Shown: piece after piece, positions 1 to 64,000 of the stretch | How the letters are laid out: each line of letters begins with the position of its first letter | Position numbering within the stretch: the stretch's first letter is position 1 | From: an uncultured Mycoplasmatota bacterium | GTDB taxonomy: Bacteria; Bacillota_I; Bacilli_A; Izemoplasmatales; Izemoplasmataceae | Length of the DNA: 64,000 bases | Direction: 5' to 3' | Assembly (NCBI GenBank): GCA_913062645.1 | Contig: CAJXVW010000001.1 | Span: forward strand, 1,240,001 to 1,304,000 | Program-made: the position numbers and the translations under genes | Notes under the pieces: model-generated | The model's database searches: none | What the model saw: only the letters and a program-made list of their open reading frames with translations | Told to the model about the DNA's origin: nothing

Positions 1-31
1 AAATAAAATAAAAGCCATCGGCGATGGCTTT
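1..31 (-). terminator. Intrinsic terminator of rplS
   Basis: An AAAGCCAT/ATGGCTTT stem (11-18 with 24-31) with a five-base loop is followed on the minus strand by an AT-rich tail dominated by T. It begins at the rplS stop codon. Confidence 0.85.
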
Positions 32-378
32 TATCGTTTTTCCTTGATGCGCGATTGTTTGGCGGACAGACCACGGATGTAGAACAGACGGGCGCGACGG
101 ACTTTCCCGCGACGAACGACTTCGATGTTCTCCACCAGGGGCGAATGAATCGGGAAGGTACGTTCGATGCCGACGCCGTATGACACTTTGCGGACGGTGA
201 ACGTTTCACCGATGCCTCCACCTTGACGCTTGATCACGAGTCCTTCGAAAATCTGAATGCGTTCGCGGTTTCCTTCGCGGATCTTGACCGCCACTTTGAC
301 GGTGTCACCGGCTTGGAAAGCGGGAACGTCGGACTTCTGAAATTCATTCGTAATCTCTCGTAACAGTTGCTGCGACAT
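31..378 (-). CDS. rplS: 50S ribosomal protein L19
   Basis: L19 sits at the 30S-50S interface of the large ribosomal subunit. The 115-residue product matches L19 over its whole length: an N-terminal helix, then the SH3-like core with '[12 protein letters not shown]' and the basic tail '[20 protein letters not shown]'. I start at the ATG at 376-378 because AGGAGTGA lies 7 bases upstream; an in-frame start 24 bases earlier has no ribosome site and adds a non-conserved extension. It is the last gene of the rpsP-rimM-trmD-rplS group but has its own promoter, separated from trmD here by an arylsulfotransferase-like gene. The leader of about 80 bases may be regulatory. Confidence 0.97.
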
Positions 379-458
379 GATTTCACTCCTTACGTTGATC
401 ACTTGCTCATAAGGACTCTTCCAAAGCGGAGCAAATGTTATGGTTCGATTTAACAGCG
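379..458 (-). promoter_or_regulatory. rplS mRNA leader, possible L19 autoregulatory leader
   Basis: The transcript predicted from the promoter at 465-493 has an untranslated leader of roughly 80 bases. It can fold a TTGCTC/GAGCAA stem (403-408 with 429-434) enclosing a small GGA/TCC hairpin. Firmicutes are known to carry an L19 leader upstream of rplS; position and size fit, but I have not matched the consensus, so this is an inference. Confidence 0.35.
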
Positions 459-464
459 TTAGTT

Positions 465-493
465 ATTATAGCATAGCGGTTTGTTAAATGCAA
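465..493 (-). promoter_or_regulatory. rplS promoter
   Basis: On the minus strand a TTGCAT -35 (488-493) and a perfect TATAAT -10 (465-470) are separated by 17 bases. The promoter lies just downstream of the arylsulfotransferase stop codon, giving rplS transcription independent of the genes inserted upstream. Confidence 0.75.
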
Positions 494-502
494 GACAAAT
501 TC

Positions 503-2494
503 TCAGTCAAATGTGACCTCGGTATAGGTGTCGTAACGGTGCCCGTCGATGATCAACAGAATGCTGTAGGTTCCGCTTCGTTCGTACTCGTTGAGATGGA
601 AGGTCGTCGTGACCCGCTCGAGCTCGTTGACGGGCGGTACGAGCGCCGATTGAGAAAGCGGTGTGATCGGGATGTGATACATCGTTTCACCACTCGCATC
701 ACGGAGTACGAGAAACACCGTCTGATCGATGTCGAAGCGTCCCTCTACCACCAGTTGGTTGCGGTCTTTGAGAAGCATCAGGTCATAGCCTGGTGGTACC
801 GTTTCAAACACCGTCAAGCGTTCGGTGATCGATCCATCGTAAGGGGTGGCGACCAGTTGCTGGCCGCGCACGTCCGGTTCTCCGAACACGACGCGCGTCT
901 GCGGTCCATACGGATTGATCCGAAGCGCTTTGGCGACGTTGGTCGCAAGTCTCAGCACATACACTTCCGCATCGTTCTCAAGGATCACCGTTACACTCGA
1001 CAACGACAACGGATCCTCACCGTCGTAGAGCGGTGCCGCGACACCGATCGTACTGGCGGTGGTGCTGGCGATGCCGCCACTGTGGAGCAGATAGGTGTCC
1101 TCGGCCAGTTCTGTCGCGTTGGACAGATAGGGACTGTAGGACAACGCCGTGATGGACTCGCCCGGCGTTGCGTCGAGGGTGGCGGTCCGGTTGTCGAGAT
1201 CGATGTCGTAGATGCGCGCATAGGAGCGGTTCATCGTCGGCAGGACGTAGTTGGCAAGCAGTTTGCTGCGATGGTTGCCGTTGTCGAACAAGAGGATGCG
1301 ACCATCGGCCATGACGTCGATGCTGTTAGGTCCGTAGAACCAGTTGTTGTCCTGTGGATCAACCAGAAACAACGGCACTTTCGACGATGCCCACCGCGTC
1401 GTGTCGCCAAGCAGATACACCAGTTCATCAGTCAGCCGGTCGATGGCGATGACGGCATCTTTGTGGCGACTGGCGATCAAGACGAGATCGTCTTGTGGAT
1501 CGTAGGCGACCGATGTGACATGCACCCAGTCGTCGAACGTGAACATCTGGTTGAAGCCATCGGCGATGTCCAGATAATCATTCATGTCCCACGAGCGGAT
1601 GACGCGTCCCGTCGTCCTTTCGATCTCGATGACGAGATCCTGAACACCGTTGGTGAAGGTATTGCTGATGGTGAGCAGGTTGCCGCCCGGCAGTTCGGTG
1701 ACGTCACCATACACACCGCCGGGGACCTGATATTCGACATGGATTTTGCCCAGCAGATCGATTTCATAGAACCCGCTGGCATAATACGGCTCTTGGACAA
1801 AGCGCTCGGTGGAAACGAGATAATGCCCGTTCATGAGCGGCTCCATCACTCCGGCAAACGAGGTCGTCAGGTACCAGCGCACGTCTCCGAAGGCATCGTA
1901 GGCCAAGGCAAATTGATCGGTGGATGGTACCATCACCATCCAGTCATCGCCGAAGAACGCATGGGTGGTGACAATCGACTCGGGCGTCGGAATCGTTTCC
2001 GGCAGTGCCGGCGTCTGCGTGGTGATGGTGGTCAACAGTTCGCCCGGACCACCGGTCGCGGTGTCATAGGCAAGCAGTTGGATGACGTTGCTGTGTCCGG
2101 CATACAGACCCAGTACGGGAATTTGGTGGACGGTCGCAAGCGGCGTATGAAACTCGAGTGTCGCTTCTTCCGTCTTGCCGACCACGCGCACCACGTAACG
2201 GGTCGCCGTGTCGGTTTCAAATAGAATCAGACCCGACAGCGGCGAGATGCCGTACGGATCACGAATGAAGTAGGGGTTGATTTCACTGTACATGCCATCG
2301 CGATAGGCATCGCGGAACTCACTCTCGAGCGCGATTTGATCCTCCAACAACGTCGTTGCGTGAGGCACCTCGGTGCGCACCGGATCGGCGAACCCATAAA
2401 TCAAGAACGCGATGATCCCGAGCACGATGAAGGCTCCCGGTACAAGGATGATGACGGCGTACTCTCCGAACATTCGTTTCCACAGATTACGCAT
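503..2494 (-). CDS. Membrane-anchored arylsulfotransferase-like protein (AssT family)
   Basis: The 663-residue product resembles bacterial arylsulfate sulfotransferases, which move sulfate between phenolic compounds by a ping-pong mechanism. One membrane segment (about 12-34) would anchor an extracellular domain. The later part has beta-propeller character with repeated 'NGHYLV'/'GGNLLTISN' blades and family-type motifs DWVHVTSV (about 322-329), [11 protein letters not shown] (342-352), [19 protein letters not shown] (388-406). I start at the ATG at 2492-2494, preceded by AAGGAGGG, instead of an upstream start lying inside trmD. It overlaps the trmD stop by 8 bases and sits where the trmD C-terminal domain should be, suggesting insertion. 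I did not map the catalytic histidine with certainty, and substrates are unknown. Confidence 0.75.
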
Positions 2495-2984
2495 CGGGAT
2501 GTCCCTCCTTCTCGTTGGATCCAAGCGCATGGCGGACGATGTTGTCGACAATTGCCATCGCGGCCAGTTCCCCGCCGGTCATGACGAAGTCGCCGATCGA
2601 CACTTCGCGATCGAACAAATCACGAATCCGCTCGTCAAATCCTTCGTAGTGTCCGCACAAGACGATCAGATGCTCCGCACGGCGCAGTTCCTTCGCGAGA
2701 GCGGCATCAAATCGTTGGCCCTGCGGGGTCACGATCAGTTTGGTTGCGCGTTTGTATCCGGCGATGCTTTGGAGCGCATCGCGAATCGGTTGCACCTGCA
2801 ACACCATGCCGGCGCCGCCGCCATAGGGGGCGTCGTCGACCTTGCCGTGCTTGTTGGTGCTGAACGTGCGAAAATCAATCAAGCGGAGTTCGACATCGCC
2901 ATCGACGCACGCCGCTCGCATGCGATCGCCATCGATGAACCCATCGAACAATTCCGGAAACAAGGTGAGGATGTCGATTCTCAC
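2487..2984 (-). CDS. trmD: tRNA (guanine-37-N1)-methyltransferase, C-terminally truncated
   Basis: TrmD methylates G37 of tRNAs using S-adenosylmethionine and prevents +1 frameshifting. The N-terminal trefoil-knot domain is well conserved: PYGGGAGM (53-60), TPQGQ (86-90), [10 protein letters not shown] (110-119), [12 protein letters not shown] (129-140). Similarity stops near residue 150; the product ends at 165 residues where the family normally has about 230-250, so the linker normally carrying the catalytic aspartate and the tRNA-binding C-terminal domain are absent. The last codons double as the ribosome site of the next gene. The GTG start (2982-2984) overlaps the rimM stop by 4 bases and has GGGAGGG upstream. 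It could be non-functional, or a shortened active form. Confidence 0.85.
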
Positions 2985-3484
2985 AGCAATCCCTCCCAAG
3001 CATCCAACAGAATCCGTCGTTGGTCCTTGTCGACGGACTTGACGAACACCTTGTTGAAGGGAATCAGCGCGTCTTTGGCGTCATCGCGGCGGACTACGAG
3101 CAGCTCGCCCTGCGGCACTTGACGGATATCGACGCAGGTGCCGACAAGGTGATCGGTGTAGACGTCGAGACCGATTAGTTCGTCGAAATAGAACTCGTCT
3201 TCGTCGTCAAGTTCGTGAATCTGTGTTGCGTCAATGTACAGGTCCGAACCCTTGTAGCGTTCGACCTGATTGATGTCGGTGAACTCGCGGAAGGTGACAT
3301 GTTGCAAGCCCTTGACGGTGCGCACCGACTGGACGGTAACGGGGATCAAATCACCACGAAAAGCGACATGCAGGGTCGTACCCGGCGCATATCGCTCCAC
3401 GATGAAATCGGTATGGGACTTGATTTTCACCGTCCCACTCAGTCCGTGGGTATTGACAATGGTACCAATCAAGACGCGTTCCAT
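2981..3484 (-). CDS. rimM: 16S rRNA maturation factor RimM
   Basis: RimM helps mature the 3' domain of 16S rRNA and binds ribosomal protein S19. The 167-residue protein has the N-terminal RimM barrel beginning '[21 protein letters not shown]' (residues 1-21, the G-G turn is typical) and a C-terminal PRC-barrel-like domain containing '[11 protein letters not shown]'. Length is normal for the family. The ATG is preceded by GAGGTGAT. It starts 16 bases after the NatB-like permease gene, so it probably shares the natAB transcript, and its stop overlaps the start of trmD by 4 bases, indicating translational coupling. Confidence 0.95.
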
Positions 3485-3500
3485 GGAATCACCTCGCTGG

Positions 3501-4703
3501 TTATTTGCTGAACATCACTTTTTCGGATTGGAACAGTTTGTTGATGATGAAGATCAGGATCGCAACATAGACCACGCTCGAAATCACCATCAAGAGGAAA
3601 TGCAATGGAACGATTTCAAACGTCATGATGCCGATCAGCATGTTGACGCTGCTGTAAATGGGAACCAGATACATCAGCGGATTGGTCGCGGCTTCGCCGC
3701 TGAACATCGAACTGACACCGACGATGACGCTGAGGAAATAGAGCGGCAGAATCATCATCGACGCTTCCTTGATCGACTTGGCATACGCACTGATGGCGCT
3801 GACCAGGCCAACGATGACGAGCACCGTTGCGAGCAGCACGCCGAAGATCGACAGATACTCGCCGACACCGTAGATGTTGGCATCGAGCTCTTCGCCCTGC
3901 ATCAGCATCGGCAGGCTCAGGAAGATGCCGATGAACGAGGACGTCGCGCTCATCAGGGCGATGATCGAGAGGCTCATGACTTTGCCGACGGCCAGTTCGC
4001 CGCGTTTGATCGGCGTGACGAGCAGCGTCGCGATGGTGCCGCGTTCCTTCTCGCCGGCGATGCTGTCGGGACCGATCGTCATCGCACCGGAAAACAGGAA
4101 CATCACGATCAGCATCGGCAGCAGCATCGCGAAGCTCTGGCCGCTGGCGCGCTGTTCGTCCATGATGATGTGGTCCGGATTGGTGAGATCGGTGTGGAAG
4201 GCGAACATGTCTTCGCCGAGACGGTCGTAACTGATGTCAAAACCGTAGGCGTTGAGATGACTGAGCAGATAGTAATAGGCGCTGTTGCTGTAGCGTTCGC
4301 CAGGGTTGTAGCTGGTCATCACTTCGGGAACGACGTATCCGGGCTGATCGTATTGTGAAATGGTGGTTTCAAAGTTTTCGGGGAAACGGATCAAGACGTC
4401 GATGTCGCCTTCGAGAATGCCGGCTTTGATGTCATCATAAGGCATGTCATCGAAGTCGTGGAACTCGACATCGCGCTGATCGTCGCCGACGATCTGATCA
4501 CGCAATGTGTCCGGCATGTTTTCGGTGTAGAGGATGATCGTATGGCTTTCCACTTCATCGACTTGATTGCCGATCGCGTTGCCCATGAACGAATACATCA
4601 GATAGATCGCCAGACCAGGCAGGAAGATGGCGGTGAAGATCAGTCGCTTGTCGCTCATCACGCGGTAGAATTCTTTCTTGAATACGGTCAGGATGTTGTT
4701 CAC
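3501..4703 (-). CDS. natB: ABC-2 type transporter permease, NatB-like
   Basis: This 400-residue membrane protein has the NatB layout: one N-terminal membrane segment (about 20-42), a large outward domain (about 45-190), then five or six membrane segments. The 'GEKERGT' cytoplasmic motif near residue 220 is characteristic of NatB-type ABC-2 permeases, which export sodium or small organic compounds together with a NatA ATPase. It overlaps natA by 4 bases, so the two are translated together. The pair interrupts the otherwise conserved khpA-rimM neighbourhood. The sodium substrate is assumed by analogy only. Confidence 0.85.
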   Translation of the reverse strand: MNNILTVFKKEFYRVMSDKRLIFTAIFLPGLAIYLMYSFMGNAIGNQVDEVESHTIILYTENMPDTLRDQIVGDDQRDVEFHDFDDMPYDDIKAGILEGDIDVLIRFPENFETTISQYDQPGYVVPEVMTSYNPGERYSNSAYYYLLSHLNAYGFDISYDRLGEDMFAFHTDLTNPDHIIMDEQRASGQSFAMLLPMLIVMFLFSGAMTIGPDSIAGEKERGTIATLLVTPIKRGELAVGKVMSLSIIALMSATSSFIGIFLSLPMLMQGEELDANIYGVGEYLSIFGVLLATVLVIVGLVSAISAYAKSIKEASMMILPLYFLSVIVGVSSMFSGEAATNPLMYLVPIYSSVNMLIGIMTFEIVPLHFLLMVISSVVYVAILIFIINKLFQSEKVMFSK

Positions 4704-5491
4704 GCCAGATCACCTCCGAGCAGATTTTCTTCCTCAACGAGCTGGAAGAACAGCTCCTCGAGATCGGCGCTTTGTTGTTCCTTGCGGACATTGGCGAGCG
4801 TGTCGCAGCGTTTCATCTTGCCGTTGATGATGATGCCGACGCGGTCGCACAGTTTTTCGACGACGCTCAGGATGTGCGTCGACAGGATGACCGTCTTGCC
4901 CTGGTTCTTGAGTTCAATCAGATAATCGGTGACGCTGCGCGCCGTGAGCACGTCGAGACCGTTGGTCGGTTCGTCGAAGATGATGAAATCGGGATCGTGA
5001 ACAAGGCTGATCGCGATCGATGTCTTCTGTTTCATTCCGCTCGACAGTTCACCGACTTTGACTTCCATGAACTCGTCGATGCCGAAGCGTTTGAACAGTT
5101 CCATCTTGCGGTCTTCGATGGCGTCTTCGGCGATGCCGTGAAGTCGTGAAAAATAGCGAAACAGATAGTTTGGCGTGAAATGGTCTTCGAGTTTCAGTTC
5201 GCTCGTCAGGAACCCGATTTTGCCGCGGACTTCCTCATCGGCGGTGACAACGCTGCTGCCGCCGACGATGACATCGCCTTCGTCGGGTTTGATGAGCGTT
5301 GAAATCGTGCGCAAACAAGTGGTCTTGCCGGCGCCGTTGGGTCCGAGCAGACCGAAGATCTCACCGGGATAGGCCGTGAACGAGACATCGTTGCAGGCGA
5401 CTTTGACGGTGGCGTCGGTCTTCTCCAGACGTTGCTGTTTTTTGGACAGTTTGAAGCGTTTGGTCAGATTGCGTACTTCGAGTGTGTTCAT
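4700..5491 (-). CDS. natA: ABC transporter ATP-binding protein, NatA-like
   Basis: The 263-residue cytoplasmic ATPase powers the NatB-like permease encoded next. Walker A GPNGAGKT (50-57), the signature LSSGMKQK (149-156), Walker B with the following D-loop IIFDEPTNGLD (170-180) and the switch histidine in 'ILSTH' are all intact. An insertion rich in Lys/Gln (about 14-27) after the first strand is unusual. The ATG has AGGAGT upstream. A strong promoter and an 18-base palindrome just precede the gene, so natAB and the downstream rimM-trmD-assT genes probably answer to a repressor. Confidence 0.9.
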   Translation of the reverse strand: MNTLEVRNLTKRFKLSKKQQRLEKTDATVKVACNDVSFTAYPGEIFGLLGPNGAGKTTCLRTISTLIKPDEGDVIVGGSSVVTADEEVRGKIGFLTSELKLEDHFTPNYLFRYFSRLHGIAEDAIEDRKMELFKRFGIDEFMEVKVGELSSGMKQKTSIAISLVHDPDFIIFDEPTNGLDVLTARSVTDYLIELKNQGKTVILSTHILSVVEKLCDRVGIIINGKMKRCDTLANVRKEQQSADLEELFFQLVEEENLLGGDLA

Positions 5492-5517
5492 GGTCGTACT
5501 CCTTCTGTCGTGACTGA

Positions 5518-5535
5518 CGGATGTATCTACATCCG
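5518..5535. promoter_or_regulatory. Candidate operator of the natAB promoter
   Basis: CGGATGTATCTACATCCG has 8-base perfect arms around a two-base centre. It lies a few bases downstream of the predicted natA transcription start and upstream of its ribosome site, where a bound TetR- or GntR-type repressor would block transcription. No regulator gene is adjacent. Confidence 0.6.
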
Positions 5536-5544
5536 CATAATGTA

Positions 5545-5573
5545 ATTATAGTAAAAATAGTTCGATTATTCAA
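5545..5573 (-). promoter_or_regulatory. natAB promoter
   Basis: A TTGAAT -35 (5568-5573) and a perfect TATAAT -10 (5545-5550) are spaced by exactly 17 bases on the minus strand. As khpA ends in a terminator just upstream, this promoter probably also drives rimM, trmD and the arylsulfotransferase-like gene. Confidence 0.8.
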
Positions 5574-5603
5574 TGCATAATGACGATAGTTTTTGTCATA
5601 CGC

Positions 5604-5633
5604 AAAGAAAAAGAGGCCATGTTTTCAGGCCTC
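5604..5633 (-). terminator. Intrinsic terminator of khpA
   Basis: A GAGGCC/GGCCTC stem (5613-5618 with 5628-5633) with a nine-base loop is followed on the minus strand by TTTTTCTTT. It separates the rpsP-khpA transcript from natAB. Confidence 0.8.
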
Positions 5634-5885
5634 GAATGAATCGATGTTGATGGTGATTTTCTTTCCTTCGCGCGATGCGCTGGCGTAGCAGATCGTGCGG
5701 ATCGCGTTGGCGATGCGACCGTTCTTGCCGATCACGCGGCCGAGATCGTCCTGGTGGACGATGACCTGCATCGTCAGCATGTTGTCGTCTTCGGAAAACT
5801 TTTTGACCATCAGGTCTTCCGGATGCACGACCAATGGGTGAATCAGGTCCTTGATCAGTTTTTCATAATTGACTGCCAATGTCAT
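5625..5885 (-). CDS. khpA: KH-domain RNA-binding protein KhpA
   Basis: This 86-residue protein is a single KH domain with the nucleic-acid binding GxxG loop intact in 'GRVIGKNGR' (about 49-57). KhpA pairs with KhpB in Gram-positive bacteria and influences RNA metabolism and cell division. The start is either the ATG chosen here or an adjacent upstream GTG; both lie six bases or less from the rpsP stop, and the ribosome site (GCGGGTG) is weak, so translation is probably coupled to rpsP. The rpsP-khpA pairing is the classical Firmicutes arrangement. Confidence 0.93.
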   Translation of the reverse strand: MTLAVNYEKLIKDLIHPLVVHPEDLMVKKFSEDDNMLTMQVIVHQDDLGRVIGKNGRIANAIRTICYASASREGKKITINIDSFEA

Positions 5886-5891
5886 CACCCG

Positions 5892-6149
5892 CTATTTGTT
5901 GCGCTTGGTGGTGATTCCGGCCTGAACGAACAGATTCTTGACGGTGTCCGTGGTTTGTGCTCCCTCATTTAACCATTTTTGCGCTTTTTCCGCATCGATT
6001 TTGACGGTTGCCGGATCGGTCAGCGGGTTGTAGGTGCCGATGATTTCAAGATATCGGCCGTCGCGTTTGTTGCGCGAGTCCGCTGCCACCAGTCTATAGA
6101 ATGGACGTTTTTTGGTTCCGAATCGCTGTAATCTGATTTTTACTGCCAT
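5892..6149 (-). CDS. rpsP: 30S ribosomal protein S16
   Basis: S16 is an assembly protein of the 30S body. The 85-residue sequence opens with '[20 protein letters not shown]', the family signature, followed by 'GTYNP' near residue 40 and the C-terminal helix '[19 protein letters not shown]'. Length is normal. AAGGAGGAA lies 8 bases before the ATG. It opens the transcript rpsP-khpA from a strong promoter whose -35 box overlaps the terminator stem of the preceding ylbG gene. Confidence 0.98.
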
Positions 6150-6182
6150 CGTTGGTTCCTCCTTCTTTCGATTTCCGGGACA

Positions 6183-6211
6183 AGTATATCACTTCAAAAA
6201 AACAATGTCAA
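6183..6211 (-). promoter_or_regulatory. rpsP promoter
   Basis: A perfect TTGACA -35 (6206-6211) and TATACT -10 (6183-6188) are separated by 17 bases. The -35 lies inside the downstream arm of the ylbG terminator hairpin, so one stretch of DNA serves both purposes. Confidence 0.8.
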
Positions 6212-6228
6212 GTATTTTTACTTGACAT
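6195..6228 (-). terminator. Intrinsic terminator of ylbFG
   Basis: ATGTCAAGTA (6205-6214) pairs with TACTTGACAT (6219-6228) and is followed on the minus strand by TGTTTTTTTG. It begins at the ylbG stop codon. Confidence 0.85.
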
Positions 6229-6454
6229 CGAGATCGAGTTGATATTCGTCGGTTTCGAAGAGACTTTCCTCGATGCGTTTGACGAGGCGGATCTTCTTCA
6301 GTTTCTTGATGACGTCCTCCACCTGATCGGCGTCGCAATAGCACACGGCGTAACGCCGCTTCTTGTGGTAGTAGGTCACGTTGGCGACCTTTTCGATGTG
6401 CTTGACGGCCTTGGGACTGCGGAAGTGCACGATGAGGCTGCTGCGTTTGATCAT
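6218..6454 (-). CDS. ylbG: UPF0298 family protein YlbG
   Basis: A 78-residue cytoplasmic protein matching the UPF0298/YlbG family: an N-terminal strand 'SSLIVHFRSPKAVKHIEK', a central 'VTYYHKKRRYAVCYCDADQVEDVIKKL' region and a 'LVKRIEESL' ending. Its biochemical role is not known. In Firmicutes it commonly lies directly after ylbF, as here (8-base gap), so the two probably act or are at least expressed together. Length is slightly shorter than the Bacillus protein. Confidence 0.85.
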   Translation of the reverse strand: MIKRSSLIVHFRSPKAVKHIEKVANVTYYHKKRRYAVCYCDADQVEDVIKKLKKIRLVKRIEESLFETDEYQLDLDVK

Positions 6455-6462
6455 GATATCAC

Positions 6463-6843
6463 CTAGTGTCGTTGGATGAGCCCGATCGAATCGGGGTGCT
6501 TGATTTTGTCGGAAACGGTGGTGGCGAGCGCTCGAGCAATGTCGTCGAGACGAGCCTGGACGGCTTTCTCAAGTTGCACGAAGGTGCGTACTTCGGGATG
6601 ACTGAAGAGGGCTTCCCGGGCATCGCGATACGCGAGCTGGACGCGTTTCAAATCGGGATGATGGGTGCCGTACTGACGAACCTCGTCGTACTTCGCCTGC
6701 CAGTTCTGGTAAGCGGCGAGACGTTCGCCGATGGCAGGGTCCTGTTCCAGTTTCGTTTTTTGTTCGAGCAGACGCCGATAGTCGTCGGACTGTTTGATGT
6801 CGTCGGTCAATTGATAGACGGCGTCGAGGATGTTCTGATTCAT
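6463..6843 (-). CDS. ylbF: YlbF/YmcA family regulator
   Basis: This 126-residue all-helical protein has the YlbF layout: 'ILDAVYQLTDDIKQSDDYRRL' at the start, a central heptad-rich helix 'DLKRVQLAYRDAREALFSHPEV' and a C-terminal helix. In Bacillus, YlbF with YmcA and YaaT stimulates RNase Y-dependent mRNA maturation and affects competence and sporulation; only the family membership is visible here. It starts the ylbF-ylbG operon from the promoter at 6861-6889. No competence or sporulation gene is near. Confidence 0.8.
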   Translation of the reverse strand: MNQNILDAVYQLTDDIKQSDDYRRLLEQKTKLEQDPAIGERLAAYQNWQAKYDEVRQYGTHHPDLKRVQLAYRDAREALFSHPEVRTFVQLEKAVQARLDDIARALATTVSDKIKHPDSIGLIQRH

Positions 6844-6860
6844 GCAATCACCACAAAACT

Positions 6861-6889
6861 AGTATATAACGAGACCCCGTCGGATGCAA
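6861..6889 (-). promoter_or_regulatory. ylbFG promoter
   Basis: TTGCAT -35 (6884-6889), 17-base spacer and TATACT -10 (6861-6866) on the minus strand. It is divergent from the promoter of the thioredoxin-CcdA gene. Confidence 0.7.
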
Positions 6890-6921
6890 GTGATATTCCC
6901 CGATATACTTTGTTAGATTGT

Positions 6922-6950
6922 TTGACTAACCAACCGTCCGAATATATAAT
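6922..6950 (+). promoter_or_regulatory. Promoter of the thioredoxin-CcdA/cysteine desulfurase operon
   Basis: TTGACT -35 (6922-6927), 17-base spacer and perfect TATAAT -10 (6945-6950). A GTTAG/CTAAC inverted repeat (6912-6916 with 6926-6930) overlaps the -35 region and could be an operator. Confidence 0.75.
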
Positions 6951-6989
6951 AGGGTTAGGTTTTCAAATCCCCTGAAAGTAGTGCACAAC

Positions 6990-8228
6990 ATGAAAAAAAC
7001 ATCCCTTGTCATCATCGCTTTCCTACTATTCCTTCTGGGAATTTCCGATACCACGCTGGCCGCGGAAACGCGCCAGGTCATATACTTCAAGGAAACCACC
7101 TGTCTGGTTTGCGCCGAACTCGCCGGATATCCGAACGGCCCGGGGAACGATTACGTCGAAAGCATCGACTATCTGAAGAAGATGGAAGATCAGGGCATCA
7201 CCGTCATCGAATACGACATTCAAGCCAATCCCATCATCGACGAATACGGTTACACCGATGACGACGGCAATCCCGTTGACGTGACGGCCATCGATGTCTT
7301 CGCCGCCTTCAACGACACTTACGATCGAGACAATTCGACGGTCCCCGTCATCTTCGTCGGCGACCGGTTCTTCGAGGGTCTTGAGGACATTCAGGACGCC
7401 GTCGACCGGGGCACGGTCTTCGATCTCAGCGACGATCCGCTCCTTGAGGTGAGCGTCGAAGAAGGTCAGGCCTACGCTGATCTGACGGGCATTCTCGGTT
7501 TTCTAATCGTCCTTGGGGCGGGCCTCCTGGATGGGTTCAATCCTTGCGCCATCGCGCTCTTGTTGCTGTTCATCAGCCTCCTTGGGTTCACCGAAGACAA
7601 GAAGGTCCTGATCCTCGTCAGCGTCGTCTACATTTCCGCGCTGTTCGTATCGTACTTCCTGATCGGCACGTTCTTCCTCAACGTGCTCGGTCGTTTCGCG
7701 AGTGAAATCGCCTTGATCGGATCCATCATCAACTGGTTCGTGCTGTTCTTGTGCCTGTTCTTGTTCCTGTTCAACCTGTACGACTTCATTCAGGCTCGTC
7801 GGGAACAATACGGCAAGATCAAGAACCAGCTGCCCAAATGGATCCAACGCTACAACAAGAAAATCGTCAAAGTCTTCACCGGCGCCATCAACGCCGAGAA
7901 CAAACGCGGTCTGATTCCCGTGCTCGCGATCACCTTCCTGCTCGGCATCACGCTGAGCGTCACCGAACTGGTGTGCACCGGCCAGATCTACTTCGGGATT
8001 CTCTACGGTATCCACACCCTCGAGACCATCGACGCCTACATCCTGTTGTTGTTCTACAATCTGATGTTCGTGATGCCGCTGATCGTCATCGCCGTGACCT
8101 CAGTCCGCATCCGCAGCATCGTCAGCGTCAGCAACTGGGTGCGCGAGCATATGGCCACCATCAAGTTCGCCAACGCCATGCTGTTTTTGATCATCTTCAT
8201 CTACTTCCTGTTCCGCATCATCGCCTAG
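6990..8228 (+). CDS. Thioredoxin-like/CcdA (DsbD-type) fusion protein
   Basis: This 412-residue protein joins an exported thioredoxin fold to a CcdA/DsbD-type membrane domain. A signal segment (1-24) ending in LAAE is followed by a CxxC active site CLVC (38-41) and a TVPV cis-proline motif (118-121). The membrane domain (about 163-412, six predicted segments) keeps the paired cysteines expected for transmembrane electron transfer, in NPCA (C186) and ELVCTG (C329). It would carry reducing power from cytoplasmic thioredoxin to exported thiols. The ATG at 6990 starts the signal peptide; a GTG nine bases upstream is an alternative, and both have weak ribosome sites. It heads an operon with a 94-residue protein and a cysteine desulfurase. 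Confidence 0.8.
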   Translation: MKKTSLVIIAFLLFLLGISDTTLAAETRQVIYFKETTCLVCAELAGYPNGPGNDYVESIDYLKKMEDQGITVIEYDIQANPIIDEYGYTDDDGNPVDVTAIDVFAAFNDTYDRDNSTVPVIFVGDRFFEGLEDIQDAVDRGTVFDLSDDPLLEVSVEEGQAYADLTGILGFLIVLGAGLLDGFNPCAIALLLLFISLLGFTEDKKVLILVSVVYISALFVSYFLIGTFFLNVLGRFASEIALIGSIINWFVLFLCLFLFLFNLYDFIQARREQYGKIKNQLPKWIQRYNKKIVKVFTGAINAENKRGLIPVLAITFLLGITLSVTELVCTGQIYFGILYGIHTLETIDAYILLLFYNLMFVMPLIVIAVTSVRIRSIVSVSNWVREHMATIKFANAMLFLIIFIYFLFRIIA

Positions 8229-8239
8229 GAGGGGTACGC

Positions 8240-8524
8240 ATGAAACAACTCATCACCATCACGCGCAATGGCAAGGTCGTCTACGACGGCCGCATCGCCG
8301 ACATCCCGATCCAGCACGACGCGATCATCGCCAAGAGCGTCGCGCTGTTCGACGACGACGATCCGTGCATCATCCATCAGTCCTACGTGATCAAGGAATA
8401 CGTCGACGAACTGCTGACGCTGTTCGGGAACGCCAAGGAACTCCGCGGCGCCGATTATCAATCGGAACTCGATTTCCTCGACGTTGCCGCGTTGGACCAG
8501 TGCGTCTTCCGCTTGAAGGGGTGA
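8240..8524 (+). CDS. Conserved-looking small protein of unknown function
   Basis: I do not recognise this 94-residue soluble, acidic protein. It starts at an ATG with a very strong AGGAGGGG site, 11 bases after the thioredoxin-CcdA fusion, and ends 4 bases before the cysteine desulfurase, so it is clearly part of that operon. It has two cysteines, in DDPCIIH (about residue 43) and at DQCVFRLKG near the C-terminus. A role with persulfide or thiol chemistry is suggested only by the neighbours. Confidence 0.75.
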   Translation: MKQLITITRNGKVVYDGRIADIPIQHDAIIAKSVALFDDDDPCIIHQSYVIKEYVDELLTLFGNAKELRGADYQSELDFLDVAALDQCVFRLKG

Positions 8525-8528
8525 GGCC

Positions 8529-9665
8529 ATGGAAGTCTATCTCGACAACGCCTCCACTACGAAAGTAAGCAAGGTCGTGTTCGACGCGATGAAACCGTAT
8601 CTTCAAGAGGAGTACGGCAACCCTTCGAGCCTCCACGACAAGGGCATTCGCATCCGCAAGGTGTTGAACACCGCGAAGAAGACCATCGCATCGCTTCTGC
8701 ATTGCGACCACAATGAACTCTACTTCACCAGTTGCGGCACCGAAGCCAGCAACTGGGCATTGAAGGGGCTCGCCTTCGCGAACCATACCAAAGGGGAGAT
8801 CATCACCACCAAAGTCGAACACCATGCGACCCTGCATGCTGCCCAGTTTCTCGAGACGATGGGCTACATCGTCCATTATCTCGACGTCGACAGCCAGGGT
8901 TTTGTCGATCTCGATCAACTCACGCGCCTGATCGGCGACAACACGCTGGTCGTCAGCATCATCCTCGCCAACAACGAAATCGGCACGATCCAGAATCTCG
9001 CCGCCATCAGCGCCATCTGCGAAGCGGCATCGGTCTATCTCCACGTCGACGCCGTCCAGGCGATCACCCACATGCCGATCGATCTCCGCACGATGAACGT
9101 CGATCTGATGAGCGTCAGCGGTCACAAGTTCCACGCCCCCAAAGGCGTCGGTCTTCTCTACATCAAGGACGGCACCCACATCGTCAATCTGATTCACGGT
9201 GGCCAACAGGAAAATGATCTCCGCAGCGGCACCGAGAATGTCCCCTACATCGTCGGGTTCACCACCGCGCTGGAACAAGGCATCGATCACTATGCCGACT
9301 ACGAGTCGCGTCTGAACGACTACGCACGCTACTTCCTGAAGCGACTCGATGAAGCGGGTGTGGACTACCGCCTCAACGGTCCGCCAATCGGTCCCGACCG
9401 TTTGCCCGGCAACCTCAATCTCTCGTTCAAGGGCTACGACGGCATGGACCTCACCTACTACCTCAACAAGGCCGGCATCTACGTCTCGACCGGCAGTGCC
9501 TGCGACTCGACCTCGATCGATCCGTCGCACGTCCTCCAAGCAATCCGCGTTCCCGAGGATTACATCCACGCCACGATCCGCTTCTCGATCGGGGCGTACA
9601 CGACCAAGGACCAACTCGATTACGCGCTGGACAACCTGATCCGCATTCTGAATGATTTGAAGTGA
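8529..9665 (+). CDS. Cysteine desulfurase (NifS/IscS class)
   Basis: The 378-residue PLP enzyme converts cysteine to alanine and a protein-bound persulfide used for Fe-S clusters or tRNA thiolation. It begins 'MEVYLDNASTTKVS', carries the HH motif 'KVEHHATLHA' (about 95-104), the Schiff-base lysine in SGHKFHAPKG (K200) and the persulfide cysteine in STGSACDS (C325) on a long mobile loop typical of group I enzymes. Full family length. It lies 4 bases after the 94-residue gene. No IscU or SufU scaffold is adjacent, so whether it serves clusters, tRNA or the redox operon is open. Confidence 0.93.
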   Translation: MEVYLDNASTTKVSKVVFDAMKPYLQEEYGNPSSLHDKGIRIRKVLNTAKKTIASLLHCDHNELYFTSCGTEASNWALKGLAFANHTKGEIITTKVEHHATLHAAQFLETMGYIVHYLDVDSQGFVDLDQLTRLIGDNTLVVSIILANNEIGTIQNLAAISAICEAASVYLHVDAVQAITHMPIDLRTMNVDLMSVSGHKFHAPKGVGLLYIKDGTHIVNLIHGGQQENDLRSGTENVPYIVGFTTALEQGIDHYADYESRLNDYARYFLKRLDEAGVDYRLNGPPIGPDRLPGNLNLSFKGYDGMDLTYYLNKAGIYVSTGSACDSTSIDPSHVLQAIRVPEDYIHATIRFSIGAYTTKDQLDYALDNLIRILNDLK

Positions 9666-9695
9666 AAACGGCACACGCTTGTGCCGTTTTTTTTG
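9665..9695 (+). terminator. Intrinsic terminator of the cysteine desulfurase operon
   Basis: ACGGCACA (9668-9675) pairs with TGTGCCGT (9680-9687), followed by a run of eight T. Confidence 0.9.
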
Positions 9696-9698
9696 TAT

Positions 9699-9723
9699 GA
9701 AAAAAGAAGCCCGCAGGCTTCTT
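9699..9723 (-). terminator. Intrinsic terminator of the zinc-ribbon gene
   Basis: AAGAAGCC (9704-9711) pairs with GGCTTCTT (9716-9723) across a four-base loop, with T residues following on the minus strand. Confidence 0.8.
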
Positions 9724-10392
9724 CTATTCGACGGTGATGGTGGTGCTTTCCAGCAGCTCTTCACCGACCACGAACTCGATCGTGTATTCGCCGATCGTCC
9801 ATCCGCCGGTCGGTCGGGTGAAGGACGTGTAGCCGCTGCCGAGGTCGTCGGTGATCGTCCACTCGTACGTTTCATAGGAATATACGTCGTCTTCGAAATA
9901 CAAACTCACATAGAGCGTCGAACCACTTTCGATGGCGCCGATGTCAAAGAATACGAAAATCTGATCGGTCGGTGCGAAGGTGTCGGTTTCGCCGGTGATT
10001 TCGCTGGTCAGCGTGTCGAAGCCGGTACCGGTCTCGATGCCGGAAATCGGTGCGCCACCGGCGATGATGAAGGAGATGGCGATGATCGCCACGACGGCGA
10101 TGAAAGCGAAGGTGAGGATTTTCTTGAATCCGCCTTTCTTGCGTTCGCCACTGCCGAAGCCGATGCTGCCACTCGTGCCGGATTGCCATTGTTTGCCTTT
10201 GAAGCCGGTTTTTTGGTACTGGTATTCTTGTTTCCCGGTTAAATCGTCGTTGTAGTCGAAGGAATTGGGAACCGTGTACTCGGTGTCTTGCCCCGACGGC
10301 ATCGGATCGGGTGCCGTCTCCTGCTGGGCGCCGCAGTTGGGACAGAATTTAGCTTGGTCTTCCAGTTTGCTGCCGCAATTCTTACAATACAT
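9724..10392 (-). CDS. Zinc-ribbon membrane protein with extracellular domain
   Basis: A 222-residue protein with an N-terminal zinc ribbon (CKNCG at 3-7 and CPNCG at 17-21), a polar linker of about 65 residues, one membrane segment 'ILTFAFIAVVAIIAISFIIAG' (about 92-112) and a C-terminal, strand-rich exported domain of about 100 residues. Such ribbon-linker-membrane proteins are common in Firmicutes and have no assigned reaction. The ATG chosen has AGGTGAG upstream; an upstream in-frame start would add ten residues before the ribbon. It is monocistronic with its own TATAAT (10423-10428) and terminator. Confidence 0.75.
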   Translation of the reverse strand: MYCKNCGSKLEDQAKFCPNCGAQQETAPDPMPSGQDTEYTVPNSFDYNDDLTGKQEYQYQKTGFKGKQWQSGTSGSIGFGSGERKKGGFKKILTFAFIAVVAIIAISFIIAGGAPISGIETGTGFDTLTSEITGETDTFAPTDQIFVFFDIGAIESGSTLYVSLYFEDDVYSYETYEWTITDDLGSGYTSFTRPTGGWTIGEYTIEFVVGEELLESTTITVE

Positions 10393-10440
10393 GAACTCAC
10401 CTCGATTGGATTTATTACTCACATTATACCATTATATAAA

Positions 10441-10477
10441 TAAGAAAAGAAACCGGATTTGTGAAAAATCGCGGTTT
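10441..10477 (-). terminator. Intrinsic terminator of the acetyltransferase gene
   Basis: AAACCG-GATTT (10450-10460) pairs with AAATC-CGGTTT (10466-10477) with a one-base bulge, followed by CTTTTCTT on the minus strand. Confidence 0.65.
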
Positions 10478-10483
10478 TCTCGG

Positions 10484-11062
10484 TTATTTAGAAACTTTCT
10501 TGTTCTTCCGCCATTCCTTGCGCGTCATCTGGTAGCTGGGCAGATCCTTGTCGAGCCGTTTGTGATAGACATCGCCGACGTAGCGGAATCCACACTTCTC
10601 GATGACCCGTTTGCTGCCGATGTTCTCGGCCAGATGGCGGATGTCGATCACCTTGAGACGGAGTTGCTGAAAGCCATAATCAATGAGAGCCTGACAGGCT
10701 CGCGTCATGTAACCGCGATTCCAATATCGGCGATGCAGCACGTAGCCGATCTCACCGGTCGCCTTGGCCCAGTCCACCTGAAAGAAATCGACCGTTCCAA
10801 TCATTTTCTGATCGGCTTTATGATAGATCGCATAGGCGGCGGGGATGCCTTTGCTGGGGCGCACGAGGAACACGTTTTGGACCGCCTGGATCGCGTCATC
10901 GATCGATTGATAGGAATCCCAGGCGAGCGTCTTCGTCACCTCATCATCGGAGGCGTAATCAAAAATGTCTTCGTAGTCATCGTAACGGACCGGCCGCAGG
11001 AGAATCTCACCGAGATCGATCGTCGGTGGATGAGCCAGTTTGGTTTCGCTGGGTTGCTGCAT
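10484..11062 (-). CDS. GNAT acetyltransferase, RimJ/RimL type
   Basis: The 192-residue cytoplasmic protein has the GNAT fold of the RimJ/RimL group, which acetylate protein N-termini or amines with acetyl-CoA. Visible are the substrate strand 'ILLRPVRYDDYEDIFDYASD', motif A around 'GEIGYVLHRRYWNRGYMTRA' and the C-terminal 'AENIGSKRVIEKCGFRYVG' typical of the subfamily. The basic tail 'RKEWRKNKKVSK' is a small peculiarity. It stands alone with its own TATAAT upstream and terminator; the substrate cannot be told. Confidence 0.85.
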   Translation of the reverse strand: MQQPSETKLAHPPTIDLGEILLRPVRYDDYEDIFDYASDDEVTKTLAWDSYQSIDDAIQAVQNVFLVRPSKGIPAAYAIYHKADQKMIGTVDFFQVDWAKATGEIGYVLHRRYWNRGYMTRACQALIDYGFQQLRLKVIDIRHLAENIGSKRVIEKCGFRYVGDVYHKRLDKDLPSYQMTRKEWRKNKKVSK

Positions 11063-11113
11063 GCTATCACCCCTTGTGTTGGCTCCATTATATCATTCAT
11101 CACCGGTTTCCTA

Positions 11114-11144
11114 CAAAAAAAGTGACAATCCGGAGATTGTCACT
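11114..11144 (-). terminator. Intrinsic terminator of pfkA-yktA
   Basis: AGTGACAATC (11121-11130) pairs perfectly with GATTGTCACT (11135-11144), followed on the minus strand by TTTTTTTG. It overlaps the end of the UPF0223 gene. Confidence 0.9.
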
Positions 11145-11382
11145 TGTATTTTTGGATCGTCTTGTGCACCGAAAAACCGCTGACTTTCTGAAATGCCTTG
11201 TCAATCTGTTTCTTGATCGCGATCGAGTTGACGACCTTACGGTAGTCCTGATGTTTCTTGCTGAAGACGACCGGGTCGACCTTGCCGGTGTTGGCCTGTT
11301 CAACGAGATCGAGGAACTCGACGATGGTAATGATCTCCTCGGTCGTGAACTGCTCGTAATCGATGGGATAGGTATAGGTCAT
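11140..11382 (-). CDS. yktA: UPF0223 family protein (YktA-like)
   Basis: An 80-residue protein that matches UPF0223 throughout: 'YPIDYEQFTTEEIITIVEFLDLVEQA' at the start and 'KQIDKAFQKVSGFSVHKTIQKYK' at the end. The family is confined to Firmicutes and its function is unknown. The ATG overlaps the phosphofructokinase stop (ATGA), so it is co-translated with pfkA, a pairing I do not recall as standard. Confidence 0.85.
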   Translation of the reverse strand: MTYTYPIDYEQFTTEEIITIVEFLDLVEQANTGKVDPVVFSKKHQDYRKVVNSIAIKKQIDKAFQKVSGFSVHKTIQKYK

Positions 11383-12533
11383 TCGTCGTCTTCGAACCGA
11401 TAACGATCGCCGAAGCAGATGCCGATCGCTTTGGCGGCTTGTACGAACTGACCGTCGGGATCGACTTGTTTGCCGCCACCCGTCGATGTTTCACCGACTG
11501 GTCCGCCACCGACGACGTCATCCAACGCAATCGAGGTGATCTTGCGGCCGCGGAGTTGGACCATGCGGCCCGATCCACCGTTCATCAGGAGATCGACGGC
11601 GTTGACACCGAAGAGCAGTCCGAGCGCACGGTCGAATTGGGAGGTGATGCCGCCGCGCTGGATGTAGGCGAGGTTGGTGTAGCGCACTTCGTGTTCCGGT
11701 ACGAGTTTGGCCAGCTGATCGGTGATGATCTGGCCGATGCCGCCCAGACGCACGCTGTCGGCGCTGTCTTCGACGATTTCCCGCACGTGGACGTCGCCGT
11801 CCTTGGGTTTGGCGCCTTCGCTGACGACGATGATCGAGAAATTGCGTCCGAACGCGTCGCGTTGACGGATCTTCTCGACGATGCTGGACAGGTCGTAGGG
11901 AATTTCGGGAATGAGAATGACGTCGGCGCTGCCGGCGAGTCCGCCTTCGAGTGCCAGCCAGCCGCTCTTGCGGCCCATCACTTCAACTACCATGACACGG
12001 TCGTGCGAGTAGGCCGTGGTGTGGATCTTGTCGAGCGCGTCGGTGATCGTTTCCAGGCTCGTATTGTAGCCGAACGTGACATCGGTAGCCGGCAGGTCGT
12101 TGTCGATCGTTTTGGGAACGCCGACCACGGGAACGCCCTTGCGATGAAAGTCGCGAGCGCTGGTAAGTGTGCCATCGCCCCCGATGACAATCAACGCATC
12201 GATGCCGAGATAGCGCATGTTCTTGATTGCTTCGTCCGACACGTCCTTGTAGGTAATCGTACCGTCGGCATTGCGAACGGGGAAGTTGAACAGATTGTCC
12301 TTGTTCGAGGATTTCAGAATCGTCCCGCCTTCGTGCATGATGCCCGAGACGCTGCGGAGTCCGAGCGGGCGGTAGTCGTTTTTGTACAGACCGGAATAGC
12401 CGCGCGTGAATCCGACCACTTCCAGGCCGTATTTGTTCACGGCGGTTTTGGTGATGCCGTTGATGACGGCGTTGAGGCCGCTGCAGTCGCCACCACCGGT
12501 GATGATGCCGATTTTCCGTATTTTTTTACTCAT
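11379..12533 (-). CDS. pfkA: 6-phosphofructokinase, group III type
   Basis: The 384-residue enzyme phosphorylates fructose-6-phosphate in glycolysis. The nucleotide loop is 'GIITGGGDCSGLN' (9-21), phosphodonor motif GGDGT (118-122) and catalytic PKTIDND (140-146). Glycine in GGDG is usual for ATP enzymes while lysine before TIDND is usual for pyrophosphate enzymes; this combination marks the mixed group III, whose donor cannot be read from sequence alone. At 384 residues it is longer than the 320-residue Bacillus enzyme, as expected for this group. The ATG follows GAGGAGG. It is co-transcribed with the UPF0223 gene and has a cre-like palindrome upstream. Confidence 0.92.
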   Translation of the reverse strand: MSKKIRKIGIITGGGDCSGLNAVINGITKTAVNKYGLEVVGFTRGYSGLYKNDYRPLGLRSVSGIMHEGGTILKSSNKDNLFNFPVRNADGTITYKDVSDEAIKNMRYLGIDALIVIGGDGTLTSARDFHRKGVPVVGVPKTIDNDLPATDVTFGYNTSLETITDALDKIHTTAYSHDRVMVVEVMGRKSGWLALEGGLAGSADVILIPEIPYDLSSIVEKIRQRDAFGRNFSIIVVSEGAKPKDGDVHVREIVEDSADSVRLGGIGQIITDQLAKLVPEHEVRYTNLAYIQRGGITSQFDRALGLLFGVNAVDLLMNGGSGRMVQLRGRKITSIALDDVVGGGPVGETSTGGGKQVDPDGQFVQAAKAIGICFGDRYRFEDDE

Positions 12534-12555
12534 GGTATTCCTCCTCATCAAGTCC

Positions 12556-12584
12556 ATTATATCGTTTTCCCGGCGCATAGTAAA
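12556..12584 (-). promoter_or_regulatory. pfkA promoter
   Basis: TTTACT -35 (12579-12584), 17-base spacer and perfect TATAAT -10 (12556-12561) on the minus strand. Confidence 0.75.
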
Positions 12585-12601
12585 CCATATTACAAAAATG
12601 A

Positions 12602-12611
12602 AAACGTTTTT
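12602..12611. promoter_or_regulatory. Possible cre-like operator between pfkA and def
   Basis: The palindrome AAAACGTTTT sits in TGAAAACGTTTTTG, which agrees with the CcpA operator core except at its last two positions. It lies 18 bases upstream of the pfkA -35 box, a location compatible with activation of glycolysis. No ccpA gene is in the window. Confidence 0.4.
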
Positions 12612-12712
12612 GACATATCATGGCCCTATTGTGGTGACAAGATTGAAAATATTGTGGTAAGACAGTTTCTTTCCCGCGTCGCATTTGATATAATGATGTC
12701 GAGGTGATTCAC

Positions 12713-13303
12713 ATGATCCTGATGAACGACATCATCCGTGAAGGACATCCGACTCTGGCCCAAATCAGTGACGAGGTTCCCATCCCGCTCACCGACGAAG
12801 ACAAGGCGATCCTCCGCGACATGATGGAATATCTGACCAACTCCCAGGACCCCGAGAAGGGGGAGGAACTGGGACTGCGCCCGGGCGTTGGCCTGTCGGC
12901 GCCGCAAATCAACATCAAAAAACGATTGATCGTCGTGTTCACGACCGATGAAAAAGGCGAGAAACTGTACAAGCTGCTCCTTGCCAATCCCCGCATCATC
13001 GCTCATAGCGAGGCGAAGACCTACATCCCCGGCGGTGAGGGTTGCCTGAGCGTCGACCGTGAAGTGACGGGACTCGTCCCGCGTTACAAGAAGATCCGCG
13101 TTCGCGCCCACCAGTACCTGCCGGAAAGCGACACCGTACGTCAGGTCGAACTGCGCATCAGCGGCTACGTCGGCGTCGTCATCCAACACGAAATCGATCA
13201 TCTCAACGGCATTCTGTTTGTTGATAAACTGGAAGAGAATCTCGATCAGCTCGAACCGATTGTCTTCCCTGTCTACGAAGAAGAGGAGGAGTCCAATCAA
13301 TGA
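12713..13303 (+). CDS. def: Peptide deformylase
   Basis: This 196-residue metalloenzyme removes the formyl group from nascent proteins. All three motifs are present: GVGLSAPQ (58-65), EGCLS (109-113) and HEIDH (159-163), giving the Cys and two His metal ligands and the catalytic Glu. Size and insertions resemble the Gram-positive type 2 enzymes. The ATG at 12713 is chosen because GAGGTGA lies 5 bases upstream; a GTG in the ribosome site is less likely. A TATAAT at 12689-12694 may be its -10. Its last codon overlaps the next gene by 4 bases. Confidence 0.95.
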
Positions 13304-13953
13304 AGATCTTCATCGATACCGCCAACGTCGCCCACATCAAGGAAATGGCCGAACTCGGCATTCTGTCGGGCGTCACCACCAATCCCACGCTGATCGCCAA
13401 GGAAGGCCGCGATTTTCTCGAAGTGATCAAGGAAATCACCGCCATCGTCGATGGTCCGATCAGTGGCGAAGTGATCAGCCTCGAGGCCGATAAAATGGTC
13501 GAAGAAGGCATCGAAATCAGCAAGATCCACCCCAATATGGTCGTCAAGATCCCACTCACCGAAGACGGCCTCAAAGCCACCAAAAAACTGAGTGAACTGG
13601 GCATCCCGACCAACGTCACCCTCGTCTTCTCGGCGAACCAGGCGTTGCTTGCAGCGACGGCCGGTGCGACCTATGTCAGTCCGTTCGTCGGACGGCTGGA
13701 CGACACGCTTGCCGACGGCATTCAAGTCGTCAGCGACATCCGCCAGATCTTCGACATCTACGGTTTCGACACGCAGATCATCAGCGCTTCGATCCGCACC
13801 CCGCAGCACATGGTCGATAGCGCGCTCGTCGGTGCCGACATCGCGACGGTCCCCTACGACGTCCTCAAAAAATCCATTCAACATCCACTCACCGACAAAG
13901 GCGTCAAAGCCTTCCTCGATGATTGGAACAAAGTGTTCAACGACAAAAAATAG
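13300..13953 (+). CDS. Transaldolase-like / fructose-6-phosphate aldolase family protein
   Basis: The 217-residue protein belongs to the small TalC/Fsa transaldolase group. Typical motifs are '[16 protein letters not shown]' at the start, '[13 protein letters not shown]' (24-36) and the Schiff-base lysine in VVKIPLT (K83). Members act either as transaldolases of the pentose phosphate pathway or as fructose-6-phosphate aldolases, and sequence at this level does not separate them. It overlaps the deformylase gene by 4 bases (ATGA) and ends in a strong bidirectional terminator. Confidence 0.9.
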
Positions 13954-13981
13954 AGTTCCCGATTGGGAACTCTATTTTTTT
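13944..13981. terminator. Bidirectional terminator between aldolase and peroxiredoxin genes
   Basis: TAGAGTTCCC (13951-13960) pairs with GGGAACTCTA (13965-13974). It has an A-run on the left and T-run on the right, so it can stop both the plus-strand aldolase and the minus-strand peroxide operon. Confidence 0.9.
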
Positions 13982-13983
13982 GG

Positions 13984-14673
13984 TCACTTGTCCTTCTTGA
14001 GGCACATGAACCAATCGAGACAGTACACGTCTTCTTCGGCTCCATCCATGCGGTCCTTGGCGGTGCCGCAGCTGCCTGCGGGCGGGACGATGACATCGTC
14101 GCCGGGACGCCAGTCGGCCGGGGTTGCGACGTTGTCCGCATCGGCTTTTTGCAGCGCCTGAATGATGCGTTTGATTTCGTCGAAGTTGCGTCCGGTCGAA
14201 AGCGGATAATAGAGAATCGTGCGGATCTTCGCATCGGGATCGATGACGAATACGGCGCGGACCGCCTGGGTGTTCGACTGATTCGGTTGAATCATGCCGA
14301 ACTTGTTGGCGATGTTCATCGAAATGTCTTCGATGAGCGGGAATGTGACTTCCATTTTTTCCATGCCGTTCCACTTGATTTTCTCCTGGATCGTGCGGAG
14401 CCAGGCGATGTGGGCGTACAGACTGTCGACGGACAGGCCGATCAGTTCGGTGTTCAGCGCCTTGAATTCGTCCTGCATGCGGGCGAATGTCATGAATTCG
14501 CTGGTGCAGACGGGGGTGAAGTCGGCTGGGTGGCTGAACAAGATGACCCATTTCCCTTTGTAGTCATCCGGAAAGCGGATGACGCCCTGCGTCGTCGTCG
14601 CCGTGAAACTCGGGGCGTCGTCGCCAATCAGGGGCATGCGGTGAAACTCACGTACTTCGGTTTGTTCTTCCAT
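13984..14673 (-). CDS. Peroxiredoxin, Prx6-like
   Basis: A 229-residue thiol peroxidase that reduces hydrogen peroxide and organic peroxides. The peroxidatic cysteine is in PADFTPVCTSEF (C56). The C-terminal extension with CGTAK and the closing CLDWFMCLKKDK (cysteines about 218 and 224) resembles archaeal two-Cys Prx6 enzymes, in which the late cysteines resolve the sulfenic acid. The ATG at 14671-14673 fits the conserved N-terminus; the open frame runs further upstream but into perR and without conservation. It is the last gene of dps-perR-prx. Confidence 0.93.
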   Translation of the reverse strand: MEEQTEVREFHRMPLIGDDAPSFTATTTQGVIRFPDDYKGKWVILFSHPADFTPVCTSEFMTFARMQDEFKALNTELIGLSVDSLYAHIAWLRTIQEKIKWNGMEKMEVTFPLIEDISMNIANKFGMIQPNQSNTQAVRAVFVIDPDAKIRTILYYPLSTGRNFDEIKRIIQALQKADADNVATPADWRPGDDVIVPPAGSCGTAKDRMDGAEEDVYCLDWFMCLKKDK

Positions 14674-14699
14674 GTTCTTCCCTTTCGTGTTTTGGATTT

Positions 14700-15116
14700 C
14701 TATGTTGTGGATTCTTGTTGACAGATGGGACAGATTCCGCTCAAATTCACTTCTTCGTCTTTGATGATGAACCCTTCGAGACGTTTGGCGTCGTAACGCG
14801 GGATGATCGGCGGAATGTCGTAGATGGTCCCGCACACGGTACAGCGGAAATGCGAGTGCGGTTCGTGCCACACTTCATAACGCATCTCCGATGAACTCAT
14901 GTTGACGGGTTTGACAAGGTCGTGCTCGCAGAGCAGTTTGATGACGTTGTAGACCGTTGTCTTGGACAACGTCGGCAACTCGCGGATGAGCGCACGGTAA
15001 ATGTCGTCGGCCGTCGGATGATCGGTCGACGCCGCCAGGAATTCGTAAATCTTCTGGCGGGTGTAGGACGGGCTGATCCCTTTTTCTTTCAGCATGTCGC
15101 GAACCGGCATTGTCAT
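14700..15116 (-). CDS. perR: Fur-family peroxide regulator, PerR-like
   Basis: This 138-residue repressor has the Fur winged helix ('HPTADDIYRALIRELPTLSKTTVYNVIKLL' region, about 33-62), the metal-sensing 'HEPHSH' (84-89) and two structural zinc pairs CTVC (92-95) and CPIC (129-132). PerR senses peroxide by metal-catalysed histidine oxidation and derepresses peroxide genes. Its place between dps and a peroxiredoxin gene, and a PerR-type box at the operon promoter, support PerR rather than Fur or Zur. The ATG has AAGTGAT upstream. Confidence 0.88.
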   Translation of the reverse strand: MTMPVRDMLKEKGISPSYTRQKIYEFLAASTDHPTADDIYRALIRELPTLSKTTVYNVIKLLCEHDLVKPVNMSSSEMRYEVWHEPHSHFRCTVCGTIYDIPPIIPRYDAKRLEGFIIKDEEVNLSGICPICQQESTT

Positions 15117-15149
15117 GGTATCACTTCTTTCGTGGAATGGTGAAACGGA

Positions 15150-15584
15150 TTATTTCTGGGCGGATTTGACGAACCAGATTTCCTTGTCGTAGACGCCGAC
15201 GTGGTCTTCCATCAAGCTGACGGTCACGAAGTCGTCGTTGGCATCGGCTTCACTGCGGATGTCGAGTGCCAGTTTCTTCAGGTACTTGAGTTCCTGTTCG
15301 AGCAGTTGATAGGTTTCGGCGATCGTATAATCGCGGTTGGCGAGTTCTTCGACAGCGGTCGCTTCGAGGTATTCCTTGAGCGAGGCTTTCGGGAATTCAC
15401 CGAGCATCTTGATCCGTTCGGCGACTTCGTCGAATTTCAGAAACAGATCGTCATAGAGTTTTTCGATGTACACGTGAACGGCTTCAAAGTTTTCGCCGAC
15501 GACGTTCCAGTGGAGATTGTGGAACTTCACGTTGAGTACGGCCAAGTCGGCCACATATTTGTTCATTAATTCATTTTGCGTCAT
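15150..15584 (-). CDS. dps: Dps/ferritin-like DNA-protection protein
   Basis: The 144-residue four-helix protein forms dodecamers that oxidise and store iron using peroxide. The ferroxidase motifs are the first-helix NLHWNVVG (23-30) and the second-helix DEVAERIKMLGEFP (52-65). The ATG at 15582-15584 has GGAGGA upstream; in-frame codons further upstream fall in the promoter. It is the first gene of the peroxide operon, 33 bases before perR. Confidence 0.93.
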   Translation of the reverse strand: MTQNELMNKYVADLAVLNVKFHNLHWNVVGENFEAVHVYIEKLYDDLFLKFDEVAERIKMLGEFPKASLKEYLEATAVEELANRDYTIAETYQLLEQELKYLKKLALDIRSEADANDDFVTVSLMEDHVGVYDKEIWFVKSAQK

Positions 15585-15617
15585 TGCAGTTGATTCCTCC
15601 TTTGAAATTTGTGCAAT

Positions 15618-15634
15618 ATTGTAATGATTACAAT
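15618..15634. promoter_or_regulatory. PerR box of the dps-perR-prx operon
   Basis: ATTGTAATGATTACAAT is a perfect 8-1-8 palindrome matching the Bacillus PerR box (TTATAATnATTATAA) except at one symmetric position per half. It lies immediately downstream of the -10 element, where bound PerR would block initiation. Confidence 0.8.
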
Positions 15635-15637
15635 AAT

Positions 15638-15666
15638 ATAATAACATCAATTTGGGATCATTTCAA
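15638..15666 (-). promoter_or_regulatory. dps-perR-prx promoter
   Basis: TTGAAA -35 (15661-15666), 17-base spacer and TATTAT -10 (15638-15643) on the minus strand. Confidence 0.65.
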
Positions 15667-15691
15667 TTGATACGCTTGCATCATTTGCAAC

Positions 15692-15722
15692 AAAAAAGAA
15701 GGCGACCAAACAGCGCCTTCTT
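15692..15722 (-). terminator. Intrinsic terminator of the SBF-type transporter gene
   Basis: AAGAAGGCG (15696-15704) pairs with CGCCTTCTT (15714-15722), followed on the minus strand by T residues. Confidence 0.85.
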
Positions 15723-15753
15723 ATGGAAAATTTCAAGGATGAAGTAGCCTCGA

Positions 15754-16731
15754 TCAGTCGGCCACAAGATCGTTTTTCGGGGGAAACAGCCACTTCGATG
15801 CACGGACATTCCAAGCGGCGATTTGAACCTGAATGGCATAGGCAACGGCAATCAGCAACGCGGCGATGCCGGCCCCTTCAAACGCACTCAGCGTGATGGC
15901 CAGAGCAATTGACAAATTGCGGATCATCGTGCCGTTGACCAGCGCGATGCCGTCTTCACGTCCGAACAACAACCGAGCGGTCGTGATGGTGATTGCGAGA
16001 AATGTCAGATACATCAGGATGAGCGGACCGAGTATCGTCAGGATCATGCCCGGATTGGCGACGATGACATCCGCTTTGAGCGCGATCGCGACGAAAATGA
16101 TCATCACCACGCCCAGTGTCGAAAACAGCGGAAAGACCGGTTTGATCGTCTGATGGAACGTGGTTTCACCATATTTGTGCTTGAGAATGCGCTGCGTCAG
16201 ATAAGCCATCAGGAGCGGCAGGAAGATGACGATCAGAATCTGCGTGGCGATCGTCATCGCCGGCACGGCGATCGCTTCCCCGAGCAACAGCGTGATGTAC
16301 AGTGGTGACAAGACGGCACCAAGCAACAACCCGATTACAATCATCCGGATGGCTTCGTTGACGTTGCCTTTGGCCATCACCGTCCAGCTGATCGTCATTC
16401 CCGATGTCGGCAGCAGGGCAATAAGTAGCAATCCCAGTCGGAAATACGGTTCGTCACCGAAGAACCACAATCCGATCGCCCACGCGATCAGCGGAAACAC
16501 GACGAAATTGATCAGTTGCGTCAGCACCTGCAGTCGCCAGTTGGACCGACCGCGCAAGGTGTCGAGACGAAGCGTCACCATCATCGGATAGACAAGCACG
16601 AATGTCAGCGGCAGAATCAATCGCCGCAGCCAGGAGACATCGGCCACGGAGCCGATGAAGACCGCCAGTGCGATGCTGATGGCGATGGCGATGATCAGAT
16701 GTTGTTTGATCCACTTGAGTGGTTTGAGCAT
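15754..16731 (-). CDS. SBF/ACR3-type membrane transporter
   Basis: The 325-residue protein has about ten hydrophobic segments and the bile-acid:sodium symporter/arsenite (ACR3) fold, including 'LLIALLPTSGMTISWTVMAKGN' near residue 110, where ACR3 and SBF proteins have their substrate-site motif. Substrate could be arsenite, a bile-acid-like anion or another organic anion; the cysteine expected in the ACR3 motif is replaced by Ser, which weighs against arsenite. The ATG has GAGGTGA upstream; codons before it are not conserved. It is divergent from the operon of a small membrane protein and a TetR regulator, which may control it. Confidence 0.75.
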   Translation of the reverse strand: MLKPLKWIKQHLIIAIAISIALAVFIGSVADVSWLRRLILPLTFVLVYPMMVTLRLDTLRGRSNWRLQVLTQLINFVVFPLIAWAIGLWFFGDEPYFRLGLLLIALLPTSGMTISWTVMAKGNVNEAIRMIVIGLLLGAVLSPLYITLLLGEAIAVPAMTIATQILIVIFLPLLMAYLTQRILKHKYGETTFHQTIKPVFPLFSTLGVVMIIFVAIALKADVIVANPGMILTILGPLILMYLTFLAITITTARLLFGREDGIALVNGTMIRNLSIALAITLSAFEGAGIAALLIAVAYAIQVQIAAWNVRASKWLFPPKNDLVAD

Positions 16732-16792
16732 GATGGTCACCTCTGCTGTTATCATTATCTATATGGTACGGCATGGGGTGTGAAAACACAAC

Positions 16793-16810
16793 AAGTTTGC
16801 ACACAAACTT
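16793..16810. promoter_or_regulatory. Candidate operator in the transporter/TetR divergent region
   Basis: AAGTTTGCACACAAACTT has 7-base perfect arms around a four-base centre and lies between the two divergent transcription units. A TATAAT at 16852-16857 serves the rightward unit. The TetR protein encoded at 17283-17864 is the natural candidate to bind it. Confidence 0.45.
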
Positions 16811-16877
16811 ATTGTTTGTTGAACGAAGCACTGTTTTTCGTCCAAATGATGTATAATGAAAGTAAGGGGGGATACCC

Positions 16878-17261
16878 ATGGAAATCGGATATGATTTTCT
16901 CGTCGCCATCATCCTTATCCTGTTTTCGATCACGATGGTGGGGTTCTTCGTGACCTCGCTCTTGACTCGCGAACAGTTCGAGTTCATCGACTACATGTCG
17001 GTAACGACGATGATTTTTTCCTTCAACATCCTGATTTACTTCATTCTCGGTGTGATCTTCAGTTTCTTCAACTACGATCCCGAAGGCGATCAGATCATCG
17101 TTGGATCGATCTACTTCGTCGCGTATTTCCTGCTGACGTTCTTCAGCAGTTTCTGGGTGTTGCGCAACACCCATTCGTTCGCGCGCACCCGCATCTATTT
17201 ATCCTTGTTCTACGCTACCACCTACGCCGCCATCTTCACCTTCTTCGGCGGCATCCTGTAA
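16878..17261 (+). CDS. Small integral membrane protein, unknown
   Basis: I do not recognise this 127-residue protein. It has four hydrophobic segments (about 7-27, 44-64, 75-95, 106-126) joined by short charged loops. The ATG follows an AAGGGGGG site. It lies 21 bases upstream of a TetR regulator gene and is divergent from an SBF-type transporter, so a role in the same transport or stress response is possible but unproven. Confidence 0.7.
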   Translation: MEIGYDFLVAIILILFSITMVGFFVTSLLTREQFEFIDYMSVTTMIFSFNILIYFILGVIFSFFNYDPEGDQIIVGSIYFVAYFLLTFFSSFWVLRNTHSFARTRIYLSLFYATTYAAIFTFFGGIL

Positions 17262-17282
17262 CCATCCTCTAGGAGGGATACC

Positions 17283-17864
17283 ATGACCCTGTCACCCCGA
17301 TCGATCCGCAAGATCCGCGCCATCAAGGAACAGGCTTCGATCCTGTTCGTGCGCAACGGTTTTCAACACGTGACGATGGAAGCCGTGGCGCAATACGCCA
17401 ACGTCTCCAAAGTCACCCTGTACAAATACTTCAAGGACAAACAGACCCTCTACGAAGCAATTCTCATGGAACTCGCCGATCTCGATCACAATGAACTGAA
17501 GGAGATCGTCCGTGATTTCATCCCCTATCCGGACAAGATCGATCAACTGTTCCAACGTACCGTGGAACACTACTTTGACGTCAACCGACCCAATCTCGAG
17601 GATGACTTCATTCTCTCGCTCGACGGCACCAAGTTCATGAAGAAACACACCAAACGGATGCGCGACCTCCGCGCCCAGTTGTGGAATCAGGGCCGGATGG
17701 AAGGCCACATTCCGATGGACGCCGGCGATGCCATTCTCGAGATCTACTACGCGATCGTGCTGGACGGCATGATACGTTCCTGGCCCGCCATCGAACACCT
17801 CGATGAAAGCGACCGCACCACCTTGCTCAACACCCTCTTTGACGGCATCAAAAAAACGCCATGA
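17283..17864 (+). CDS. TetR family transcriptional regulator
   Basis: The 193-residue protein has the TetR helix-turn-helix 'ITMEAVAQYANVSKVTLYKYFKDKQTLYEAI'-type segment (about 33-62) and an all-helical ligand domain without a recognisable ligand signature. TetR proteins are usually repressors released by a small molecule. The start has AGGAGGGAT upstream. It is co-transcribed with the small membrane protein before it; the palindrome at 16793-16810 is a likely target. Confidence 0.88.
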   Translation: MTLSPRSIRKIRAIKEQASILFVRNGFQHVTMEAVAQYANVSKVTLYKYFKDKQTLYEAILMELADLDHNELKEIVRDFIPYPDKIDQLFQRTVEHYFDVNRPNLEDDFILSLDGTKFMKKHTKRMRDLRAQLWNQGRMEGHIPMDAGDAILEIYYAIVLDGMIRSWPAIEHLDESDRTTLLNTLFDGIKKTP

Positions 17865-17879
17865 ATCATGGCGTTTTTG
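17851..17879. terminator. Bidirectional terminator between TetR and P-type ATPase genes
   Basis: ACGCCAT (17856-17862) pairs with ATGGCGT (17868-17874), flanked by an A-run and a T-run, so it can serve the two convergent genes. Confidence 0.85.
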
Positions 17880-17886
17880 ATTGGTC

Positions 17887-20517
17887 TCATTTGAACAGTT
17901 TGGCCAGTTCGCCACCGAACAGCGGCACGAACCCGAGTCCGAAGGCAATCGCAAACTGCGCCAGAGTCAGATGCACGTCCGTGTAGAACACCGTATTGAT
18001 GCCGGGGACGAACAACACGATCAGAAGCAATCCCATGCCGAACAGCGCGGCGTAATTGATCAGTTTGTTGCTGAACGGGTTCATCTGGAAAATCGTCTTG
18101 TGCTCGCTGCGCGCCGAATAAGTGCGCAGCAGTTCACCGGTGATGATCGTGATGAACGCCATCGTGCTGCCGAGGTTGACGATCGTGCCGTAGGCGTTGG
18201 TGCCGATCCAATACGACGTCAGCACGGCGAGCGACAGGAATGCGGCTTGGAAGCCGATCGCGATCGCCATCTTGCGGTCGACGATCGAGGCATGCGGGTC
18301 GATTGGTTGCTGGTCCATGACACCGTCTTCTTTTTGCTCCAATCCGAGCGCGAAGGCCGGGAACGAATCGGTGACGAGGTTGATCCAGAGAATCTGGATC
18401 GGCAGGAGCGGACTGCCCCAGCCGAGCAGCATGGCGATGAAGATGAGCAACACTTCACCGACGTTGCAACTCACCAGGAAGCCGACGAACTTGCGGATGT
18501 TGCTATAGATGACGCGACCTTCCTCGACGGCGTCGACGATGGTTGTGAAGTTGTCGTCCATCAGAACCATGTCCGCCGCTTCTTTCGACACGTCGGTGCC
18601 GGTGATGCCCATCGCGACCCCGATGTTGGCCTGTTTCAAGGCTGGCGCGTCGTTGACGCCGTCACCGGTCATGCTCGAGATTTCACCGATTTCCTGCAGC
18701 GCCTTGACGATCATCACCTTGTGATTGGGTGAGACGCGTGCGAACACATTGGTGGTTCTGACGAGATCGAGAAACTCGCTGTAGCCGAGGACGTCGATCT
18801 CTTCGCCGCTGAGGGCGTGTTTTTCATTTTCAATGATGCCGAGTTGTTTGCCGATGGCGGCGGCTGTGAGTTTGTGGTCGCCGGTGATCATGACGACGCG
18901 GATGCCGGCCTTGTGACAAATCTTGATCGCTTCCTTGACTTCTTCGCGTGGCGGATCAATGATGCCGACCAACCCGACGAAGATCAGATTGTCCTCCTCG
19001 TCCTTGGCTTTGGATGCTTTGTCGAGCGGTTTGTAGGCAAAGCCCAGAACGCGCAGTGCGTTGTGCGCCATGCCCTGGTTGGCGAGGTTGATGACGTTCT
19101 TAAAGGTGTCGTCAATCGGTTGGATCTCCCCATTGATCAGATAGCGGTCGCAGACCTTCAAGAGTTCGTCTGGTGCGCCCTTGGTGAGGAGTGTGACGGT
19201 GCCGTCGATGTTGTGCATCGTCGACATCCGTTTGCGATCGCTGTCGAACGGGTATTCGTCCATACGTGGATAGGTCTCCCGATATGCGTTCTGATCCAAG
19301 CCGTATTTGGCGGCGAGCGTGACGAGCGCCAGTTCGGTCGGATCGCCGATCAAGTTGTCGCCGTTGATTTTGGCGTCGTTGCACAACATCGCAATCTGCG
19401 CGAGGCGATCGATGTTGGGTCCTTCGGCCTTGATGTCCCCAGTGAAGTCGTAGCCGGTGCCGGTGACTTCCTTGACCTTGTCGTTGTCGAAGATGCGGGT
19501 GACGACCATCTTGTTCTGGGTCAGCGTACCGGTCTTATCACTCGAAATGACGGTTGTGCTGCCGAGCGTCTCGACGGCGTTGAGTTCTTTGACGATGGCA
19601 TTCTTGTTGGCCATTTTGCGCATGCCCAGCGACAACACGACGGTGATGACCGTCGGCAGTCCCTCGGGGATCGCGGCCACGGCGAGACTGACACTCACCA
19701 GAAACAAGTCGAGAATGTCAAAATTGTACAAGTACCCGACGAGAAAGATGATCACCACGACGATGATGCTGATGGTGCCGAGCAACTTGCCGAGCTTGTC
19801 GATTTTTTTCTGAAGCGGCGTCATCTCGTCCTCGACTTCGTTGAGGAGCGTTGCGATGTTGCCGATTTCGGTGGCCATGCCGACGGCGGTGATGACACCG
19901 GTGCCGCGGCCATAGGTGACGATCGTCGACATGAAGCCCATGTTGACGCGGTCGCCGATCGGCGTCGGTTCTTCGAGCTCGACGTCGGCATCCTTGTCGA
20001 CCGGGACGCTTTCACCCGTCAGGGCGCTTTCGTCGATCTTGAGATTGGCGGTGTCGAAGAAGCGCATGTCGGCGGGAATGTAGTCGCCGGCCTCGACGGT
20101 GACGATGTCGCCGACGACCAGTTCGGTCGAATCGATGGTGATCCATTCACCATCCCGAAGGACCTTGGCGGTCGGGGCGCTGATGCTTTTGAGCGCACTG
20201 ACGGCGTTGTTGGCGCGGCGTTCCTGAAACACGCTGAGTCCGGTGTTCAGAACCACGATGGCGAGAATGAAGATGCCGTCGGTCAGATGACCGCTGGCGA
20301 CGATGCTGAGTATCGCGGCGGCAATCAGCAACAGATTGAGAAAGCCCGTCAATTCACCAACAATCATGTGGAGAATCGACTCGCGTTCTTCTTCCAACAA
20401 ATGGTTTCCCCCATGGTCGCGTCTGGACGCGTCGACTTGGGTCGGATTCAATCCGTTCTCACGGCTTGCGTGGAGTTCTTCCAGCAGTTGTTCAAGGGGT
20501 TGCACGTATCGTTTCAT
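17887..20517 (-). CDS. Cation-transporting P-type ATPase, calcium-pump type
   Basis: An 876-residue P2-type ATPase that probably exports calcium. The actuator TGES (167-170), phosphorylation site DKTGTLT (327-333), hinge 'MTGDGVNDAPAL' and nucleotide-domain 'KGAPDELL' are intact. Two calcium-site signatures are visible: PEGLP in M4 (284-288) and 'INLVTDSFPAFALG' in M6. Ten membrane segments are expected. It is monocistronic, transcribed from a strong promoter and convergent with the TetR gene. Manganese is a possible alternative ion. Confidence 0.93.
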   Translation of the reverse strand: MKRYVQPLEQLLEELHASRENGLNPTQVDASRRDHGGNHLLEEERESILHMIVGELTGFLNLLLIAAAILSIVASGHLTDGIFILAIVVLNTGLSVFQERRANNAVSALKSISAPTAKVLRDGEWITIDSTELVVGDIVTVEAGDYIPADMRFFDTANLKIDESALTGESVPVDKDADVELEEPTPIGDRVNMGFMSTIVTYGRGTGVITAVGMATEIGNIATLLNEVEDEMTPLQKKIDKLGKLLGTISIIVVVIIFLVGYLYNFDILDLFLVSVSLAVAAIPEGLPTVITVVLSLGMRKMANKNAIVKELNAVETLGSTTVISSDKTGTLTQNKMVVTRIFDNDKVKEVTGTGYDFTGDIKAEGPNIDRLAQIAMLCNDAKINGDNLIGDPTELALVTLAAKYGLDQNAYRETYPRMDEYPFDSDRKRMSTMHNIDGTVTLLTKGAPDELLKVCDRYLINGEIQPIDDTFKNVINLANQGMAHNALRVLGFAYKPLDKASKAKDEEDNLIFVGLVGIIDPPREEVKEAIKICHKAGIRVVMITGDHKLTAAAIGKQLGIIENEKHALSGEEIDVLGYSEFLDLVRTTNVFARVSPNHKVMIVKALQEIGEISSMTGDGVNDAPALKQANIGVAMGITGTDVSKEAADMVLMDDNFTTIVDAVEEGRVIYSNIRKFVGFLVSCNVGEVLLIFIAMLLGWGSPLLPIQILWINLVTDSFPAFALGLEQKEDGVMDQQPIDPHASIVDRKMAIAIGFQAAFLSLAVLTSYWIGTNAYGTIVNLGSTMAFITIITGELLRTYSARSEHKTIFQMNPFSNKLINYAALFGMGLLLIVLFVPGINTVFYTDVHLTLAQFAIAFGLGFVPLFGGELAKLFK

Positions 20518-20535
20518 ATTCTATCACCTTGTTTC

Positions 20536-20564
20536 ATTATACTCGATGTTGCATGGGAACTCAA
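20536..20564 (-). promoter_or_regulatory. P-type ATPase promoter
   Basis: TTGAGT -35 (20559-20564), 17-base spacer and perfect TATAAT -10 (20536-20541) on the minus strand. Confidence 0.75.
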
Positions 20565-20565
20565 A

Positions 20566-20595
20566 CCAAAATCAAAAACGACTTAAGTCGTTTTT
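20566..20595 (-). terminator. Intrinsic terminator of ywaF-HAD
   Basis: AAAAACGAC (20574-20582) pairs with GTCGTTTTT (20587-20595) across a TTAA loop, followed by T residues on the minus strand; it contains the HAD stop codon. Confidence 0.75.
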
Positions 20596-21305
20596 GTCAG
20601 ATCCGGCAGTTCTTGTACGAAACCGAGAAAGTCGGCATACGTGCCCACATGGTCGGCATTGAGTTTCTTCTCACGGCGATTGATCAGACAATCGGTGATC
20701 AGAAACGTCTCGATCCCGAGTGTCATCGCCGGCAGATCGTCGTCGACGTCATTGCCGACCATGATGCATTGGTTCGCTTTGCGGTCAATTTGATCCAACA
20801 CTTCCTGAAAGTAGCCTGGATGGGGTTTTGTATATGTATTCTCTTCAAACGATGAGATGTAGTCAAAGTCCTCTTCACCGAATCCCGCCCATCGCAGGCG
20901 GTGCAGATTGGCGCGATACGGAAAGAGTGGATTGGTGGCCACGGCGAGGCGATACCCCTTCTTCTGCAACAACCGTACGGCAGCAATCATGTCCTTGCTC
21001 TGCCAGGTGGCGGCGCGCACGTGTTCGAAGCCGCTCTCGTAGTAGGTGCTGAAATGGTTGGCATACTCCTCCAAATCCCCGTCGATGAGAGTCTTGAAAT
21101 GATCCATGAAGATGTCCTCGTTGGTTCGCCCATCGTTGGTGCGAATCATCACTTCGGTCGCCGCCAAGACGTGCTTGGCAAGCAGCCGGGAATCGATCCA
21201 ACCGGCGAAATGTTCGCCCATGTGGTGGAAATAGCGTGCCATGAAATCATCGAAATCCATCGGCAGCAAGGTGCCATCGAGGTCGAACAGGATCGTATCC
21301 TTCAT
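20583..21305 (-). CDS. HAD-superfamily hydrolase
   Basis: This 240-residue protein is a HAD phosphatase: nucleophile motif 'ILFDLDGTLLP' (4-14), motif II threonine in 'LAVATNPLF' (about 121-129), lysine in 'TYTKPHPGYF' and acidic motif IV 'MVGNDVDDDLPAM'. An alpha-helical cap follows motif I. The substrate is unknown; 'GNDVDDDL' and the cap resemble phosphoglycolate-phosphatase-like or YqeG-like members only broadly. It overlaps the YwaF-like gene by 4 bases and ends in an intrinsic terminator. Confidence 0.88.
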   Translation of the reverse strand: MKDTILFDLDGTLLPMDFDDFMARYFHHMGEHFAGWIDSRLLAKHVLAATEVMIRTNDGRTNEDIFMDHFKTLIDGDLEEYANHFSTYYESGFEHVRAATWQSKDMIAAVRLLQKKGYRLAVATNPLFPYRANLHRLRWAGFGEEDFDYISSFEENTYTKPHPGYFQEVLDQIDRKANQCIMVGNDVDDDLPAMTLGIETFLITDCLINRREKKLNADHVGTYADFLGFVQELPDLTKTT

Positions 21306-22045
21306 CGGGACACCACTTGTTTCAGACGGCGAATGCCGATCGTGACGGCGAACACCAATGTGATCACGACGTACCCGAGCAGGATCATGCTCAGCGTATA
21401 GGGCAACTGTCCAAAGTCATCGCGGAGGAACACCAGCGGGCTGCCGTTGCCGGTATGAAGCAGCATGTAGTCTTTGTCAAACGCGAAATCGACAATCAGG
21501 GCAACCGCCATCAGCATGCTCGTCAGCGCCAATGCAGGCGGTATGGATGACCAGCCGACCTGGACATAACCACGACGATACATGTACCAGGGAACGAATA
21601 CCATGAACCCGTGGAAGATGAAACTCAACACTGGCAGGAAGTTGCCGGCAAGCGGGAACCAGGTGTCGTTGTCACCGATGATGTTGACGGGGATCACCAA
21701 CGCCGTGACACCGGCGATCAGCACCACCGCGAACGCCGTCACCTTGGCGGCCTGGTGCCACCAGCTGGTCGGTTTCACCCAGTACAGGATCGGAAACACA
21801 TACAGCGGGATGCTGCACAAATGAAGCGGGATGTGGTTCAACGGGAACGATCCGTCACGTATGATCAGAAAGCTGATTTTGAGCACTTCCATCGCATAAA
21901 AGCCAATCAGCGCGATGAGCAGCAAGCGTCGTTCCGACTTCACGGTCTTGTTGAAGATGACAAATAGAGCAATGTTGAGCAGGATGACGAATGCCAATCC
22001 CCACAGGTGTTTGGCGCCGAACATCGGCGCGGTCAAAAGATGCAT
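21302..22045 (-). CDS. YwaF-like (TIGR02206) integral membrane protein
   Basis: A 247-residue protein with seven or so hydrophobic segments and the motif 'FPLNHIPLHLCSIPLYVFP' (about 69-87), the His/Cys-containing signature of the YwaF/TMEM164 group. The function of the bacterial members is unknown. I start at the ATG with AAGGAGTGA eight bases upstream rather than an earlier GTG within the ribosome site. Overlap of 4 bases with the HAD gene shows co-translation. Confidence 0.75.
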   Translation of the reverse strand: MHLLTAPMFGAKHLWGLAFVILLNIALFVIFNKTVKSERRLLLIALIGFYAMEVLKISFLIIRDGSFPLNHIPLHLCSIPLYVFPILYWVKPTSWWHQAAKVTAFAVVLIAGVTALVIPVNIIGDNDTWFPLAGNFLPVLSFIFHGFMVFVPWYMYRRGYVQVGWSSIPPALALTSMLMAVALIVDFAFDKDYMLLHTGNGSPLVFLRDDFGQLPYTLSMILLGYVVITLVFAVTIGIRRLKQVVSR

Positions 22046-22074
22046 CGGGATCACTCCTTTTCACAGTCTTTACC

Positions 22075-22103
22075 ATTATACCCAAAAAGACCGTCAAACT
22101 CAA
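22075..22103 (-). promoter_or_regulatory. ywaF-HAD promoter
   Basis: TTGAGT -35 (22098-22103), 17-base spacer and TATAAT -10 (22075-22080) on the minus strand. It overlaps the terminator of the preceding gene. Confidence 0.7.
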
Positions 22104-22135
22104 TAAAAAATAAGAGGACTGTTGTCCTCTTATTT
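22100..22135 (-). terminator. Intrinsic terminator of the EEP-domain gene
   Basis: AAATAAGAGGAC (22108-22119) pairs with GTCCTCTTATTT (22124-22135), with T residues following on the minus strand. Confidence 0.85.
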
Positions 22136-23158
22136 GAGTTGAAAGGTCAGCGTGCTCGGATTGTGATCGCTGAAGCGGTACTGGAAATCATGCGTCGTGA
22201 CATTGACGACGTTGATGTTCGGGGACACCAGAAAGCCATCGATGTAGGTTTCGAAATTGATGTCCTTGATGTAGGGTTTGTCGAGACTGCGGACCGAAGG
22301 CTGTGTCTTGTCATAGACCACCTTGAATTTGCTGTCGTGCAAGGATTGCGGCATGACGTCGACCCAGGCGGGATCGTCCTTGGTTCGTTTCGCGTCATCC
22401 ATCAGAAGATTGAAATCGCCGGTGATGATGACGTAATTGGATCGTCCGTCGTACAGTTCGCTGCAGTAACCAAGCACATCATTGAATTGACGACGCCGGA
22501 GCAGACCGTCCTTGTCATACGCCGACAGATGGGTATTGACGATGTAGAGTTTCTTGCTGCCTGCAAGGGCCAGTTCATTGATGACCATGCATCGTTTCGG
22601 CAGAAACAGACTGCGCGGAAACAGTTCTTGTCCGTCCAGCGCGATACGCTTGGATGATAACAGCCGGTACTTGCTCATCACAGCCAAGCCGCTGTGGGCG
22701 CTGCCAAGCGGATGGAAGATGGGAAACGGCACCCATTTGGCGCGGTAGTCGTAGGCGAAGTAGACATTGTAGTCAAACAGTTCGGTGGCCATGTGTTCGA
22801 GTTCGTTGATGTTGTTGGAGCGGCTGCCCGCGGTGTCGACTTCCTGAAGACAGAAGATGTCGCTGTCAAGATCCTGGAGTTGATGGGTGATGCCGATCAG
22901 GTTGTCGAGTGTTCGTTCGTAGGTGATGCGGGTGGTCGCTGTGCCGCCGTCCATGAAGAAATCACTGTCGCGGTCGAGGCAGGCGTATCCGATGTTGTAA
23001 GTCGTCAGGGTGATGGGTTCCTGCAACTGCGGGAACTTGCTTTTGCGGATGACGATGCTGTCTTCTTCGGCTTCTGGCTTGTACTCGGTAAGCACCAGAA
23101 AAAGACCAAACGCCGTCACGCCAACAAGAATGACAAGCAAGGGAATCAGGGCATACAT
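22130..23158 (-). CDS. Membrane-anchored endonuclease/exonuclease/phosphatase family protein
   Basis: The 342-residue protein has an N-terminal membrane anchor (about 4-24) and an exported EEP domain. Catalytic motifs are TYNIGYA (about 53-59), CLQEVD (104-109), NTHLSAYD, TGDFNLLMDD and the closing SDHNPSTL (about 333-340), giving the metal-binding Asn/Glu, Asp/Asn and His. Substrate may be DNA, a phospholipid head group or an inositol phosphate. It stands alone with an extended -10 promoter (TGGTACAAT) and its own terminator. Confidence 0.85.
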   Translation of the reverse strand: MYALIPLLVILVGVTAFGLFLVLTEYKPEAEEDSIVIRKSKFPQLQEPITLTTYNIGYACLDRDSDFFMDGGTATTRITYERTLDNLIGITHQLQDLDSDIFCLQEVDTAGSRSNNINELEHMATELFDYNVYFAYDYRAKWVPFPIFHPLGSAHSGLAVMSKYRLLSSKRIALDGQELFPRSLFLPKRCMVINELALAGSKKLYIVNTHLSAYDKDGLLRRRQFNDVLGYCSELYDGRSNYVIITGDFNLLMDDAKRTKDDPAWVDVMPQSLHDSKFKVVYDKTQPSVRSLDKPYIKDINFETYIDGFLVSPNINVVNVTTHDFQYRFSDHNPSTLTFQLK

Positions 23159-23215
23159 GCAATCACCTCCACCTTCATTGTACCAAACATCACGATGAGT
23201 TTCTCGTCAAACAAC

Positions 23216-23242
23216 AAAGAAAAATGCCGGACCAGCCGGCAT
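23216..23242 (-). terminator. Intrinsic terminator of the HNH-like gene
   Basis: ATGCCGG (23224-23230) pairs with CCGGCAT (23236-23242), followed by TTTTTCTTTG on the minus strand. Confidence 0.8.
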
Positions 23243-23243
23243 G

Positions 23244-24206
23244 TCATCCTTTCAGATCGATGAAATAGCGTTTCAGAAGATGATTGTCAAGCGCGTTTTC
23301 AAGATCGAACCGCGCTTGCAGTTTGGTGTCCTTGATGGCCTCGAACAGTTCGACGTTGCGTTGATGGAGTCGTTCGACTTCGGCTTCCGAGGGAATCATC
23401 CCGCGTCGCATCTTGGCGGTCTCCTTGGAGACGATGATGAGATTCCAGATGTCGCAGTTGTAGATGAAGTTGAACGGGATCAGATGTTCCATCGAGATAT
23501 CCTGGATATCGACGAGTTCGCCGGTGAAGAAATCCTTGGCGCCTTCCAAATGATAGTAGCGCAACAACAGGTTGCGATACTTGTGAAGATTCTGGCGGAC
23601 GATCTTGTCGTCCTTCATGCCGAGCACCTTCTTGATGATGTTGGGCGCCTTGTTGTATTCTTCCAACAGTTTCGCCCATTGGAAGTCGATGCGGCGTTCG
23701 AGGATCGACATGTCAGTGGTGATCGCCTCGAACTGGGAATGATTGAGCCGTATTTGTTTCAACTTGGTGTCAAGATCGTACAGCGTCAGCTTGTCGGTGC
23801 GATGGACGCGGAACTTGGCGGCGACCCCCTTGTTGAAAATCGTGATGAACTTTGCGATCTGGCGCTCGAGTCGCATCGGAATCCGTTTGAGATAGGTTTC
23901 CACTTTGTCGTACCAGACCGGATAGGTTCGTTGTGTGTTGTTGTAGAAATCATCGCGAATCTCATCGATGCGCGCTTCGATCTGACTCGAGGGTCCTTGC
24001 GACAAATCAAAAAAGGCGATCAGATTCCAATAGTACTTCATGATGTGTTGCACCAGATCGTACATCGCGATCACGTAATCGTCGTCCTGACGCTCGTACT
24101 GTTCGCGTTCGATGCATTCCAAAATCGCCTTGGCCCAGGCCAACTTGTAGGTGTTGTCCTGTTCCACGCTGTCGATCACGGCTAGAAATTCATGGATATA
24201 ATTCAT
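23244..24206 (-). CDS. HNH-like nuclease-domain protein, unknown role
   Basis: I do not recognise the family of this 320-residue helical protein, but residues 239-266 resemble an HNH endonuclease core: 'MEHLIPFNFI', a spacer, then 'WNLIIVSKETAKM'. The first position is Glu-His rather than Asp-His and the last ligand is not clear, so it may be degenerate. The N-terminal 230 residues are helical with no known motif. The ATG follows GGTGGTGA. It is monocistronic with its own terminator. No modification methylase is adjacent, so it is not an ordinary restriction system. Confidence 0.55.
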   Translation of the reverse strand: MNYIHEFLAVIDSVEQDNTYKLAWAKAILECIEREQYERQDDDYVIAMYDLVQHIMKYYWNLIAFFDLSQGPSSQIEARIDEIRDDFYNNTQRTYPVWYDKVETYLKRIPMRLERQIAKFITIFNKGVAAKFRVHRTDKLTLYDLDTKLKQIRLNHSQFEAITTDMSILERRIDFQWAKLLEEYNKAPNIIKKVLGMKDDKIVRQNLHKYRNLLLRYYHLEGAKDFFTGELVDIQDISMEHLIPFNFIYNCDIWNLIIVSKETAKMRRGMIPSEAEVERLHQRNVELFEAIKDTKLQARFDLENALDNHLLKRYFIDLKG

Positions 24207-24359
24207 CGTATTCACCACCCGTATTCATTATACTATAAATGATGCGGTTCGCCCAGTCGATTTCACAATCCGATGGATTTTTCACTTTTTTTCGATTTTT
24301 CCAACAAAACGCATTGCTCGCTTGTTTGATTAGTGACAACCAACCAAGGAGGTATCACA

Positions 24360-25103
24360 ATGAGACTTTTACTGTTAGGAACCATGCTCTTCTCCGGCGG
24401 CACCGCCGTCGCGATGCAAAATGAAACCGTCAACGAAGAAGTCAACCAGGCGTACAATCGCGTCCGCGTCGTCATCCAGAACCGGTTCAAGAACCGGATG
24501 GTCGATCGCGTCAAGGAAGACGGCTTCCCCTACCCGCCCCAGGAGTTTCTCGACACCCTCACCGACGAACAGGAAGCTCTGATCACGACGACCATCGATC
24601 AGATCAATCTCGAGTATGACTGGGCCAACATGACCGACGAGGAAATCGTCGCCGCCCTCAAAGACGTTCGCGCGGAAATGGAAGCACTCTATGACGATCT
24701 CGGGCTCGAACTGCCGACGCTTCGTGAACGGATCGCCCATCGGCTCCGTCAACGCTTCGCCGAACATGTCGGCGAAGACGGCCTTCCATATCCCCCGCAG
24801 GCGTATCTCGACAATTTGACCGACGAACAGGCACTCGCCATCACGACGGCAATCGACGAGTACAACACAACCTACGACTGGGCCAACATGACCGACGAAG
24901 AAGTCCGTGAAGCATTGCTCACGATCAAAGATGAAATGGCCGCCCTCTATGAAGAACTGGGCCTGGAACCGCCGCAAATCGGCGACGCCGTACGCCATCG
25001 CATCCGTGGACGCATGCACGATCGTTTCCATCAGGATCCCGTCGATCAAGACGTTCCGGAAGACGACGTCCCCACCGACGACAGCGACAACCCCACTGCA
25101 TAA
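24360..25103 (+). CDS. Secreted two-repeat acidic protein, unknown
   Basis: This 247-residue protein has a short hydrophobic leader (about 1-18, containing LFSGG) and two tandem copies of a helical domain of about 75 residues (43-119 and 130-205). Each copy shows 'PYPPQ', 'LTDEQ', 'YDWANMTDEE' and 'LY(D/E)(D/E)LGLE'. An Asp-rich tail of about 25 residues ends the protein. LTDEQ recalls the LTxxQ motif of Spy/CpxP-like metal or chaperone proteins, but this may be chance. A single copy of the same domain occurs in the gene at 54736-55101. The ATG follows AAGGAGGT. It is monocistronic. Confidence 0.75.
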   Translation: MRLLLLGTMLFSGGTAVAMQNETVNEEVNQAYNRVRVVIQNRFKNRMVDRVKEDGFPYPPQEFLDTLTDEQEALITTTIDQINLEYDWANMTDEEIVAALKDVRAEMEALYDDLGLELPTLRERIAHRLRQRFAEHVGEDGLPYPPQAYLDNLTDEQALAITTAIDEYNTTYDWANMTDEEVREALLTIKDEMAALYEELGLEPPQIGDAVRHRIRGRMHDRFHQDPVDQDVPEDDVPTDDSDNPTA

Positions 25104-25140
25104 CGAATCCCCATCGAATCATCGTTTCCTCCCCTTTCTA

Positions 25141-25175
25141 GGAAAACAAAACCGTTCTCAATCGAGAACGGTTTT
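25141..25175 (-). terminator. Intrinsic terminator of the SOUL gene
   Basis: AAAACCGTTCTC (25148-25159) pairs with GAGAACGGTTTT (25164-25175), followed by TTTTGTTTT on the minus strand. It could weakly serve the convergent plus-strand gene as well. Confidence 0.8.
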
Positions 25176-25673
25176 GACTTGGTACATGATTTCATTGCGA
25201 CGCAGGAATCCCGGCACGAATGGCGGCTGATAGCGAAGCACGTAGCGGTTGCCGATGATCTCGTAACCGCGCGACCGGATGTACGCTTGCAACTGCTCGT
25301 CCTGCTTGGCGAACTTGCCTTCGTCCCAGCTCCCGGAAAAGCGCACGACCAGGTACAACCCGCCCGGCACTTCATCGATGGTCACGTTGTTGGTCGGCTT
25401 TGGCACGTTGTTGCGGTCGTATTTGCTTGGTACGTAGAAGCCAGTCATCAGCTTGCCGTCTTCGACGTTGGTGACGACCGGCGTCGTCATGCTGATCTTG
25501 GTCTGTTCGCGGTTCGCACCGCTGATGTATTGGAACACCGTGTTGAACCCGCCGTTGTGCTGCCGGTCGAGCGGCGTCCGCGCGGCGGCGATCAGAAACG
25601 GTTCGTATTTGCGCAGTTCAAATGGTTTGTCTTCGTTCAGCACTTCATACGGTACGGTTTCGGTGAATGCCAT
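25158..25673 (-). CDS. SOUL heme-binding family protein
   Basis: The 171-residue protein matches the SOUL/HBP family, small proteins that bind heme or other tetrapyrroles: 'YEVLNEDKPFELRKYEPFLIAAA' at the start, 'FQYISGANREQTKISMTTPVVT' in the middle, and a 'RFSGSWDEGKFAKQ' region. No signal peptide is present, so it is cytoplasmic. The ATG follows GAGGAGTGA. Function in bacteria is not settled. Confidence 0.85.
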   Translation of the reverse strand: MAFTETVPYEVLNEDKPFELRKYEPFLIAAARTPLDRQHNGGFNTVFQYISGANREQTKISMTTPVVTNVEDGKLMTGFYVPSKYDRNNVPKPTNNVTIDEVPGGLYLVVRFSGSWDEGKFAKQDEQLQAYIRSRGYEIIGNRYVLRYQPPFVPGFLRRNEIMYQVKTVLD

Positions 25674-25710
25674 GTCGATCACTCCTCGCTTTCATTATAC
25701 TCCTCGCCAA

Positions 25711-25740
25711 CAAAAAAGGTAAGCGGTCCGCTTACCTTTT
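25711..25740 (-). terminator. Intrinsic terminator of tdh-kbl
   Basis: AAAAGGTAAGCGG (25714-25726) pairs with CCGCTTACCTTTT (25728-25740), followed by T residues on the minus strand. Confidence 0.85.
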
Positions 25741-25746
25741 GTCGGT

Positions 25747-26931
25747 TCAGATGATGCCGAGTGATTTGCCGACACGTGCGAACGCGTCGACGGCGAAATC
25801 GAGATTTTCCCTGGTGTGCGACGCACTGATCATGCAGCGCAGGCGCCCGGTGCCTTTGGGTACGGTGGGGAACACGATCCCCGATACGTATACACCAGCT
25901 TCCAACAATGCTTTCGAGAACTGCATCGTCTTGGCTTCGTTGCCGATGATGACCGGCGTGATCGGTGTTTCGCTATGACCGGTGTCGAACCCGAGTTTGC
26001 CGAGTTTCGACTTGAAATACTTGGCGTTGTCCCACAGTTTGTCAGTGAACTCCGTGCTTTCCATCAGCATCTTGACGCTCTCCATCGCCGCGGCGGTCGC
26101 TGCCGGCGGCAATGCTGTTGAAAACAACAACGGACGGGCGCGATGCGACAGCCAGGTTTTGGTTTCCTGCTTGCCGGCGACGTAGCCGCCGACGACACCG
26201 ATGGCCTTGGACAAAGTACCGATGATGAAATCGACCCGACCGTGCAGACCGAAATGATCAACCGTGCCACGGCCGCTTTCGCCGAGTACGCCACTGCCAT
26301 GGGCGTCGTCGACGTAAGTCATGCAGTGGTATTGTTCCGCGAGAGCGACGATGTCCGGCAGGCGGGCGAGATCGCCATCCATGCTGAAGACGCCGTCGGT
26401 GATGATCAGGACATTGTTGTATTGGTCACGTTTGTCCTTGAGAATCTCTTCCAAGTGCGCCATGTCGCTGTGGCGGAAAATCGCCTTGTCGGCTTTGCTG
26501 AGGCGAACGCCGTCGATGATCGAGGCGTGGTTGAGCGCATCGCTGATGATCAGATCACCCTTGTCGACAATCGCCTGGATGACGCCGATGTTGCAGTTCA
26601 GACCCGATTGGAAGCACATCACCGCTTCTTCGTGTTTGAACTCGGCGAGGAGATCTTCGAGCTTGCCGATCAGATCGTAGTTACCGACGATCGTGCGTAC
26701 CGCACCGGCGCCGGCGCCATACGTTTTGACCGCTTCGATCGCCGCGTCCTTGACGCGAGGATGATTGGCGAGACCGAGATAGTTGTTGCTGGACAAATTG
26801 ACGACTTCTTTGCCGTTCAAATTGATGACGTTGTCGCATGGCCCGTAGTTGACGGGCAACTCGCGATAGACGCCATCCGCTTTCAGTTGTTCGATTTTTT
26901 CCTTGAGATAGGTCAGTTCGTGTTGGTTCAT
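25747..26931 (-). CDS. kbl: Glycine C-acetyltransferase (2-amino-3-ketobutyrate CoA ligase)
   Basis: The 394-residue PLP enzyme cleaves 2-amino-3-ketobutyrate with CoA to glycine and acetyl-CoA, the second step of threonine breakdown. Motifs of the alpha-oxoamine synthases are present: '[14 protein letters not shown]', '[10 protein letters not shown]', and the Schiff-base lysine in '[12 protein letters not shown]'. It could in principle be the related 8-amino-7-oxononanoate synthase, but it directly follows tdh (5-base gap), which fixes the assignment. The ATG has GGGGAGTGA upstream. Confidence 0.93.
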
Positions 26932-26936
26932 CAGAA

Positions 26937-27998
26937 TCACTCCCCGGGGACGATGACGATCTTGCCGCAGTTGCCACTGCCCATGATCTCCATCGCTTCT
27001 TCGATCTTGCTCATCGGATAGGTATGCGTGATCAGGGTTTCGAAATCAAGCATGTCGTTGTCGACGAGTTCCTTGACCTGATACCAGGTCTCGTAAATGC
27101 GCCGGCCGACCACCCCGTAGATTTGAATGCCTTTGAACACGATGTCGTTGGCGACGTCGACGTCGATGTCTTTCGACGGGATGCCGAGCATCGACAGGCC
27201 GCCACCTCGTTTGAGGTACTTGAACGACTGTTCGATCGCCGTCTTGTTGCCGCTGAACTCACCGATGACATCGGCACCGCGGCCTTCGGTCTCTTCGAGG
27301 ACGCGGGTGATGACGTCTTCCTGTTTGGGGTTGATGATGACGTCGGCCCCGAGTTTCTTGGCGAGATCAAGACGGTACTCGTTGACTTCGATGGCAATGA
27401 TTTTTTTCGCGTTGTAGGCCTTGGCCACGTTGACGCCCATCAGCCCGATCGGACCACAGCCGACGATCACGACGTCCTTCCCTTCGACGGGAAAGTGAGC
27501 CATCGTATGGACGGCATTGCCGAGCGGTTCCTGAACGCTCAGATAGAGCGGATTCTTGTCGGGTGAGTTGACGAAACAGTTCATCGCCGGGATGCGGACG
27601 TACTCGGCGAACGCACCGTCGGTGTCGACACCGATGATTTTGGTGTTCTCACAGATGTGGGCGTTGCCGCTTTCGCAAAACTGACAGTAGCCGCAGACGA
27701 TGTGCGTCTCGGCGCTGACGATGTCACCCCGTTTGACGCGTTCGACGGCGTCACCGACCTTAACGACTTCACCACAGAACTCATGGCCGGCGGTGAACGG
27801 CAATTTCAGTCGCTTTTTGGCCCAGTCATCGTACTCGTATATGTGGTAGTCCGTGCCGCAGATGCTGGTGTAGATGACTTTGATCAACACCTCGTCCGGG
27901 GCCAGTTCATTGGGAATCGGTTTGGTCGTTCTGGTCAGACCGCGTTCGGGTTTGTCCTTGACCACGCATTTCATGGTGCCGCTGAACGTATCGCTCAT
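26937..27998 (-). CDS. tdh: L-threonine 3-dehydrogenase
   Basis: A 353-residue zinc alcohol-dehydrogenase-type enzyme oxidising threonine to 2-amino-3-ketobutyrate with NAD. The catalytic zinc site is '[11 protein letters not shown]' with 'GHEFCG', the structural zinc has four cysteines in '[15 protein letters not shown]', and the nucleotide motif is '[12 protein letters not shown]'. The GTDYHIYE segment is characteristic of threonine dehydrogenases. An AAGGAG site precedes the ATG. It opens the tdh-kbl operon behind a promoter with two candidate operators. Confidence 0.95.
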
Positions 27999-28023
27999 GA
28001 TTGTCTCCTTTTCGAGTCAGAGT

Positions 28024-28037
28024 TAAAAACGCTTACA
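28024..28037 (-). promoter_or_regulatory. cre-like operator of tdh-kbl
   Basis: On the minus strand TGTAAGCGTTTTTA fits the catabolite-responsive element consensus TGWAANCGNTNWCA with one mismatch. It lies downstream of the -10, in the untranslated leader. The same TGATGTAAGCG core recurs upstream of the proline-oxidation operon at 37088-37104. Confidence 0.6.
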
Positions 28038-28047
28038 TCACATGCAT

Positions 28048-28075
28048 ATTATACCACAATCCGTTCGGATGTTAA
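28048..28075 (-). promoter_or_regulatory. tdh-kbl promoter with internal palindrome
   Basis: TTAACA -35 (28070-28075), 16-base spacer and TATAAT -10 (28048-28053) on the minus strand. The spacer contains ATCCGTTCGGAT (28059-28070), a 5-2-5 palindrome that may be a second operator. The 307-base gap between tdh and the response regulator is filled by this promoter, the cre-like site and a candidate small RNA. Confidence 0.65.
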
Positions 28076-28154
28076 GGGGCAATTACGGACTATTTACGAA
28101 ATAGTTGAAATCACAAAATGCGATGAAAATCTTTTCATAACGCTCTTTCGCCAA

Positions 28155-28227
28155 ACAAAAAGGAGTGTGTGGGGACACTCCTTGAACTGCCGCCTGTCGG
28201 TCATTCTGTGTTGTCATTGCAGCGGCC
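28155..28227 (-). ncRNA. Candidate small RNA with own promoter and terminator
   Basis: A promoter-like pair (TAGACG at 28257-28262, 17 bases, TAGAAT at 28234-28239) is followed within about 80 bases by a terminator hairpin (AAGGAGTGT 28160-28168 with ACACTCCTT 28175-28183) and a T-run. No open frame with a ribosome site lies between. The response regulator upstream has its own terminator, so this hairpin needs another transcript to stop. Existence of the RNA is inferred. Confidence 0.4.
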
Positions 28228-28283
28228 GGTTTCATTCTATCGGAACTCGCTGAAATCGTCTAGATTTGGGAATTAAAAAAACA

Positions 28284-28306
28284 TAAAAAAACCCGGTTCC
28301 CCGGGT
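28284..28306 (-). terminator. Intrinsic terminator of the two-component operon
   Basis: ACCCGG (28291-28296) pairs with CCGGGT (28301-28306), followed by TTTTTTTATG on the minus strand. Confidence 0.8.
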
Positions 28307-28977
28307 CATTTGATGAGATACTTGTACTTCGGTCGGCCGACTGTGCCGTAGTCCATCTGTTTGTCGATGGCGCCGGTCGTGGCGAGATGATCGAGGTACT
28401 TGCGCAAGGACACCTTGCTCAAGTTGGTGATGTTGGACAGCTCTTCGACATCGAGCAGTTCGCCCTTGTGTGCATCGAGCGCGTCCTGGATGTACTGAAG
28501 GGTGCTTTCCTGAAGGCCTTTGGGAAGATTGGCGTCGCTTTGCGTGTTGAACATCCGGTCGATGTCATGTTGCGACAACTTGCCGTGTTCTTCGAACATC
28601 TTGAACTTCAGTTCGCAGCGCAGTACCGCTTGATTGAAGCGATCCTGACTGAACGGCTTGACGAGATAATCGACGACACCGAGATTGAGAAACTCGCTGA
28701 TCGTCTTGTTGTCGTTGATGGCGGTGATGGGAATGACACTGATGTCGGAACCTTCTTCGCGCAGCAGCTTCAACACTTCCAACCCCGACAGTTTCGGCAT
28801 GTGGACGTCGAGAATCACGAGGTCGATCTCGTCCTCGTGGCGTTTGATGAACTCGAACGCCTCAAGGCCGTTGTCGATCACCTCGAGAATTTGAAAATTC
28901 CCCAGTTCGTTCAGATAATGTTTGTGGATGTGCGCCACCATCGGGTCGTCTTCGACGATGAGAATGTTCAGTTTCAT
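28306..28977 (-). CDS. Response regulator, CitB/DcuR type
   Basis: The 223-residue regulator has a receiver domain with acidic pocket (EDDP near 9-12), phospho-acceptor Asp in 'VILDVHMPKLSGLE' (about residue 56) and the conserved Lys in 'DYLVKPFSQDRF', followed by a helix-turn-helix 'LDVEELSNITNLSKVSLRKYLDHL' and the closing 'YGTVGRPKYKY' seen in CitB/DcuR/MalR proteins. It partners the sensor kinase encoded next to it (4-base overlap). CitA/CitB-type systems control C4-dicarboxylate or citrate use; no such carrier lies in the window. Confidence 0.93.
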   Translation of the reverse strand: MKLNILIVEDDPMVAHIHKHYLNELGNFQILEVIDNGLEAFEFIKRHEDEIDLVILDVHMPKLSGLEVLKLLREEGSDISVIPITAINDNKTISEFLNLGVVDYLVKPFSQDRFNQAVLRCELKFKMFEEHGKLSQHDIDRMFNTQSDANLPKGLQESTLQYIQDALDAHKGELLDVEELSNITNLSKVSLRKYLDHLATTGAIDKQMDYGTVGRPKYKYLIK

Positions 28978-30545
28978 GACATCACCTTCATCAGTTGGAT
29001 TTCGATCTTCGTCTCTTGCTTGCTGCTTTGTACGGTCTTGTCGCCGTTGTACAGGGTGACGATTTCCTGGACGAGACTGAGTCCCGTGCCACGACTGTTG
29101 CCATCTTTGGTGCTGACACCCTTTTGGAACATCCGGTCGACCACGGCGGGATCGATGCCGCCGGCCTGGTCGATGACCGTGAATTTGATCAGTTCGTCGT
29201 CTTCGAAGATGTCGACGACGATCCGTTTGTCTTCGATGTCCTTGCCTTGATAGGCTTCCAGCGAGTTATCGATGAGATTGCCCAGCACGAGGACGATGTC
29301 ATCGGAATGAATCGGCGTGTGACTGCGACCAATGAACGAATCACTCGTCAGAAGCAACGTGACGCCGAATTCTTTCGATTGGATGTCCTTGCCGACGAAC
29401 AGTGCGAGGATGCGGTCGTCCTTGAGTCGCGACGTGTAGTAGTCGCTGGCCAGGTTGGTCGAATAGACATGCTCCATGATGTAGTTTTCCGCCTTCTCGT
29501 AGTCCTTCATCTTGATCAAGCCGAGCACGACGTGCAGTTTGTTCTGGAACTCGTGTTTTTGCGCGCGGAGCGCTTCGGCGATCTGGCGGTAACCGTTGAT
29601 CTGGTCGACCAGCGCGTCGACCTCGAGATGGGAACGGAACACGGCCGTGGCGCCGATGATCTCATTGTCCAAGTACAGTGGATAGGCATTCATCAGGAAC
29701 TTCTGCTGGCCGATTTTCTTGTACTTGTTGTCGATGTGGGTATCGTGTTCGATGATCCGCTTGAAGTCGACATGGGGGAACACCACATCGGCCGGTTGGC
29801 CGATCGGCGATTGTGTCATCTCGAACATCTTCATCAGCATCGGGTTGACGGTCGTCACGACGCCTTCTGCGTCCACCGATATCAACGCCTCGTTGAGCTG
29901 TTCGATGACGCTGCGGTTTTCGGCATAGAGGTGCGCGATTTCATCCGGACGGAAGCCGAACAGTTCGCTCATGAACTTGCGGCTGAGCCAGATCAGACCG
30001 AGGATCGAGAGCGCCAGACCGACAATGAAGCCACTCACCAGCACCAGCGTGGTGTCACGCTTGACGGCGTTGATGTCACGAATCTGCACTTCGGCGATGG
30101 CGACGCCGATGATATCGCTACCGTCGTAGATGGGAACGAACGACTTGCGCGTTCGGCCAAGCGCCGATTCCGAGGTGATCAGGTATTCATCCCCTGATAG
30201 TGCGTCAAGATAATCGTCGTTGTCGTAGGTCTGAAACAACAGAGATTGATCGACATGCGAATAGCGCAGACCATCGGCGTCGACGACTTCGATCAGCGAC
30301 AACTCCGGCACGTTCGACAAATACGTGTCGATGTAAGCGTTGAGACGCACATCACCGTCAATGAGACCGTCGATGACAACGCGGTCGCTGGCGACGATCT
30401 TGGTCGTGTTGACGAGATTGCTGTCAAACGTCTCATCGATGTGCTGGTACTCGTTGAGTACGACAAAAACGGCAAGCAGCGTATACGCCACCAGCATCAG
30501 CAAACCGACTACGACCACGATCCGGTCGCTGCGTTTCAGTCTCAT
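28974..30545 (-). CDS. Sensor histidine kinase, CitA/DcuS type
   Basis: A 523-residue membrane kinase: first membrane segment (about 10-30), an extracellular sensor domain of about 130 residues of single-CACHE/PDC type, second segment (about 167-187), a PAS domain and the CitA-type dimerisation motif 'LRAQKHEFQNKLHVVLGL' carrying the phospho-histidine, then the ATPase domain with 'NLIDNSLEAY' and 'GTGLSLVQEIV'. It phosphorylates the adjacent response regulator. Ligands for such sensors are usually small carboxylates; here unknown. An extended -10 promoter (TGATATAAT, 30578-30586) and a GCGAATTCGC palindrome precede it. Confidence 0.92.
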   Translation of the reverse strand: MRLKRSDRIVVVVGLLMLVAYTLLAVFVVLNEYQHIDETFDSNLVNTTKIVASDRVVIDGLIDGDVRLNAYIDTYLSNVPELSLIEVVDADGLRYSHVDQSLLFQTYDNDDYLDALSGDEYLITSESALGRTRKSFVPIYDGSDIIGVAIAEVQIRDINAVKRDTTLVLVSGFIVGLALSILGLIWLSRKFMSELFGFRPDEIAHLYAENRSVIEQLNEALISVDAEGVVTTVNPMLMKMFEMTQSPIGQPADVVFPHVDFKRIIEHDTHIDNKYKKIGQQKFLMNAYPLYLDNEIIGATAVFRSHLEVDALVDQINGYRQIAEALRAQKHEFQNKLHVVLGLIKMKDYEKAENYIMEHVYSTNLASDYYTSRLKDDRILALFVGKDIQSKEFGVTLLLTSDSFIGRSHTPIHSDDIVLVLGNLIDNSLEAYQGKDIEDKRIVVDIFEDDELIKFTVIDQAGGIDPAVVDRMFQKGVSTKDGNSRGTGLSLVQEIVTLYNGDKTVQSSKQETKIEIQLMKVMS

Positions 30546-30577
30546 TGCGATCCCACCATTTCCTCGTACTTTCTTTC

Positions 30578-30610
30578 ATTATATCACAACTGTCGGTGGC
30601 GCGAATTCGC
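30578..30610 (-). promoter_or_regulatory. Two-component operon promoter with palindrome
   Basis: An extended -10 TGATATAAT lies at 30578-30586 with no good -35; the perfect palindrome GCGAATTCGC (30601-30610) occupies the -35 region and may bind an activator, possibly the cognate regulator. Confidence 0.5.
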
Positions 30611-30617
30611 AATTTCC

Positions 30618-30718
30618 AAAAAAAATAATGGCCAGCGGCCATTATTCCGAAATGAGACGTCCCTTCACTTGAACTGGTTCTTCCCTGATGTAATCTACCG
30701 TCCATTTCTAGTTTCTAC
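30618..30718 (-). ncRNA. Candidate small RNA or short leader transcript
   Basis: A promoter-like pair (TTGCTT at 30748-30753, 17 bases, GATAAT at 30725-30730) is followed after about 75 bases by a strong terminator: AATAATGGCC (30624-30633) with GGCCATTATT (30637-30646) and eight T on the minus strand. The kinase gene downstream has its own promoter, so the short transcript appears independent. A small frame starting with ATG at 30703-30705 runs through the terminator and lacks a ribosome site, so I favour RNA over peptide. Confidence 0.45.
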
Positions 30719-30765
30719 TCTTTCATTATCACGGAAAAGACAGAAAAAAGCAATACATGGATGGT

Positions 30766-30822
30766 AGTTTACAAAATGAATGAAATGAATATTCAGCTAC
30801 ATTTTTGGTTATCTTGTAAACT
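30766..30822. repeat. Spaced inverted repeat after the XRE-TPR gene
   Basis: AGTTTACAA (30766-30774) and TTGTAAACT (30814-30822) form 9-base perfect arms separated by 39 bases that include a further TGAATATTCA palindrome. The element lies between the XRE-TPR stop codon and the promoter of the candidate small RNA, a possible paired operator. Confidence 0.5.
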
Positions 30823-30835
30823 GAAATAATGGATT

Positions 30836-32125
30836 TTAACGAATGTGTTCCAAATTGATGAACCCGAAACTGCGAATCGACCGGGCTTGTTCGGAGATCT
30901 CCAAGGCCTTCTTGTACCGGCGGTTATGGCGGTGGTGTTCAATCAGTTTGTCGTAGGCGAACCGCAACATCTCCTGATCATGCGCAATCAAGCCTTGCGC
31001 GGCAATTGCTTCGAGTTTCTCGACATAGGTCGCATCGTCGATGGCCAGACCACCCAAGTCATGCAACAAGATGTCGAAAAACGAACGCACGCGCCATTTG
31101 TGGGGACGGGAGAATCGTGTCATGACTTGTTCGTGAAGACGACGAATGGTCGTTTGATCGTCGTTCCTGGCTGCCAGCATCATCCGGATCAAGATCGTGT
31201 GTTCGGTGTCTTCACGCATTGCCTCGATGATTGTTTCGCTCTCATCGAATCGGCGTTGCATGAAACGGGTCAGCGCCATCAGCGAATCCGCTTCCCGCAG
31301 GAGTTCGGGACGGTCGTATTCCTGTGCGTAGCTGCGAACCGTTTCCAACAGCCGTTCGGCGTGTTCAAACTTGAACACCATGATGTTGGCATACGCCTGT
31401 TCACGGCGGACTTCCATCGCCCGGTCATACAGCAGCATGCCTTCAAAGCGACGAATCGTTTGCGCAGCCGTCTGCTGCAAGTCCATGAACATGAACATCC
31501 GGCACTGTGCGCGAATGCGGTACAGATCAACCAGCGGATCGAGGTCGGGATCTCCGATGTCTAGCGCTTTGTTCAGTTCCCGATACGCATCAAAATAAAG
31601 TTCGCGATTGTACAGGTCGATGCCGATGACCAGATGCGCCAGTTGTTTCTGCGGATCCGAGTACAGCTCGTATATCCGTTTGAGGATGTCGAAACTCTGC
31701 ATCAACGTCGCGTCCATGGAATCGCTCAACACGGCATGGAGAAAACGAATCAGCCAGTATTCGACACCGACGATCGAATGCGCATGCGCGTCTTCCTGTT
31801 CGGCAAGCCAGCGCATGTCGTCCTGGATAGAGGCATGATCTCCCTTGAGGAGTCGGGCGTACACGCGGTTGTAGACGGTTTCAAACATGTGGATGAAGTC
31901 GTCGTCATCGCGATACGAGATGTCCAGCACGCGAAACAGATCGCGGAGCGTAGCACCGCTCGCCATCGTTTTGCCGTGTTCGATGTTGGCCACCATCGTG
32001 TGGGAGATGTTGGCCAGATTGCCCAGATCGCGCATCGTCAAACCCGCGTTCAGCCGCGCATAGCGCAACGTCAGACCAAGCACGATCGGCGAACGTGTCC
32101 GGTCGACATGGAATTGTTTGATCAT
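30836..32125 (-). CDS. XRE-family regulator with TPR-like C-terminal domain
   Basis: The 429-residue protein has an N-terminal Cro/C1-type helix-turn-helix ('LRYARLNAGLTMRDLGNLANISHTMVANIEHG', residues about 20-51) and a long all-helical region with TPR-like repeats (about 130-410). This is the layout of RNPP-type peptide-sensing regulators such as PlcR and NprR, though many XRE-TPR proteins have other inputs. No secreted peptide gene of the usual kind is visible beside it. It has its own promoter (TATGAT near 32150) and lies next to a spaced inverted repeat and a candidate small RNA. Confidence 0.75.
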   Translation of the reverse strand: MIKQFHVDRTRSPIVLGLTLRYARLNAGLTMRDLGNLANISHTMVANIEHGKTMASGATLRDLFRVLDISYRDDDDFIHMFETVYNRVYARLLKGDHASIQDDMRWLAEQEDAHAHSIVGVEYWLIRFLHAVLSDSMDATLMQSFDILKRIYELYSDPQKQLAHLVIGIDLYNRELYFDAYRELNKALDIGDPDLDPLVDLYRIRAQCRMFMFMDLQQTAAQTIRRFEGMLLYDRAMEVRREQAYANIMVFKFEHAERLLETVRSYAQEYDRPELLREADSLMALTRFMQRRFDESETIIEAMREDTEHTILIRMMLAARNDDQTTIRRLHEQVMTRFSRPHKWRVRSFFDILLHDLGGLAIDDATYVEKLEAIAAQGLIAHDQEMLRFAYDKLIEHHRHNRRYKKALEISEQARSIRSFGFINLEHIR

Positions 32126-32157
32126 GTCATCACATCCTTAACAGTTCATCATACCAC

Positions 32158-32196
32158 AAAGAGGAAAACAGAGGCAACTGCTCGTTGCCTCTGTTT
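32158..32196 (-). terminator. Intrinsic terminator of the proline-oxidation operon
   Basis: AAACAGAGGCAAC (32166-32178) pairs perfectly with GTTGCCTCTGTTT (32184-32196), followed by TTCCTCTTTG on the minus strand. Confidence 0.8.
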
Positions 32197-32198
32197 GA

Positions 32199-33755
32199 TT
32201 ACAACCATTCGCTGATGGATTTGGCTTGCATGTGGAGGAGCAGGTAATCCGGCCCACCGGCCTTGCTGTCGGTACCGCTCATGTTGAATCCGCCAAACGG
32301 CTGATACCCGACAATCGCGCCGGTGCACTTGCGGTTGAGATAGAGGTTGCCGACGTGGAAGTCTTCGCGGGCTCGTTCGAGGTGCATGCGGTTGTTGGAG
32401 ATGACCGCGCCGGTCAGACCGTACTCGGTGTTGTTGGCGACCGCGAGTCCTTCTTCGAACGACTTGACTTTGGTCACGGCGAGGACCGGTCCGAACACTT
32501 CTTCTTGCATCAGCCGGCTGTCCGGAGCGAGATCGATGAAAATCGTCGGATCGACGAACCAGCCGGTCGACTTGTCGGCCTCACCGCCGACAAGCAGTTT
32601 GCCTTCCTGGTTGCCGATCTTGATGTAGTCGGTGACCTTCTGGAAGGCCTTCTCATCGGTGAGCGGCCCCATGAAGTTGGCGAAATCGCTGGGATTGCCG
32701 ATGGTCAGCGCTTCGGTCTTGTCTTTCAGTTTGTTGACGATGACGTCATACACATCCTCATGGATGATCGCGCGGCTGCAGGCGCTGCATTTCTGGCCGG
32801 AGAAGCCGAACGCGCTTTTGACGATCGATTCGGCGGCCAGTTCGAGATCGGCGTCGGCATCGACCAAGATCGCGTCCTTGCCGCCCATTTCGGCGATGAC
32901 GCGCTTGAGCCAGATTTGTCCTTCACGGACCTTGGCGGCGTTTTCGTAAATAATTTGACCGACGGCCTTGCTGCCGGTGAACGAGACGAATCGGGTCTTG
33001 GGATGGGCGACCATCCATTCGCCGATTTCCGGACCGTCGCCGGGAATGAAGTTGACGACGCCCTTCGGTAGTCCGGCTTCCATCAGGACTTCCATGAACT
33101 TGTATGCGATGACCTGGGTCGTGATCGCCGGTTTGAGCAACACGGTGTTGCCTGACACCAGCGCGGCGCTCGTCATGCCGGTGAGGATCGCCGTCGGGAA
33201 ATTCCACGGCGTGATCACGGCGGCGACGCCGAGCGGGATGTAGGTGAAATGGTTGCGTTCGACGTTCTTGCGCGACTGGACTTGTTTGTCGGCTTCCGTG
33301 AGCAAGAGCATCTGACGTCCGTAATACTCGAGGAAATCAATCGCTTCGGCAGTGTCGGCGTCGGCTTCGATCCACGGTTTGCCGGCCTCCTTGGTCATCA
33401 GCGCATTGAACTCGAACCGGCGGCGACGGAGGATCGCGGCGGCTTTGAAAAGGACGTCGGCACGGACATGTGCCGGCACCTTCTTCCATGTTTCAAAGGC
33501 TTCGAGAGCGGCGTTCATCGCCTGTTCGGCAACGTCGGTGTTGGCCTGATGGACGTAGCCGATGACTTCGCCATGGTCGGCGGGGTTGTACGAGGTGTAG
33601 ATGTCGCCGGTCGTGACGAACGCACCGTTGATGATGAGCGGATAGGTCTGGCCGAGATAGCCTTCGACCTGTTTCAGCGCCTTTTCGTACTTGAGGACGT
33701 TTTCCGGTTTGGTGAAATCGGTTAGTGGTTCGGTTTGATAGGGATAGATTGCCAT
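32199..33755 (-). CDS. rocA: L-glutamate gamma-semialdehyde (P5C) dehydrogenase
   Basis: A 518-residue aldehyde dehydrogenase of the RocA/PruA type, oxidising glutamate semialdehyde from proline or ornithine to glutamate with NAD. Visible are the cofactor motif 'TPWNFPTAI', the glutamate in '[10 protein letters not shown]', the nucleophile in '[12 protein letters not shown]' and the closing '[16 protein letters not shown]' of P5C dehydrogenases. Length and the N-terminal arm match Bacillus RocA. The ATG at 33755 has AAAGGA at correct distance. Its place after the proline dehydrogenase-like genes (12-base gap) supports the role. Confidence 0.95.
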
Positions 33756-33767
33756 TGTCATTCCTTT

Positions 33768-34913
33768 CTACACGACCGAGTGTTCGTAGGCCGTGTGCTC
33801 CTTGTTTTTGAATCGATCGATGTGCAGTTCCGCCAAGTCGATGGTGGTCGGTTCGCCGCGAATCACTTCTGCGAGCAACAGACCGGTCATCGGCGCGAAC
33901 ATGAAGCCGTGTCCGGAGAACCCGCAGGCCAGGTAGAAGCCGGCGAGCTGATCGGTGTCGCCGAGAATCGGCTGCCGGTCGGGCGATATGTTGTAACTGC
34001 CGCCCCATTGCCGGACGACGCGCAGATTGCCCAGTGGCGGCAACAGTTCGACGGCCGTCTTGGCCATTTCGTCGAGGAACTGATGGGTGCTCGAAATGTC
34101 ATGTCCCTTGGGTACTTGGGGATTGCTGCGACCCATCAGGAAGCTCCCGTGCGGCACTTGCTGACAGTAGATGTTCTTGCTGAACGAGATGACCATCGGT
34201 CCTTGCATCTTCTCAATCGGTTCGGTAACGAGAATCTCGTGATTCTCGGAATACACGGGGATGTCGACGCCGGCCATTTGGCCGACTTCGTAACTGAATC
34301 CGCCGGCGGCGTTGACGACTTTGTCGGTCGTGACTTCGCGGCGTTCGGTGATGACTTTTTCGATCTTGCCGTCGGTGACGACAATGTCGGTGACTTTTTC
34401 ACGATAGAAGAATTGTACGCCGAGACGCTTTGCGGCGGTGTAGTAGGCATCGGTCATCGTGAACGGATTGAGGTGGCCGTCGGTCGGACAGAACGTCGCG
34501 CTGACGATCACGTCACGGTTGAGATGTGGAACGATTTCAAGCGCCTCATCCACCGTCAGTTTACGGGCGGGAATGCCGACCGACTGCTGGAGGGCGACGT
34601 TTTTGGTGAACTGCTCGTCTTCCTCCTTGGTGGTCGCGACGATCAAATACCCTTCTTGCTTGAACTCGATGTCGCGATGGTACCCCAGTTCTTCCTGGGC
34701 GCGTTCGAAGAAATCGACGCTCATCTTGGCCATGATGCAGTTGCCTTTCGAACTCCATTGTTGGCGGACGCCGGCGCCGCAGCGACCCGTGGCGCCACCG
34801 GTCATGTAGTTGTCGTCGAACACGACGACGTTGGTGGTCCCTTTCTTGGCGAGATTGTAGGCGATCGCGACACCGCTGATGCCGCCGCCGATGATGACAA
34901 CGTCAGCTTTCAT
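33768..34913 (-). CDS. FAD-dependent amino-acid dehydrogenase, beta subunit-like (proline dehydrogenase PDH-beta type)
   Basis: The 381-residue flavoprotein belongs to the DAO/sarcosine oxidase-beta family. The FAD-binding motif is 'VVIIGGGISGVAIAYNL' (5-21) with 'GGATGRCGAGVRQQW' (39-53) following; 'GHGFMFAPMTG' near the C-terminus is typical. It should bind the amino acid and FAD and pass electrons to the partner subunits. In the archaeal dye-linked proline dehydrogenase complex a protein of this size carries the active site. Adjacent P5C dehydrogenase points to proline; hydroxyproline or another imino acid remains possible. It overlaps the [2Fe-2S] gene by 11 bases. Confidence 0.85.
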   Translation of the reverse strand: MKADVVIIGGGISGVAIAYNLAKKGTTNVVVFDDNYMTGGATGRCGAGVRQQWSSKGNCIMAKMSVDFFERAQEELGYHRDIEFKQEGYLIVATTKEEDEQFTKNVALQQSVGIPARKLTVDEALEIVPHLNRDVIVSATFCPTDGHLNPFTMTDAYYTAAKRLGVQFFYREKVTDIVVTDGKIEKVITERREVTTDKVVNAAGGFSYEVGQMAGVDIPVYSENHEILVTEPIEKMQGPMVISFSKNIYCQQVPHGSFLMGRSNPQVPKGHDISSTHQFLDEMAKTAVELLPPLGNLRVVRQWGGSYNISPDRQPILGDTDQLAGFYLACGFSGHGFMFAPMTGLLLAEVIRGEPTTIDLAELHIDRFKNKEHTAYEHSVV

Positions 34914-35184
34914 CGTCGGCCGCCTCCTTGATCTTGCCCAGTTTGACGCCCATCGTCAGCGGTCGTGTGACGTGGGTTTCGATGTTCTTGACGGACGTGC
35001 CGAGGAACTTGGCGATTTCCTGTTGCACGAGCAATCCGCAGGTCGAGGCCTGACAGGGCCCCATGCCGATGCGGAGAATGCGTTTCACGTCTTCGAACGT
35101 CGTATAGCCTTCTTCAAGCACGTCGTGGAGTTCCTGCAGGGTGACGTCCTCGCAACGGCAGATGATCACGTTGTTCTTATTCAT
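34903..35184 (-). CDS. Small [2Fe-2S] BFD-like subunit
   Basis: A 93-residue protein of the BFD-like [2Fe-2S] type: 'ICRCEDVTLQEL' (CxC) and 'GPCQASTCG' (CxxxxC) give the four cysteine ligands. In opine, hydroxyproline and proline dehydrogenase complexes such a module is a separate small subunit or the C-terminal part of the alpha subunit. It overlaps both neighbours by a few bases, showing a tightly coupled operon. Confidence 0.88.
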   Translation of the reverse strand: MNKNNVIICRCEDVTLQELHDVLEEGYTTFEDVKRILRIGMGPCQASTCGLLVQQEIAKFLGTSVKNIETHVTRPLTMGVKLGKIKEAADDES

Positions 35185-35669
35185 GATTTGCTCCTCACGG
35201 TCACGAATTCATACAGCAGTTCACGGGGGACACGGACCTGCAGGAGTGCCGTCTTGTCCTGTTTCTCGGTGAACGTGACACGTTCGATGACGCAGTCGCC
35301 GATGATCTCGCCGGCCCGGTTGACGGCGTGCATGACGTCGCCCTTGCCGGGGCGGGGAACGAACTCGTAGGGGATTTTATACACCAGCGCATCGTCCTTA
35401 ATCTGCACCGTGAAGATGGCCAGACCCGGACAGTTGTAGACGCAGATGCCGCAGCCCGTGCACGTGTCGAAATCGACGACGGGCGGCGTGTTGATGTCGG
35501 CACCGACCGTGATCGCGTCGAACGGGCAGGATGTTTCACAGGGATTGCAGGGGATTTCTTCGTAACATTCGGTGATCGCCTTCGGCTTGATGAGGACTTC
35601 TTCATCGGGGAAGCGGGTCTTGATCAGTTCCGGTGACGGAACGCCGGTCTTGTTCCATGATTCAAACAT
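35181..35669 (-). CDS. 4Fe-4S ferredoxin-type subunit
   Basis: This 162-residue protein carries cysteine clusters 'CYEEIPCNPCETSCPF' and 'CTGCGICVYNCPG', enough for two [4Fe-4S] clusters, followed by a C-terminal domain of about 90 residues rich in strands. It would relay electrons within the dehydrogenase complex. The start is the ATG with AGGTGA upstream; an earlier in-frame start lies deep in the preceding gene. It overlaps the alpha-subunit gene by 8 bases and the [2Fe-2S] gene by 4. Confidence 0.85.
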   Translation of the reverse strand: MFESWNKTGVPSPELIKTRFPDEEVLIKPKAITECYEEIPCNPCETSCPFDAITVGADINTPPVVDFDTCTGCGICVYNCPGLAIFTVQIKDDALVYKIPYEFVPRPGKGDVMHAVNRAGEIIGDCVIERVTFTEKQDKTALLQVRVPRELLYEFVTVRSKS

Positions 35670-36753
35670 GGCGTTCACCTCGCAGTTCCAACAGACCGAG
35701 ACGGGTCTTCTCCCCGAACGGTCCGCTGCGCAAATTGTCGAGTTGCGTTTCGTAATCCGCCTTGCGCGCGGCAAAATCGGGATGTTCATGGCCGAGTCGC
35801 TTGGCCACCATCAGTCCGGCATAATAGCCCTCGACAATGGCACTTGATGCCTCTTCGACACCACATACGTCACCGGCGACGAAGACGTTCTTGACGGTGG
35901 TCTCGTGGTATTCGTCAATGATCGGAACGTTGCCGCCCAAAAGCGGGACGAACTTCATCTCGCATCCGATCATCGCCGCCAAACTGGACAACGGGCTCAA
36001 ACCGACGCTGATGCAGAGCGCATCGACATCGACGCGTTGTTCGGTTCCGTCGATGAACTGCCAGCTGTCATCCAACCAGGCGATTTCGATTTGGTTCAAT
36101 TCGGTCGTGCCGATCGCCTTCTTGACGCTCATCCGCGTGCGGATGTCGACGCCGAGGCGTTTCAGTTTCGAGGCGTGGACTTTGTAGCCACCGATCGTAT
36201 CGGCGGCTTCGAGGACCATCTTGACGTTGACGCCGGCCTGCATCAGCTGGTAGCTGACAATCAGACCGATGTTGCCGCTGCCGACCATCACGACGTCGTG
36301 ACCGGGCAGCACACCGTGCACGTTCATCAACGTCTGAACGGCGCCGGCGCCATAGATGCCGGGCAGGTCGTTGTTCTCAAACGCGAGAAATTTCTCGCTG
36401 GCGCCGGTGGCGATGATGATCGCTTCGGCTTTGATCTTTTTGTATTCTTCCCCTTGCAGGAGGGTGATGACGTGATCGGGATAGAGACCGACGACCGTGG
36501 TGCCGGTCATGACTTCGATCTTATCCGGATGACGCTTGACATCGTCAATCAGAATCGACGCGATGTCGATGCCGCGGGTCTTGGCATACTGTTTCTCGCT
36601 GCCGAAGAACATGTGGGTTTGTTTGACGAGTTGGCCGCCGATCTTGTAGTCACGCTCGATGACGAGCGAGTGAAGACCGGCTTCGGCCGCGACTTTGGCG
36701 GCGCTCAGTCCGGCGGGTCCACCGCCGATGATGACGAGTTCATAGGTGTTCAT
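35662..36753 (-). CDS. NAD/FAD-dependent oxidoreductase, alpha subunit-like
   Basis: The 363-residue protein has two dinucleotide-binding motifs, 'VIIGGGPAGLSAAKVAAEAG' (7-26) and 'VVMVGSGNIGLIVSY' (about 155-169), plus 'VFVAGDVCGVEEASSAIVEG' near the end. It matches the alpha subunits of HcnB/octopine oxidase/PDH-alpha type complexes, which hand electrons from the beta subunit to NAD or another carrier. In archaeal PDH1 the alpha subunit is longer because it also contains domains that are separate genes here. It overlaps both neighbours. Confidence 0.85.
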   Translation of the reverse strand: MNTYELVIIGGGPAGLSAAKVAAEAGLHSLVIERDYKIGGQLVKQTHMFFGSEKQYAKTRGIDIASILIDDVKRHPDKIEVMTGTTVVGLYPDHVITLLQGEEYKKIKAEAIIIATGASEKFLAFENNDLPGIYGAGAVQTLMNVHGVLPGHDVVMVGSGNIGLIVSYQLMQAGVNVKMVLEAADTIGGYKVHASKLKRLGVDIRTRMSVKKAIGTTELNQIEIAWLDDSWQFIDGTEQRVDVDALCISVGLSPLSSLAAMIGCEMKFVPLLGGNVPIIDEYHETTVKNVFVAGDVCGVEEASSAIVEGYYAGLMVAKRLGHEHPDFAARKADYETQLDNLRSGPFGEKTRLGLLELRGERHV

Positions 36754-37054
36754 GCAGCACCCCCTTGTTGCGTTGGGTCTTCACGACCATGCCTTCTTTG
36801 AGGGGCGTGATGCACGTCCGGACGTTGGGAACTCCGTCGACGATCATGTTGCACGACGCACAGTTCCCAATCGCACAATAAAAACCACGGGCGCGACCTT
36901 TCTCGACGCTGTGGCTGAGGACGCGGACGCCCAGATTGTGCAATGCGGAAGCGATGGTATCGCCGGCGATGCCGGCGACCGGCTTGCCGTCGAATGTGAA
37001 ATGGATGACCTGATCATGGGGAAACTGTAGTATCGGATGCTGTTGGATTCTCAT
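36740..37054 (-). CDS. [2Fe-2S] plant-type ferredoxin subunit (HcnA-like)
   Basis: A 104-residue protein of the Fer2_4 type found as the HcnA subunit of hydrogen-cyanide synthase and at the N-terminus of opine and sarcosine oxidase alpha chains. Ligands are in 'FYCAIGNCASCNMIVDG' and the following 'VRTCITPL'. The ATG at 37052-37054 lies behind GGAGAGGAGAG. It is the first gene of the six-gene operon (HcnA-like, alpha, 4Fe-4S, BFD, beta, P5C dehydrogenase). Confidence 0.88.
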   Translation of the reverse strand: MRIQQHPILQFPHDQVIHFTFDGKPVAGIAGDTIASALHNLGVRVLSHSVEKGRARGFYCAIGNCASCNMIVDGVPNVRTCITPLKEGMVVKTQRNKGVLHEHL

Positions 37055-37077
37055 GCCATCTCTCCTCTCCGTTATAT

Positions 37078-37105
37078 ATTCTATCATATAAAGCGCTTAC
37101 ATCAA
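37078..37105 (-). promoter_or_regulatory. Promoter of the proline-oxidation operon with cre-like operator
   Basis: TTGATG -35 (37100-37105), 16-base spacer and TAGAAT -10 (37078-37083) on the minus strand. The spacer holds TGTAAGCGCTTTAT (37088-37101), which shares TGATGTAAGCG with the tdh leader and resembles a cre site; bound protein here would block RNA polymerase. Confidence 0.65.
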
Positions 37106-37130
37106 TAATTATTTTCACAGAATTATTATA

Positions 37131-37154
37131 AAAAACACTAGTTTTCACTAGTGT
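37131..37154 (-). terminator. Intrinsic terminator of the membrane protein gene
   Basis: ACACTAG (37135-37141) pairs with CTAGTGT (37148-37154), followed by TTTTTTATAAT on the minus strand. Confidence 0.75.
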
Positions 37155-37827
37155 CTTCTGCTTGTGGTTGAAGCTGACGGTACAAACGATTCATGCGCCA
37201 CATCGCCAGGGCATGAAAGGCAACACTCAGCAACAGAAACAAGACAAATGCATAGGGGGATGGAATGATGATGCCAAACAGTTCTCCCGGTGTCGCGGCC
37301 CGCCAGAATCCATAGAACATCGCCAGTCCGAACGCCACCAGAGATGCCATCAGCGCGTAGTTGTAGAGTTGGCGGGAACGAACTTTGACAGCATTGGGTA
37401 CCAGCTCACCGAGCGTGGTCATGTCGAGTGATTGGCCGTCTTGATCCACCAGATCGGACAGCGAAAAGCCAATCACCCGCCACGACACGAACAACCGGAC
37501 ATAATGATGTGCCGTGTTGTACGAATAGAGTCTCACGTCATCGAGCGCATAGCGTAATTTACCGAGCAGGATGACCAGTTCGCCATGCTCGACGTCGATC
37601 GCGACATCGAGTATGTCGCGCCGTTCTGCGATGAGGTAAAGGACAAGAAAATACACCGTCATCAGAAACGACAATCCAGCCGCGATCAAATAGAAGTACA
37701 TTTCAAAATCGAAGGTGTTGACGCCGACCAGTTTCCAGGAAATCAAAAATCCAAACATCAGAAGAATCGCGAACACCAAGAGCACGTTCGACAACAGTTC
37801 GTCGGACTTGTGGTTTTTTCTGTACAT
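37138..37827 (-). CDS. Integral membrane protein, unknown
   Basis: I do not recognise this 229-residue protein. It has two N-terminal membrane segments (about 14-32 and 44-66), a central soluble region of about 85 residues with alternating strands ('DVAIDVEHGELVILLGKLRYALDDVRLYSYN'-like, probably a PH-like sheet) and two C-terminal segments (about 157-177 and 190-210). The arrangement resembles YcxB-like or bacterial PH-domain membrane proteins, but the match is structural impression only. It lies 21 bases before the amidohydrolase stop and may share its transcript. Confidence 0.65.
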   Translation of the reverse strand: MYRKNHKSDELLSNVLLVFAILLMFGFLISWKLVGVNTFDFEMYFYLIAAGLSFLMTVYFLVLYLIAERRDILDVAIDVEHGELVILLGKLRYALDDVRLYSYNTAHHYVRLFVSWRVIGFSLSDLVDQDGQSLDMTTLGELVPNAVKVRSRQLYNYALMASLVAFGLAMFYGFWRAATPGELFGIIIPSPYAFVLFLLLSVAFHALAMWRMNRLYRQLQPQAEDTSEN

Positions 37828-37848
37828 CCGTGATTCCTCCTTCTTTGA

Positions 37849-39015
37849 TTATTTCGAATGAACAACCTCACCGTTGATCATGACCAGTTCGGGCCGTGTC
37901 ATGATGTCGAAGAGCGGTCCGTCCCAAATGACGATGTCCGCATCTTTGCCAACTTCCAGCGAACCCACGCGATCGTCGATTCCGTTCAGTCTGGCACTGG
38001 TGATGGTGAGTGCTTCCAAGGCACGTTGTTCGCTCAAGCCTTCTTTCACGAACAAGGCCGCCTGCACCAATGTGGTGTCGAGCGTGATGACCGGATGGTC
38101 GGTCATGATCGCGAACTCGATGTCGTGTTCTTCGAGAATGCGTCCCGAATGGAACGATTTGTTGACGAGTTCGTACTTGCTGGCCGAGCCTAGGGTCGGT
38201 CCGATGATCAGACGGATGTTGTCGTCCTTGATCTTGTTGGGGATGAGATACGCCTCGGTGGCGTGATCGATCGTCACGTTAAGATCGAACTCCTTGGCAA
38301 TCCGGATCGCCGTCATGATGTCGTCGGCGCGATGGGCGTGAATCTTTACCGGCATGCCTTCGAAAACACGCTTCAAGGAATGCAGTTTCATGTCGAACGC
38401 CGGTTCCTTGGCGTCTTCTTGCTTGTTCTCCCACGCCTTCAGCTTTTTCTGATAGTCGCGTGCCTTGAACAGCCACTCGCGCATCAACGCGGCGCTCGCC
38501 ATTCGCGTACCGGGATTCTTCTGGCCCGATCCATAGACACGTTTGGGGTTTTCCCCGAGGGCCATCTTCATGCACGTCTCTTCCTTGATGATCATGTCAT
38601 CGACCGTGTCACCGTAGGTCTTCAACGCGGTGAACGTGCCGCCGATGATGTTGGCGCTGCCAGGACCGGTGTTGACGGTGGTGATCCCACTTTTGTAGGT
38701 GTAGTCGAACGCCATGTCTTTGACGTAGACGCTGTCGATGCCGCGCAGTTCCGGGTAGATCGGACCGCTCATCTCGTTGGTGTCGTTGCCTTCGAAGCGG
38801 ATCCCTTCTTCCATCACACCGATGTGGCAGTGCGGATCGACGAGGCCCGGGGTGACGCGTTGTCCTTTGGCGTCGATGATCTCGGCATCGGGATAATCGG
38901 CGGGGTCCAGATCGGTTCCGACGGCCCGGATCGTCTTGCCGTCAATCAGAATTGCTCCGGTCACATCGTAATCGCCGGCCATCGTGAACAATCTTGCATT
39001 GGTAATCAGTTTCAT
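37849..39015 (-). CDS. Metal-dependent amidohydrolase (imidazolonepropionase-like)
   Basis: The 388-residue TIM-barrel enzyme has the metal-binding 'GLVDPHCHIG' (about 58-67), further ligands in 'KIHAHRADDI' and 'VTIDHATEA', and the final Asp in 'IMTDHPVI'. The closing 'GSLEVGKDADIVIWDG' is typical of imidazolonepropionase/prolidase-like amidohydrolases. Substrate unknown; cyclic amides or N-acyl or dipeptide compounds are common for the group. The ATG has AAGGAGAG upstream. It follows the MFS carrier, which may import its substrate. Confidence 0.85.
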   Translation of the reverse strand: MKLITNARLFTMAGDYDVTGAILIDGKTIRAVGTDLDPADYPDAEIIDAKGQRVTPGLVDPHCHIGVMEEGIRFEGNDTNEMSGPIYPELRGIDSVYVKDMAFDYTYKSGITTVNTGPGSANIIGGTFTALKTYGDTVDDMIIKEETCMKMALGENPKRVYGSGQKNPGTRMASAALMREWLFKARDYQKKLKAWENKQEDAKEPAFDMKLHSLKRVFEGMPVKIHAHRADDIMTAIRIAKEFDLNVTIDHATEAYLIPNKIKDDNIRLIIGPTLGSASKYELVNKSFHSGRILEEHDIEFAIMTDHPVITLDTTLVQAALFVKEGLSEQRALEALTITSARLNGIDDRVGSLEVGKDADIVIWDGPLFDIMTRPELVMINGEVVHSK

Positions 39016-39083
39016 CAAATCTCTCCTTATCAGCATTGGTTACTTTCATTATATCTTAGAAACAGATGGGTTCCATCCCTTTT

Positions 39084-40256
39084 TCACAAACTTTTGTCGG
39101 CAAGGATCTCGGGCCACGGGCGATACCACTTGAACCGAACATTGAGAAGCACGATGCCGATCGCCACGACACCGATCGAGCCACCGAGTACGAACGGCGC
39201 TCCGGGGGCGTCATATCCGAACAAGTTGCCGAGACCGGCAAGAATCAACGGTGACACGAACTGACCGAAGTACGAGAAACTCGATACGACCGCCAGTGCC
39301 AGTGCGACGTCGAGCGGTTTGCTGTCGATCGAGGCTTGCAGGTAGATGTTCGGGGCAAGTACGCCGAGGCCGAATCCGACCAGTGTCATCGCCACCCCGA
39401 CACCCCATGTCGTTGTCGAAAAGCCGGTTAAAAACATGCCGGCGCTCAATACGGCGAGGCCGAAGAATACCAGTTTGCCCCGCAGTGCGTTCTTGATCTG
39501 ATGGTACCTAGTGGCGACCACGAAACTGCCAAGCGTGACCAACGAGATCAGCAGTCCGGTCGTGAGACCAGTCCCGATGCCGATGGTCTTGACGTATACG
39601 CTGAGATGGGCGGGGATCGCGTAGAACGTCTGAATGACGATGAAGTGCGATATGCCCAGGATCCATACGTTGCGACTTATCTGCGCCCTTGGTTTCGGGC
39701 CCTCCGGAAGGTCCTGATCGGGTAAAAACAAGAGCACCAGCACGAGCGTCACAAGACCAAAGGTGTAGATCGCGAAGGGATAACGCCAGCTGTAGAGGAC
39801 AAGGACGCCGGCAACCACCGTAGAAACGATCGAACCGAGGTTCTTGATCGCCGTCGAATAGCCCATCATCTTACTACGTTCGGGGCCATCGAAAAAGTCG
39901 GCGATGAGCGATGTTGCGAGCGGCAACAGAATGCCGATGCCCAGACCTAGCACGGCGCGGAACGCCAGCAACGCGTAAATGCTGTTCATGAATCCGCCGC
40001 CGGTGCCACCGACGACATAAAGCGACAACCCGATGATCAGCAGTGTCTTTTTGTGCACATGGCGTGTCAACAATCCAGTCGACAGCGTCATTGGTACGAT
40101 GAACAGCGCCGGCAGCGTCATCACCATCTTGATCAACAGCTCATCGACGTCGGGAAATGCTTCGCCGATATCAGCGATGATCGGCGACATCGCGCTCGAT
40201 GCCATGATGATCAGAAACGAGACGCTGAGAATCGTCGCCTTGCTAATGGTGCGCAT
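39084..40256 (-). CDS. Major facilitator superfamily transporter
   Basis: A 390-residue carrier with twelve hydrophobic segments and drug-exporter-like signatures, such as 'RAVLGLGIGILLPLATSLIADFF' containing the RxxxGxG motif in the fourth segment and a basic loop 'GLLTRHVHKKTLL' between segments 2 and 3. Direction and substrate are not evident. It starts 3 bases after the questin-oxidase-like gene, so the two are in one operon with the amidohydrolase probably following. Confidence 0.88.
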   Translation of the reverse strand: MRTISKATILSVSFLIIMASSAMSPIIADIGEAFPDVDELLIKMVMTLPALFIVPMTLSTGLLTRHVHKKTLLIIGLSLYVVGGTGGGFMNSIYALLAFRAVLGLGIGILLPLATSLIADFFDGPERSKMMGYSTAIKNLGSIVSTVVAGVLVLYSWRYPFAIYTFGLVTLVLVLLFLPDQDLPEGPKPRAQISRNVWILGISHFIVIQTFYAIPAHLSVYVKTIGIGTGLTTGLLISLVTLGSFVVATRYHQIKNALRGKLVFFGLAVLSAGMFLTGFSTTTWGVGVAMTLVGFGLGVLAPNIYLQASIDSKPLDVALALAVVSSFSYFGQFVSPLILAGLGNLFGYDAPGAPFVLGGSIGVVAIGIVLLNVRFKWYRPWPEILADKSL

Positions 40257-40259
40257 GCG

Positions 40260-41189
40260 TCAGCGAATCTCGTTCGCGATTGTTCGGCACAGCGGACAGT
40301 CGAACATGTCGTTCAGTTGCGCCAGGGAAAACAGCAGTTTCACGGCATGCGCGTCCTCGTAGGAGGTGATGTTCGCCAACAATTCGGCGAACGACCGGTC
40401 GGCCACGTCCTCGCGCGGTTCCGCTGGTGCGGCAACGACGAGATGCGGCATTGCCTGTACGACGAAATGATCCAACACGTCGGCAAAATCGACGTAGAAT
40501 TCTTCTAAGACCATCAGCGCGTGAAATGCGGTGATGGTGTGCAACACGAAAAAATCGCGCGTTTCTTGGTATCGTCTCAACAACAACGACAGCAACGCTT
40601 CGCGATGCCGTGTCACGTGTTCGATGCGAAACCGGATCGATTGGTACAACGCATCTTCGCGAAGCGTCTCCAATCGTTCGCGGTGGTCTCCCTCAGGAGC
40701 CAACTCAGTGATGCGATCGATGAGTTGGTGGAGACGATCCTTGACTTGTTCAAAGGGGATCGGCGTCGAACTCGGCTCACGCGGTTCGGCGGTCACCTCA
40801 TAATAGGCGAGTGCTTGCGCCACCAATAGTTCATCGGTGCTGATGACGGCGTACGCCAGCCGAATCAAGCCATGAAAGAGGGCGCTTTGGACATCGCTCA
40901 CATGCTTGTTCAAAAACGTTCCAACGACAACATCGACGCCGTATTTGTTGATTTCACCAAGATAAAACCCGGTCTGGTTGATGTAGCTCTGTTCGAGATC
41001 GCTCTTGGGATAGGTCGGGTCGGTCAGTTCGTACAGATCACGGGATGCCTTGTATGTGTCGAGCCATGCTTCCGCATCTTGTTGTGGCACGTTCAACTCC
41101 TCAAAGATGACGTACACCATCGGCAGATGGTTGGTGAGATGACCACGGTAGATCGGGCTCAGGCCTTCGTACTTCCGGTAGAGGTTCAT
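40260..41189 (-). CDS. Questin-oxidase-like protein (DUF4243)
   Basis: The 309-residue protein resembles the questin oxidase-like family, named for fungal enzymes of polyketide pathways and also common in bacteria. The N-terminal 'YRGHLTNHLPMVYVIFEEL' (about 14-32) is the family hallmark and 'ALFHGLIRLAYAV' in the middle is a second conserved block; conserved histidines lie in both. The bacterial reaction is not known. It is co-transcribed with an MFS carrier and perhaps an amidohydrolase. Its promoter has an extended -10 (TGGTATAAT). Confidence 0.7.
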   Translation of the reverse strand: MNLYRKYEGLSPIYRGHLTNHLPMVYVIFEELNVPQQDAEAWLDTYKASRDLYELTDPTYPKSDLEQSYINQTGFYLGEINKYGVDVVVGTFLNKHVSDVQSALFHGLIRLAYAVISTDELLVAQALAYYEVTAEPREPSSTPIPFEQVKDRLHQLIDRITELAPEGDHRERLETLREDALYQSIRFRIEHVTRHREALLSLLLRRYQETRDFFVLHTITAFHALMVLEEFYVDFADVLDHFVVQAMPHLVVAAPAEPREDVADRSFAELLANITSYEDAHAVKLLFSLAQLNDMFDCPLCRTIANEIR

Positions 41190-41312
41190 GGTATCACTCC
41201 CTTTGTCCCATTATACCACAATCCAAGCCGGGATTCTTTGAAATCTTTTGTGTCATTTTTCCGGCATTTCCAGTATAATGGTAAATAGATATTCCACCAG
41301 GGAGTGATGCAC

Positions 41313-41909
41313 ATGCTGGTTCTAGTCGGCGCGAGCGCCAGCGGCAAGACCGATATCGCCAAGATCCTGATCGATCAGTACGGCTACAAGAAAATGGTCA
41401 CCACGACCTCGCGCAAACCCCGCAAGGGCGAAGTCAACGGCGTTGATTACCACTTCATCAGCAAAAAAATCTTCGAAAACCGTATGAAGAAGGACAAGTT
41501 CTTGGAAACCGTCGAATACAACGGCCACTATTACGGCACGCCCACCAAGGGCGCGACCAAGGAAAAGGTCCTCATCGTCGATCCCGACGGCGCCAACTCG
41601 ATCTACGACAAGGAACTACCCGACACCGTCATCATCCTGTTGGAAACCAGCGAAGAAATCCGCAAGGAGCGGATGCTCGAGCGGGGCGACACCCTGATCC
41701 AGGTCATCGACCGTCTGGAAAAAGACGACAAACACTTCCACAAAGACAATCTCAAACACATCGACTTCATCGTCAACACCAACGAAGGCACCCAGGAGGA
41801 ATTGGCCGAGAAGATCAACGACCTCTATCACCACGTCGTTGATCAGGAAAACCAGATGAGCATCTTCGATGTCCTCCGTGACGACGAAAAGCAAAACGGA
41901 ACCGACTGA
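41313..41909 (+). CDS. gmk: Guanylate kinase-like protein
   Basis: A 198-residue protein of the guanylate kinase fold: P-loop 'LVGASASGKT' (4-13), GMP-binding 'TTTSRKPRKGEVNGVDYHFIS' (the SRxxR..E..G.DY/F pattern), and 'LETVEYNGHYYGTP'. It would phosphorylate GMP to GDP. The P-loop is slightly divergent from the usual GPSGxGK, and the C-terminal lid differs ('LERGDTLIQVIDRLEKDDKHF'), so a related nucleotide kinase role is possible. The ATG follows GGGAGTGA; two earlier in-frame starts lie within the ribosome site. Confidence 0.8.
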   Translation: MLVLVGASASGKTDIAKILIDQYGYKKMVTTTSRKPRKGEVNGVDYHFISKKIFENRMKKDKFLETVEYNGHYYGTPTKGATKEKVLIVDPDGANSIYDKELPDTVIILLETSEEIRKERMLERGDTLIQVIDRLEKDDKHFHKDNLKHIDFIVNTNEGTQEELAEKINDLYHHVVDQENQMSIFDVLRDDEKQNGTD

Positions 41910-41926
41910 ACGGTTCCGTTTTTTTT
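41893..41926. terminator. Bidirectional terminator between gmk and hydA
   Basis: AAAACGGAACCG (41893-41904) pairs with CGGTTCCGTTTT (41911-41922), followed by T on the plus strand; the A-run gives a T tail on the minus strand too. Confidence 0.85.
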
Positions 41927-41928
41927 CG

Positions 41929-43647
41929 TTACAAGTTGCGTGCTGCGTACGTCGTGTGGAGGAGTTCGTGGGCGAGATGCGAGTTCGGCTTTTCGAGATA
42001 CTCCTTGTAGAGCGCCTGGATCGACGGATTGTCGTGACTCTTGCGGTAGACCATGTTGCCATCGACGATGTACGTCGATTCAATCCGTTCTTCCCGCATC
42101 TTGTTGTCGGTGCCGTAAGGCTGACCGCCGCCACCGATGCAGCCACCGGGACAAGCCATGATCTCGATGAAGGTGTAGGGCGAGGTTCCGGCCACCACGT
42201 CCTCCATCAGCTCCCGCGCGTTGGCGAGGCTGTGCGAGACGGCGACCTTGATCGGCTGGCCACCCAGTTCGACGGTGGCTTCCTTGATCCCTTTCAATCC
42301 CCGGACGTCCTTGAAGACGATGTCTTCGAGCGGCTTGTTGTTGACGATTTCATACACCGTTCGAAGCGCCGCTTCGGTGACGCCACCGGTTGCGCCGAAC
42401 AATGCCGCCGCGCCCGTCGTGATGCCGAACGGATTGTCGAAGTCCTGTTCCTCGATCTTGTCGAAATCGATGCCCATCTGCCGGAACATCTTACCCAGTT
42501 CACGGGTCGTGATGACGACGTCGACGTCGGAATTCCTGCCGTCGGCCTTGAATTCTTCACGGGTCGCTTCGTATTTCTTCGCCGTGCATGGCATTACGCT
42601 GACGACGAAGATGTCGTCTGGATCCATGCCGATTTTATCGGCGTAATAGGTTTTGGCGAGGGCGCCGAACATCTGTTGCGGCGATTTGCAGCTGCTGATG
42701 TGGGGCAGGACCTCGGGATACTCCTGTTCGGCCATGTTGATCCAGCCCGGGCAGCACGACGTCATTAGTGGCAACACACCACCGGTTTGAATGCGGTGGA
42801 TCAGTTCGGTGCCTTCTTCCATGATCGTCAGATCGGCCGTGAAGTTGGTGTCGTAGACATGGTTGAAGCCGAGGTGTTTCATCGCGCTCACAAGTTTGCC
42901 GTTGCTGATGAGACCCTTTTTGTATCCCACTTCCTCGCCGATTGAGACGCGTACGGCGGGGGCGATCTGAACGAGCACGTGTTTCGTCGGATCGTGCAGC
43001 TTTGTCCACACCTGATCGGTATTATCGCGTTCGGTGATGGCACCGACCGGACAGACGTTTGCGCACTGACCGCAGAACGTGCAGAAGGTGTCGTCTAGTG
43101 GCTGGAAAAACGCCGGCGCGATGTCCATGTTGTGACCGCGTCCCATGCGTTCCAAGACGTGCATGCCCTGGACCGACGCGCAGACGTCGACGCAACGACC
43201 ACATTTGATGCAGCGGTTGGGATTGCGGGCGAGCGACGGATTGAGCAGGTCAAGGGGACGCCGTTCGAGGACGTTCTCGAAGCGGTTCTCATCGATGCCG
43301 AGCAGTTTTGCCAGGCCCTGCAGTTCACAACTCATGTTGCGGACGCAGGCGGTGCAGTTGGCGTCGTGATTGCTGAGAATCAGTTCGGTGATCGTCTTGC
43401 GCGCATTGAGCACCTTGGGCGAGTTGGTCTTGATCACCATGCCGTCCTTGATCGGCGTGCTGCAGGAGGTTTTGAGTCCTCGCCAGCCATCGATCTCGAC
43501 GACGCAGATGCGGCAGTCGCTGTTGATGTGGAGATCGGGATAATGACACAAGGTCGGGATGTTGATGTTGAACTTGCGAGCGGCTTCCAGGATTGTCGTG
43601 CCCTCTTCGGCGACGACATCGATGTTGTTGATGCGACAATGGATCAT
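41929..43647 (-). CDS. hydA: [FeFe] hydrogenase catalytic subunit, NAD-linked type
   Basis: The 572-residue subunit makes hydrogen at the H-cluster. In order: a [2Fe-2S] domain (cysteines near 34, 45, 48, 62), a His/Cys [4Fe-4S] region ('HDANCTACVRNMSC', 94-107), two [4Fe-4S] ferredoxin motifs (146-156 and 189-199) and the H-cluster motifs TSCCPGW (296-302), MPCTAKK (352-358) and ACPGGCIGGGGQP (near 500). The carboxy-terminal small domain is present; no extra [2Fe-2S] domain follows. Start at the ATG with AAGGAGG upstream, overlapping hydB by 4 bases; the open frame upstream of it is inside hydB. Maturases hydEFG are not in the window. Confidence 0.95.
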   Translation of the reverse strand: MIHCRINNIDVVAEEGTTILEAARKFNINIPTLCHYPDLHINSDCRICVVEIDGWRGLKTSCSTPIKDGMVIKTNSPKVLNARKTITELILSNHDANCTACVRNMSCELQGLAKLLGIDENRFENVLERRPLDLLNPSLARNPNRCIKCGRCVDVCASVQGMHVLERMGRGHNMDIAPAFFQPLDDTFCTFCGQCANVCPVGAITERDNTDQVWTKLHDPTKHVLVQIAPAVRVSIGEEVGYKKGLISNGKLVSAMKHLGFNHVYDTNFTADLTIMEEGTELIHRIQTGGVLPLMTSCCPGWINMAEQEYPEVLPHISSCKSPQQMFGALAKTYYADKIGMDPDDIFVVSVMPCTAKKYEATREEFKADGRNSDVDVVITTRELGKMFRQMGIDFDKIEEQDFDNPFGITTGAAALFGATGGVTEAALRTVYEIVNNKPLEDIVFKDVRGLKGIKEATVELGGQPIKVAVSHSLANARELMEDVVAGTSPYTFIEIMACPGGCIGGGGQPYGTDNKMREERIESTYIVDGNMVYRKSHDNPSIQALYKEYLEKPNSHLAHELLHTTYAARNL

Positions 43648-44906
43648 GGGCGCACCTCCTTGTTGTTCTGAATGCGGTCGAGGTAATCTTCGTGGAAGAA
43701 TTCCATCGTCGACAGAATCGACGTCGGTGACGTCTGACCCAGACCGCACAGTGTCGTTTCGTGGATTACGTCGGCCAGTGATTTGAGGGAGATGTAATCG
43801 TCCATCGTGGCCACGCGGTCGACAAATTTGCGAACCAGTCGGACCAGTTGGATGTGCCCTTCGCGACAGGGGGTGCATTTGCCGCAGGATTCATGGGCGA
43901 AGAACTCCATGTTGCGAAGAATGATGTCAAACAGGTCGTGCGAATCGTCGATGACGATGATCGCACCGGCCCCCATCTTCGAGTCGAACATCTCGAACCG
44001 TTCGTTGTCGATGTCCATGTCCAGCAGTTCATCGGGAATGATCGCGCCACAGGCGCCACCCAGTTGTACCATCTTGATCGGACGACCGGTATTGGTGCCG
44101 CCGCCCAGCGTTTCAATGACCTCCCGGATGGTACGACCATAAGGAACCTCGTAAAGTCCCTTGTTGCGGACGTTGCCCGACAGGCTGATCAGTTTCGTTC
44201 CGCTGGCGTACTCGCTGCCGATTTTGGCGTATTCGGCTCCGCCGATCCGAAGGATGAACGGCAGATTACAGAAGGTCTCGACGTTGTTGATGAGCGTCGG
44301 ATGCTGGAACATCCCGCGTTGCGCCGGATAGGGCGGCTTGACACGCGTCCGTCCGGCCTTGCCTTCGAGCGATTCGATGAGCGCGAATTCCTCGCCGCAA
44401 ACGTACGCACCGGCCCCGCGTCGCACTTCGATGTCAAAGGTGAACGAACTGCCGAGAATGTGGGTTCCGAGCATGTTGTACAACCGCGCTTCGGTGACGG
44501 CTTCTTTCATGATCGCGATCGCTTTGCGGTACTCGCCGCGAATGTAGATGTAACCGTACGTCGCACCGGTCGCAAGAGCGCTGATCAACATGCCTTCGAT
44601 GATCTGGTGCGGGTCCTGTTCCATCAGATAGCGGTCCTTGAAGTTGCCGGGTTCGCCTTCGTCGGCGTTGCAGACGATGAACTTTTCGCCCTTTTCCGCG
44701 GCGAAGCTGTTCATCTTGATCGCCGTCGGGAAGCCTGCGCCTCCGCGTCCGGTGATGCGCGACAGACGCACTTCTTCGCGGATCGCCTCCGGGGTCATAG
44801 TAATTGCTTGTTTGAGCATCTCATAACCGTCGTGGTTGATGTAGTCTTCAATGGACAACGGATCGATTACGCCGAACCGTTTGGTCAGTTCCTTGCGTTC
44901 GATCAT
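43644..44906 (-). CDS. hydB: NADH-binding subunit of the hydrogenase (NuoF/HydB-like)
   Basis: A 420-residue flavoprotein that binds NADH and FMN: 'GRGGAGFPTAIKM' (about 53-65), 'NADEGEPGNFKDR' and the [4Fe-4S] motif 'ESCGKCTPCREG' (about 342-353). It lacks both the N-terminal [2Fe-2S] extension and the C-terminal ferredoxin domain of Thermotoga HydB (which is over 600 residues), so it resembles the shorter subunits of NADH-dependent hydrogenases. It overlaps both neighbours by 4 bases. Confidence 0.93.
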   Translation of the reverse strand: MIERKELTKRFGVIDPLSIEDYINHDGYEMLKQAITMTPEAIREEVRLSRITGRGGAGFPTAIKMNSFAAEKGEKFIVCNADEGEPGNFKDRYLMEQDPHQIIEGMLISALATGATYGYIYIRGEYRKAIAIMKEAVTEARLYNMLGTHILGSSFTFDIEVRRGAGAYVCGEEFALIESLEGKAGRTRVKPPYPAQRGMFQHPTLINNVETFCNLPFILRIGGAEYAKIGSEYASGTKLISLSGNVRNKGLYEVPYGRTIREVIETLGGGTNTGRPIKMVQLGGACGAIIPDELLDMDIDNERFEMFDSKMGAGAIIVIDDSHDLFDIILRNMEFFAHESCGKCTPCREGHIQLVRLVRKFVDRVATMDDYISLKSLADVIHETTLCGLGQTSPTSILSTMEFFHEDYLDRIQNNKEVRP

Positions 44907-45364
44907 AACAGACCACTCCGATACGATTCGAGGATGCTGCGGACCTTTTCATCCGACAGATTGGTGTAGGTTTCGTGGTTGACGCGCATCGCCGGCGCTT
45001 CGTCGCAGCAGCCGATGCAGGCAGTCAGTTCCAGCGAGAACAGCTGATCGGGGGTGGTGTCACCGATGCCGATCGCCAGTTCGTCCTGTATCGTCTTGAG
45101 AACGTTGAAATCATCGTTCAGATAACAAGGGACATCCTTGCACACCTGAATCACGTACTTGCCGCGTGGTGTCGTTGACAGCATCGTGTAAAACGACATG
45201 ACGCTGTACACCTGAGAATCGCGAACGCCGACATAGGCGGCGATCGTGCGCAGTTCGTCTTCGCTGACGTAGTGCTGCTCCGTGGCGTCGTCGACATCGA
45301 TCAGCATCTCGATCAGGTACTGCGGCTGGGGTGGATATTTGCTGAGAATCGTTTGCAAGTCCAT
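44903..45364 (-). CDS. hydC: [2Fe-2S] NuoE/HydC-like hydrogenase subunit
   Basis: A 153-residue thioredoxin-like ferredoxin with the four ligands in 'QVCKDVPCYLN' (C, C) and 'ELTACIGCCDEAP' (C, C). It passes electrons between the NADH-binding and catalytic subunits. I use the ATG at 45362-45364, which has AAAGGAGGA in front; an in-frame TTG upstream lies within the ribosome site. First gene of the hydCBA operon. Confidence 0.93.
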   Translation of the reverse strand: MDLQTILSKYPPQPQYLIEMLIDVDDATEQHYVSEDELRTIAAYVGVRDSQVYSVMSFYTMLSTTPRGKYVIQVCKDVPCYLNDDFNVLKTIQDELAIGIGDTTPDQLFSLELTACIGCCDEAPAMRVNHETYTNLSDEKVRSILESYRSGLL

Positions 45365-45379
45365 CTTCGGTTCCTCCTT

Positions 45380-45405
45380 TGACAAAGCGGTTTATCGCGT
45401 TGTCA
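45380..45405. promoter_or_regulatory. Imperfect palindrome in the hydCBA leader
   Basis: A 26-base imperfect palindrome with TGACAA/TTGTCA outer arms and GCG/CGC inner pairs lies just upstream of the hydC ribosome site. A TATAAT (near 45433) provides the promoter. It could be an operator for a redox regulator or an RNA hairpin. It does not match the Rex consensus well. Confidence 0.4.
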
Positions 45406-45485
45406 GTCGTATGGTTTGCCTCCGTTCTTATTATAAAATATATGATTTGGATTTGAAACTATTTTTTAATTGGAATATGTCCACA

Positions 45486-45530
45486 TGAAAACCCCCTTTC
45501 GAGGCCGTATCTACGGTCTGAAAGGGGGTT
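45486..45530 (-). terminator. Intrinsic terminator of the Kef-type antiporter gene
   Basis: AACCCCCTTTC (45490-45500) pairs with GAAAGGGGGTT (45520-45530); the interior AGGCCGT/ACGGTCT continues the stem. T residues follow on the minus strand. Confidence 0.8.
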
Positions 45531-45572
45531 GGTTCGGAGATTTTTTTTACTTTCTTTATCGAACGTTGTGAA

Positions 45573-46889
45573 TCACACCAAATGGGCGTGAGCGGTATGG
45601 TCGTCCTGGGTGATCTCATCGGCCTTGCGGAAGGCCCATTTGACAATGATTTCGCCGAAGATCTTATAGATGACAACGGCGAACAGAACACCCGTCAGGA
45701 TCGTCGACCCGATGGTCGTGTAGATGTCGTTGCCGGTTTCCTGCGCCAGCTGGATGAAGCGGATTTCCGCGAGAATCGCCATGTCGATGGCGACCCCGCC
45801 CTGGGGAATCAAAGCGGGACCGAGATACTTGCGGACTTTGCTTTCCTCGCGCAACAACGCAGCACCGAAGAATGCGCCGAACAATTTCCCTAAGACGCGG
45901 ACGACGAGATAGGTGATGGCGAGGATTTCAAACGTCGTCAGCAGGCTGATGTCGAGTTCCGCCCCGGAGAGGGTGAAGAACACCAGCAAAATCGGCAGGA
46001 TGAAGTTGTCGCTGATGGTGCGGACCTTGTCACGCATCTCAAAATCGAGCTTGTTGGCCAGTACGGCCCCGATCGCAAGCGGCAACAAGATCGTCGAGGT
46101 ATCGAACATGTAGCTCAGACCGATGCCGAACAAGAGGCCGATGACGATGATCAGGAAGATCGTGACGCTGTCGCCCTTGTAGAAATATTCCAGCAAGCGC
46201 TCGACGATGAACCCGAGAATCAGACCGCCGATGAGGCTGATGGCGATTTCGAACAGCGGTTCGCCGAGGAGTATGCCAAACGAGATTTCCTGTCCGGTGT
46301 GGCCGGCCAGATAGACGCTGATCGGCAACACGAATGCGAACAGCATGACACCGAGCACGTCATCGAGTGCGATCATCGGACACAGCAGTTGCGTCAGACG
46401 TCCCTTGGTGTGATAACTGCGGATGCAGGCGACGATCGGCGCCGGTGTCGTGACACTGGCGATCGCCCCGAAAATGAGCGCGTACGTCCAGGCGTACTGA
46501 TCAACCAGGAGCAAAATCATGCCGCCCACCAGGAAAAACGTGAACAACGCCTGAAAGATGGTGATGAACAAGACCGCTTTGCGGTTGTATTTGAGCATCT
46601 TGAAGTTGACTTCGAGACCAACGTTGTAACCGATGAAACCAAGACCGAGAATCTTCAGACTCTTGAAATCGGCGATGATGTTTTCGTTGAACAGATTGAG
46701 CAGATTGGGTCCGAACAACATCCCGATGATGATGTACCCCGTGACCCGGGGCAGATGGACCATCTCGGCGAGTTTGCCGCCGAGAATCCCGACACTCACG
46801 AGCAGCGCGATGTCGATGAACAGATTCGAGTGAATGTCCTCGAATACAAAAAACAGATTGAGCAGGTTCATGCTGAAGTCCAAGCCCAT
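45573..46889 (-). CDS. Kef/CPA2-type cation:proton antiporter
   Basis: A 438-residue protein with about thirteen hydrophobic segments, of the CPA2 family (Kef/NapA). The discontinuous-helix motif 'SVTTPAPIVACI' (about 156-167) and the proton-relay 'IALDDVLGVMLF' with two aspartates (about 182-193) are typical of electrogenic sodium/proton exchangers. No cytoplasmic TrkA domain follows. ATG with GGAGGA upstream; codons before it are unconserved. Monocistronic. Sodium rather than potassium is an inference from the DD pair. Confidence 0.88.
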   Translation of the reverse strand: MGLDFSMNLLNLFFVFEDIHSNLFIDIALLVSVGILGGKLAEMVHLPRVTGYIIIGMLFGPNLLNLFNENIIADFKSLKILGLGFIGYNVGLEVNFKMLKYNRKAVLFITIFQALFTFFLVGGMILLLVDQYAWTYALIFGAIASVTTPAPIVACIRSYHTKGRLTQLLCPMIALDDVLGVMLFAFVLPISVYLAGHTGQEISFGILLGEPLFEIAISLIGGLILGFIVERLLEYFYKGDSVTIFLIIVIGLLFGIGLSYMFDTSTILLPLAIGAVLANKLDFEMRDKVRTISDNFILPILLVFFTLSGAELDISLLTTFEILAITYLVVRVLGKLFGAFFGAALLREESKVRKYLGPALIPQGGVAIDMAILAEIRFIQLAQETGNDIYTTIGSTILTGVLFAVVIYKIFGEIIVKWAFRKADEITQDDHTAHAHLV

Positions 46890-47040
46890 GATGCGTCCTC
46901 CTCCGTGCTGTTGCATGTGGTGTGAGCGAACGAGGAAATCCCGCTTCACACGGTCGCCAGAATCGGCGTTGCGGGTTCCATCCATTGTCTATTATACAAC
47001 CCGCATTCCAATCTAACAATAGGTTTCCCGGGATTTCATG

Positions 47041-47063
47041 AAAAAGACCGCACAAGTGCGGTC
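47041..47063 (-). terminator. Intrinsic terminator of the HEPN-CorA-DUF2785 operon
   Basis: GACCGCAC (47046-47053) pairs with GTGCGGTC (47056-47063), followed by TTTTTCATG on the minus strand. Confidence 0.8.
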
Positions 47064-47874
47064 ATCGAATGTTCTGACAGGTTTGTCCCAATGCGTCCAG
47101 AAAACGGCCGTTGATGGTGGTGGTGCGGAGGCGGAAGTACAAGCTCCGCAGCAAGTGCAGCACGTTCTGCTTCTTGATGTAGCGGGCCGGATAGGTGGTC
47201 GGCCAGTGGGCCGGATCGAGAGCTTTCAACCACTGCAGGAGATCGTCTTCGTCGATGAGGTGGCGGTCGATGGCGGCGACGATGGCGCTTGTCATCCGTT
47301 CGTCCTCGTCACTGGCGAAGAGATGGTCGTCCACGCACAGCTTGTCGCGAATGGCGTCGAGCATCGCCAGCAGCTCCCCTCCATCCAGTTCGTTCACCTG
47401 GGCGAACTGATGGAACAAATCGGCGGCGTGGGCGATGGCGTGTTTCCACCCGACTTTGGGGTCGTAGCCATCCAAAACGGTTTCCTTCTTGAAGTAGGCC
47501 AGATAATATTGAAAATACCGTTTGATGGTGTCGGCGTCAAACAGGCCGTCCCGTCGATGGACGAAGATGAGAATGGCGATCTGCAGCGTGGTGAACGAGC
47601 GGGTCAAGACACTGTCGGCGTCCACGTTCGTCATGTCACGCGTCAGGTACTCCTCGGTCATCAGCCTGTCTGTGATCTCACGCAATTCCTCCTTGGTGAA
47701 GTGGTTGTCGTGCAGCAAATGGGCGAACGCGGGGTAGACGATGTCGTCGCGGATGTGGCTGTCGGGATCGCCGATGTGCGTCAGGCATCCTGTCAGGACT
47801 GCATGCTTGTCCAATCCGTCAAATGTGAAATTCGCTTCTCGTTCTTGTTCGAGGCGACGTAGAAAGGCATTCAT
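47062..47874 (-). CDS. DUF2785 family protein
   Basis: The 270-residue helical protein matches DUF2785: 'LTHIGDPDSHIRDDIVYPAFAHLL' near the start, 'SVLTRSFTTLQIAILIFVHRRDG' in the middle and 'GYDPKVGWKHAIAHAADLFHQFAQV' with the conserved His-Ala-Ile-Ala-His block. HEAT-like repeats are likely; no function is established. Its ATG overlaps the corA stop by one base (TGATG), so it is co-translated with the transporter, and the operon begins with a membrane HEPN-like gene. Confidence 0.8.
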   Translation of the reverse strand: MNAFLRRLEQEREANFTFDGLDKHAVLTGCLTHIGDPDSHIRDDIVYPAFAHLLHDNHFTKEELREITDRLMTEEYLTRDMTNVDADSVLTRSFTTLQIAILIFVHRRDGLFDADTIKRYFQYYLAYFKKETVLDGYDPKVGWKHAIAHAADLFHQFAQVNELDGGELLAMLDAIRDKLCVDDHLFASDEDERMTSAIVAAIDRHLIDEDDLLQWLKALDPAHWPTTYPARYIKKQNVLHLLRSLYFRLRTTTINGRFLDALGQTCQNIR

Positions 47875-48893
47875 CAAAACCATCCTTTGCGTTTGAAATA
47901 AAGGAGCATGACCGTGGGCACGAACACGCAGATTAACGTGAAATAAAGCAGTCCAAGATCGTTCTGAAGAATCGGGAAGTTGACGAAGTTCATGCCGAAC
48001 ACACCAGCGAGAAAGCCGAGCGGGATGAAGATCGCGCTGAAGATCGTCAGGGTCGTCATGATCTGATTCATCTTGTTCGACATGTGGTTCATGTACACAT
48101 CGAGAATGTGTTTGGTATTGTCGATTTGCGTGAGCACCTTGGAGTTGATGTTGAGGACGTGGTCCAACACGTCGTCGTAGAACTTGACGGTGTCCTTGTG
48201 AAAGTACGTTTCCTTGGTGAACAGCTCATGATTGACGTTGAACATGATCTGTCCGGTCAACGCGCGGAGGAACAAGAGTTCCTTGCGCAGGGTGTAGAGT
48301 TGGACCTGGTGATCGGAGGTCAGTTGGAGAAGGTCTTCCTCGATGTCCTCAAGTTGCTCCTCGATGGTGTGAAGGACGTCGAACGCCTCGTCCACGATCA
48401 TGTCGAATAGGACGTAGAACAGATAATCGTGACTGCGCGTGCGGATCATCGACTGTTTGTTCTCAATCCGCACGATGACATCGTCAATGAAGCGGTTGTC
48501 ATCCTCCGTGAAGGTCATGATCGTATTGGGAAACAGGAGAATCGACACGTACTCGTGAGCGATCTCACCCTCGTTCAGATAGGGGTATTTGAACACGGCG
48601 AAGATGTGGTTGTCATGGACCTCCACCTTGGTCCGCTGATTGACATGGAGAACGTCTTCCATGACCAGCGGATCGACCTTGTATTCGTCGCCGATGCCAC
48701 GGATCATGTCGATATTGGTCAATCCTTCGACGACGATCCAGTCGACGACGTTGTCATCCAGTTCCTCCAGCTGATCGAGAACCTTGAACGACTTGCCCGA
48801 ATACTTGATGTGGCGGATCGTGGTCTCTTTGGTCGCCTGTCCGGTGTACATCAGCGTTCCGGGCGGCGTCTTCTTCTTGCTGCGCAGATTCAT
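47874..48893 (-). CDS. corA: CorA-type magnesium/cobalt transporter
   Basis: A 339-residue CorA homologue: a large cytoplasmic domain, a long stalk helix (about 230-285) and two C-terminal membrane segments (about 285-303 and 318-334) joined by the GMN selectivity motif in 'LAGVFGMNFVNFP'. It forms pentameric channels for magnesium (or cobalt). Normal length. AAGGAGGGA precedes the ATG. It is 12 bases after the HEPN-like membrane gene. Confidence 0.93.
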   Translation of the reverse strand: MNLRSKKKTPPGTLMYTGQATKETTIRHIKYSGKSFKVLDQLEELDDNVVDWIVVEGLTNIDMIRGIGDEYKVDPLVMEDVLHVNQRTKVEVHDNHIFAVFKYPYLNEGEIAHEYVSILLFPNTIMTFTEDDNRFIDDVIVRIENKQSMIRTRSHDYLFYVLFDMIVDEAFDVLHTIEEQLEDIEEDLLQLTSDHQVQLYTLRKELLFLRALTGQIMFNVNHELFTKETYFHKDTVKFYDDVLDHVLNINSKVLTQIDNTKHILDVYMNHMSNKMNQIMTTLTIFSAIFIPLGFLAGVFGMNFVNFPILQNDLGLLYFTLICVFVPTVMLLYFKRKGWF

Positions 48894-48905
48894 GCGAGTC
48901 CCTCC

Positions 48906-50135
48906 TTACTGGACAACGATGCTGCGAAGTTCCTTGTCCTTCGTCTTGTACATCACGATGAAGCGGTTCTCCGCGGGATCGAAATCAATCAGAAACAGAT
49001 ACAGGAACCGTTGATCGAGACGGTTGAAGTAGGCATTGGCGATCGATCGCAGGTTCTTCGGCTGGATCGACTTGACGTCGATGCCGAGTAACTTTCGTTC
49101 GGAATAGTTGTTCTGAATCACTTCGAAATCGGCGTCCTGGGCGTCATCGAGACTGTTGGTGAAGTAGTAGTCGCTGATGAAGTACGAATGGAGGAGACTG
49201 ATGATGTCTTCCTTGAAATCATCCGGAATGTTGCCGATGTCGACGTTGTCGTTCTGCATGTCGAGGAGGTATTCCTTGAGACAGGTCTCGACCGTCGATT
49301 TGATTTTGACGACATTGCCGAAGATCTTCTTTTGAATGAACATCGAGTTTTGTTTTTCAAACAAGTCCTTCAGTTCGAGAATCTTCGCGTATTTCGAATA
49401 ATCGACCACCGTTTCGGTGTAGTTGTGGATCAGGTTGTTGCGATGGAAGATGATTTCCTTGAAGGTGTCGAAATGCTCGTTGATTTCCGGAAAGTCCTTG
49501 GACAGATTGTCAACGATGTCGTACAGCGGCAGCGTATCGACCAGTTCGTTGTCGTTTTCATTGGAGATGAAATCCTTGACAGCCGTCTCCAGTTCGAGAT
49601 ACTGGGTGATGAACGTATCAAGCGAAATGACCTGTTGGTTGGGGTCGACCTGATCGGATTTGTCAAACTCCTTGAGGATTTCCTTGACGCGGTTGGGATC
49701 GAACAGGCGGTAGATGTACAGCGAGATCAAGCCGATGCCTTCGATGGTGAGGAGCGCGATCACGAACGAGAATGACGCGTCATAAGACAGGAAGAAACTG
49801 AGCAGATTGATGACGATCACGATCAAACTGTAGACGATCACCGTCATCATGTTGTGATAGACGTCACTCTTCAGTCGTTCGATGATGTAGGTGTCGTAAT
49901 TGTCCTTCTTCTCGTTGTCGAGATTGTTGATGTAGTAGCCGTAGGAGATCGGCAACAACGCGATCAAGGCGGCCAGCGTCTGCATCGAACTGGCGTAGAT
50001 CCACGTCACGTTGGCCGGTTCCAACGAGAATGTAAAGACGAACCGGAACAAGAAAAACAAGACGATCAACACGATCATCTGAATCAGATTGTAGATGCTG
50101 GCGAGAAACTTGAGTGCGTTTTTCAGGAATGTCAT
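48906..50135 (-). CDS. Four-helix membrane protein with HEPN-like motif, unknown
   Basis: I do not know the family of this 409-residue protein. It has four hydrophobic segments (about 17-36, 47-68, 97-117, 122-142) and a cytoplasmic part of about 260 residues. Within 'FHRNNLIHNY' (230-239) there is an RNxxxH pattern (R232, H237), as in the active site of HEPN ribonucleases, flanked by helices. If real it would be a membrane-tethered HEPN domain. It is the first gene of an operon with CorA and DUF2785, behind an extended -10 promoter (TGGTATAAT near 50160). Function unknown. Confidence 0.6.
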   Translation of the reverse strand: MTFLKNALKFLASIYNLIQMIVLIVLFFLFRFVFTFSLEPANVTWIYASSMQTLAALIALLPISYGYYINNLDNEKKDNYDTYIIERLKSDVYHNMMTVIVYSLIVIVINLLSFFLSYDASFSFVIALLTIEGIGLISLYIYRLFDPNRVKEILKEFDKSDQVDPNQQVISLDTFITQYLELETAVKDFISNENDNELVDTLPLYDIVDNLSKDFPEINEHFDTFKEIIFHRNNLIHNYTETVVDYSKYAKILELKDLFEKQNSMFIQKKIFGNVVKIKSTVETCLKEYLLDMQNDNVDIGNIPDDFKEDIISLLHSYFISDYYFTNSLDDAQDADFEVIQNNYSERKLLGIDVKSIQPKNLRSIANAYFNRLDQRFLYLFLIDFDPAENRFIVMYKTKDKELRSIVVQ

Positions 50136-50189
50136 GGCGATGCACCTCTCTTATTTATTATTATACCAAATTCGCAGCCATGGCGTAAG

Positions 50190-50216
50190 AAAAAATGACA
50201 ATCGGTCGATTGTCAT
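50190..50216 (-). terminator. Intrinsic terminator of the alcohol dehydrogenase gene
   Basis: ATGACAATCG (50195-50204) pairs with CGATTGTCAT (50207-50216), followed by TTTTTCTT on the minus strand. Confidence 0.85.
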
Positions 50217-50224
50217 CGTCTTTC

Positions 50225-51391
50225 CTAGAGTGCGGATCGGTAGATGGCGATCACATCGTCCCTGGTCAGTTTGACAAAATTGCCCAGGATCCGTGTGCCA
50301 CCGTTGGTACAACTGTCGGCCATCGCTTCAATCTGTGATTCATCAATTCCGACTTGCGACAGTCGCGTGGTGATGCCGAGCGCATGGTAAAACGCTTCAA
50401 GGGCGTCGATGCCGGCCAGCGCCATCGTTTCTTTGTCGTCCTCTTCCGGGATGTCGAAGAGCACCTGCGCGAACCGTGCGAACCGATCGACATCCTGTTT
50501 GTAGACATAACGCATCCAAGCCGGATAGAGAATCGCCAGTCCGTGGGCATGAGCAATACCGGACACCTGGGTGATTTCGTACTCCATGATGTGCGAGGCC
50601 CAGTCCTCTTCGCGTCCGACACCGAGCCAGCCGTTGTGGGCGAGCGCTCCGGCGAGCATGATTTCCGCCCTGGAGGCGTAGTTGGTCGGATCGTCCAGAA
50701 CCACCGGCGCATGATCGATGACAGTGCGCATCACGCTCTCGCAGAGCCGGTCCGTCAGTTCGACATGGGGCGTGTTTGTGAAGTAGCGTTCGATCACGTG
50801 ACCGATCATGTCGATCGCGCCGACGGCGGTTTGATGAGCGGGCAGCGTGTAGGTGATTTCAGGATTCATCACAGCAAACACGGGCCGGATCAGATTGTGC
50901 CGGAAACCGCGTTTCAGTTTCTGTTCATAGTTCGTCACGACGGTCGCAATCGAGCTTTCGCTTCCCGCGGCGGGGATCGTCAATACCGTGCCCACCGGCA
51001 ACGCCTTTTTGGGTGTCACGCCGTTGACGAAGAAATCCCAGACATCCCCATCGTAGTAGACGCCAAGGGCGATCGCCTTGGCACTGTCGATGACGCTGCC
51101 GCCACCGACGGCGAGGATCAAATCGACGCCTTCTTCTTTGCACCGTTTGATGCCTTCTTGAACCAGTTCGAGACTTGGGTTGGCGATGACGCCACCCAGT
51201 TCGACGAACGAGACCCCAGCCTCGTTGAGACTGGCAATGATCGTATCATACAATCCGTACTTCTTTATCGAACCGCTCCCGTAATGCAGAAGCACTTTTG
51301 TTCCATATTCTTTCGTCAGTTCCCCGATTCCCGTTTCAACACCTTTGCCGAAGACGAGTCGGGTGCCGTTTTGATAATCGAAATTGATCAT
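50225..51391 (-). CDS. Iron-containing alcohol dehydrogenase, YqhD/butanol dehydrogenase type
   Basis: A 388-residue NAD(P)H-dependent group III alcohol dehydrogenase. The cofactor motif is 'AVGGGSVIDSAKAIALG' (about 94-110) and metal ligands are in 'GAIDMIGHVIE' and 'GIAHAHGLAILYPAWM'. Similarity is closest to YqhD and clostridial butanol dehydrogenases, which reduce aldehydes to alcohols in fermentation or detoxify them. ATG with AGAGGTGAT upstream; an earlier in-frame start lies in the promoter. Monocistronic, divergent from clpB. Confidence 0.92.
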   Translation of the reverse strand: MINFDYQNGTRLVFGKGVETGIGELTKEYGTKVLLHYGSGSIKKYGLYDTIIASLNEAGVSFVELGGVIANPSLELVQEGIKRCKEEGVDLILAVGGGSVIDSAKAIALGVYYDGDVWDFFVNGVTPKKALPVGTVLTIPAAGSESSIATVVTNYEQKLKRGFRHNLIRPVFAVMNPEITYTLPAHQTAVGAIDMIGHVIERYFTNTPHVELTDRLCESVMRTVIDHAPVVLDDPTNYASRAEIMLAGALAHNGWLGVGREEDWASHIMEYEITQVSGIAHAHGLAILYPAWMRYVYKQDVDRFARFAQVLFDIPEEDDKETMALAGIDALEAFYHALGITTRLSQVGIDESQIEAMADSCTNGGTRILGNFVKLTRDDVIAIYRSAL

Positions 51392-51447
51392 GATATCACC
51401 TCTGGTTGGATTGGTTTCATTATACCACAGATCGTTCCTCACATCTA

Positions 51448-51476
51448 TTGACAAACGATGGAAAAAAGAGTATCAT
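51448..51476 (+). promoter_or_regulatory. clpB promoter
   Basis: A perfect TTGACA -35 (51448-51453), 17-base spacer and TATCAT -10 (51471-51476). Confidence 0.85.
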
Positions 51477-51485
51477 ATACTTGGT

Positions 51486-51512
51486 TTGGCACTCGTTAAT
51501 ATAGAGTGCTAA
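51486..51512. promoter_or_regulatory. CIRCE operator (HrcA site)
   Basis: TTGGCACTC, nine bases, GAGTGCTAA: one mismatch from the TTAGCACTC-N9-GAGTGCTAA consensus. It lies at the transcription start of clpB, where HrcA represses heat-shock genes. Confidence 0.93.
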
Positions 51513-51529
51513 CAACGGAGGGATGTACC

Positions 51530-54109
51530 ATGAACATCGACAAATTCACCAATCAATCCAAACGCATCATAAACCGCGCCTTCGATCTGGCCACCGAACG
51601 CAACCACCAGCAGATCGACGACGTCCATTTGTTGCACGCACTAGTCAACCAACCCGACGGACTGATTGTCAAACTGCTGCAGTACATGCAGATTGACATC
51701 ACCAGTCTGATGGCCAGTGTCAACGCCGAACTGGCCAAGATTCCCAAAGTCACCGGCACCGACCAACAACCGTATCTGTCGCGCAGCGCCAATCAGATTC
51801 TGCTCCAAAGCGAACAGATCAAGGATCAGTTCCAAGACGACTACGTCAGTGTCGAACACATCGTGCTCGCGATGCTGGAAAACAACCGGATGACCAGTGC
51901 CAAGCTGCTCCGGCAATTTCAGATTGACAAGGACCGTTTTCTCAGTGCGCTCAAGAAGGTCCGCGGCAACCAGCAAGTCAAGTCCGACAACCCCGAATCC
52001 ACCTACGACGCGCTTTCCAAATACGGGCGGAATCTTGTCGAGATGGCCCAAAACGGCAAGATCGATCCGGTCATCGGTCGCGACGATGAAATCCGTCGCA
52101 CGATCCGCATTCTCAGTCGCCGCACCAAGAACAATCCGGTCCTGATCGGGGAACCCGGTGTCGGTAAAACGGCCATCGTCGAAGGCCTCGCGCAACGAAT
52201 GCTCAACGCCGATGTTCCCGAAGGGCTCAAGAATAAGATCATTTTTGCCCTCGACATGGGCGCACTGATCGCCGGAGCCAAATACCGCGGCGAGTTCGAA
52301 GAACGTCTCAAAGCTGTCCTCGACGAAGTCCAGAAATCCAATGGCCAAATCATCCTGTTCATCGACGAACTGCACAACATCGTCGGCGCCGGCAAAACCG
52401 ACGGTGCGATGGACGCATCGAACTTGCTCAAACCGATGCTCGCCCGTGGTGAGTTGCACTGCATCGGCGCAACGACAATCGACGAATACCGCAAGTACAT
52501 CGAAAAAGACGCCGCTTTGGAACGGCGCTTTCAGCCGGTGATGGTCGACGAACCAACCGTCGAAGACACAATCAGCATCCTCCGTGGCATCAAGGACAAG
52601 TTCGAGATTCATCACGGCGTGCGCATCACCGACAACGCGCTGGTCGCCTGCGCGACCCTGTCCAACAAATACATTTCTGACCGGTTCCTACCAGATAAAG
52701 CAATTGATTTGATGGACGAGGCAGCAGCGATGATCAAGACTGAGATCGACAGTCACCCGGCCGAGATCGACGACATGAGCCGCAAGATCATGCAACTTGA
52801 AATCGAAAAACAGTCGCTCAAAAAAGAATCCGACAAACTCAGCAAGGAGCGCCTCGCCTCCATCGAGGAAGAACTGGCCGAACTGAAAGACAAGGAAAAG
52901 GATCTCCGCGCCACCTGGCAACAGGAAAAACAGGCGATCGACAAGATCAAGGACCTCAAAGCCCAGATCGACGACACCAAACAACAAATCGAACAGGCCG
53001 AACGCAATTACGACCTCGAACGCCTGGCGATGCTCAAGCACGGCACCCTGCCGAAACTGGAACAAGATCTAGATAATCTGCTGGACCACTCCACCAATAC
53101 GATGCTCAAAGAGGAAGTCACCGAAGACGAAATCGCTGAAATCATCAGCAAATGGACCGGCATCCCGGTCACCAAACTGGTGGAAAGCGAACGCGAAAAA
53201 CTGCTTCAGCTAGAAACCATCCTCGAACAAACGGTCATCGGCCAGGACGAAGCCGTCCACGCCGTCAGCAACGCCATCCTCCGCGCCAAAAGTGGACTCA
53301 AAGCGCCGACCAAGCCGATCGGCAGTTTCATCTTCCTTGGTCCCACCGGGGTCGGCAAAACCCATCTTGCCAAAACCCTCAGCCGGCATCTCTTCGACAC
53401 CGAAAAGAACATGGTCCGCATCGACATGAGCGAGTACCAAGAACGTCACACCGTCGCCCGTCTGATCGGTGCGCCGCCGGGCTACGTCGGCTACGACGAA
53501 GGCGGCCAGCTCACCGAAGCGATTCGCCGCAAACCCTACAGCGTCATCCTCTTTGACGAAATTGAAAAGGCGCATCCCGAAGTCTTCAACGTGCTCCTGC
53601 AGCTCCTTGACGACGGTCGTTTGACCGACGCCAAGGGACGCACCGTCGACTTCAAAAACACGATCGTGATCATGACCAGCAACATCGGCAGCGAGTTCCT
53701 GCTCGACGGCATCACCGCCGACGGCAGTCTGTCCGATGACGCCCGTCATCAAGTCGACCGGCGACTGAAGCAAACCTTCAAACCGGAGTTTCTCAACCGC
53801 ATCGACGACATCGTCATGTTCAAGCCGTTGCTCAAAACGGAAATCATTCAGATCATCGATCTGATGCTCGACGAACTGCGCGACAAACTCGCTGAGCAAC
53901 AAATGTTCCTCGACGTCAACTCCTCCGCAAAGGAGTTCATCCGCGACACGGCTTTCGACGTTCATTATGGCGCCCGTCCGATCAAACGGTTCATTGAGCG
54001 CCACATTGAGACCTCCATTTCCAAAATGATCATCGAAGGATCGGTCCTGCCCGGGGATACGATCATGGTCTACGTCGAACATGACGATCTGCAGTTCCAA
54101 GTACAATGA
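51530..54109 (+). CDS. clpB: ATP-dependent disaggregase ClpB
   Basis: The 859-residue AAA+ chaperone dissolves protein aggregates with DnaK. Domains in order: N-domain with two repeats (1-150), first ATPase with 'GEPGVGKT' (about 201-208), the coiled-coil M-domain (about 400-525) that distinguishes ClpB from ClpC, second ATPase with 'GPTGVGKT' (about 604-611), '[21 protein letters not shown]' and the D2-small domain. Normal length. ATG with GGAGGG upstream. HrcA control through CIRCE is clear; no partner gene is adjacent. Confidence 0.97.
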
Positions 54110-54136
54110 AAAAAGCACTCCGAATGGAGTGCTTTT
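54107..54136. terminator. Bidirectional terminator between clpB and the CueP-like gene
   Basis: AAAAGCACTCC (54111-54121) pairs with GGAGTGCTTTT (54126-54136), with A- and T-runs on both sides. Confidence 0.85.
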
Positions 54137-54143
54137 CATATGC

Positions 54144-54671
54144 TCATGTCAACTGCATTGTGGTTTCGCACGTTGGGCTTCCCGGCGCGGTCGAGATGAC
54201 TTTGCTGGAAGACAGGTCACCCTGAGTGATCGTCAGCGTTCCTTCGACATCACGTGGCAGCCACAAATCGATGAATCCGTTGGCAAGTGACGTCATTTCC
54301 TGATCGATCACGACGGTACCATCTTCCAGTTCGAACCGAACCTGGAACGTTTCTTGTTCCAGTTCCCCACGACATCCGGTCGCGCTGTGGAACGTGCACC
54401 CGTGGGTCAGCGTGGTGTAGGGCGCGACCGACAGATAGAACTCGTCTTCGGGCATCGGAACGGAAAACTCATTATGCTCGGTAATGACGACCAGTTCATG
54501 ATCGTACACGCTGACATGGTACCCGTCGGGTACCAGTTCGCCCGTGGCGAGTTGCGTCAAGATGTCCTTCCCCGTCATGTCTTCAAGTCCGAGATCCGCC
54601 AGCGATTCCGAGGAACATCCGGCAAGCACGAACACCAATAGCAGGGACAACATGGCAATGAAATGTTTCAA
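54144..54671 (-). CDS. CueP-like copper-binding lipoprotein
   Basis: A 175-residue lipoprotein with signal peptide and lipobox LAGC (cysteine about 19). The body resembles Salmonella CueP, a periplasmic copper protein: 'YTTLTHGCTFHSATGCRGEL' with conserved Cys/His, 'NGFIDLWLPRDVEGT', and the terminal 'TCETTMQL'. CueP binds copper and can deliver it to superoxide dismutase or reduce it. The start is TTG (54669-54671) with AGGAGGT upstream. It follows, by 64 bases, a small His/Met-tailed secreted protein probably of the same operon. Confidence 0.8.
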   Translation of the reverse strand: MKHFIAMLSLLLVFVLAGCSSESLADLGLEDMTGKDILTQLATGELVPDGYHVSVYDHELVVITEHNEFSVPMPEDEFYLSVAPYTTLTHGCTFHSATGCRGELEQETFQVRFELEDGTVVIDQEMTSLANGFIDLWLPRDVEGTLTITQGDLSSSKVISTAPGSPTCETTMQLT

Positions 54672-54735
54672 CGTCCTAACCTCCTGTAAATATTGATGTG
54701 TGGTCGTTGGGACCTAAATTGCGAAATCGGAGTCG

Positions 54736-55101
54736 TCAGCGCATGTGCCAGGAGCCCATGCCGTGATGGTGCCAATCGTCGTCATACGGTTCCAGTTCGA
54801 TGCCGTCTTGTTCCAACAAATCGAACAATTCCGACATGAACTCGTGACGAAGAACGTGATCATCTGATAGTTCTTCCATGGTCACACCATATTCGAGCAG
54901 CAACTGATCGATACGTGCATCGACAAGATCCACTTCTTCTTCGGACAATCCATCCAAAACATGGTCGAAATCCCAGTCTTCACCGTGGCAGTAGCCAAGG
55001 TGCTCATCCGGGTTCCACGGTTCCTCTTCGATGATCTGCGTCACTCCGAATCCGAAACCGCCGCTGAACAGCAGCACCAATGCAACTTTGAGAAGATTCA
55101 T
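54736..55101 (-). CDS. Small secreted protein with His/Met-rich tail
   Basis: A 121-residue exported protein: hydrophobic leader (about 1-20, with LFSGG), an acidic segment with YCHGED (about 37-42), a helical domain (about 50-104) and the tail DDDWHHHGMGSWHMR (107-121). The helical domain resembles the repeats of the gene at 24360-25103 ('LSEEEVDLVDARIDQLLLEY' against 'LTDEQEALITTTIDQINLEY'). The His and Met tail could bind copper, consistent with the CueP-like gene downstream. AAAGGAGGC precedes the ATG. I know no named family for it. Confidence 0.75.
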   Translation of the reverse strand: MNLLKVALVLLFSGGFGFGVTQIIEEEPWNPDEHLGYCHGEDWDFDHVLDGLSEEEVDLVDARIDQLLLEYGVTMEELSDDHVLRHEFMSELFDLLEQDGIELEPYDDDWHHHGMGSWHMR

Positions 55102-55128
55102 TTGAATGCCTCCTTTGTTCGCACGTTT

Positions 55129-55158
55129 ATTCTACCATAAAATGTTTCGTATTGAAAC
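55129..55158 (-). promoter_or_regulatory. Promoter of the copper locus with palindrome
   Basis: TTTCAA -35 (55152-55157), 17-base spacer and TAGAAT -10 (55129-55134) on the minus strand. GTTTCGTATTGAAAC (55144-55158), 5-base arms with a five-base centre, overlaps the -35. It does not match known CopY or CsoR sites. Confidence 0.5.
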
Positions 55159-55186
55159 TAATTTACAATCTGGTTTGGTCTTTCTA

Positions 55187-55213
55187 AATAAAAAAGCACG
55201 CATTTGCGTGCTT
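55187..55213 (-). terminator. Intrinsic terminator of the PfkB-family kinase gene
   Basis: AAGCACGCA (55194-55202) pairs with TGCGTGCTT (55205-55213), followed by TTTTTATTT on the minus strand. Confidence 0.85.
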
Positions 55214-56346
55214 CAATCAAGTTGGTTGTTCGTCCAGTCTCGCAAGAACTGAATCAACTCAGAAAACTCCGGACTGCGGGCGTTGCGGACGTAGAATCCG
55301 CTGGTGCCCATGCCCGTGAGCAGCGCTTCGTCCGGTGCAAGCCCAAGCATCAAACCAAGCATGAACCCGGCATTGAAGTTGTCGCCGGCACCGGTGGAGA
55401 GTTTCGGTTTGGCGATGTAGGGTCCGTCTTCTTCATGGAAGACGCCGTTCACGACGCAGCACGAGCGGTCGACGGGATGCACCACGACAGCATCGATCTG
55501 CAGATACTCATAGAGTTCTTCGGTGAGATCCTCCAGAGAGACCTGCATCTTGGCGAGACTCGCTGAATCAAACAACTGCAGTACGCCCGCGACATCATAC
55601 GCTTCTTTCTTGTTGAGTCCGAGCACGACGAAGAACTTGTCCTTGAAGTGTTTGAGCAGATCGAGCATTTCCTGAATTTCCGCATCTTCGCGTTTTTCAG
55701 GATCGGCGAGATCGATGAACAGATAGGGACGTGTCTGGCGTTGTGGCAGTTTGGGAAGAATGTGTTCGATCAATTCGCTCATCAGCGCGGTCATGTTCGG
55801 CAGCATCGACCAGTTGACGGTCGCCAGCAGATCGGTCGTGCCGAGGAGATCGATGAGCCGGTCTTCGCCTACGACTTCGATGAGCCGCTGATAGGTGACG
55901 TCCTTGAGCGTCGTCATCTTGCCGAGCATCAGTTTGCCGTCGTCGAACTCGAGTGCATCGGTGTGACCGTTGGTGGCGATCGTATACAAATCGGCGCGAT
56001 CTTCCATCACGCGGAACACGTCGTCGATGGTCGGATAACCAAGCGCGCCGATGTAGGTCATCGTCGGATGGTTGACGGCCAGGGCGTTGGCCATGATCGG
56101 ACCGTTGCCGCCGATTTTTTTGTTGGTCGGGACCAGTTCGATGTTGGTCGAGAGGCCACTGGCCTTGTCGATCCGGGCAGCCAGTTGGCTGATCGTGTCG
56201 ACCCGGGTGAAGGTGTCACTGTCGAGTCGTTTGTCGACCACATGGATGATTTCATCGACGAATCCGTCGAACCCCAGCACCATCTTCAGCGCAGATGGAT
56301 CCTTGCCCGTCAGTTTGTCCGCAAGGAGAATGCGTTTGTCGCTCAT
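55213..56346 (-). CDS. PfkB-family carbohydrate kinase
   Basis: The 377-residue kinase has the ribokinase fold: 'GFDGFVDEI' (about 25-33), 'IGGNGPIMANALA' (the substrate-binding GG motif) and the catalytic 'STGAGDNFNAGFM' anion hole and Asp. At 377 residues it is longer than ribokinase and has extra helices, as in a little-studied PfkB subgroup seen in Firmicutes. Sugar substrate unknown. I choose the ATG, 12 bases inside a GTG that falls in the ribosome site. A 14-base palindrome overlies its promoter. Confidence 0.85.
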   Translation of the reverse strand: MSDKRILLADKLTGKDPSALKMVLGFDGFVDEIIHVVDKRLDSDTFTRVDTISQLAARIDKASGLSTNIELVPTNKKIGGNGPIMANALAVNHPTMTYIGALGYPTIDDVFRVMEDRADLYTIATNGHTDALEFDDGKLMLGKMTTLKDVTYQRLIEVVGEDRLIDLLGTTDLLATVNWSMLPNMTALMSELIEHILPKLPQRQTRPYLFIDLADPEKREDAEIQEMLDLLKHFKDKFFVVLGLNKKEAYDVAGVLQLFDSASLAKMQVSLEDLTEELYEYLQIDAVVVHPVDRSCCVVNGVFHEEDGPYIAKPKLSTGAGDNFNAGFMLGLMLGLAPDEALLTGMGTSGFYVRNARSPEFSELIQFLRDWTNNQLD

Positions 56347-56378
56347 GCTATCACTCACTTTCCAATCGTATCAGTTTC

Positions 56379-56402
56379 ATTATACCGTAAAATGATCATT
56401 TT
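56379..56402 (-). promoter_or_regulatory. PfkB-kinase promoter with operator-like palindrome
   Basis: A TATAAT -10 (56379-56384) is preceded on the minus strand by AAAATGATCATTTT (56389-56402), a perfect 14-base palindrome filling the spacer. Binding there would block the promoter; the regulator is not in the window. Confidence 0.55.
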
Positions 56403-56412
56403 GAAACAACAA

Positions 56413-56859
56413 TTACTCTTGTTTCAGATTGTCTCTTAAGAGCGACTTGATGTCCAACAGCACATCTTCCATCTTCGGTGTTTTGCTGGCGATTTCTTCT
56501 TTCAGTTCGACGATTTCCTCGTGTGCCTTGCGGGCCGCCTCGTCGGCCTTGTTGACGAGTTTGACAAACAGGAAGACGACGAGGGCGATGATCAGAAAGT
56601 CGATCACGTTTTGGAGAAACATCCCGTAATAAATGGCGTTTTCCGCAATGCCGGCCGCTTCGTCGGCGGCGGTGATGACGTATTTGTAGTTGGCGAAGCC
56701 CTCGTGCCCGGTGATCAGACTGATGACCGGGGTGATGACGTCCTTGGTGAGACTGGTGACGATCTTGCCGAAGGCGGTGCCGAGAATGACCGCGACCGAC
56801 AGATCGAGGATGTTGCCCTTGTTGATGAACTTCTTGAATTCATTGATGAATCGTTTCAT
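56413..56859 (-). CDS. mscL: Large-conductance mechanosensitive channel MscL
   Basis: A 148-residue channel that opens on membrane tension and protects against osmotic downshock. 'EFKKFINKGNILDLSVAVILGTAFGKIVTSL' (about 6-36) holds the first membrane helix with its pore constriction, the second is 'NVIDFLIIALVVFLFVKLVN' (about 85-104) and a C-terminal helical bundle follows. Slightly longer periplasmic loop than in E. coli. GAGGTGG precedes the ATG. No convincing terminator follows. Confidence 0.95.
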   Translation of the reverse strand: MKRFINEFKKFINKGNILDLSVAVILGTAFGKIVTSLTKDVITPVISLITGHEGFANYKYVITAADEAAGIAENAIYYGMFLQNVIDFLIIALVVFLFVKLVNKADEAARKAHEEIVELKEEIASKTPKMEDVLLDIKSLLRDNLKQE

Positions 56860-56906
56860 GGTTCCACCTCTTTCGTTCGTTACTACGATTATACCGAAGT
56901 TCCTCA

Positions 56907-56938
56907 CAAAAGAAAAGACGAACCCGTTGGATTCGTCT
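56907..56938 (-). terminator. Intrinsic terminator of the amino-sugar operon
   Basis: AGACGAA (56916-56922) pairs with TTCGTCT (56932-56938), followed by TTTCTTTTG on the minus strand, just after nagB. Confidence 0.75.
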
Positions 56939-57686
56939 AGAAATTCTTGTAGTTGCCATCCATCCGAAGCAGACTCGCGGCGGCTTCGTCAACCACCACC
57001 CGGCAATCCGGATGAAGCTGGAGAATCGACGCCGGAACTTGCTTGTCGATATCCCCGTAGACCATCTTGTAGACCGCTTCGGCCTTGTGCTTGCCGCTGG
57101 CGATGAGAACGATCTTCTTGGAATACATGATGTTCTTGATGCCCATCGTGATGGCGTACTTCGGCACGTCGTCGAAACTGCCGAAGAACCGGGCATTGTC
57201 ACGTCTGGTCTGGTCGTTCAGTTCGACGACGAAGGTCTCATTGCCGAGCGGCGTGCCGGGCTCGTTGAACCCGATGTGACCGTTCGACCCGATGCCGAGA
57301 ATCTGAATGTCGCGCTGATGCCCGAACAGCCGTTCATCGTATTCCATCGCCAGCTTGTCCAACTGATCGAGATCGTTGTTGGGAATGTTGATGTTGGCCT
57401 CGTCGATGTCGATGTGGCGGAACAAGTGTTCGTGCATGAACGAGAAATAACTCTGCGGATGATCACGGGGGATCCCGATGTATTCGTCGAGATTGAACGT
57501 CATGACGTCCTTGAAACTGATGATGTCGTCCTCGTAGGCCTCGATCAGATTACGATAGAGACCCAGCGGCGACGATCCCGTCGCCAGGCCGAGGATCAGA
57601 TTCGGTTTGAGGATCAGATCCTTGATGATGAACGAGGCGGCCTTTTTCGAGACGTCCTCGTAATCCTTCATTTTATAGATTTCCAT
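56937..57686 (-). CDS. nagB: Glucosamine-6-phosphate deaminase
   Basis: A 249-residue enzyme converting glucosamine-6-phosphate to fructose-6-phosphate and ammonia, the entry of amino sugars into glycolysis. 'GLATGSSPLGLYRNLI' (phosphate loop), 'FNLDEYIGI' with the catalytic Asp, and 'GIGSNGHIGFNEPGT' with the catalytic His are all present. Family length. Last gene of the operon, 9 bases after murQ. The deacetylase NagA, needed between MurQ/kinase and NagB, is not in the window. Confidence 0.96.
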   Translation of the reverse strand: MEIYKMKDYEDVSKKAASFIIKDLILKPNLILGLATGSSPLGLYRNLIEAYEDDIISFKDVMTFNLDEYIGIPRDHPQSYFSFMHEHLFRHIDIDEANINIPNNDLDQLDKLAMEYDERLFGHQRDIQILGIGSNGHIGFNEPGTPLGNETFVVELNDQTRRDNARFFGSFDDVPKYAITMGIKNIMYSKKIVLIASGKHKAEAVYKMVYGDIDKQVPASILQLHPDCRVVVDEAAASLLRMDGNYKNF

Positions 57687-57695
57687 GATGGTCTC

Positions 57696-58598
57696 CTAGA
57701 TGTTCTTGAGCGACTCGCGGATGTTGCCGTTGAATTCGGCCAACAGCTCTTCGATCTTCTCTTTTTCTTCGATGTGGCTGAGGATGCCGAAGATGGCATA
57801 TTTCACCGAACGATAGCGGTCGAGATAGGTCTCGGCGATGGTTTCGTCGACGCCGGTGACCTCCATCACGATCCGTTTCGCGCGGCTGACGAGCTTGTTG
57901 TTCGACATCTGGACGTCGATCATCAGGTTCTCATAGACCTTGCCCAGTTTCACCATCGCGGCCGTGGTGATCATGTTGAGGATCAGTTTCTGCGCCGTTC
58001 CCGATTTCATCCGCGTCGAACCGGTCAGCGGTTCGGCGCCGGTCACGGCTTCGATCGGATAGGTCGCGACCTTGGCGATTTCGGAATCCTTGCTGGTGGT
58101 GATACAACCGGTGATGCAGCCGATCTCATTGGCGTACTCAATGCCGCCCACGGCGTAGGGTGTCCGCCCGCTGGCGGCGATGCCGATGACCACGTCACGC
58201 GGTTGCAGACCGTGGTTGGCAAGATCCTCCACTGCTGCTTCCTTGGAATCCTCGGCACCTTCGATGGCGGTCCGCAAGGCTTCGTCACCACCGGCGATGA
58301 TGCCGATCACCATGTCGGCGGGTACGCCGAAGGTGGGCGGGCATTCACTCGCATCGAGCACGCCCAAACGTCCGCTCGTGCCGGCGCCGATGTAGAACAG
58401 GCGACCGCCGTTGCGGAAGGCTTCGGTGACGACATCGACGACGGCGGCGATCTGATCGATCGCCTGCTCCACCGCGAGCGGGACCTTCTTGTCCTCGTTG
58501 TTGATCATCTTGAGGATGTCGCAGGTCGACGCGATGTCGATGTTGCGTGTGTTTTCATTGCGTTTCTCGGTTGTGATCTTACTGATGTCTACCATCAT
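57696..58598 (-). CDS. murQ: N-acetylmuramic acid-6-phosphate etherase
   Basis: A 300-residue SIS-fold lyase that removes the lactyl ether of MurNAc-6-phosphate to give GlcNAc-6-phosphate. 'RLFYIGAGTSGRLGVLDASECPPTFG' and 'IAASGRTPYAVGGI' are the family signatures, with the catalytic Glu in DASECPP. The ATG follows GAGGTGA. It overlaps the kinase gene by 4 bases and is followed 9 bases later by nagB. Confidence 0.96.
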   Translation of the reverse strand: MMVDISKITTEKRNENTRNIDIASTCDILKMINNEDKKVPLAVEQAIDQIAAVVDVVTEAFRNGGRLFYIGAGTSGRLGVLDASECPPTFGVPADMVIGIIAGGDEALRTAIEGAEDSKEAAVEDLANHGLQPRDVVIGIAASGRTPYAVGGIEYANEIGCITGCITTSKDSEIAKVATYPIEAVTGAEPLTGSTRMKSGTAQKLILNMITTAAMVKLGKVYENLMIDVQMSNNKLVSRAKRIVMEVTGVDETIAETYLDRYRSVKYAIFGILSHIEEKEKIEELLAEFNGNIRESLKNI

Positions 58599-59515
58599 GA
58601 TTTCACCTCATTGAGCGATTGGCGATGACCCAGATAGTAGGCGCCGACAACCGGCTCCACGGGTTCTTCGTCAATCTTGTATTGGACGTGACTCTTATCA
58701 AGTTCGGCGATCATCGTCGCCCGAACGTAGGGGGCATTCAGGAGGAATCCACCGCGGAATCCGATCGTCACTTGACGACAGGTCTCCAACTGGCGGAAGG
58801 CGGTGAGGGTCTGACGGGCGAGATGACGCCCTTCCTGACGGAACAGTTCAATCGCCTCCACATCGCCGGCGTTGGCGTGACGGGCGATGAACTCGGACAG
58901 TTTGGCGATCTGTTTTTTCGAGGAGTTGTAGACGAAATCCTTGATCGCAAAGTAATCCGGTGCGTGGATTTGATCCAGTATCGCGCGGGACAGCGGTGTG
59001 ATCGGTTTGTCTTCCTCGTATTGCTGAATGATGTTGCGCAGTGCCGATATGGCCAGATGATAGCCGGACCCTTCGTCGCCGAGAAGGTGACCGAAGCCGC
59101 CGATCAGGCGGTCCTTGTCCCCATCTTTGACCATGATCGCGCTTCCCGTCCCACCGAGCACCATGATCACGCAGTCGTCGCTGTGCTTGCGAATCGAGTA
59201 CAGAGCGATGGTGGCGTCGGTGACGAGATCGACCGGTGTCTTGTAGGTCGCTTTCAGTTCCTTCAGCAACATTTGTTTGTATGCGTCGTCGGGCACCCCG
59301 GCGACGCCGATCTGGATGAAGGCGAGATCCTTGAGATCGATCGTCGCCGTCAGCGCATTGATGGTCGCGATGAGATGCGTTTTCGCGGTTTCCTTGTCGA
59401 CACGGAAATTGGCAAATCCCTGTTCGGTGCGGGCGACTTCCGTACCGCTTTCGTCGAACAGCACCCCCAGTGTTTTGGTACCGCCCCCGTCGATGCCGAT
59501 GATGTAGTTAGACAT
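58595..59515 (-). CDS. murK: BadF/BcrA-type N-acetylmuramate/N-acetylglucosamine kinase
   Basis: A 306-residue ASKHA-fold kinase with 'YIIGIDGGGTKTLGVL' (4-19), 'ILMVLGGTGSAIMV'-type phosphate motif and 'GDEGSGYHLAISAL'. Clostridial MurK of this family phosphorylates both MurNAc and GlcNAc. Between the hexosaminidase and murQ, that activity is exactly what is needed, so I use the symbol, though a GlcNAc-only kinase is possible. The ATG (59513-59515) overlaps the nagZ stop by 8 bases and has a weak ribosome site, so translation is coupled. Confidence 0.82.
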   Translation of the reverse strand: MSNYIIGIDGGGTKTLGVLFDESGTEVARTEQGFANFRVDKETAKTHLIATINALTATIDLKDLAFIQIGVAGVPDDAYKQMLLKELKATYKTPVDLVTDATIALYSIRKHSDDCVIMVLGGTGSAIMVKDGDKDRLIGGFGHLLGDEGSGYHLAISALRNIIQQYEEDKPITPLSRAILDQIHAPDYFAIKDFVYNSSKKQIAKLSEFIARHANAGDVEAIELFRQEGRHLARQTLTAFRQLETCRQVTIGFRGGFLLNAPYVRATMIAELDKSHVQYKIDEEPVEPVVGAYYLGHRQSLNEVKS

Positions 59516-61073
59516 CGTGGACGGGCAACCTTCCGTGTGGCTTGAGTTCACCGCTCAAGTACTTGATCAGCGAGCGGATGCTGTTGGGTGTGTATTCATA
59601 GAAACACGTCACGTTCTTCAGTTCGGGGGCAAAGAGCGTATCGTAGGGGTTGCGCATCGTCATGACATGGAGTTCGGATGCTTGTCGCTGGAGGGCCTTG
59701 ACAAGATCGAGTTGTGTGGTGTGGATGTTGGCGTTGTAGGTGCAACAGACGACTTGATCGAATGTCGATGCGAGTTCCAGCACCGTTTTGATGTCGGATG
59801 GTTCCGGACGAACGGGAATGCGATGCGTCGTGAACTTCGGCAATCGTCCGTTGATGGCGGCGAGGATGTCGATCGTCCCGTCGTCTTCATCAGCGATTGT
59901 CGTCGCGAGCGGACTCGAGGCGATCACGAGTACCTTACCTTGTTGTTCAAACGGCGTCCCTCGGACGAGGGTAACGGCATTGTCAACGATGGATTGGACG
60001 TAGGATTTCGTCGCTAAATCAGCGATGATTGGTCGCACGTCTTCGTAGGCGGACGGGACCGGCAGCAACGTCGATTTGAAGGCGAGCACGCGTGCGACGC
60101 GGTCATTCAGGACGTCCATCGGTAGTTCGCCGCTGTCGACGGCAGCGCGGATGCGCCGGATGGCGGCGATCTGGAGGTCGCTGTCGTGCGAGATACAGAC
60201 CAAATCGGCACCGGCTTGAATGGCCATCAGGGCACCTTCTGGAGTCGTGTAATGGTGCTGGATGGCCTTCATCTGCATGCAGTCGGTGATGATCAAACCA
60301 TCGAATTTCAGTTCTTGTCGGAGCAAGTTGGTGAGACAGTTGTGCGAGAGCGTACAAGGCAGTCCGTTCTCGTTGATCGCAGGGAAGTTGATGTGTGAAC
60401 TCATCACGACCTTGAGTCCGGCGGCGATGGCTTGCTTGAAGGGAATCAATTCGAGTGTTTCGAGACGGGCCTTGTCGGCGTCGATCGTCGGCAGGGCGAG
60501 ATGACTGTCGACGTGGGTGTCGCCATGACCGGGGAAATGTTTGGCGGTCGCCAGGACATGTTCCTGAAGTCCTGTCACAAAGGCGCTGCCGTAGGTGCCG
60601 ACGACGTTGGGATCGTCGCTGTAACTGCGCACGCCGATCACGGGATTGTGCGGATTGTTGTTGGTGTCGAGCACGGGCGCCAGGTTCATGTTGATGCCGA
60701 GCGCATGCAGCTCACGTCCCATGTGCAGCCCGATTTGATGGGCGCTTGCGGGATCGCCACTGGCGGTCGTCGTCATCGCCCCGGGGAAAAACGTCGCCCC
60801 GTGCTTGATGCGGGTGACCATGCCGCCTTCCTGGTCGATGCTGATGAAGAGCGGGACGCCGAGTTCCGCTTCCGCCAGTTCTTGCAGCGATTGGTTGAGC
60901 TGGAAGATCTGCTCGGGATCGGCGGCGTTACGAGCGAACAGGATGACGTTGCCGACGCGGTGATCCCGGATCAGCGAACGCGCATGTTCGTCGAGGGTGG
61001 TACTGTGGAATCCGAACATGATCAATTGGCCGATCTTTTCGTCAATCGTCAGTTCTTCTATGCGCTTATTCAT
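59508..61073 (-). CDS. nagZ: Beta-N-acetylhexosaminidase NagZ (GH3)
   Basis: A 521-residue glycoside hydrolase releasing GlcNAc from GlcNAc-MurNAc fragments. The NagZ motif 'KHFPGHGDTHVDSH' (178-191) supplies the catalytic His, the nucleophile is in 'IITDCMQM' (D264), and a second domain (about 350-521) follows as in Bacillus NagZ. No signal peptide is visible, so it acts in the cytoplasm on imported fragments. ATG with GGAGGT upstream; it overlaps the NamZ stop by 8 bases. Confidence 0.95.
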   Translation of the reverse strand: MNKRIEELTIDEKIGQLIMFGFHSTTLDEHARSLIRDHRVGNVILFARNAADPEQIFQLNQSLQELAEAELGVPLFISIDQEGGMVTRIKHGATFFPGAMTTTASGDPASAHQIGLHMGRELHALGINMNLAPVLDTNNNPHNPVIGVRSYSDDPNVVGTYGSAFVTGLQEHVLATAKHFPGHGDTHVDSHLALPTIDADKARLETLELIPFKQAIAAGLKVVMSSHINFPAINENGLPCTLSHNCLTNLLRQELKFDGLIITDCMQMKAIQHHYTTPEGALMAIQAGADLVCISHDSDLQIAAIRRIRAAVDSGELPMDVLNDRVARVLAFKSTLLPVPSAYEDVRPIIADLATKSYVQSIVDNAVTLVRGTPFEQQGKVLVIASSPLATTIADEDDGTIDILAAINGRLPKFTTHRIPVRPEPSDIKTVLELASTFDQVVCCTYNANIHTTQLDLVKALQRQASELHVMTMRNPYDTLFAPELKNVTCFYEYTPNSIRSLIKYLSGELKPHGRLPVHDV

Positions 61074-62202
61074 ACAGATGATACCTCCGTTTTCGCTCTG
61101 CAAAACGCGCGGTGTCGTCGTTCAGAGCGCGGATGATGGTGGCGAGATCGACACCCTTGCGGACGTTCTCATTCCCGGTCAGGAGATCGATCATCGGATG
61201 ATGACCGGCCTTGTAGGGAGGCAAGAACGCAAACGCCGGGTGCGTCTGTTCGATGCGTTTTAGGAGCGTCAGTCCGGTGCGGACCGGGCGAAACGCCTGG
61301 GGATCGGTGACGTAGAGTTCCACGCCACTGCACAAGGTTCCGGCGTATTTGGAAAACGTCGGTGTGAAATGCAATTTGCGGAACATCACGCCGGGCAGAT
61401 TGTCTTGCTTCAATATCCGAAGCAACGTGTCCACATCAAGATCGGGGCAACCGATGATCTGGAACGGTTTGGTTGTGCCGCGTCCTTCCGAGACGTTGGT
61501 GCCTTCGAACAGGCAGGTCGCCGCATAATAGAGCGGGCTTTCCATCGTCGGAATGTTGGGCGACGGCAGCACCCATGGCAGTCCCGTCGCGGCATAGTCC
61601 ATGGCGCGACGATATCCCGTCATCGGAACGACGTGCAGTTCGGCGTGAAAGCCGGCCGTGTCGTTGACATAGCGGGCGAACTCGCCGATCGTCAGAGCGT
61701 AGCGCTGAACGAGACCGTAATTGCCGACGAACGACGTGCAGTCCGCATCGATGATGATGCCTTCGACAACGTCGCCGCCGAGCGGATTGGGGCGGTCGAA
61801 CACAACCATCGGAACGTGGTGTTCCGCGCATGCTTTGAGCGCGTTGGCCAGCGTGTAGAGATAGGTGTAAAACCGCAGTCCGACATCCTGGATGTCGAAC
61901 GCCATGATGTCGATCTTTGCCATCATCGCTGCGGTCGGTTCTTTCGTGTCGCCATAGAGCGAGTACACCGGAATGCCGGTTGCGTCGTCAATGTAATCGG
62001 TGAAGCGGACACCGGCTTGAATGTCGCCGCGGACGCCGTGTTCCGGCGCGAACAGCGCAACCAGATCGGTCTGGTTGTGAAGGAGATCGATGGTTGCCGT
62101 GAAGTCGCTGGTGACACCGGTCGGGTTGGTGATCAGACCGACGCGTTTGCCGGCAAACAGATGGCGGTACTCCGCGAGGCGTTCGATGCCGAGTGTGATC
62201 AT
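61066..62202 (-). CDS. namZ: Exo-beta-N-acetylmuramidase NamZ (DUF1343)
   Basis: The 378-residue protein is a DUF1343/GH171 enzyme, which cleaves MurNAc from the non-reducing end of peptidoglycan chains or muropeptides. 'GLITNPTGVTSD', 'LFAPEHGVRGD', 'VFDRPNPLGGDVVEG' and 'LPSPNIPTMESPLYYA' are the conserved blocks. Bacillus NamZ is secreted; here no signal peptide is seen, implying cytoplasmic action on imported MurNAc-containing sugars. It overlaps yesL by 4 bases and nagZ by 8. Confidence 0.93.
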   Translation of the reverse strand: MITLGIERLAEYRHLFAGKRVGLITNPTGVTSDFTATIDLLHNQTDLVALFAPEHGVRGDIQAGVRFTDYIDDATGIPVYSLYGDTKEPTAAMMAKIDIMAFDIQDVGLRFYTYLYTLANALKACAEHHVPMVVFDRPNPLGGDVVEGIIIDADCTSFVGNYGLVQRYALTIGEFARYVNDTAGFHAELHVVPMTGYRRAMDYAATGLPWVLPSPNIPTMESPLYYAATCLFEGTNVSEGRGTTKPFQIIGCPDLDVDTLLRILKQDNLPGVMFRKLHFTPTFSKYAGTLCSGVELYVTDPQAFRPVRTGLTLLKRIEQTHPAFAFLPPYKAGHHPMIDLLTGNENVRKGVDLATIIRALNDDTARFAERKRRYHLYE

Positions 62203-62837
62203 GACGATTCCCCCAGTCGTTCGAGGTAATGGACGGCCTGTCTTGTCAATAGCGCATGAATGAGCAGCGGCAACGACACGCCGAAGAAGACGAACAATAC
62301 ACTCGTGAGCGGCAGGAGCAACATCAGAAAGGGAATGGTGTTGACCATCACGAGGAACAGTGTGATGAAGTAGAATTTGCCGGCCAGATAGAACGACAGC
62401 TTGATGATTTCAAACAGCCGGATGCCGGGGTGGACCTTGAACACGACGAACGTGTAGAGACTGACGGCGTACGCGATCGCCAGCAGCGCGAGCGTCACGT
62501 AATAGCCAACCAGCACCAACGTCGAGGACTCTTGTTCGAGCACGTTCGAATAGAATGTCGAATTCGCAAAACTGAGATAGAAGATCAACGCAATGATGAC
62601 GCCAAGCACGAGTTTCTTGCCGATGTTCTGACGAAAATACTCGAAATAGGTTCGAACCAGTTTGAAGTCCTTCTTCTGCACGTAGTCACTGAGGACCGCG
62701 TACCCGGCACACAGTGCCGGCAACAGCGTGATCACCGGTAACGCGGTGACGACGATGAGGATGTTGATGAGCACCAGCCGGATGACCCAGTCGGCGAAGG
62801 CGTTGATTTTCGAATTCATCAGTTTGTCGAAATTCAT
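62199..62837 (-). CDS. DUF624 (YesL-like) membrane protein
   Basis: A 212-residue protein with five or six hydrophobic segments of the DUF624/YesL family. Such genes often lie beside sugar ABC permeases and may assist them; their function is unproven. Start at the ATG with GGAGGGGTG upstream. It is 10 bases after the ABC permease gene and overlaps namZ by 4 bases. Confidence 0.8.
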   Translation of the reverse strand: MNFDKLMNSKINAFADWVIRLVLINILIVVTALPVITLLPALCAGYAVLSDYVQKKDFKLVRTYFEYFRQNIGKKLVLGVIIALIFYLSFANSTFYSNVLEQESSTLVLVGYYVTLALLAIAYAVSLYTFVVFKVHPGIRLFEIIKLSFYLAGKFYFITLFLVMVNTIPFLMLLLPLTSVLFVFFGVSLPLLIHALLTRQAVHYLERLGESS

Positions 62838-62847
62838 GACACCCCTC

Positions 62848-63849
62848 CTATCCGACAATGCCGGTACGTTCGATCGATTCCACGAATTGTTTTTGCACAA
62901 ACAGATACATGATGAGGAGCGGCAGCATCATCAGTAGCGCCGCAACGTTGCTGATCAGGGCGAGGAACAGCGGGTTCTCCCACACGTCCTGGCCGATCAG
63001 ATCGAGACCGCCGGTGTAGAACAGGGCTTGGTACATGCCTTCGGCGGCGTTGATGAGTCGCATCGTCAGCAGCGGGAACTCAACCGTCGACACTTCGAAG
63101 ATCTTGACGTAGTACGCGTCGTTCCATTGCCAGACGAAGGCGAACAGACCGACCGTCACGAGCGCACCGCGGGCGTTGGGCAGCATGACGCTCCAGAACG
63201 TCCGGAATACGCCGGCGCCGTCGATGATCGCCGATTCTTCGAGTTCCTTGGGCAGACCCCGGAAGAACTGGCGGAAAATGTAGATGAAGATGCCGCTACG
63301 GATGCCCATGCCCAGTCCGCTCATCAGATAGATGGATGCTTCATTGCCAAGCAGATCGAGATTGCGGAAATAGAAATACTGGGCGAGCGACAGGGCTTGC
63401 GGCGGAATGACGATGGTGAGAATCACCAGTAAGAACAAGATGTTCGAGCCTTTGAACTTGAGGCGGCTGAACGCATAGCCGGCGAGCGCCGTCGATGCCA
63501 GCTGCAGCAGCATCGAGATTGCGCTGAGCCGGAACGTATTGACGGCCGCTTTGCCGTAGTCGAGAACGACGGCGGCGATTCTGAGATTCATCAGCGACCA
63601 GTTTTCGGGAATCCAGATGACCGCCGGATTGTTGACGTCCTCCGGCGCGCGGAGCGCCATCGACAATTGCTGGATGGTCGGAAACAGGATGACGAAACAC
63701 AGACCGAACAAAAGCACGGTGCGGAGAATCGTCATCGCGACGGTCTGGAACTTCTTCTTGCGGACGAGCATGTTGCGCGGGTCGTTCCAGTTTTCCTTGG
63801 CTTGTTCCACGTAACCGTTCCACTTCTGCATCAGGTCGTTACTCTTCAT
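62848..63849 (-). CDS. Carbohydrate ABC transporter permease, MalG type
   Basis: A 333-residue CUT1-family permease: six membrane segments, first at about 37-57, and the EAA loop 'ELEESAIIDGAGVFRTFWSVMLPNARGALV' (about 195-224) that contacts the ATPase. The operon context implies disaccharide or muropeptide import. ATG with GGAGGAT upstream. It overlaps the upstream permease gene by 11 bases. Confidence 0.92.
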   Translation of the reverse strand: MKSNDLMQKWNGYVEQAKENWNDPRNMLVRKKKFQTVAMTILRTVLLFGLCFVILFPTIQQLSMALRAPEDVNNPAVIWIPENWSLMNLRIAAVVLDYGKAAVNTFRLSAISMLLQLASTALAGYAFSRLKFKGSNILFLLVILTIVIPPQALSLAQYFYFRNLDLLGNEASIYLMSGLGMGIRSGIFIYIFRQFFRGLPKELEESAIIDGAGVFRTFWSVMLPNARGALVTVGLFAFVWQWNDAYYVKIFEVSTVEFPLLTMRLINAAEGMYQALFYTGGLDLIGQDVWENPLFLALISNVAALLMMLPLLIMYLFVQKQFVESIERTGIVG

Positions 63850-64000
63850 AGTGCGATCCTCCGATCTTGAAGGATTTCGCCAACACCGCGAGGAGTGCAA
63901 GAATGCCGATGATGGTCGATACGTACACCCAGGCCATCGCCGAGGACAGACCCCAGTTCTGTCTGTTGAGTTCGCCGGAAATGATGTTGCTCACCGACGA
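63839..64000 (-). CDS. Carbohydrate ABC transporter permease, MalF type (partial, C-terminus only)
   Basis: The last 53 residues of a second permease subunit run off the window edge. 'NWGLSSAMAWVYVSTIIG' plus the following hydrophobic helix and 'FKIGGSHYEE' ending match the C-terminus of MalF/UgpA-type subunits, which pair with the MalG type encoded next. The N-terminal part, and presumably the binding protein, lie beyond 64000. Confidence 0.85.
   Translation of the reverse strand, partial: SSVSNIISGELNRQNWGLSSAMAWVYVSTIIGILALLAVLAKSFKIGGSHYEE

Follow-up and report, generated by a model that had tools for sequence, protein, structure and literature searches.

The near-universal tRNA methyltransferase TrmD protects the reading frame in protein synthesis; most of the bacteria studied cannot live without it, and it serves as an antibacterial target. 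It is described as a homodimer that takes up two AdoMet molecules and a single tRNA, a stoichiometry that leaves the role of the second site open. In the Haemophilus influenzae TrmD-tRNA-sinefungin structure, one tRNA is bound per homodimer, with subunit A giving the AdoMet knot, D50 (which reads G36), Y54, G59 and Q90, and subunit B giving R154, the general base D169, S170, F171 and R183 together with the D-stem contacts of S198-G199-x-H201 (PMC5372744). Changing F171 to alanine abolishes activity (PMC5372744). In characterised TrmD, both catalysis and the binding of tRNA require the linker and C-terminal domain (CTD) of the partner subunit (PMC5372744, PMC9508554), and the SPOUT domain on its own has been reviewed as probably insufficient (PMC9508554).

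In the eukaryotic tRNA m1A58 methyltransferase Trm6/Trm61, thought to derive by duplication of a homo-oligomeric TrmI-type ancestor, one subunit binds AdoMet, and its partner, which no longer does so, contributes to the binding of tRNA (PMC6382703). The yeast SPOUT paralogues Upa1 and Upa2 (COG2106) are a duplication pair assumed to be heterodimeric (PMC8994135), and it has been suggested that one of them is an inactive subunit (PMC1829167). For the nosiheptide-resistance methyltransferase, methylation persists in engineered wild type/R135A dimers, in which only one of the two SPOUT subunits is catalytically functional (PMC4409310). Here we describe two partial trmD genes, trmDn and trmDc, in the genome of an uncultured Mycoplasmatota bacterium. 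The first lies in the window, a 64,000-nucleotide stretch (contig CAJXVW010000001.1, positions 1,240,001 to 1,304,000). Judged by the residues that each has kept, they probably constitute a naturally split TrmD, in which an AdoMet-binding subunit and a catalytic, tRNA-binding subunit would form an obligate heterodimer with a single active site.

The truncated operon gene and its junction with assT

The trmDn gene (2487-2984, minus strand) starts with a GTG at 2984 overlapping the stop codon of its upstream operon partner rimM (2981-3484, minus strand; TIGR02273, 123.7 bits; overlap of 4 bases) and runs for 165 codons to a TAA at 2489-2487. The first-pass annotation, made from the letters of the window, had described a trmD that ends at 165 residues without its CTD, with similarity stopping before the linker and with no nearby frame for the missing domain, and all three points were confirmed. 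Residues 1-156 of TrmDn match positions 1-156 of 233 in the trmD profile TIGR00088 with 183.2 bits, below the equivalog cut-off of 195 bits, and the PF01746 match covers profile positions 8-135 of 195, ending at 133-135. When the whole genome (1.99 Mb in two contigs, 99.7% complete) was searched in six frames, no CTD was found near trmDn.

In what is left of the protein the AdoMet knot and G36/G37 pocket are intact, and the linker and CTD are absent. An AlphaFold2 model built on an alignment of distant full-length TrmDs reached a mean pLDDT of 86 and a pTM of 0.84, with pLDDT below 50 at residues 160-165 only, and Foldseek ranked TrmD structures first, with TM-scores of about 0.82-0.85 across the model. 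Thus, truncated TrmDn is modelled as a complete SPOUT domain followed by a short loose tail. The protein is 59-62% identical to the TrmDs of its genus, compared with 74-80% among the genus orthologues themselves, indicating that TrmDn evolves faster; four otherwise conserved N-domain positions have been lost from it.

The truncation junction (2487-2520, minus strand) was read directly and compared with the congeners. It consists of the 3' end of trmDn carrying an AAGGAGG and overlaps the start of assT (GATGCGTAA). The gene ends in the codons CAT GCG CTT GGA TCC AAC GAG AAG GAG GGA CAT CCC GAT GCG TAA, and the ATG of assT is found at 2494, inside GATGCGTAA. The AAGGAGG in the last trmDn codons is likely the ribosome site of assT, as had been proposed from the window. 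The arylsulfotransferase-like assT itself (503-2494, minus strand; PF05935 and PF17425) has same-site homologues in two congeners (G001 and G002) and is context rather than part of the enzyme.

trmDn is the copy remaining in the rpsP-rimM-trmD-rplS operon. Comparison with close relatives, along the lines of a check that the first-pass annotation had proposed, found a full-length trmD at the same site in all three same-genus genomes (G001, G002 and G003). In G001 and G002 the operon reads rpsP-khpA-ABC-ABC-rimM-trmD(full length)-assT-rplS, while G003 has a full-length trmD and no assT. Because a complete trmD precedes assT in G001 and G002, it is most likely that assT arrived next to an intact trmD and that this lineage lost the CTD afterwards. 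The insertion of assT into a ribosomal-protein operon, between trmD and rplS, is shared by this genome with two of the three congeners. An ABC exporter pair between khpA and rimM (3501-5491 in the window) is present in every genome of the genus that was examined, as well as in G029, another member of the family.

The full-length trmD of the congeners raises the possibility that the real gene is full length here as well, with an artificial deletion around 2490-2520 and with TrmDc as a dead paralogue. However, the junction has a well-spaced ribosome-binding site and a stop/start overlap, as in a natural operon, the genome is assembled in two contigs and nearly complete, and a paralogue that holds exactly the missing half would have to be a coincidence. 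Misassembly at this junction is judged unlikely because the ribosome-binding site is properly spaced, the synteny matches that of the relatives and the paralogue is complementary, leaving the artefact, as a full account of both genes, with a very slim chance.

A second, degenerate TrmD-family gene

PF01746 searches of the genome detected two genes only, trmDn and trmDc, both of them partial, so that an intact second TrmD elsewhere was rejected. A search for a second TrmD or a Trm5-like enzyme, as the first-pass annotation had advised, thus brought up a second but degenerate TrmD, and neither an intact TrmD nor a Trm5: no protein of the genome exceeded the PF02475 cut-off, and Trm5 was discarded as a substitute since the two matches were sub-cutoff and belonged to RlmD/RumA-like proteins. 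The need for m1G37 remains, given that G36-G37 is carried by tRNA-Pro (CGG, TGG and GGG) and tRNA-Leu (TAG) of this genome; tRNA-Arg (ACG) carries it as well.

The trmDc gene (contig C1, 1351925-1352536, minus strand; 203 residues) lies outside the window, about 109 kb from trmDn, a distance at which co-expression of the two is not obvious. Its product matches TIGR00088 at positions 66-227 of 233, the entire CTD included, with 146.8 bits, and PF01746 at profile positions 49-195. By the TIGR00088 threshold, therefore, neither TrmDn nor TrmDc qualifies as a single-polypeptide TrmD; both score above the broader PF01746 gathering score. The N-terminal 43 residues of TrmDc resemble a TrmD start with very weak scores against solved TrmDs; a 23-residue deletion has removed VDDxPYGGGxGM, and of the AdoMet motifs SPQG, GHYEG and TGGE none is left. 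By contrast, the linker and CTD are complete, with R124, S135, D139, S140, F141, R153 and S168-G169-N170-H171 as the equivalents of R154, S165, D169, S170, F171, R183 and the SGNH motif in E. coli TrmD numbering.

The gene sits in an island with the order tRNA-Val(CAC), beta-lactamase-like gene, trmDc, P-loop-kinase-like gene and tRNA-Ala(GGC) (L116:8077-10689), and its start overlaps the stop of the beta-lactamase-like gene. This neighbourhood is not shared by the beta-lactamase-like relatives in G002 and G004. The P-loop-kinase-like protein beside trmDc matched nothing in NCBIfam, and its relatives are patchy.

The two parts of TrmDc have diverged very differently from the genus orthologues: the CTD is 60-68% identical to them (63-75% among themselves), while the N-domain is only 27-34% identical. 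In the CTD tree TrmDc is placed beside genus and family sequences on a branch of 0.19, with support of 90 for an enclosing clade, and in the N-domain tree it falls next to G002 on a branch of 1.79 with low support (54-65). GC3 is 0.66 for trmDc and 0.70 for trmDn, as in their respective neighbours, compared with 0.21 for the trmD of G001. With tree supports that are modest, the genus and family affinity of the CTD and the host-like GC3 leave a recent foreign source of TrmDc unsupported. The difference between a GC3 of about 0.65-0.72 in this genome (503-3484 in the window) and the 0.21 of the G001 trmD (L113) represents a very large within-genus shift. The host-like GC3 of both genes indicates that their frames stayed open through this compositional shift, a history that does not resemble decay.

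Complementary losses and the predicted dimer pocket

TrmDn and TrmDc were aligned with 33 full-length TrmDs of the same order (31 distinct, with two loci entered twice), and columns conserved in at least 95% were counted, giving 48 in the N-domain and 21 in the C-terminal part (C-part), 69 in total. TrmDn retained 44 of the 48 N-domain columns and 1 of the 21 in the C-part, while TrmDc retained all 21 of the latter but only 11 of the 48 former, 16 being deleted. Full-length TrmDs, examined by leave-one-out, retained at least 90-92% in either part. Combining the N-domain of TrmDn with the C-part of TrmDc (pocket A) preserves 65/69 conserved positions compared with 12/69 for the reverse combination (pocket B), a difference with a Fisher p of about 1e-21 that is indicative only, as linked sites are treated as independent.

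The residues known to line the tRNA-bound pocket follow the same division. The subunit A residues D50, Y54, G59 and Q90 and the knot motifs GHYEG and TGGE can all be found in TrmDn but no longer in TrmDc. An exception is R52, replaced by A in TrmDn; the genus has Y at this position, so that R52 is not conserved there either. TrmDc in turn has the subunit B residues R154, D169, S170, F171, R183 and S198-G199-N200-H201, plus S165. Of the features that mark a TrmD, the AdoMet knot with the D50 loop is thus supplied to the pair by TrmDn, and the D169-S170-F171 linker with the helical tRNA-binding CTD by TrmDc; the two are paralogues of which one is without AdoMet-binding residues, following a Trm6/Trm61-like logic. 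By this residue count, all losses fall on one of the two dimer pockets, and the other is left intact. Two copies of TrmDn would have neither F171 nor the CTD nor a clear D169 between them, and two copies of TrmDc would be unable to bind AdoMet. Because the losses hit one pocket and neither homodimer would have a complete site, we infer an obligate heterodimer; the pairing of TrmDn with TrmDc, the activity of the pair and its essentiality are likewise inferred from these sequences.

From the window, the truncation had been read as either a deletion with compensation elsewhere or a working minimal TrmD. Compensation is the reading that is supported, and would be provided by a degenerate TrmD that has kept the missing half. 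If TrmDn were instead a working minimal TrmD on its own, TrmDc would be a paralogue with another job, such as a tRNA-binding regulator. Every AdoMet-site motif is kept in TrmDn, its model is that of a complete SPOUT domain, and minimal SPOUT enzymes exist, RlmH being an example (PMC9508554). In one alignment D164 of the TrmDn tail also comes to lie opposite D169; however, we regard this alignment as weak, and TrmDn has neither F171 nor a CTD. The general base, F171 and the tRNA grip come from the partner linker and CTD in characterised TrmD (PMC5372744), and it is exactly the linker and CTD residues, and not others, that TrmDc retains. The minimal enzyme is disfavoured because the CTD-bearing paralogue keeps 21/21 positions and because the CTD and linker of a partner are needed in characterised TrmD, and we regard it as improbable.

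The pattern of loss also bears on whether m1G37 has been lost or become dispensable here, with both genes drifting toward pseudogenes. Both TrmDn and TrmDc evolve faster than their orthologues, and some bacteria tolerate loss of m1G37 by means of suppressors. However, both frames are intact with a host-like codon composition, the G36-G37 tRNAs are still encoded, and the losses are non-random, each protein keeping nearly all conserved columns of one part and TrmDc few of the other. Ongoing decay is therefore considered very unlikely.

A heterodimer might also form with TrmDc as a specificity modulator or a loose accessory that brings the CTD in trans, in which case no knot-knot interface would be needed. 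The heavy erosion of the TrmDc N-domain, with its low identity and knot deletions, would allow for an altered native interface, but TrmDc keeps a recognisable N-domain with an R154 equivalent, which would be needless for a pure CTD adaptor. We consider such an arrangement extremely improbable.

We hold with considerable confidence that duplication and complementary loss, leading to an obligate TrmDn:TrmDc heterodimer that makes m1G37, would be the whole explanation. Duplication of an ancestral trmD in this lineage would have been followed by the loss of complementary halves from the two genes. The operon copy would have lost the linker and CTD while retaining both AdoMet knot and G36/G37 pocket, and the distant copy would have lost the AdoMet site and the VDDxPYGGGxGM loop while retaining R154, the D169/S170/F171 linker and the tRNA-gripping CTD. 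TrmDn would then act permanently as subunit A and TrmDc as subunit B, with one active site per heterodimer, and the predicted enzyme would make m1G37 on tRNA-Pro, tRNA-Leu and other G36-G37 tRNAs.

Occurrence and comparison with known systems

Overlapping surveys of relatives, class, phylum and family, covering about 550 distinct genomes, found no other true TrmD split, and the arrangement is known from one genome. Thirteen other genomes had two PF01746 matches or a partial one. Five of these (G029, G251, G337, G522 and G543) were set aside as partial matches at or near contig ends, a position confirmed for G029 and G543 and deduced from coordinates for the other three, and in the remaining eight (G085, G155, G226, G256, G326, G420, G466 and G512) the second match was sub-cutoff. 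No PF01746 match was present in G366, G266, G436, G078 and G189, each at least 95% complete; these may be without a TrmD, or the gene may fall in a gap of the assembly. A code 4 genus has a very divergent TrmD (L198:276-983, minus strand; also L189 and L190), and in the TrmD of G536 the catalytic DSF is changed to ESF and TRP to APP. A TrmD naturally encoded by two genes was not described in any of the papers searched, an absence that is not proof. Annotation pipelines would probably call the present genome devoid of an intact trmD.

If the pair works, evolution has removed the second TrmD site, in both components, and the cell lives; half-of-the-sites use of TrmD would become directly testable, and AdoMet binding and tRNA binding would be separable, with one function per subunit. 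It would also be a clean bacterial example of the route proposed for Trm6/Trm61, in which complementary loss turns a homodimer into an obligate heterodimer.

TrmDn and TrmDc share the family, and trmDn also the operon, of the canonical TrmD homodimer (TIGR00088/PF01746), and the active-site residues are all present across the two; unlike it, they are encoded by two genes, neither of which reaches the TIGR00088 cut-off or could complete the site as a homodimer. The pair is thus best assigned to the TrmD family as a pair, neither member alone fitting the single-polypeptide definition. RlmH resembles TrmDn in consisting of a SPOUT domain only but is a homodimer acting on 23S rRNA, whereas TrmDn has TrmD-specific motifs and its high identity to the genus TrmDs. 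The nosiheptide-resistance dimers are laboratory mixtures of a different enzyme and not a natural split. Upa1/Upa2 are likewise a SPOUT pair from duplication and a presumed heterodimer; they differ in being ribosome-assembly factors for which methylation is undemonstrated and, in the text consulted, complementary domain loss is not reported. Trm6/Trm61 provides the combination of an AdoMet-binding subunit and an AdoMet-free, tRNA-binding subunit that is predicted here. However, Trm6/Trm61 is eukaryotic and not a knotted SPOUT enzyme, and in TrmDn/TrmDc one subunit has physically lost a domain that the other kept.
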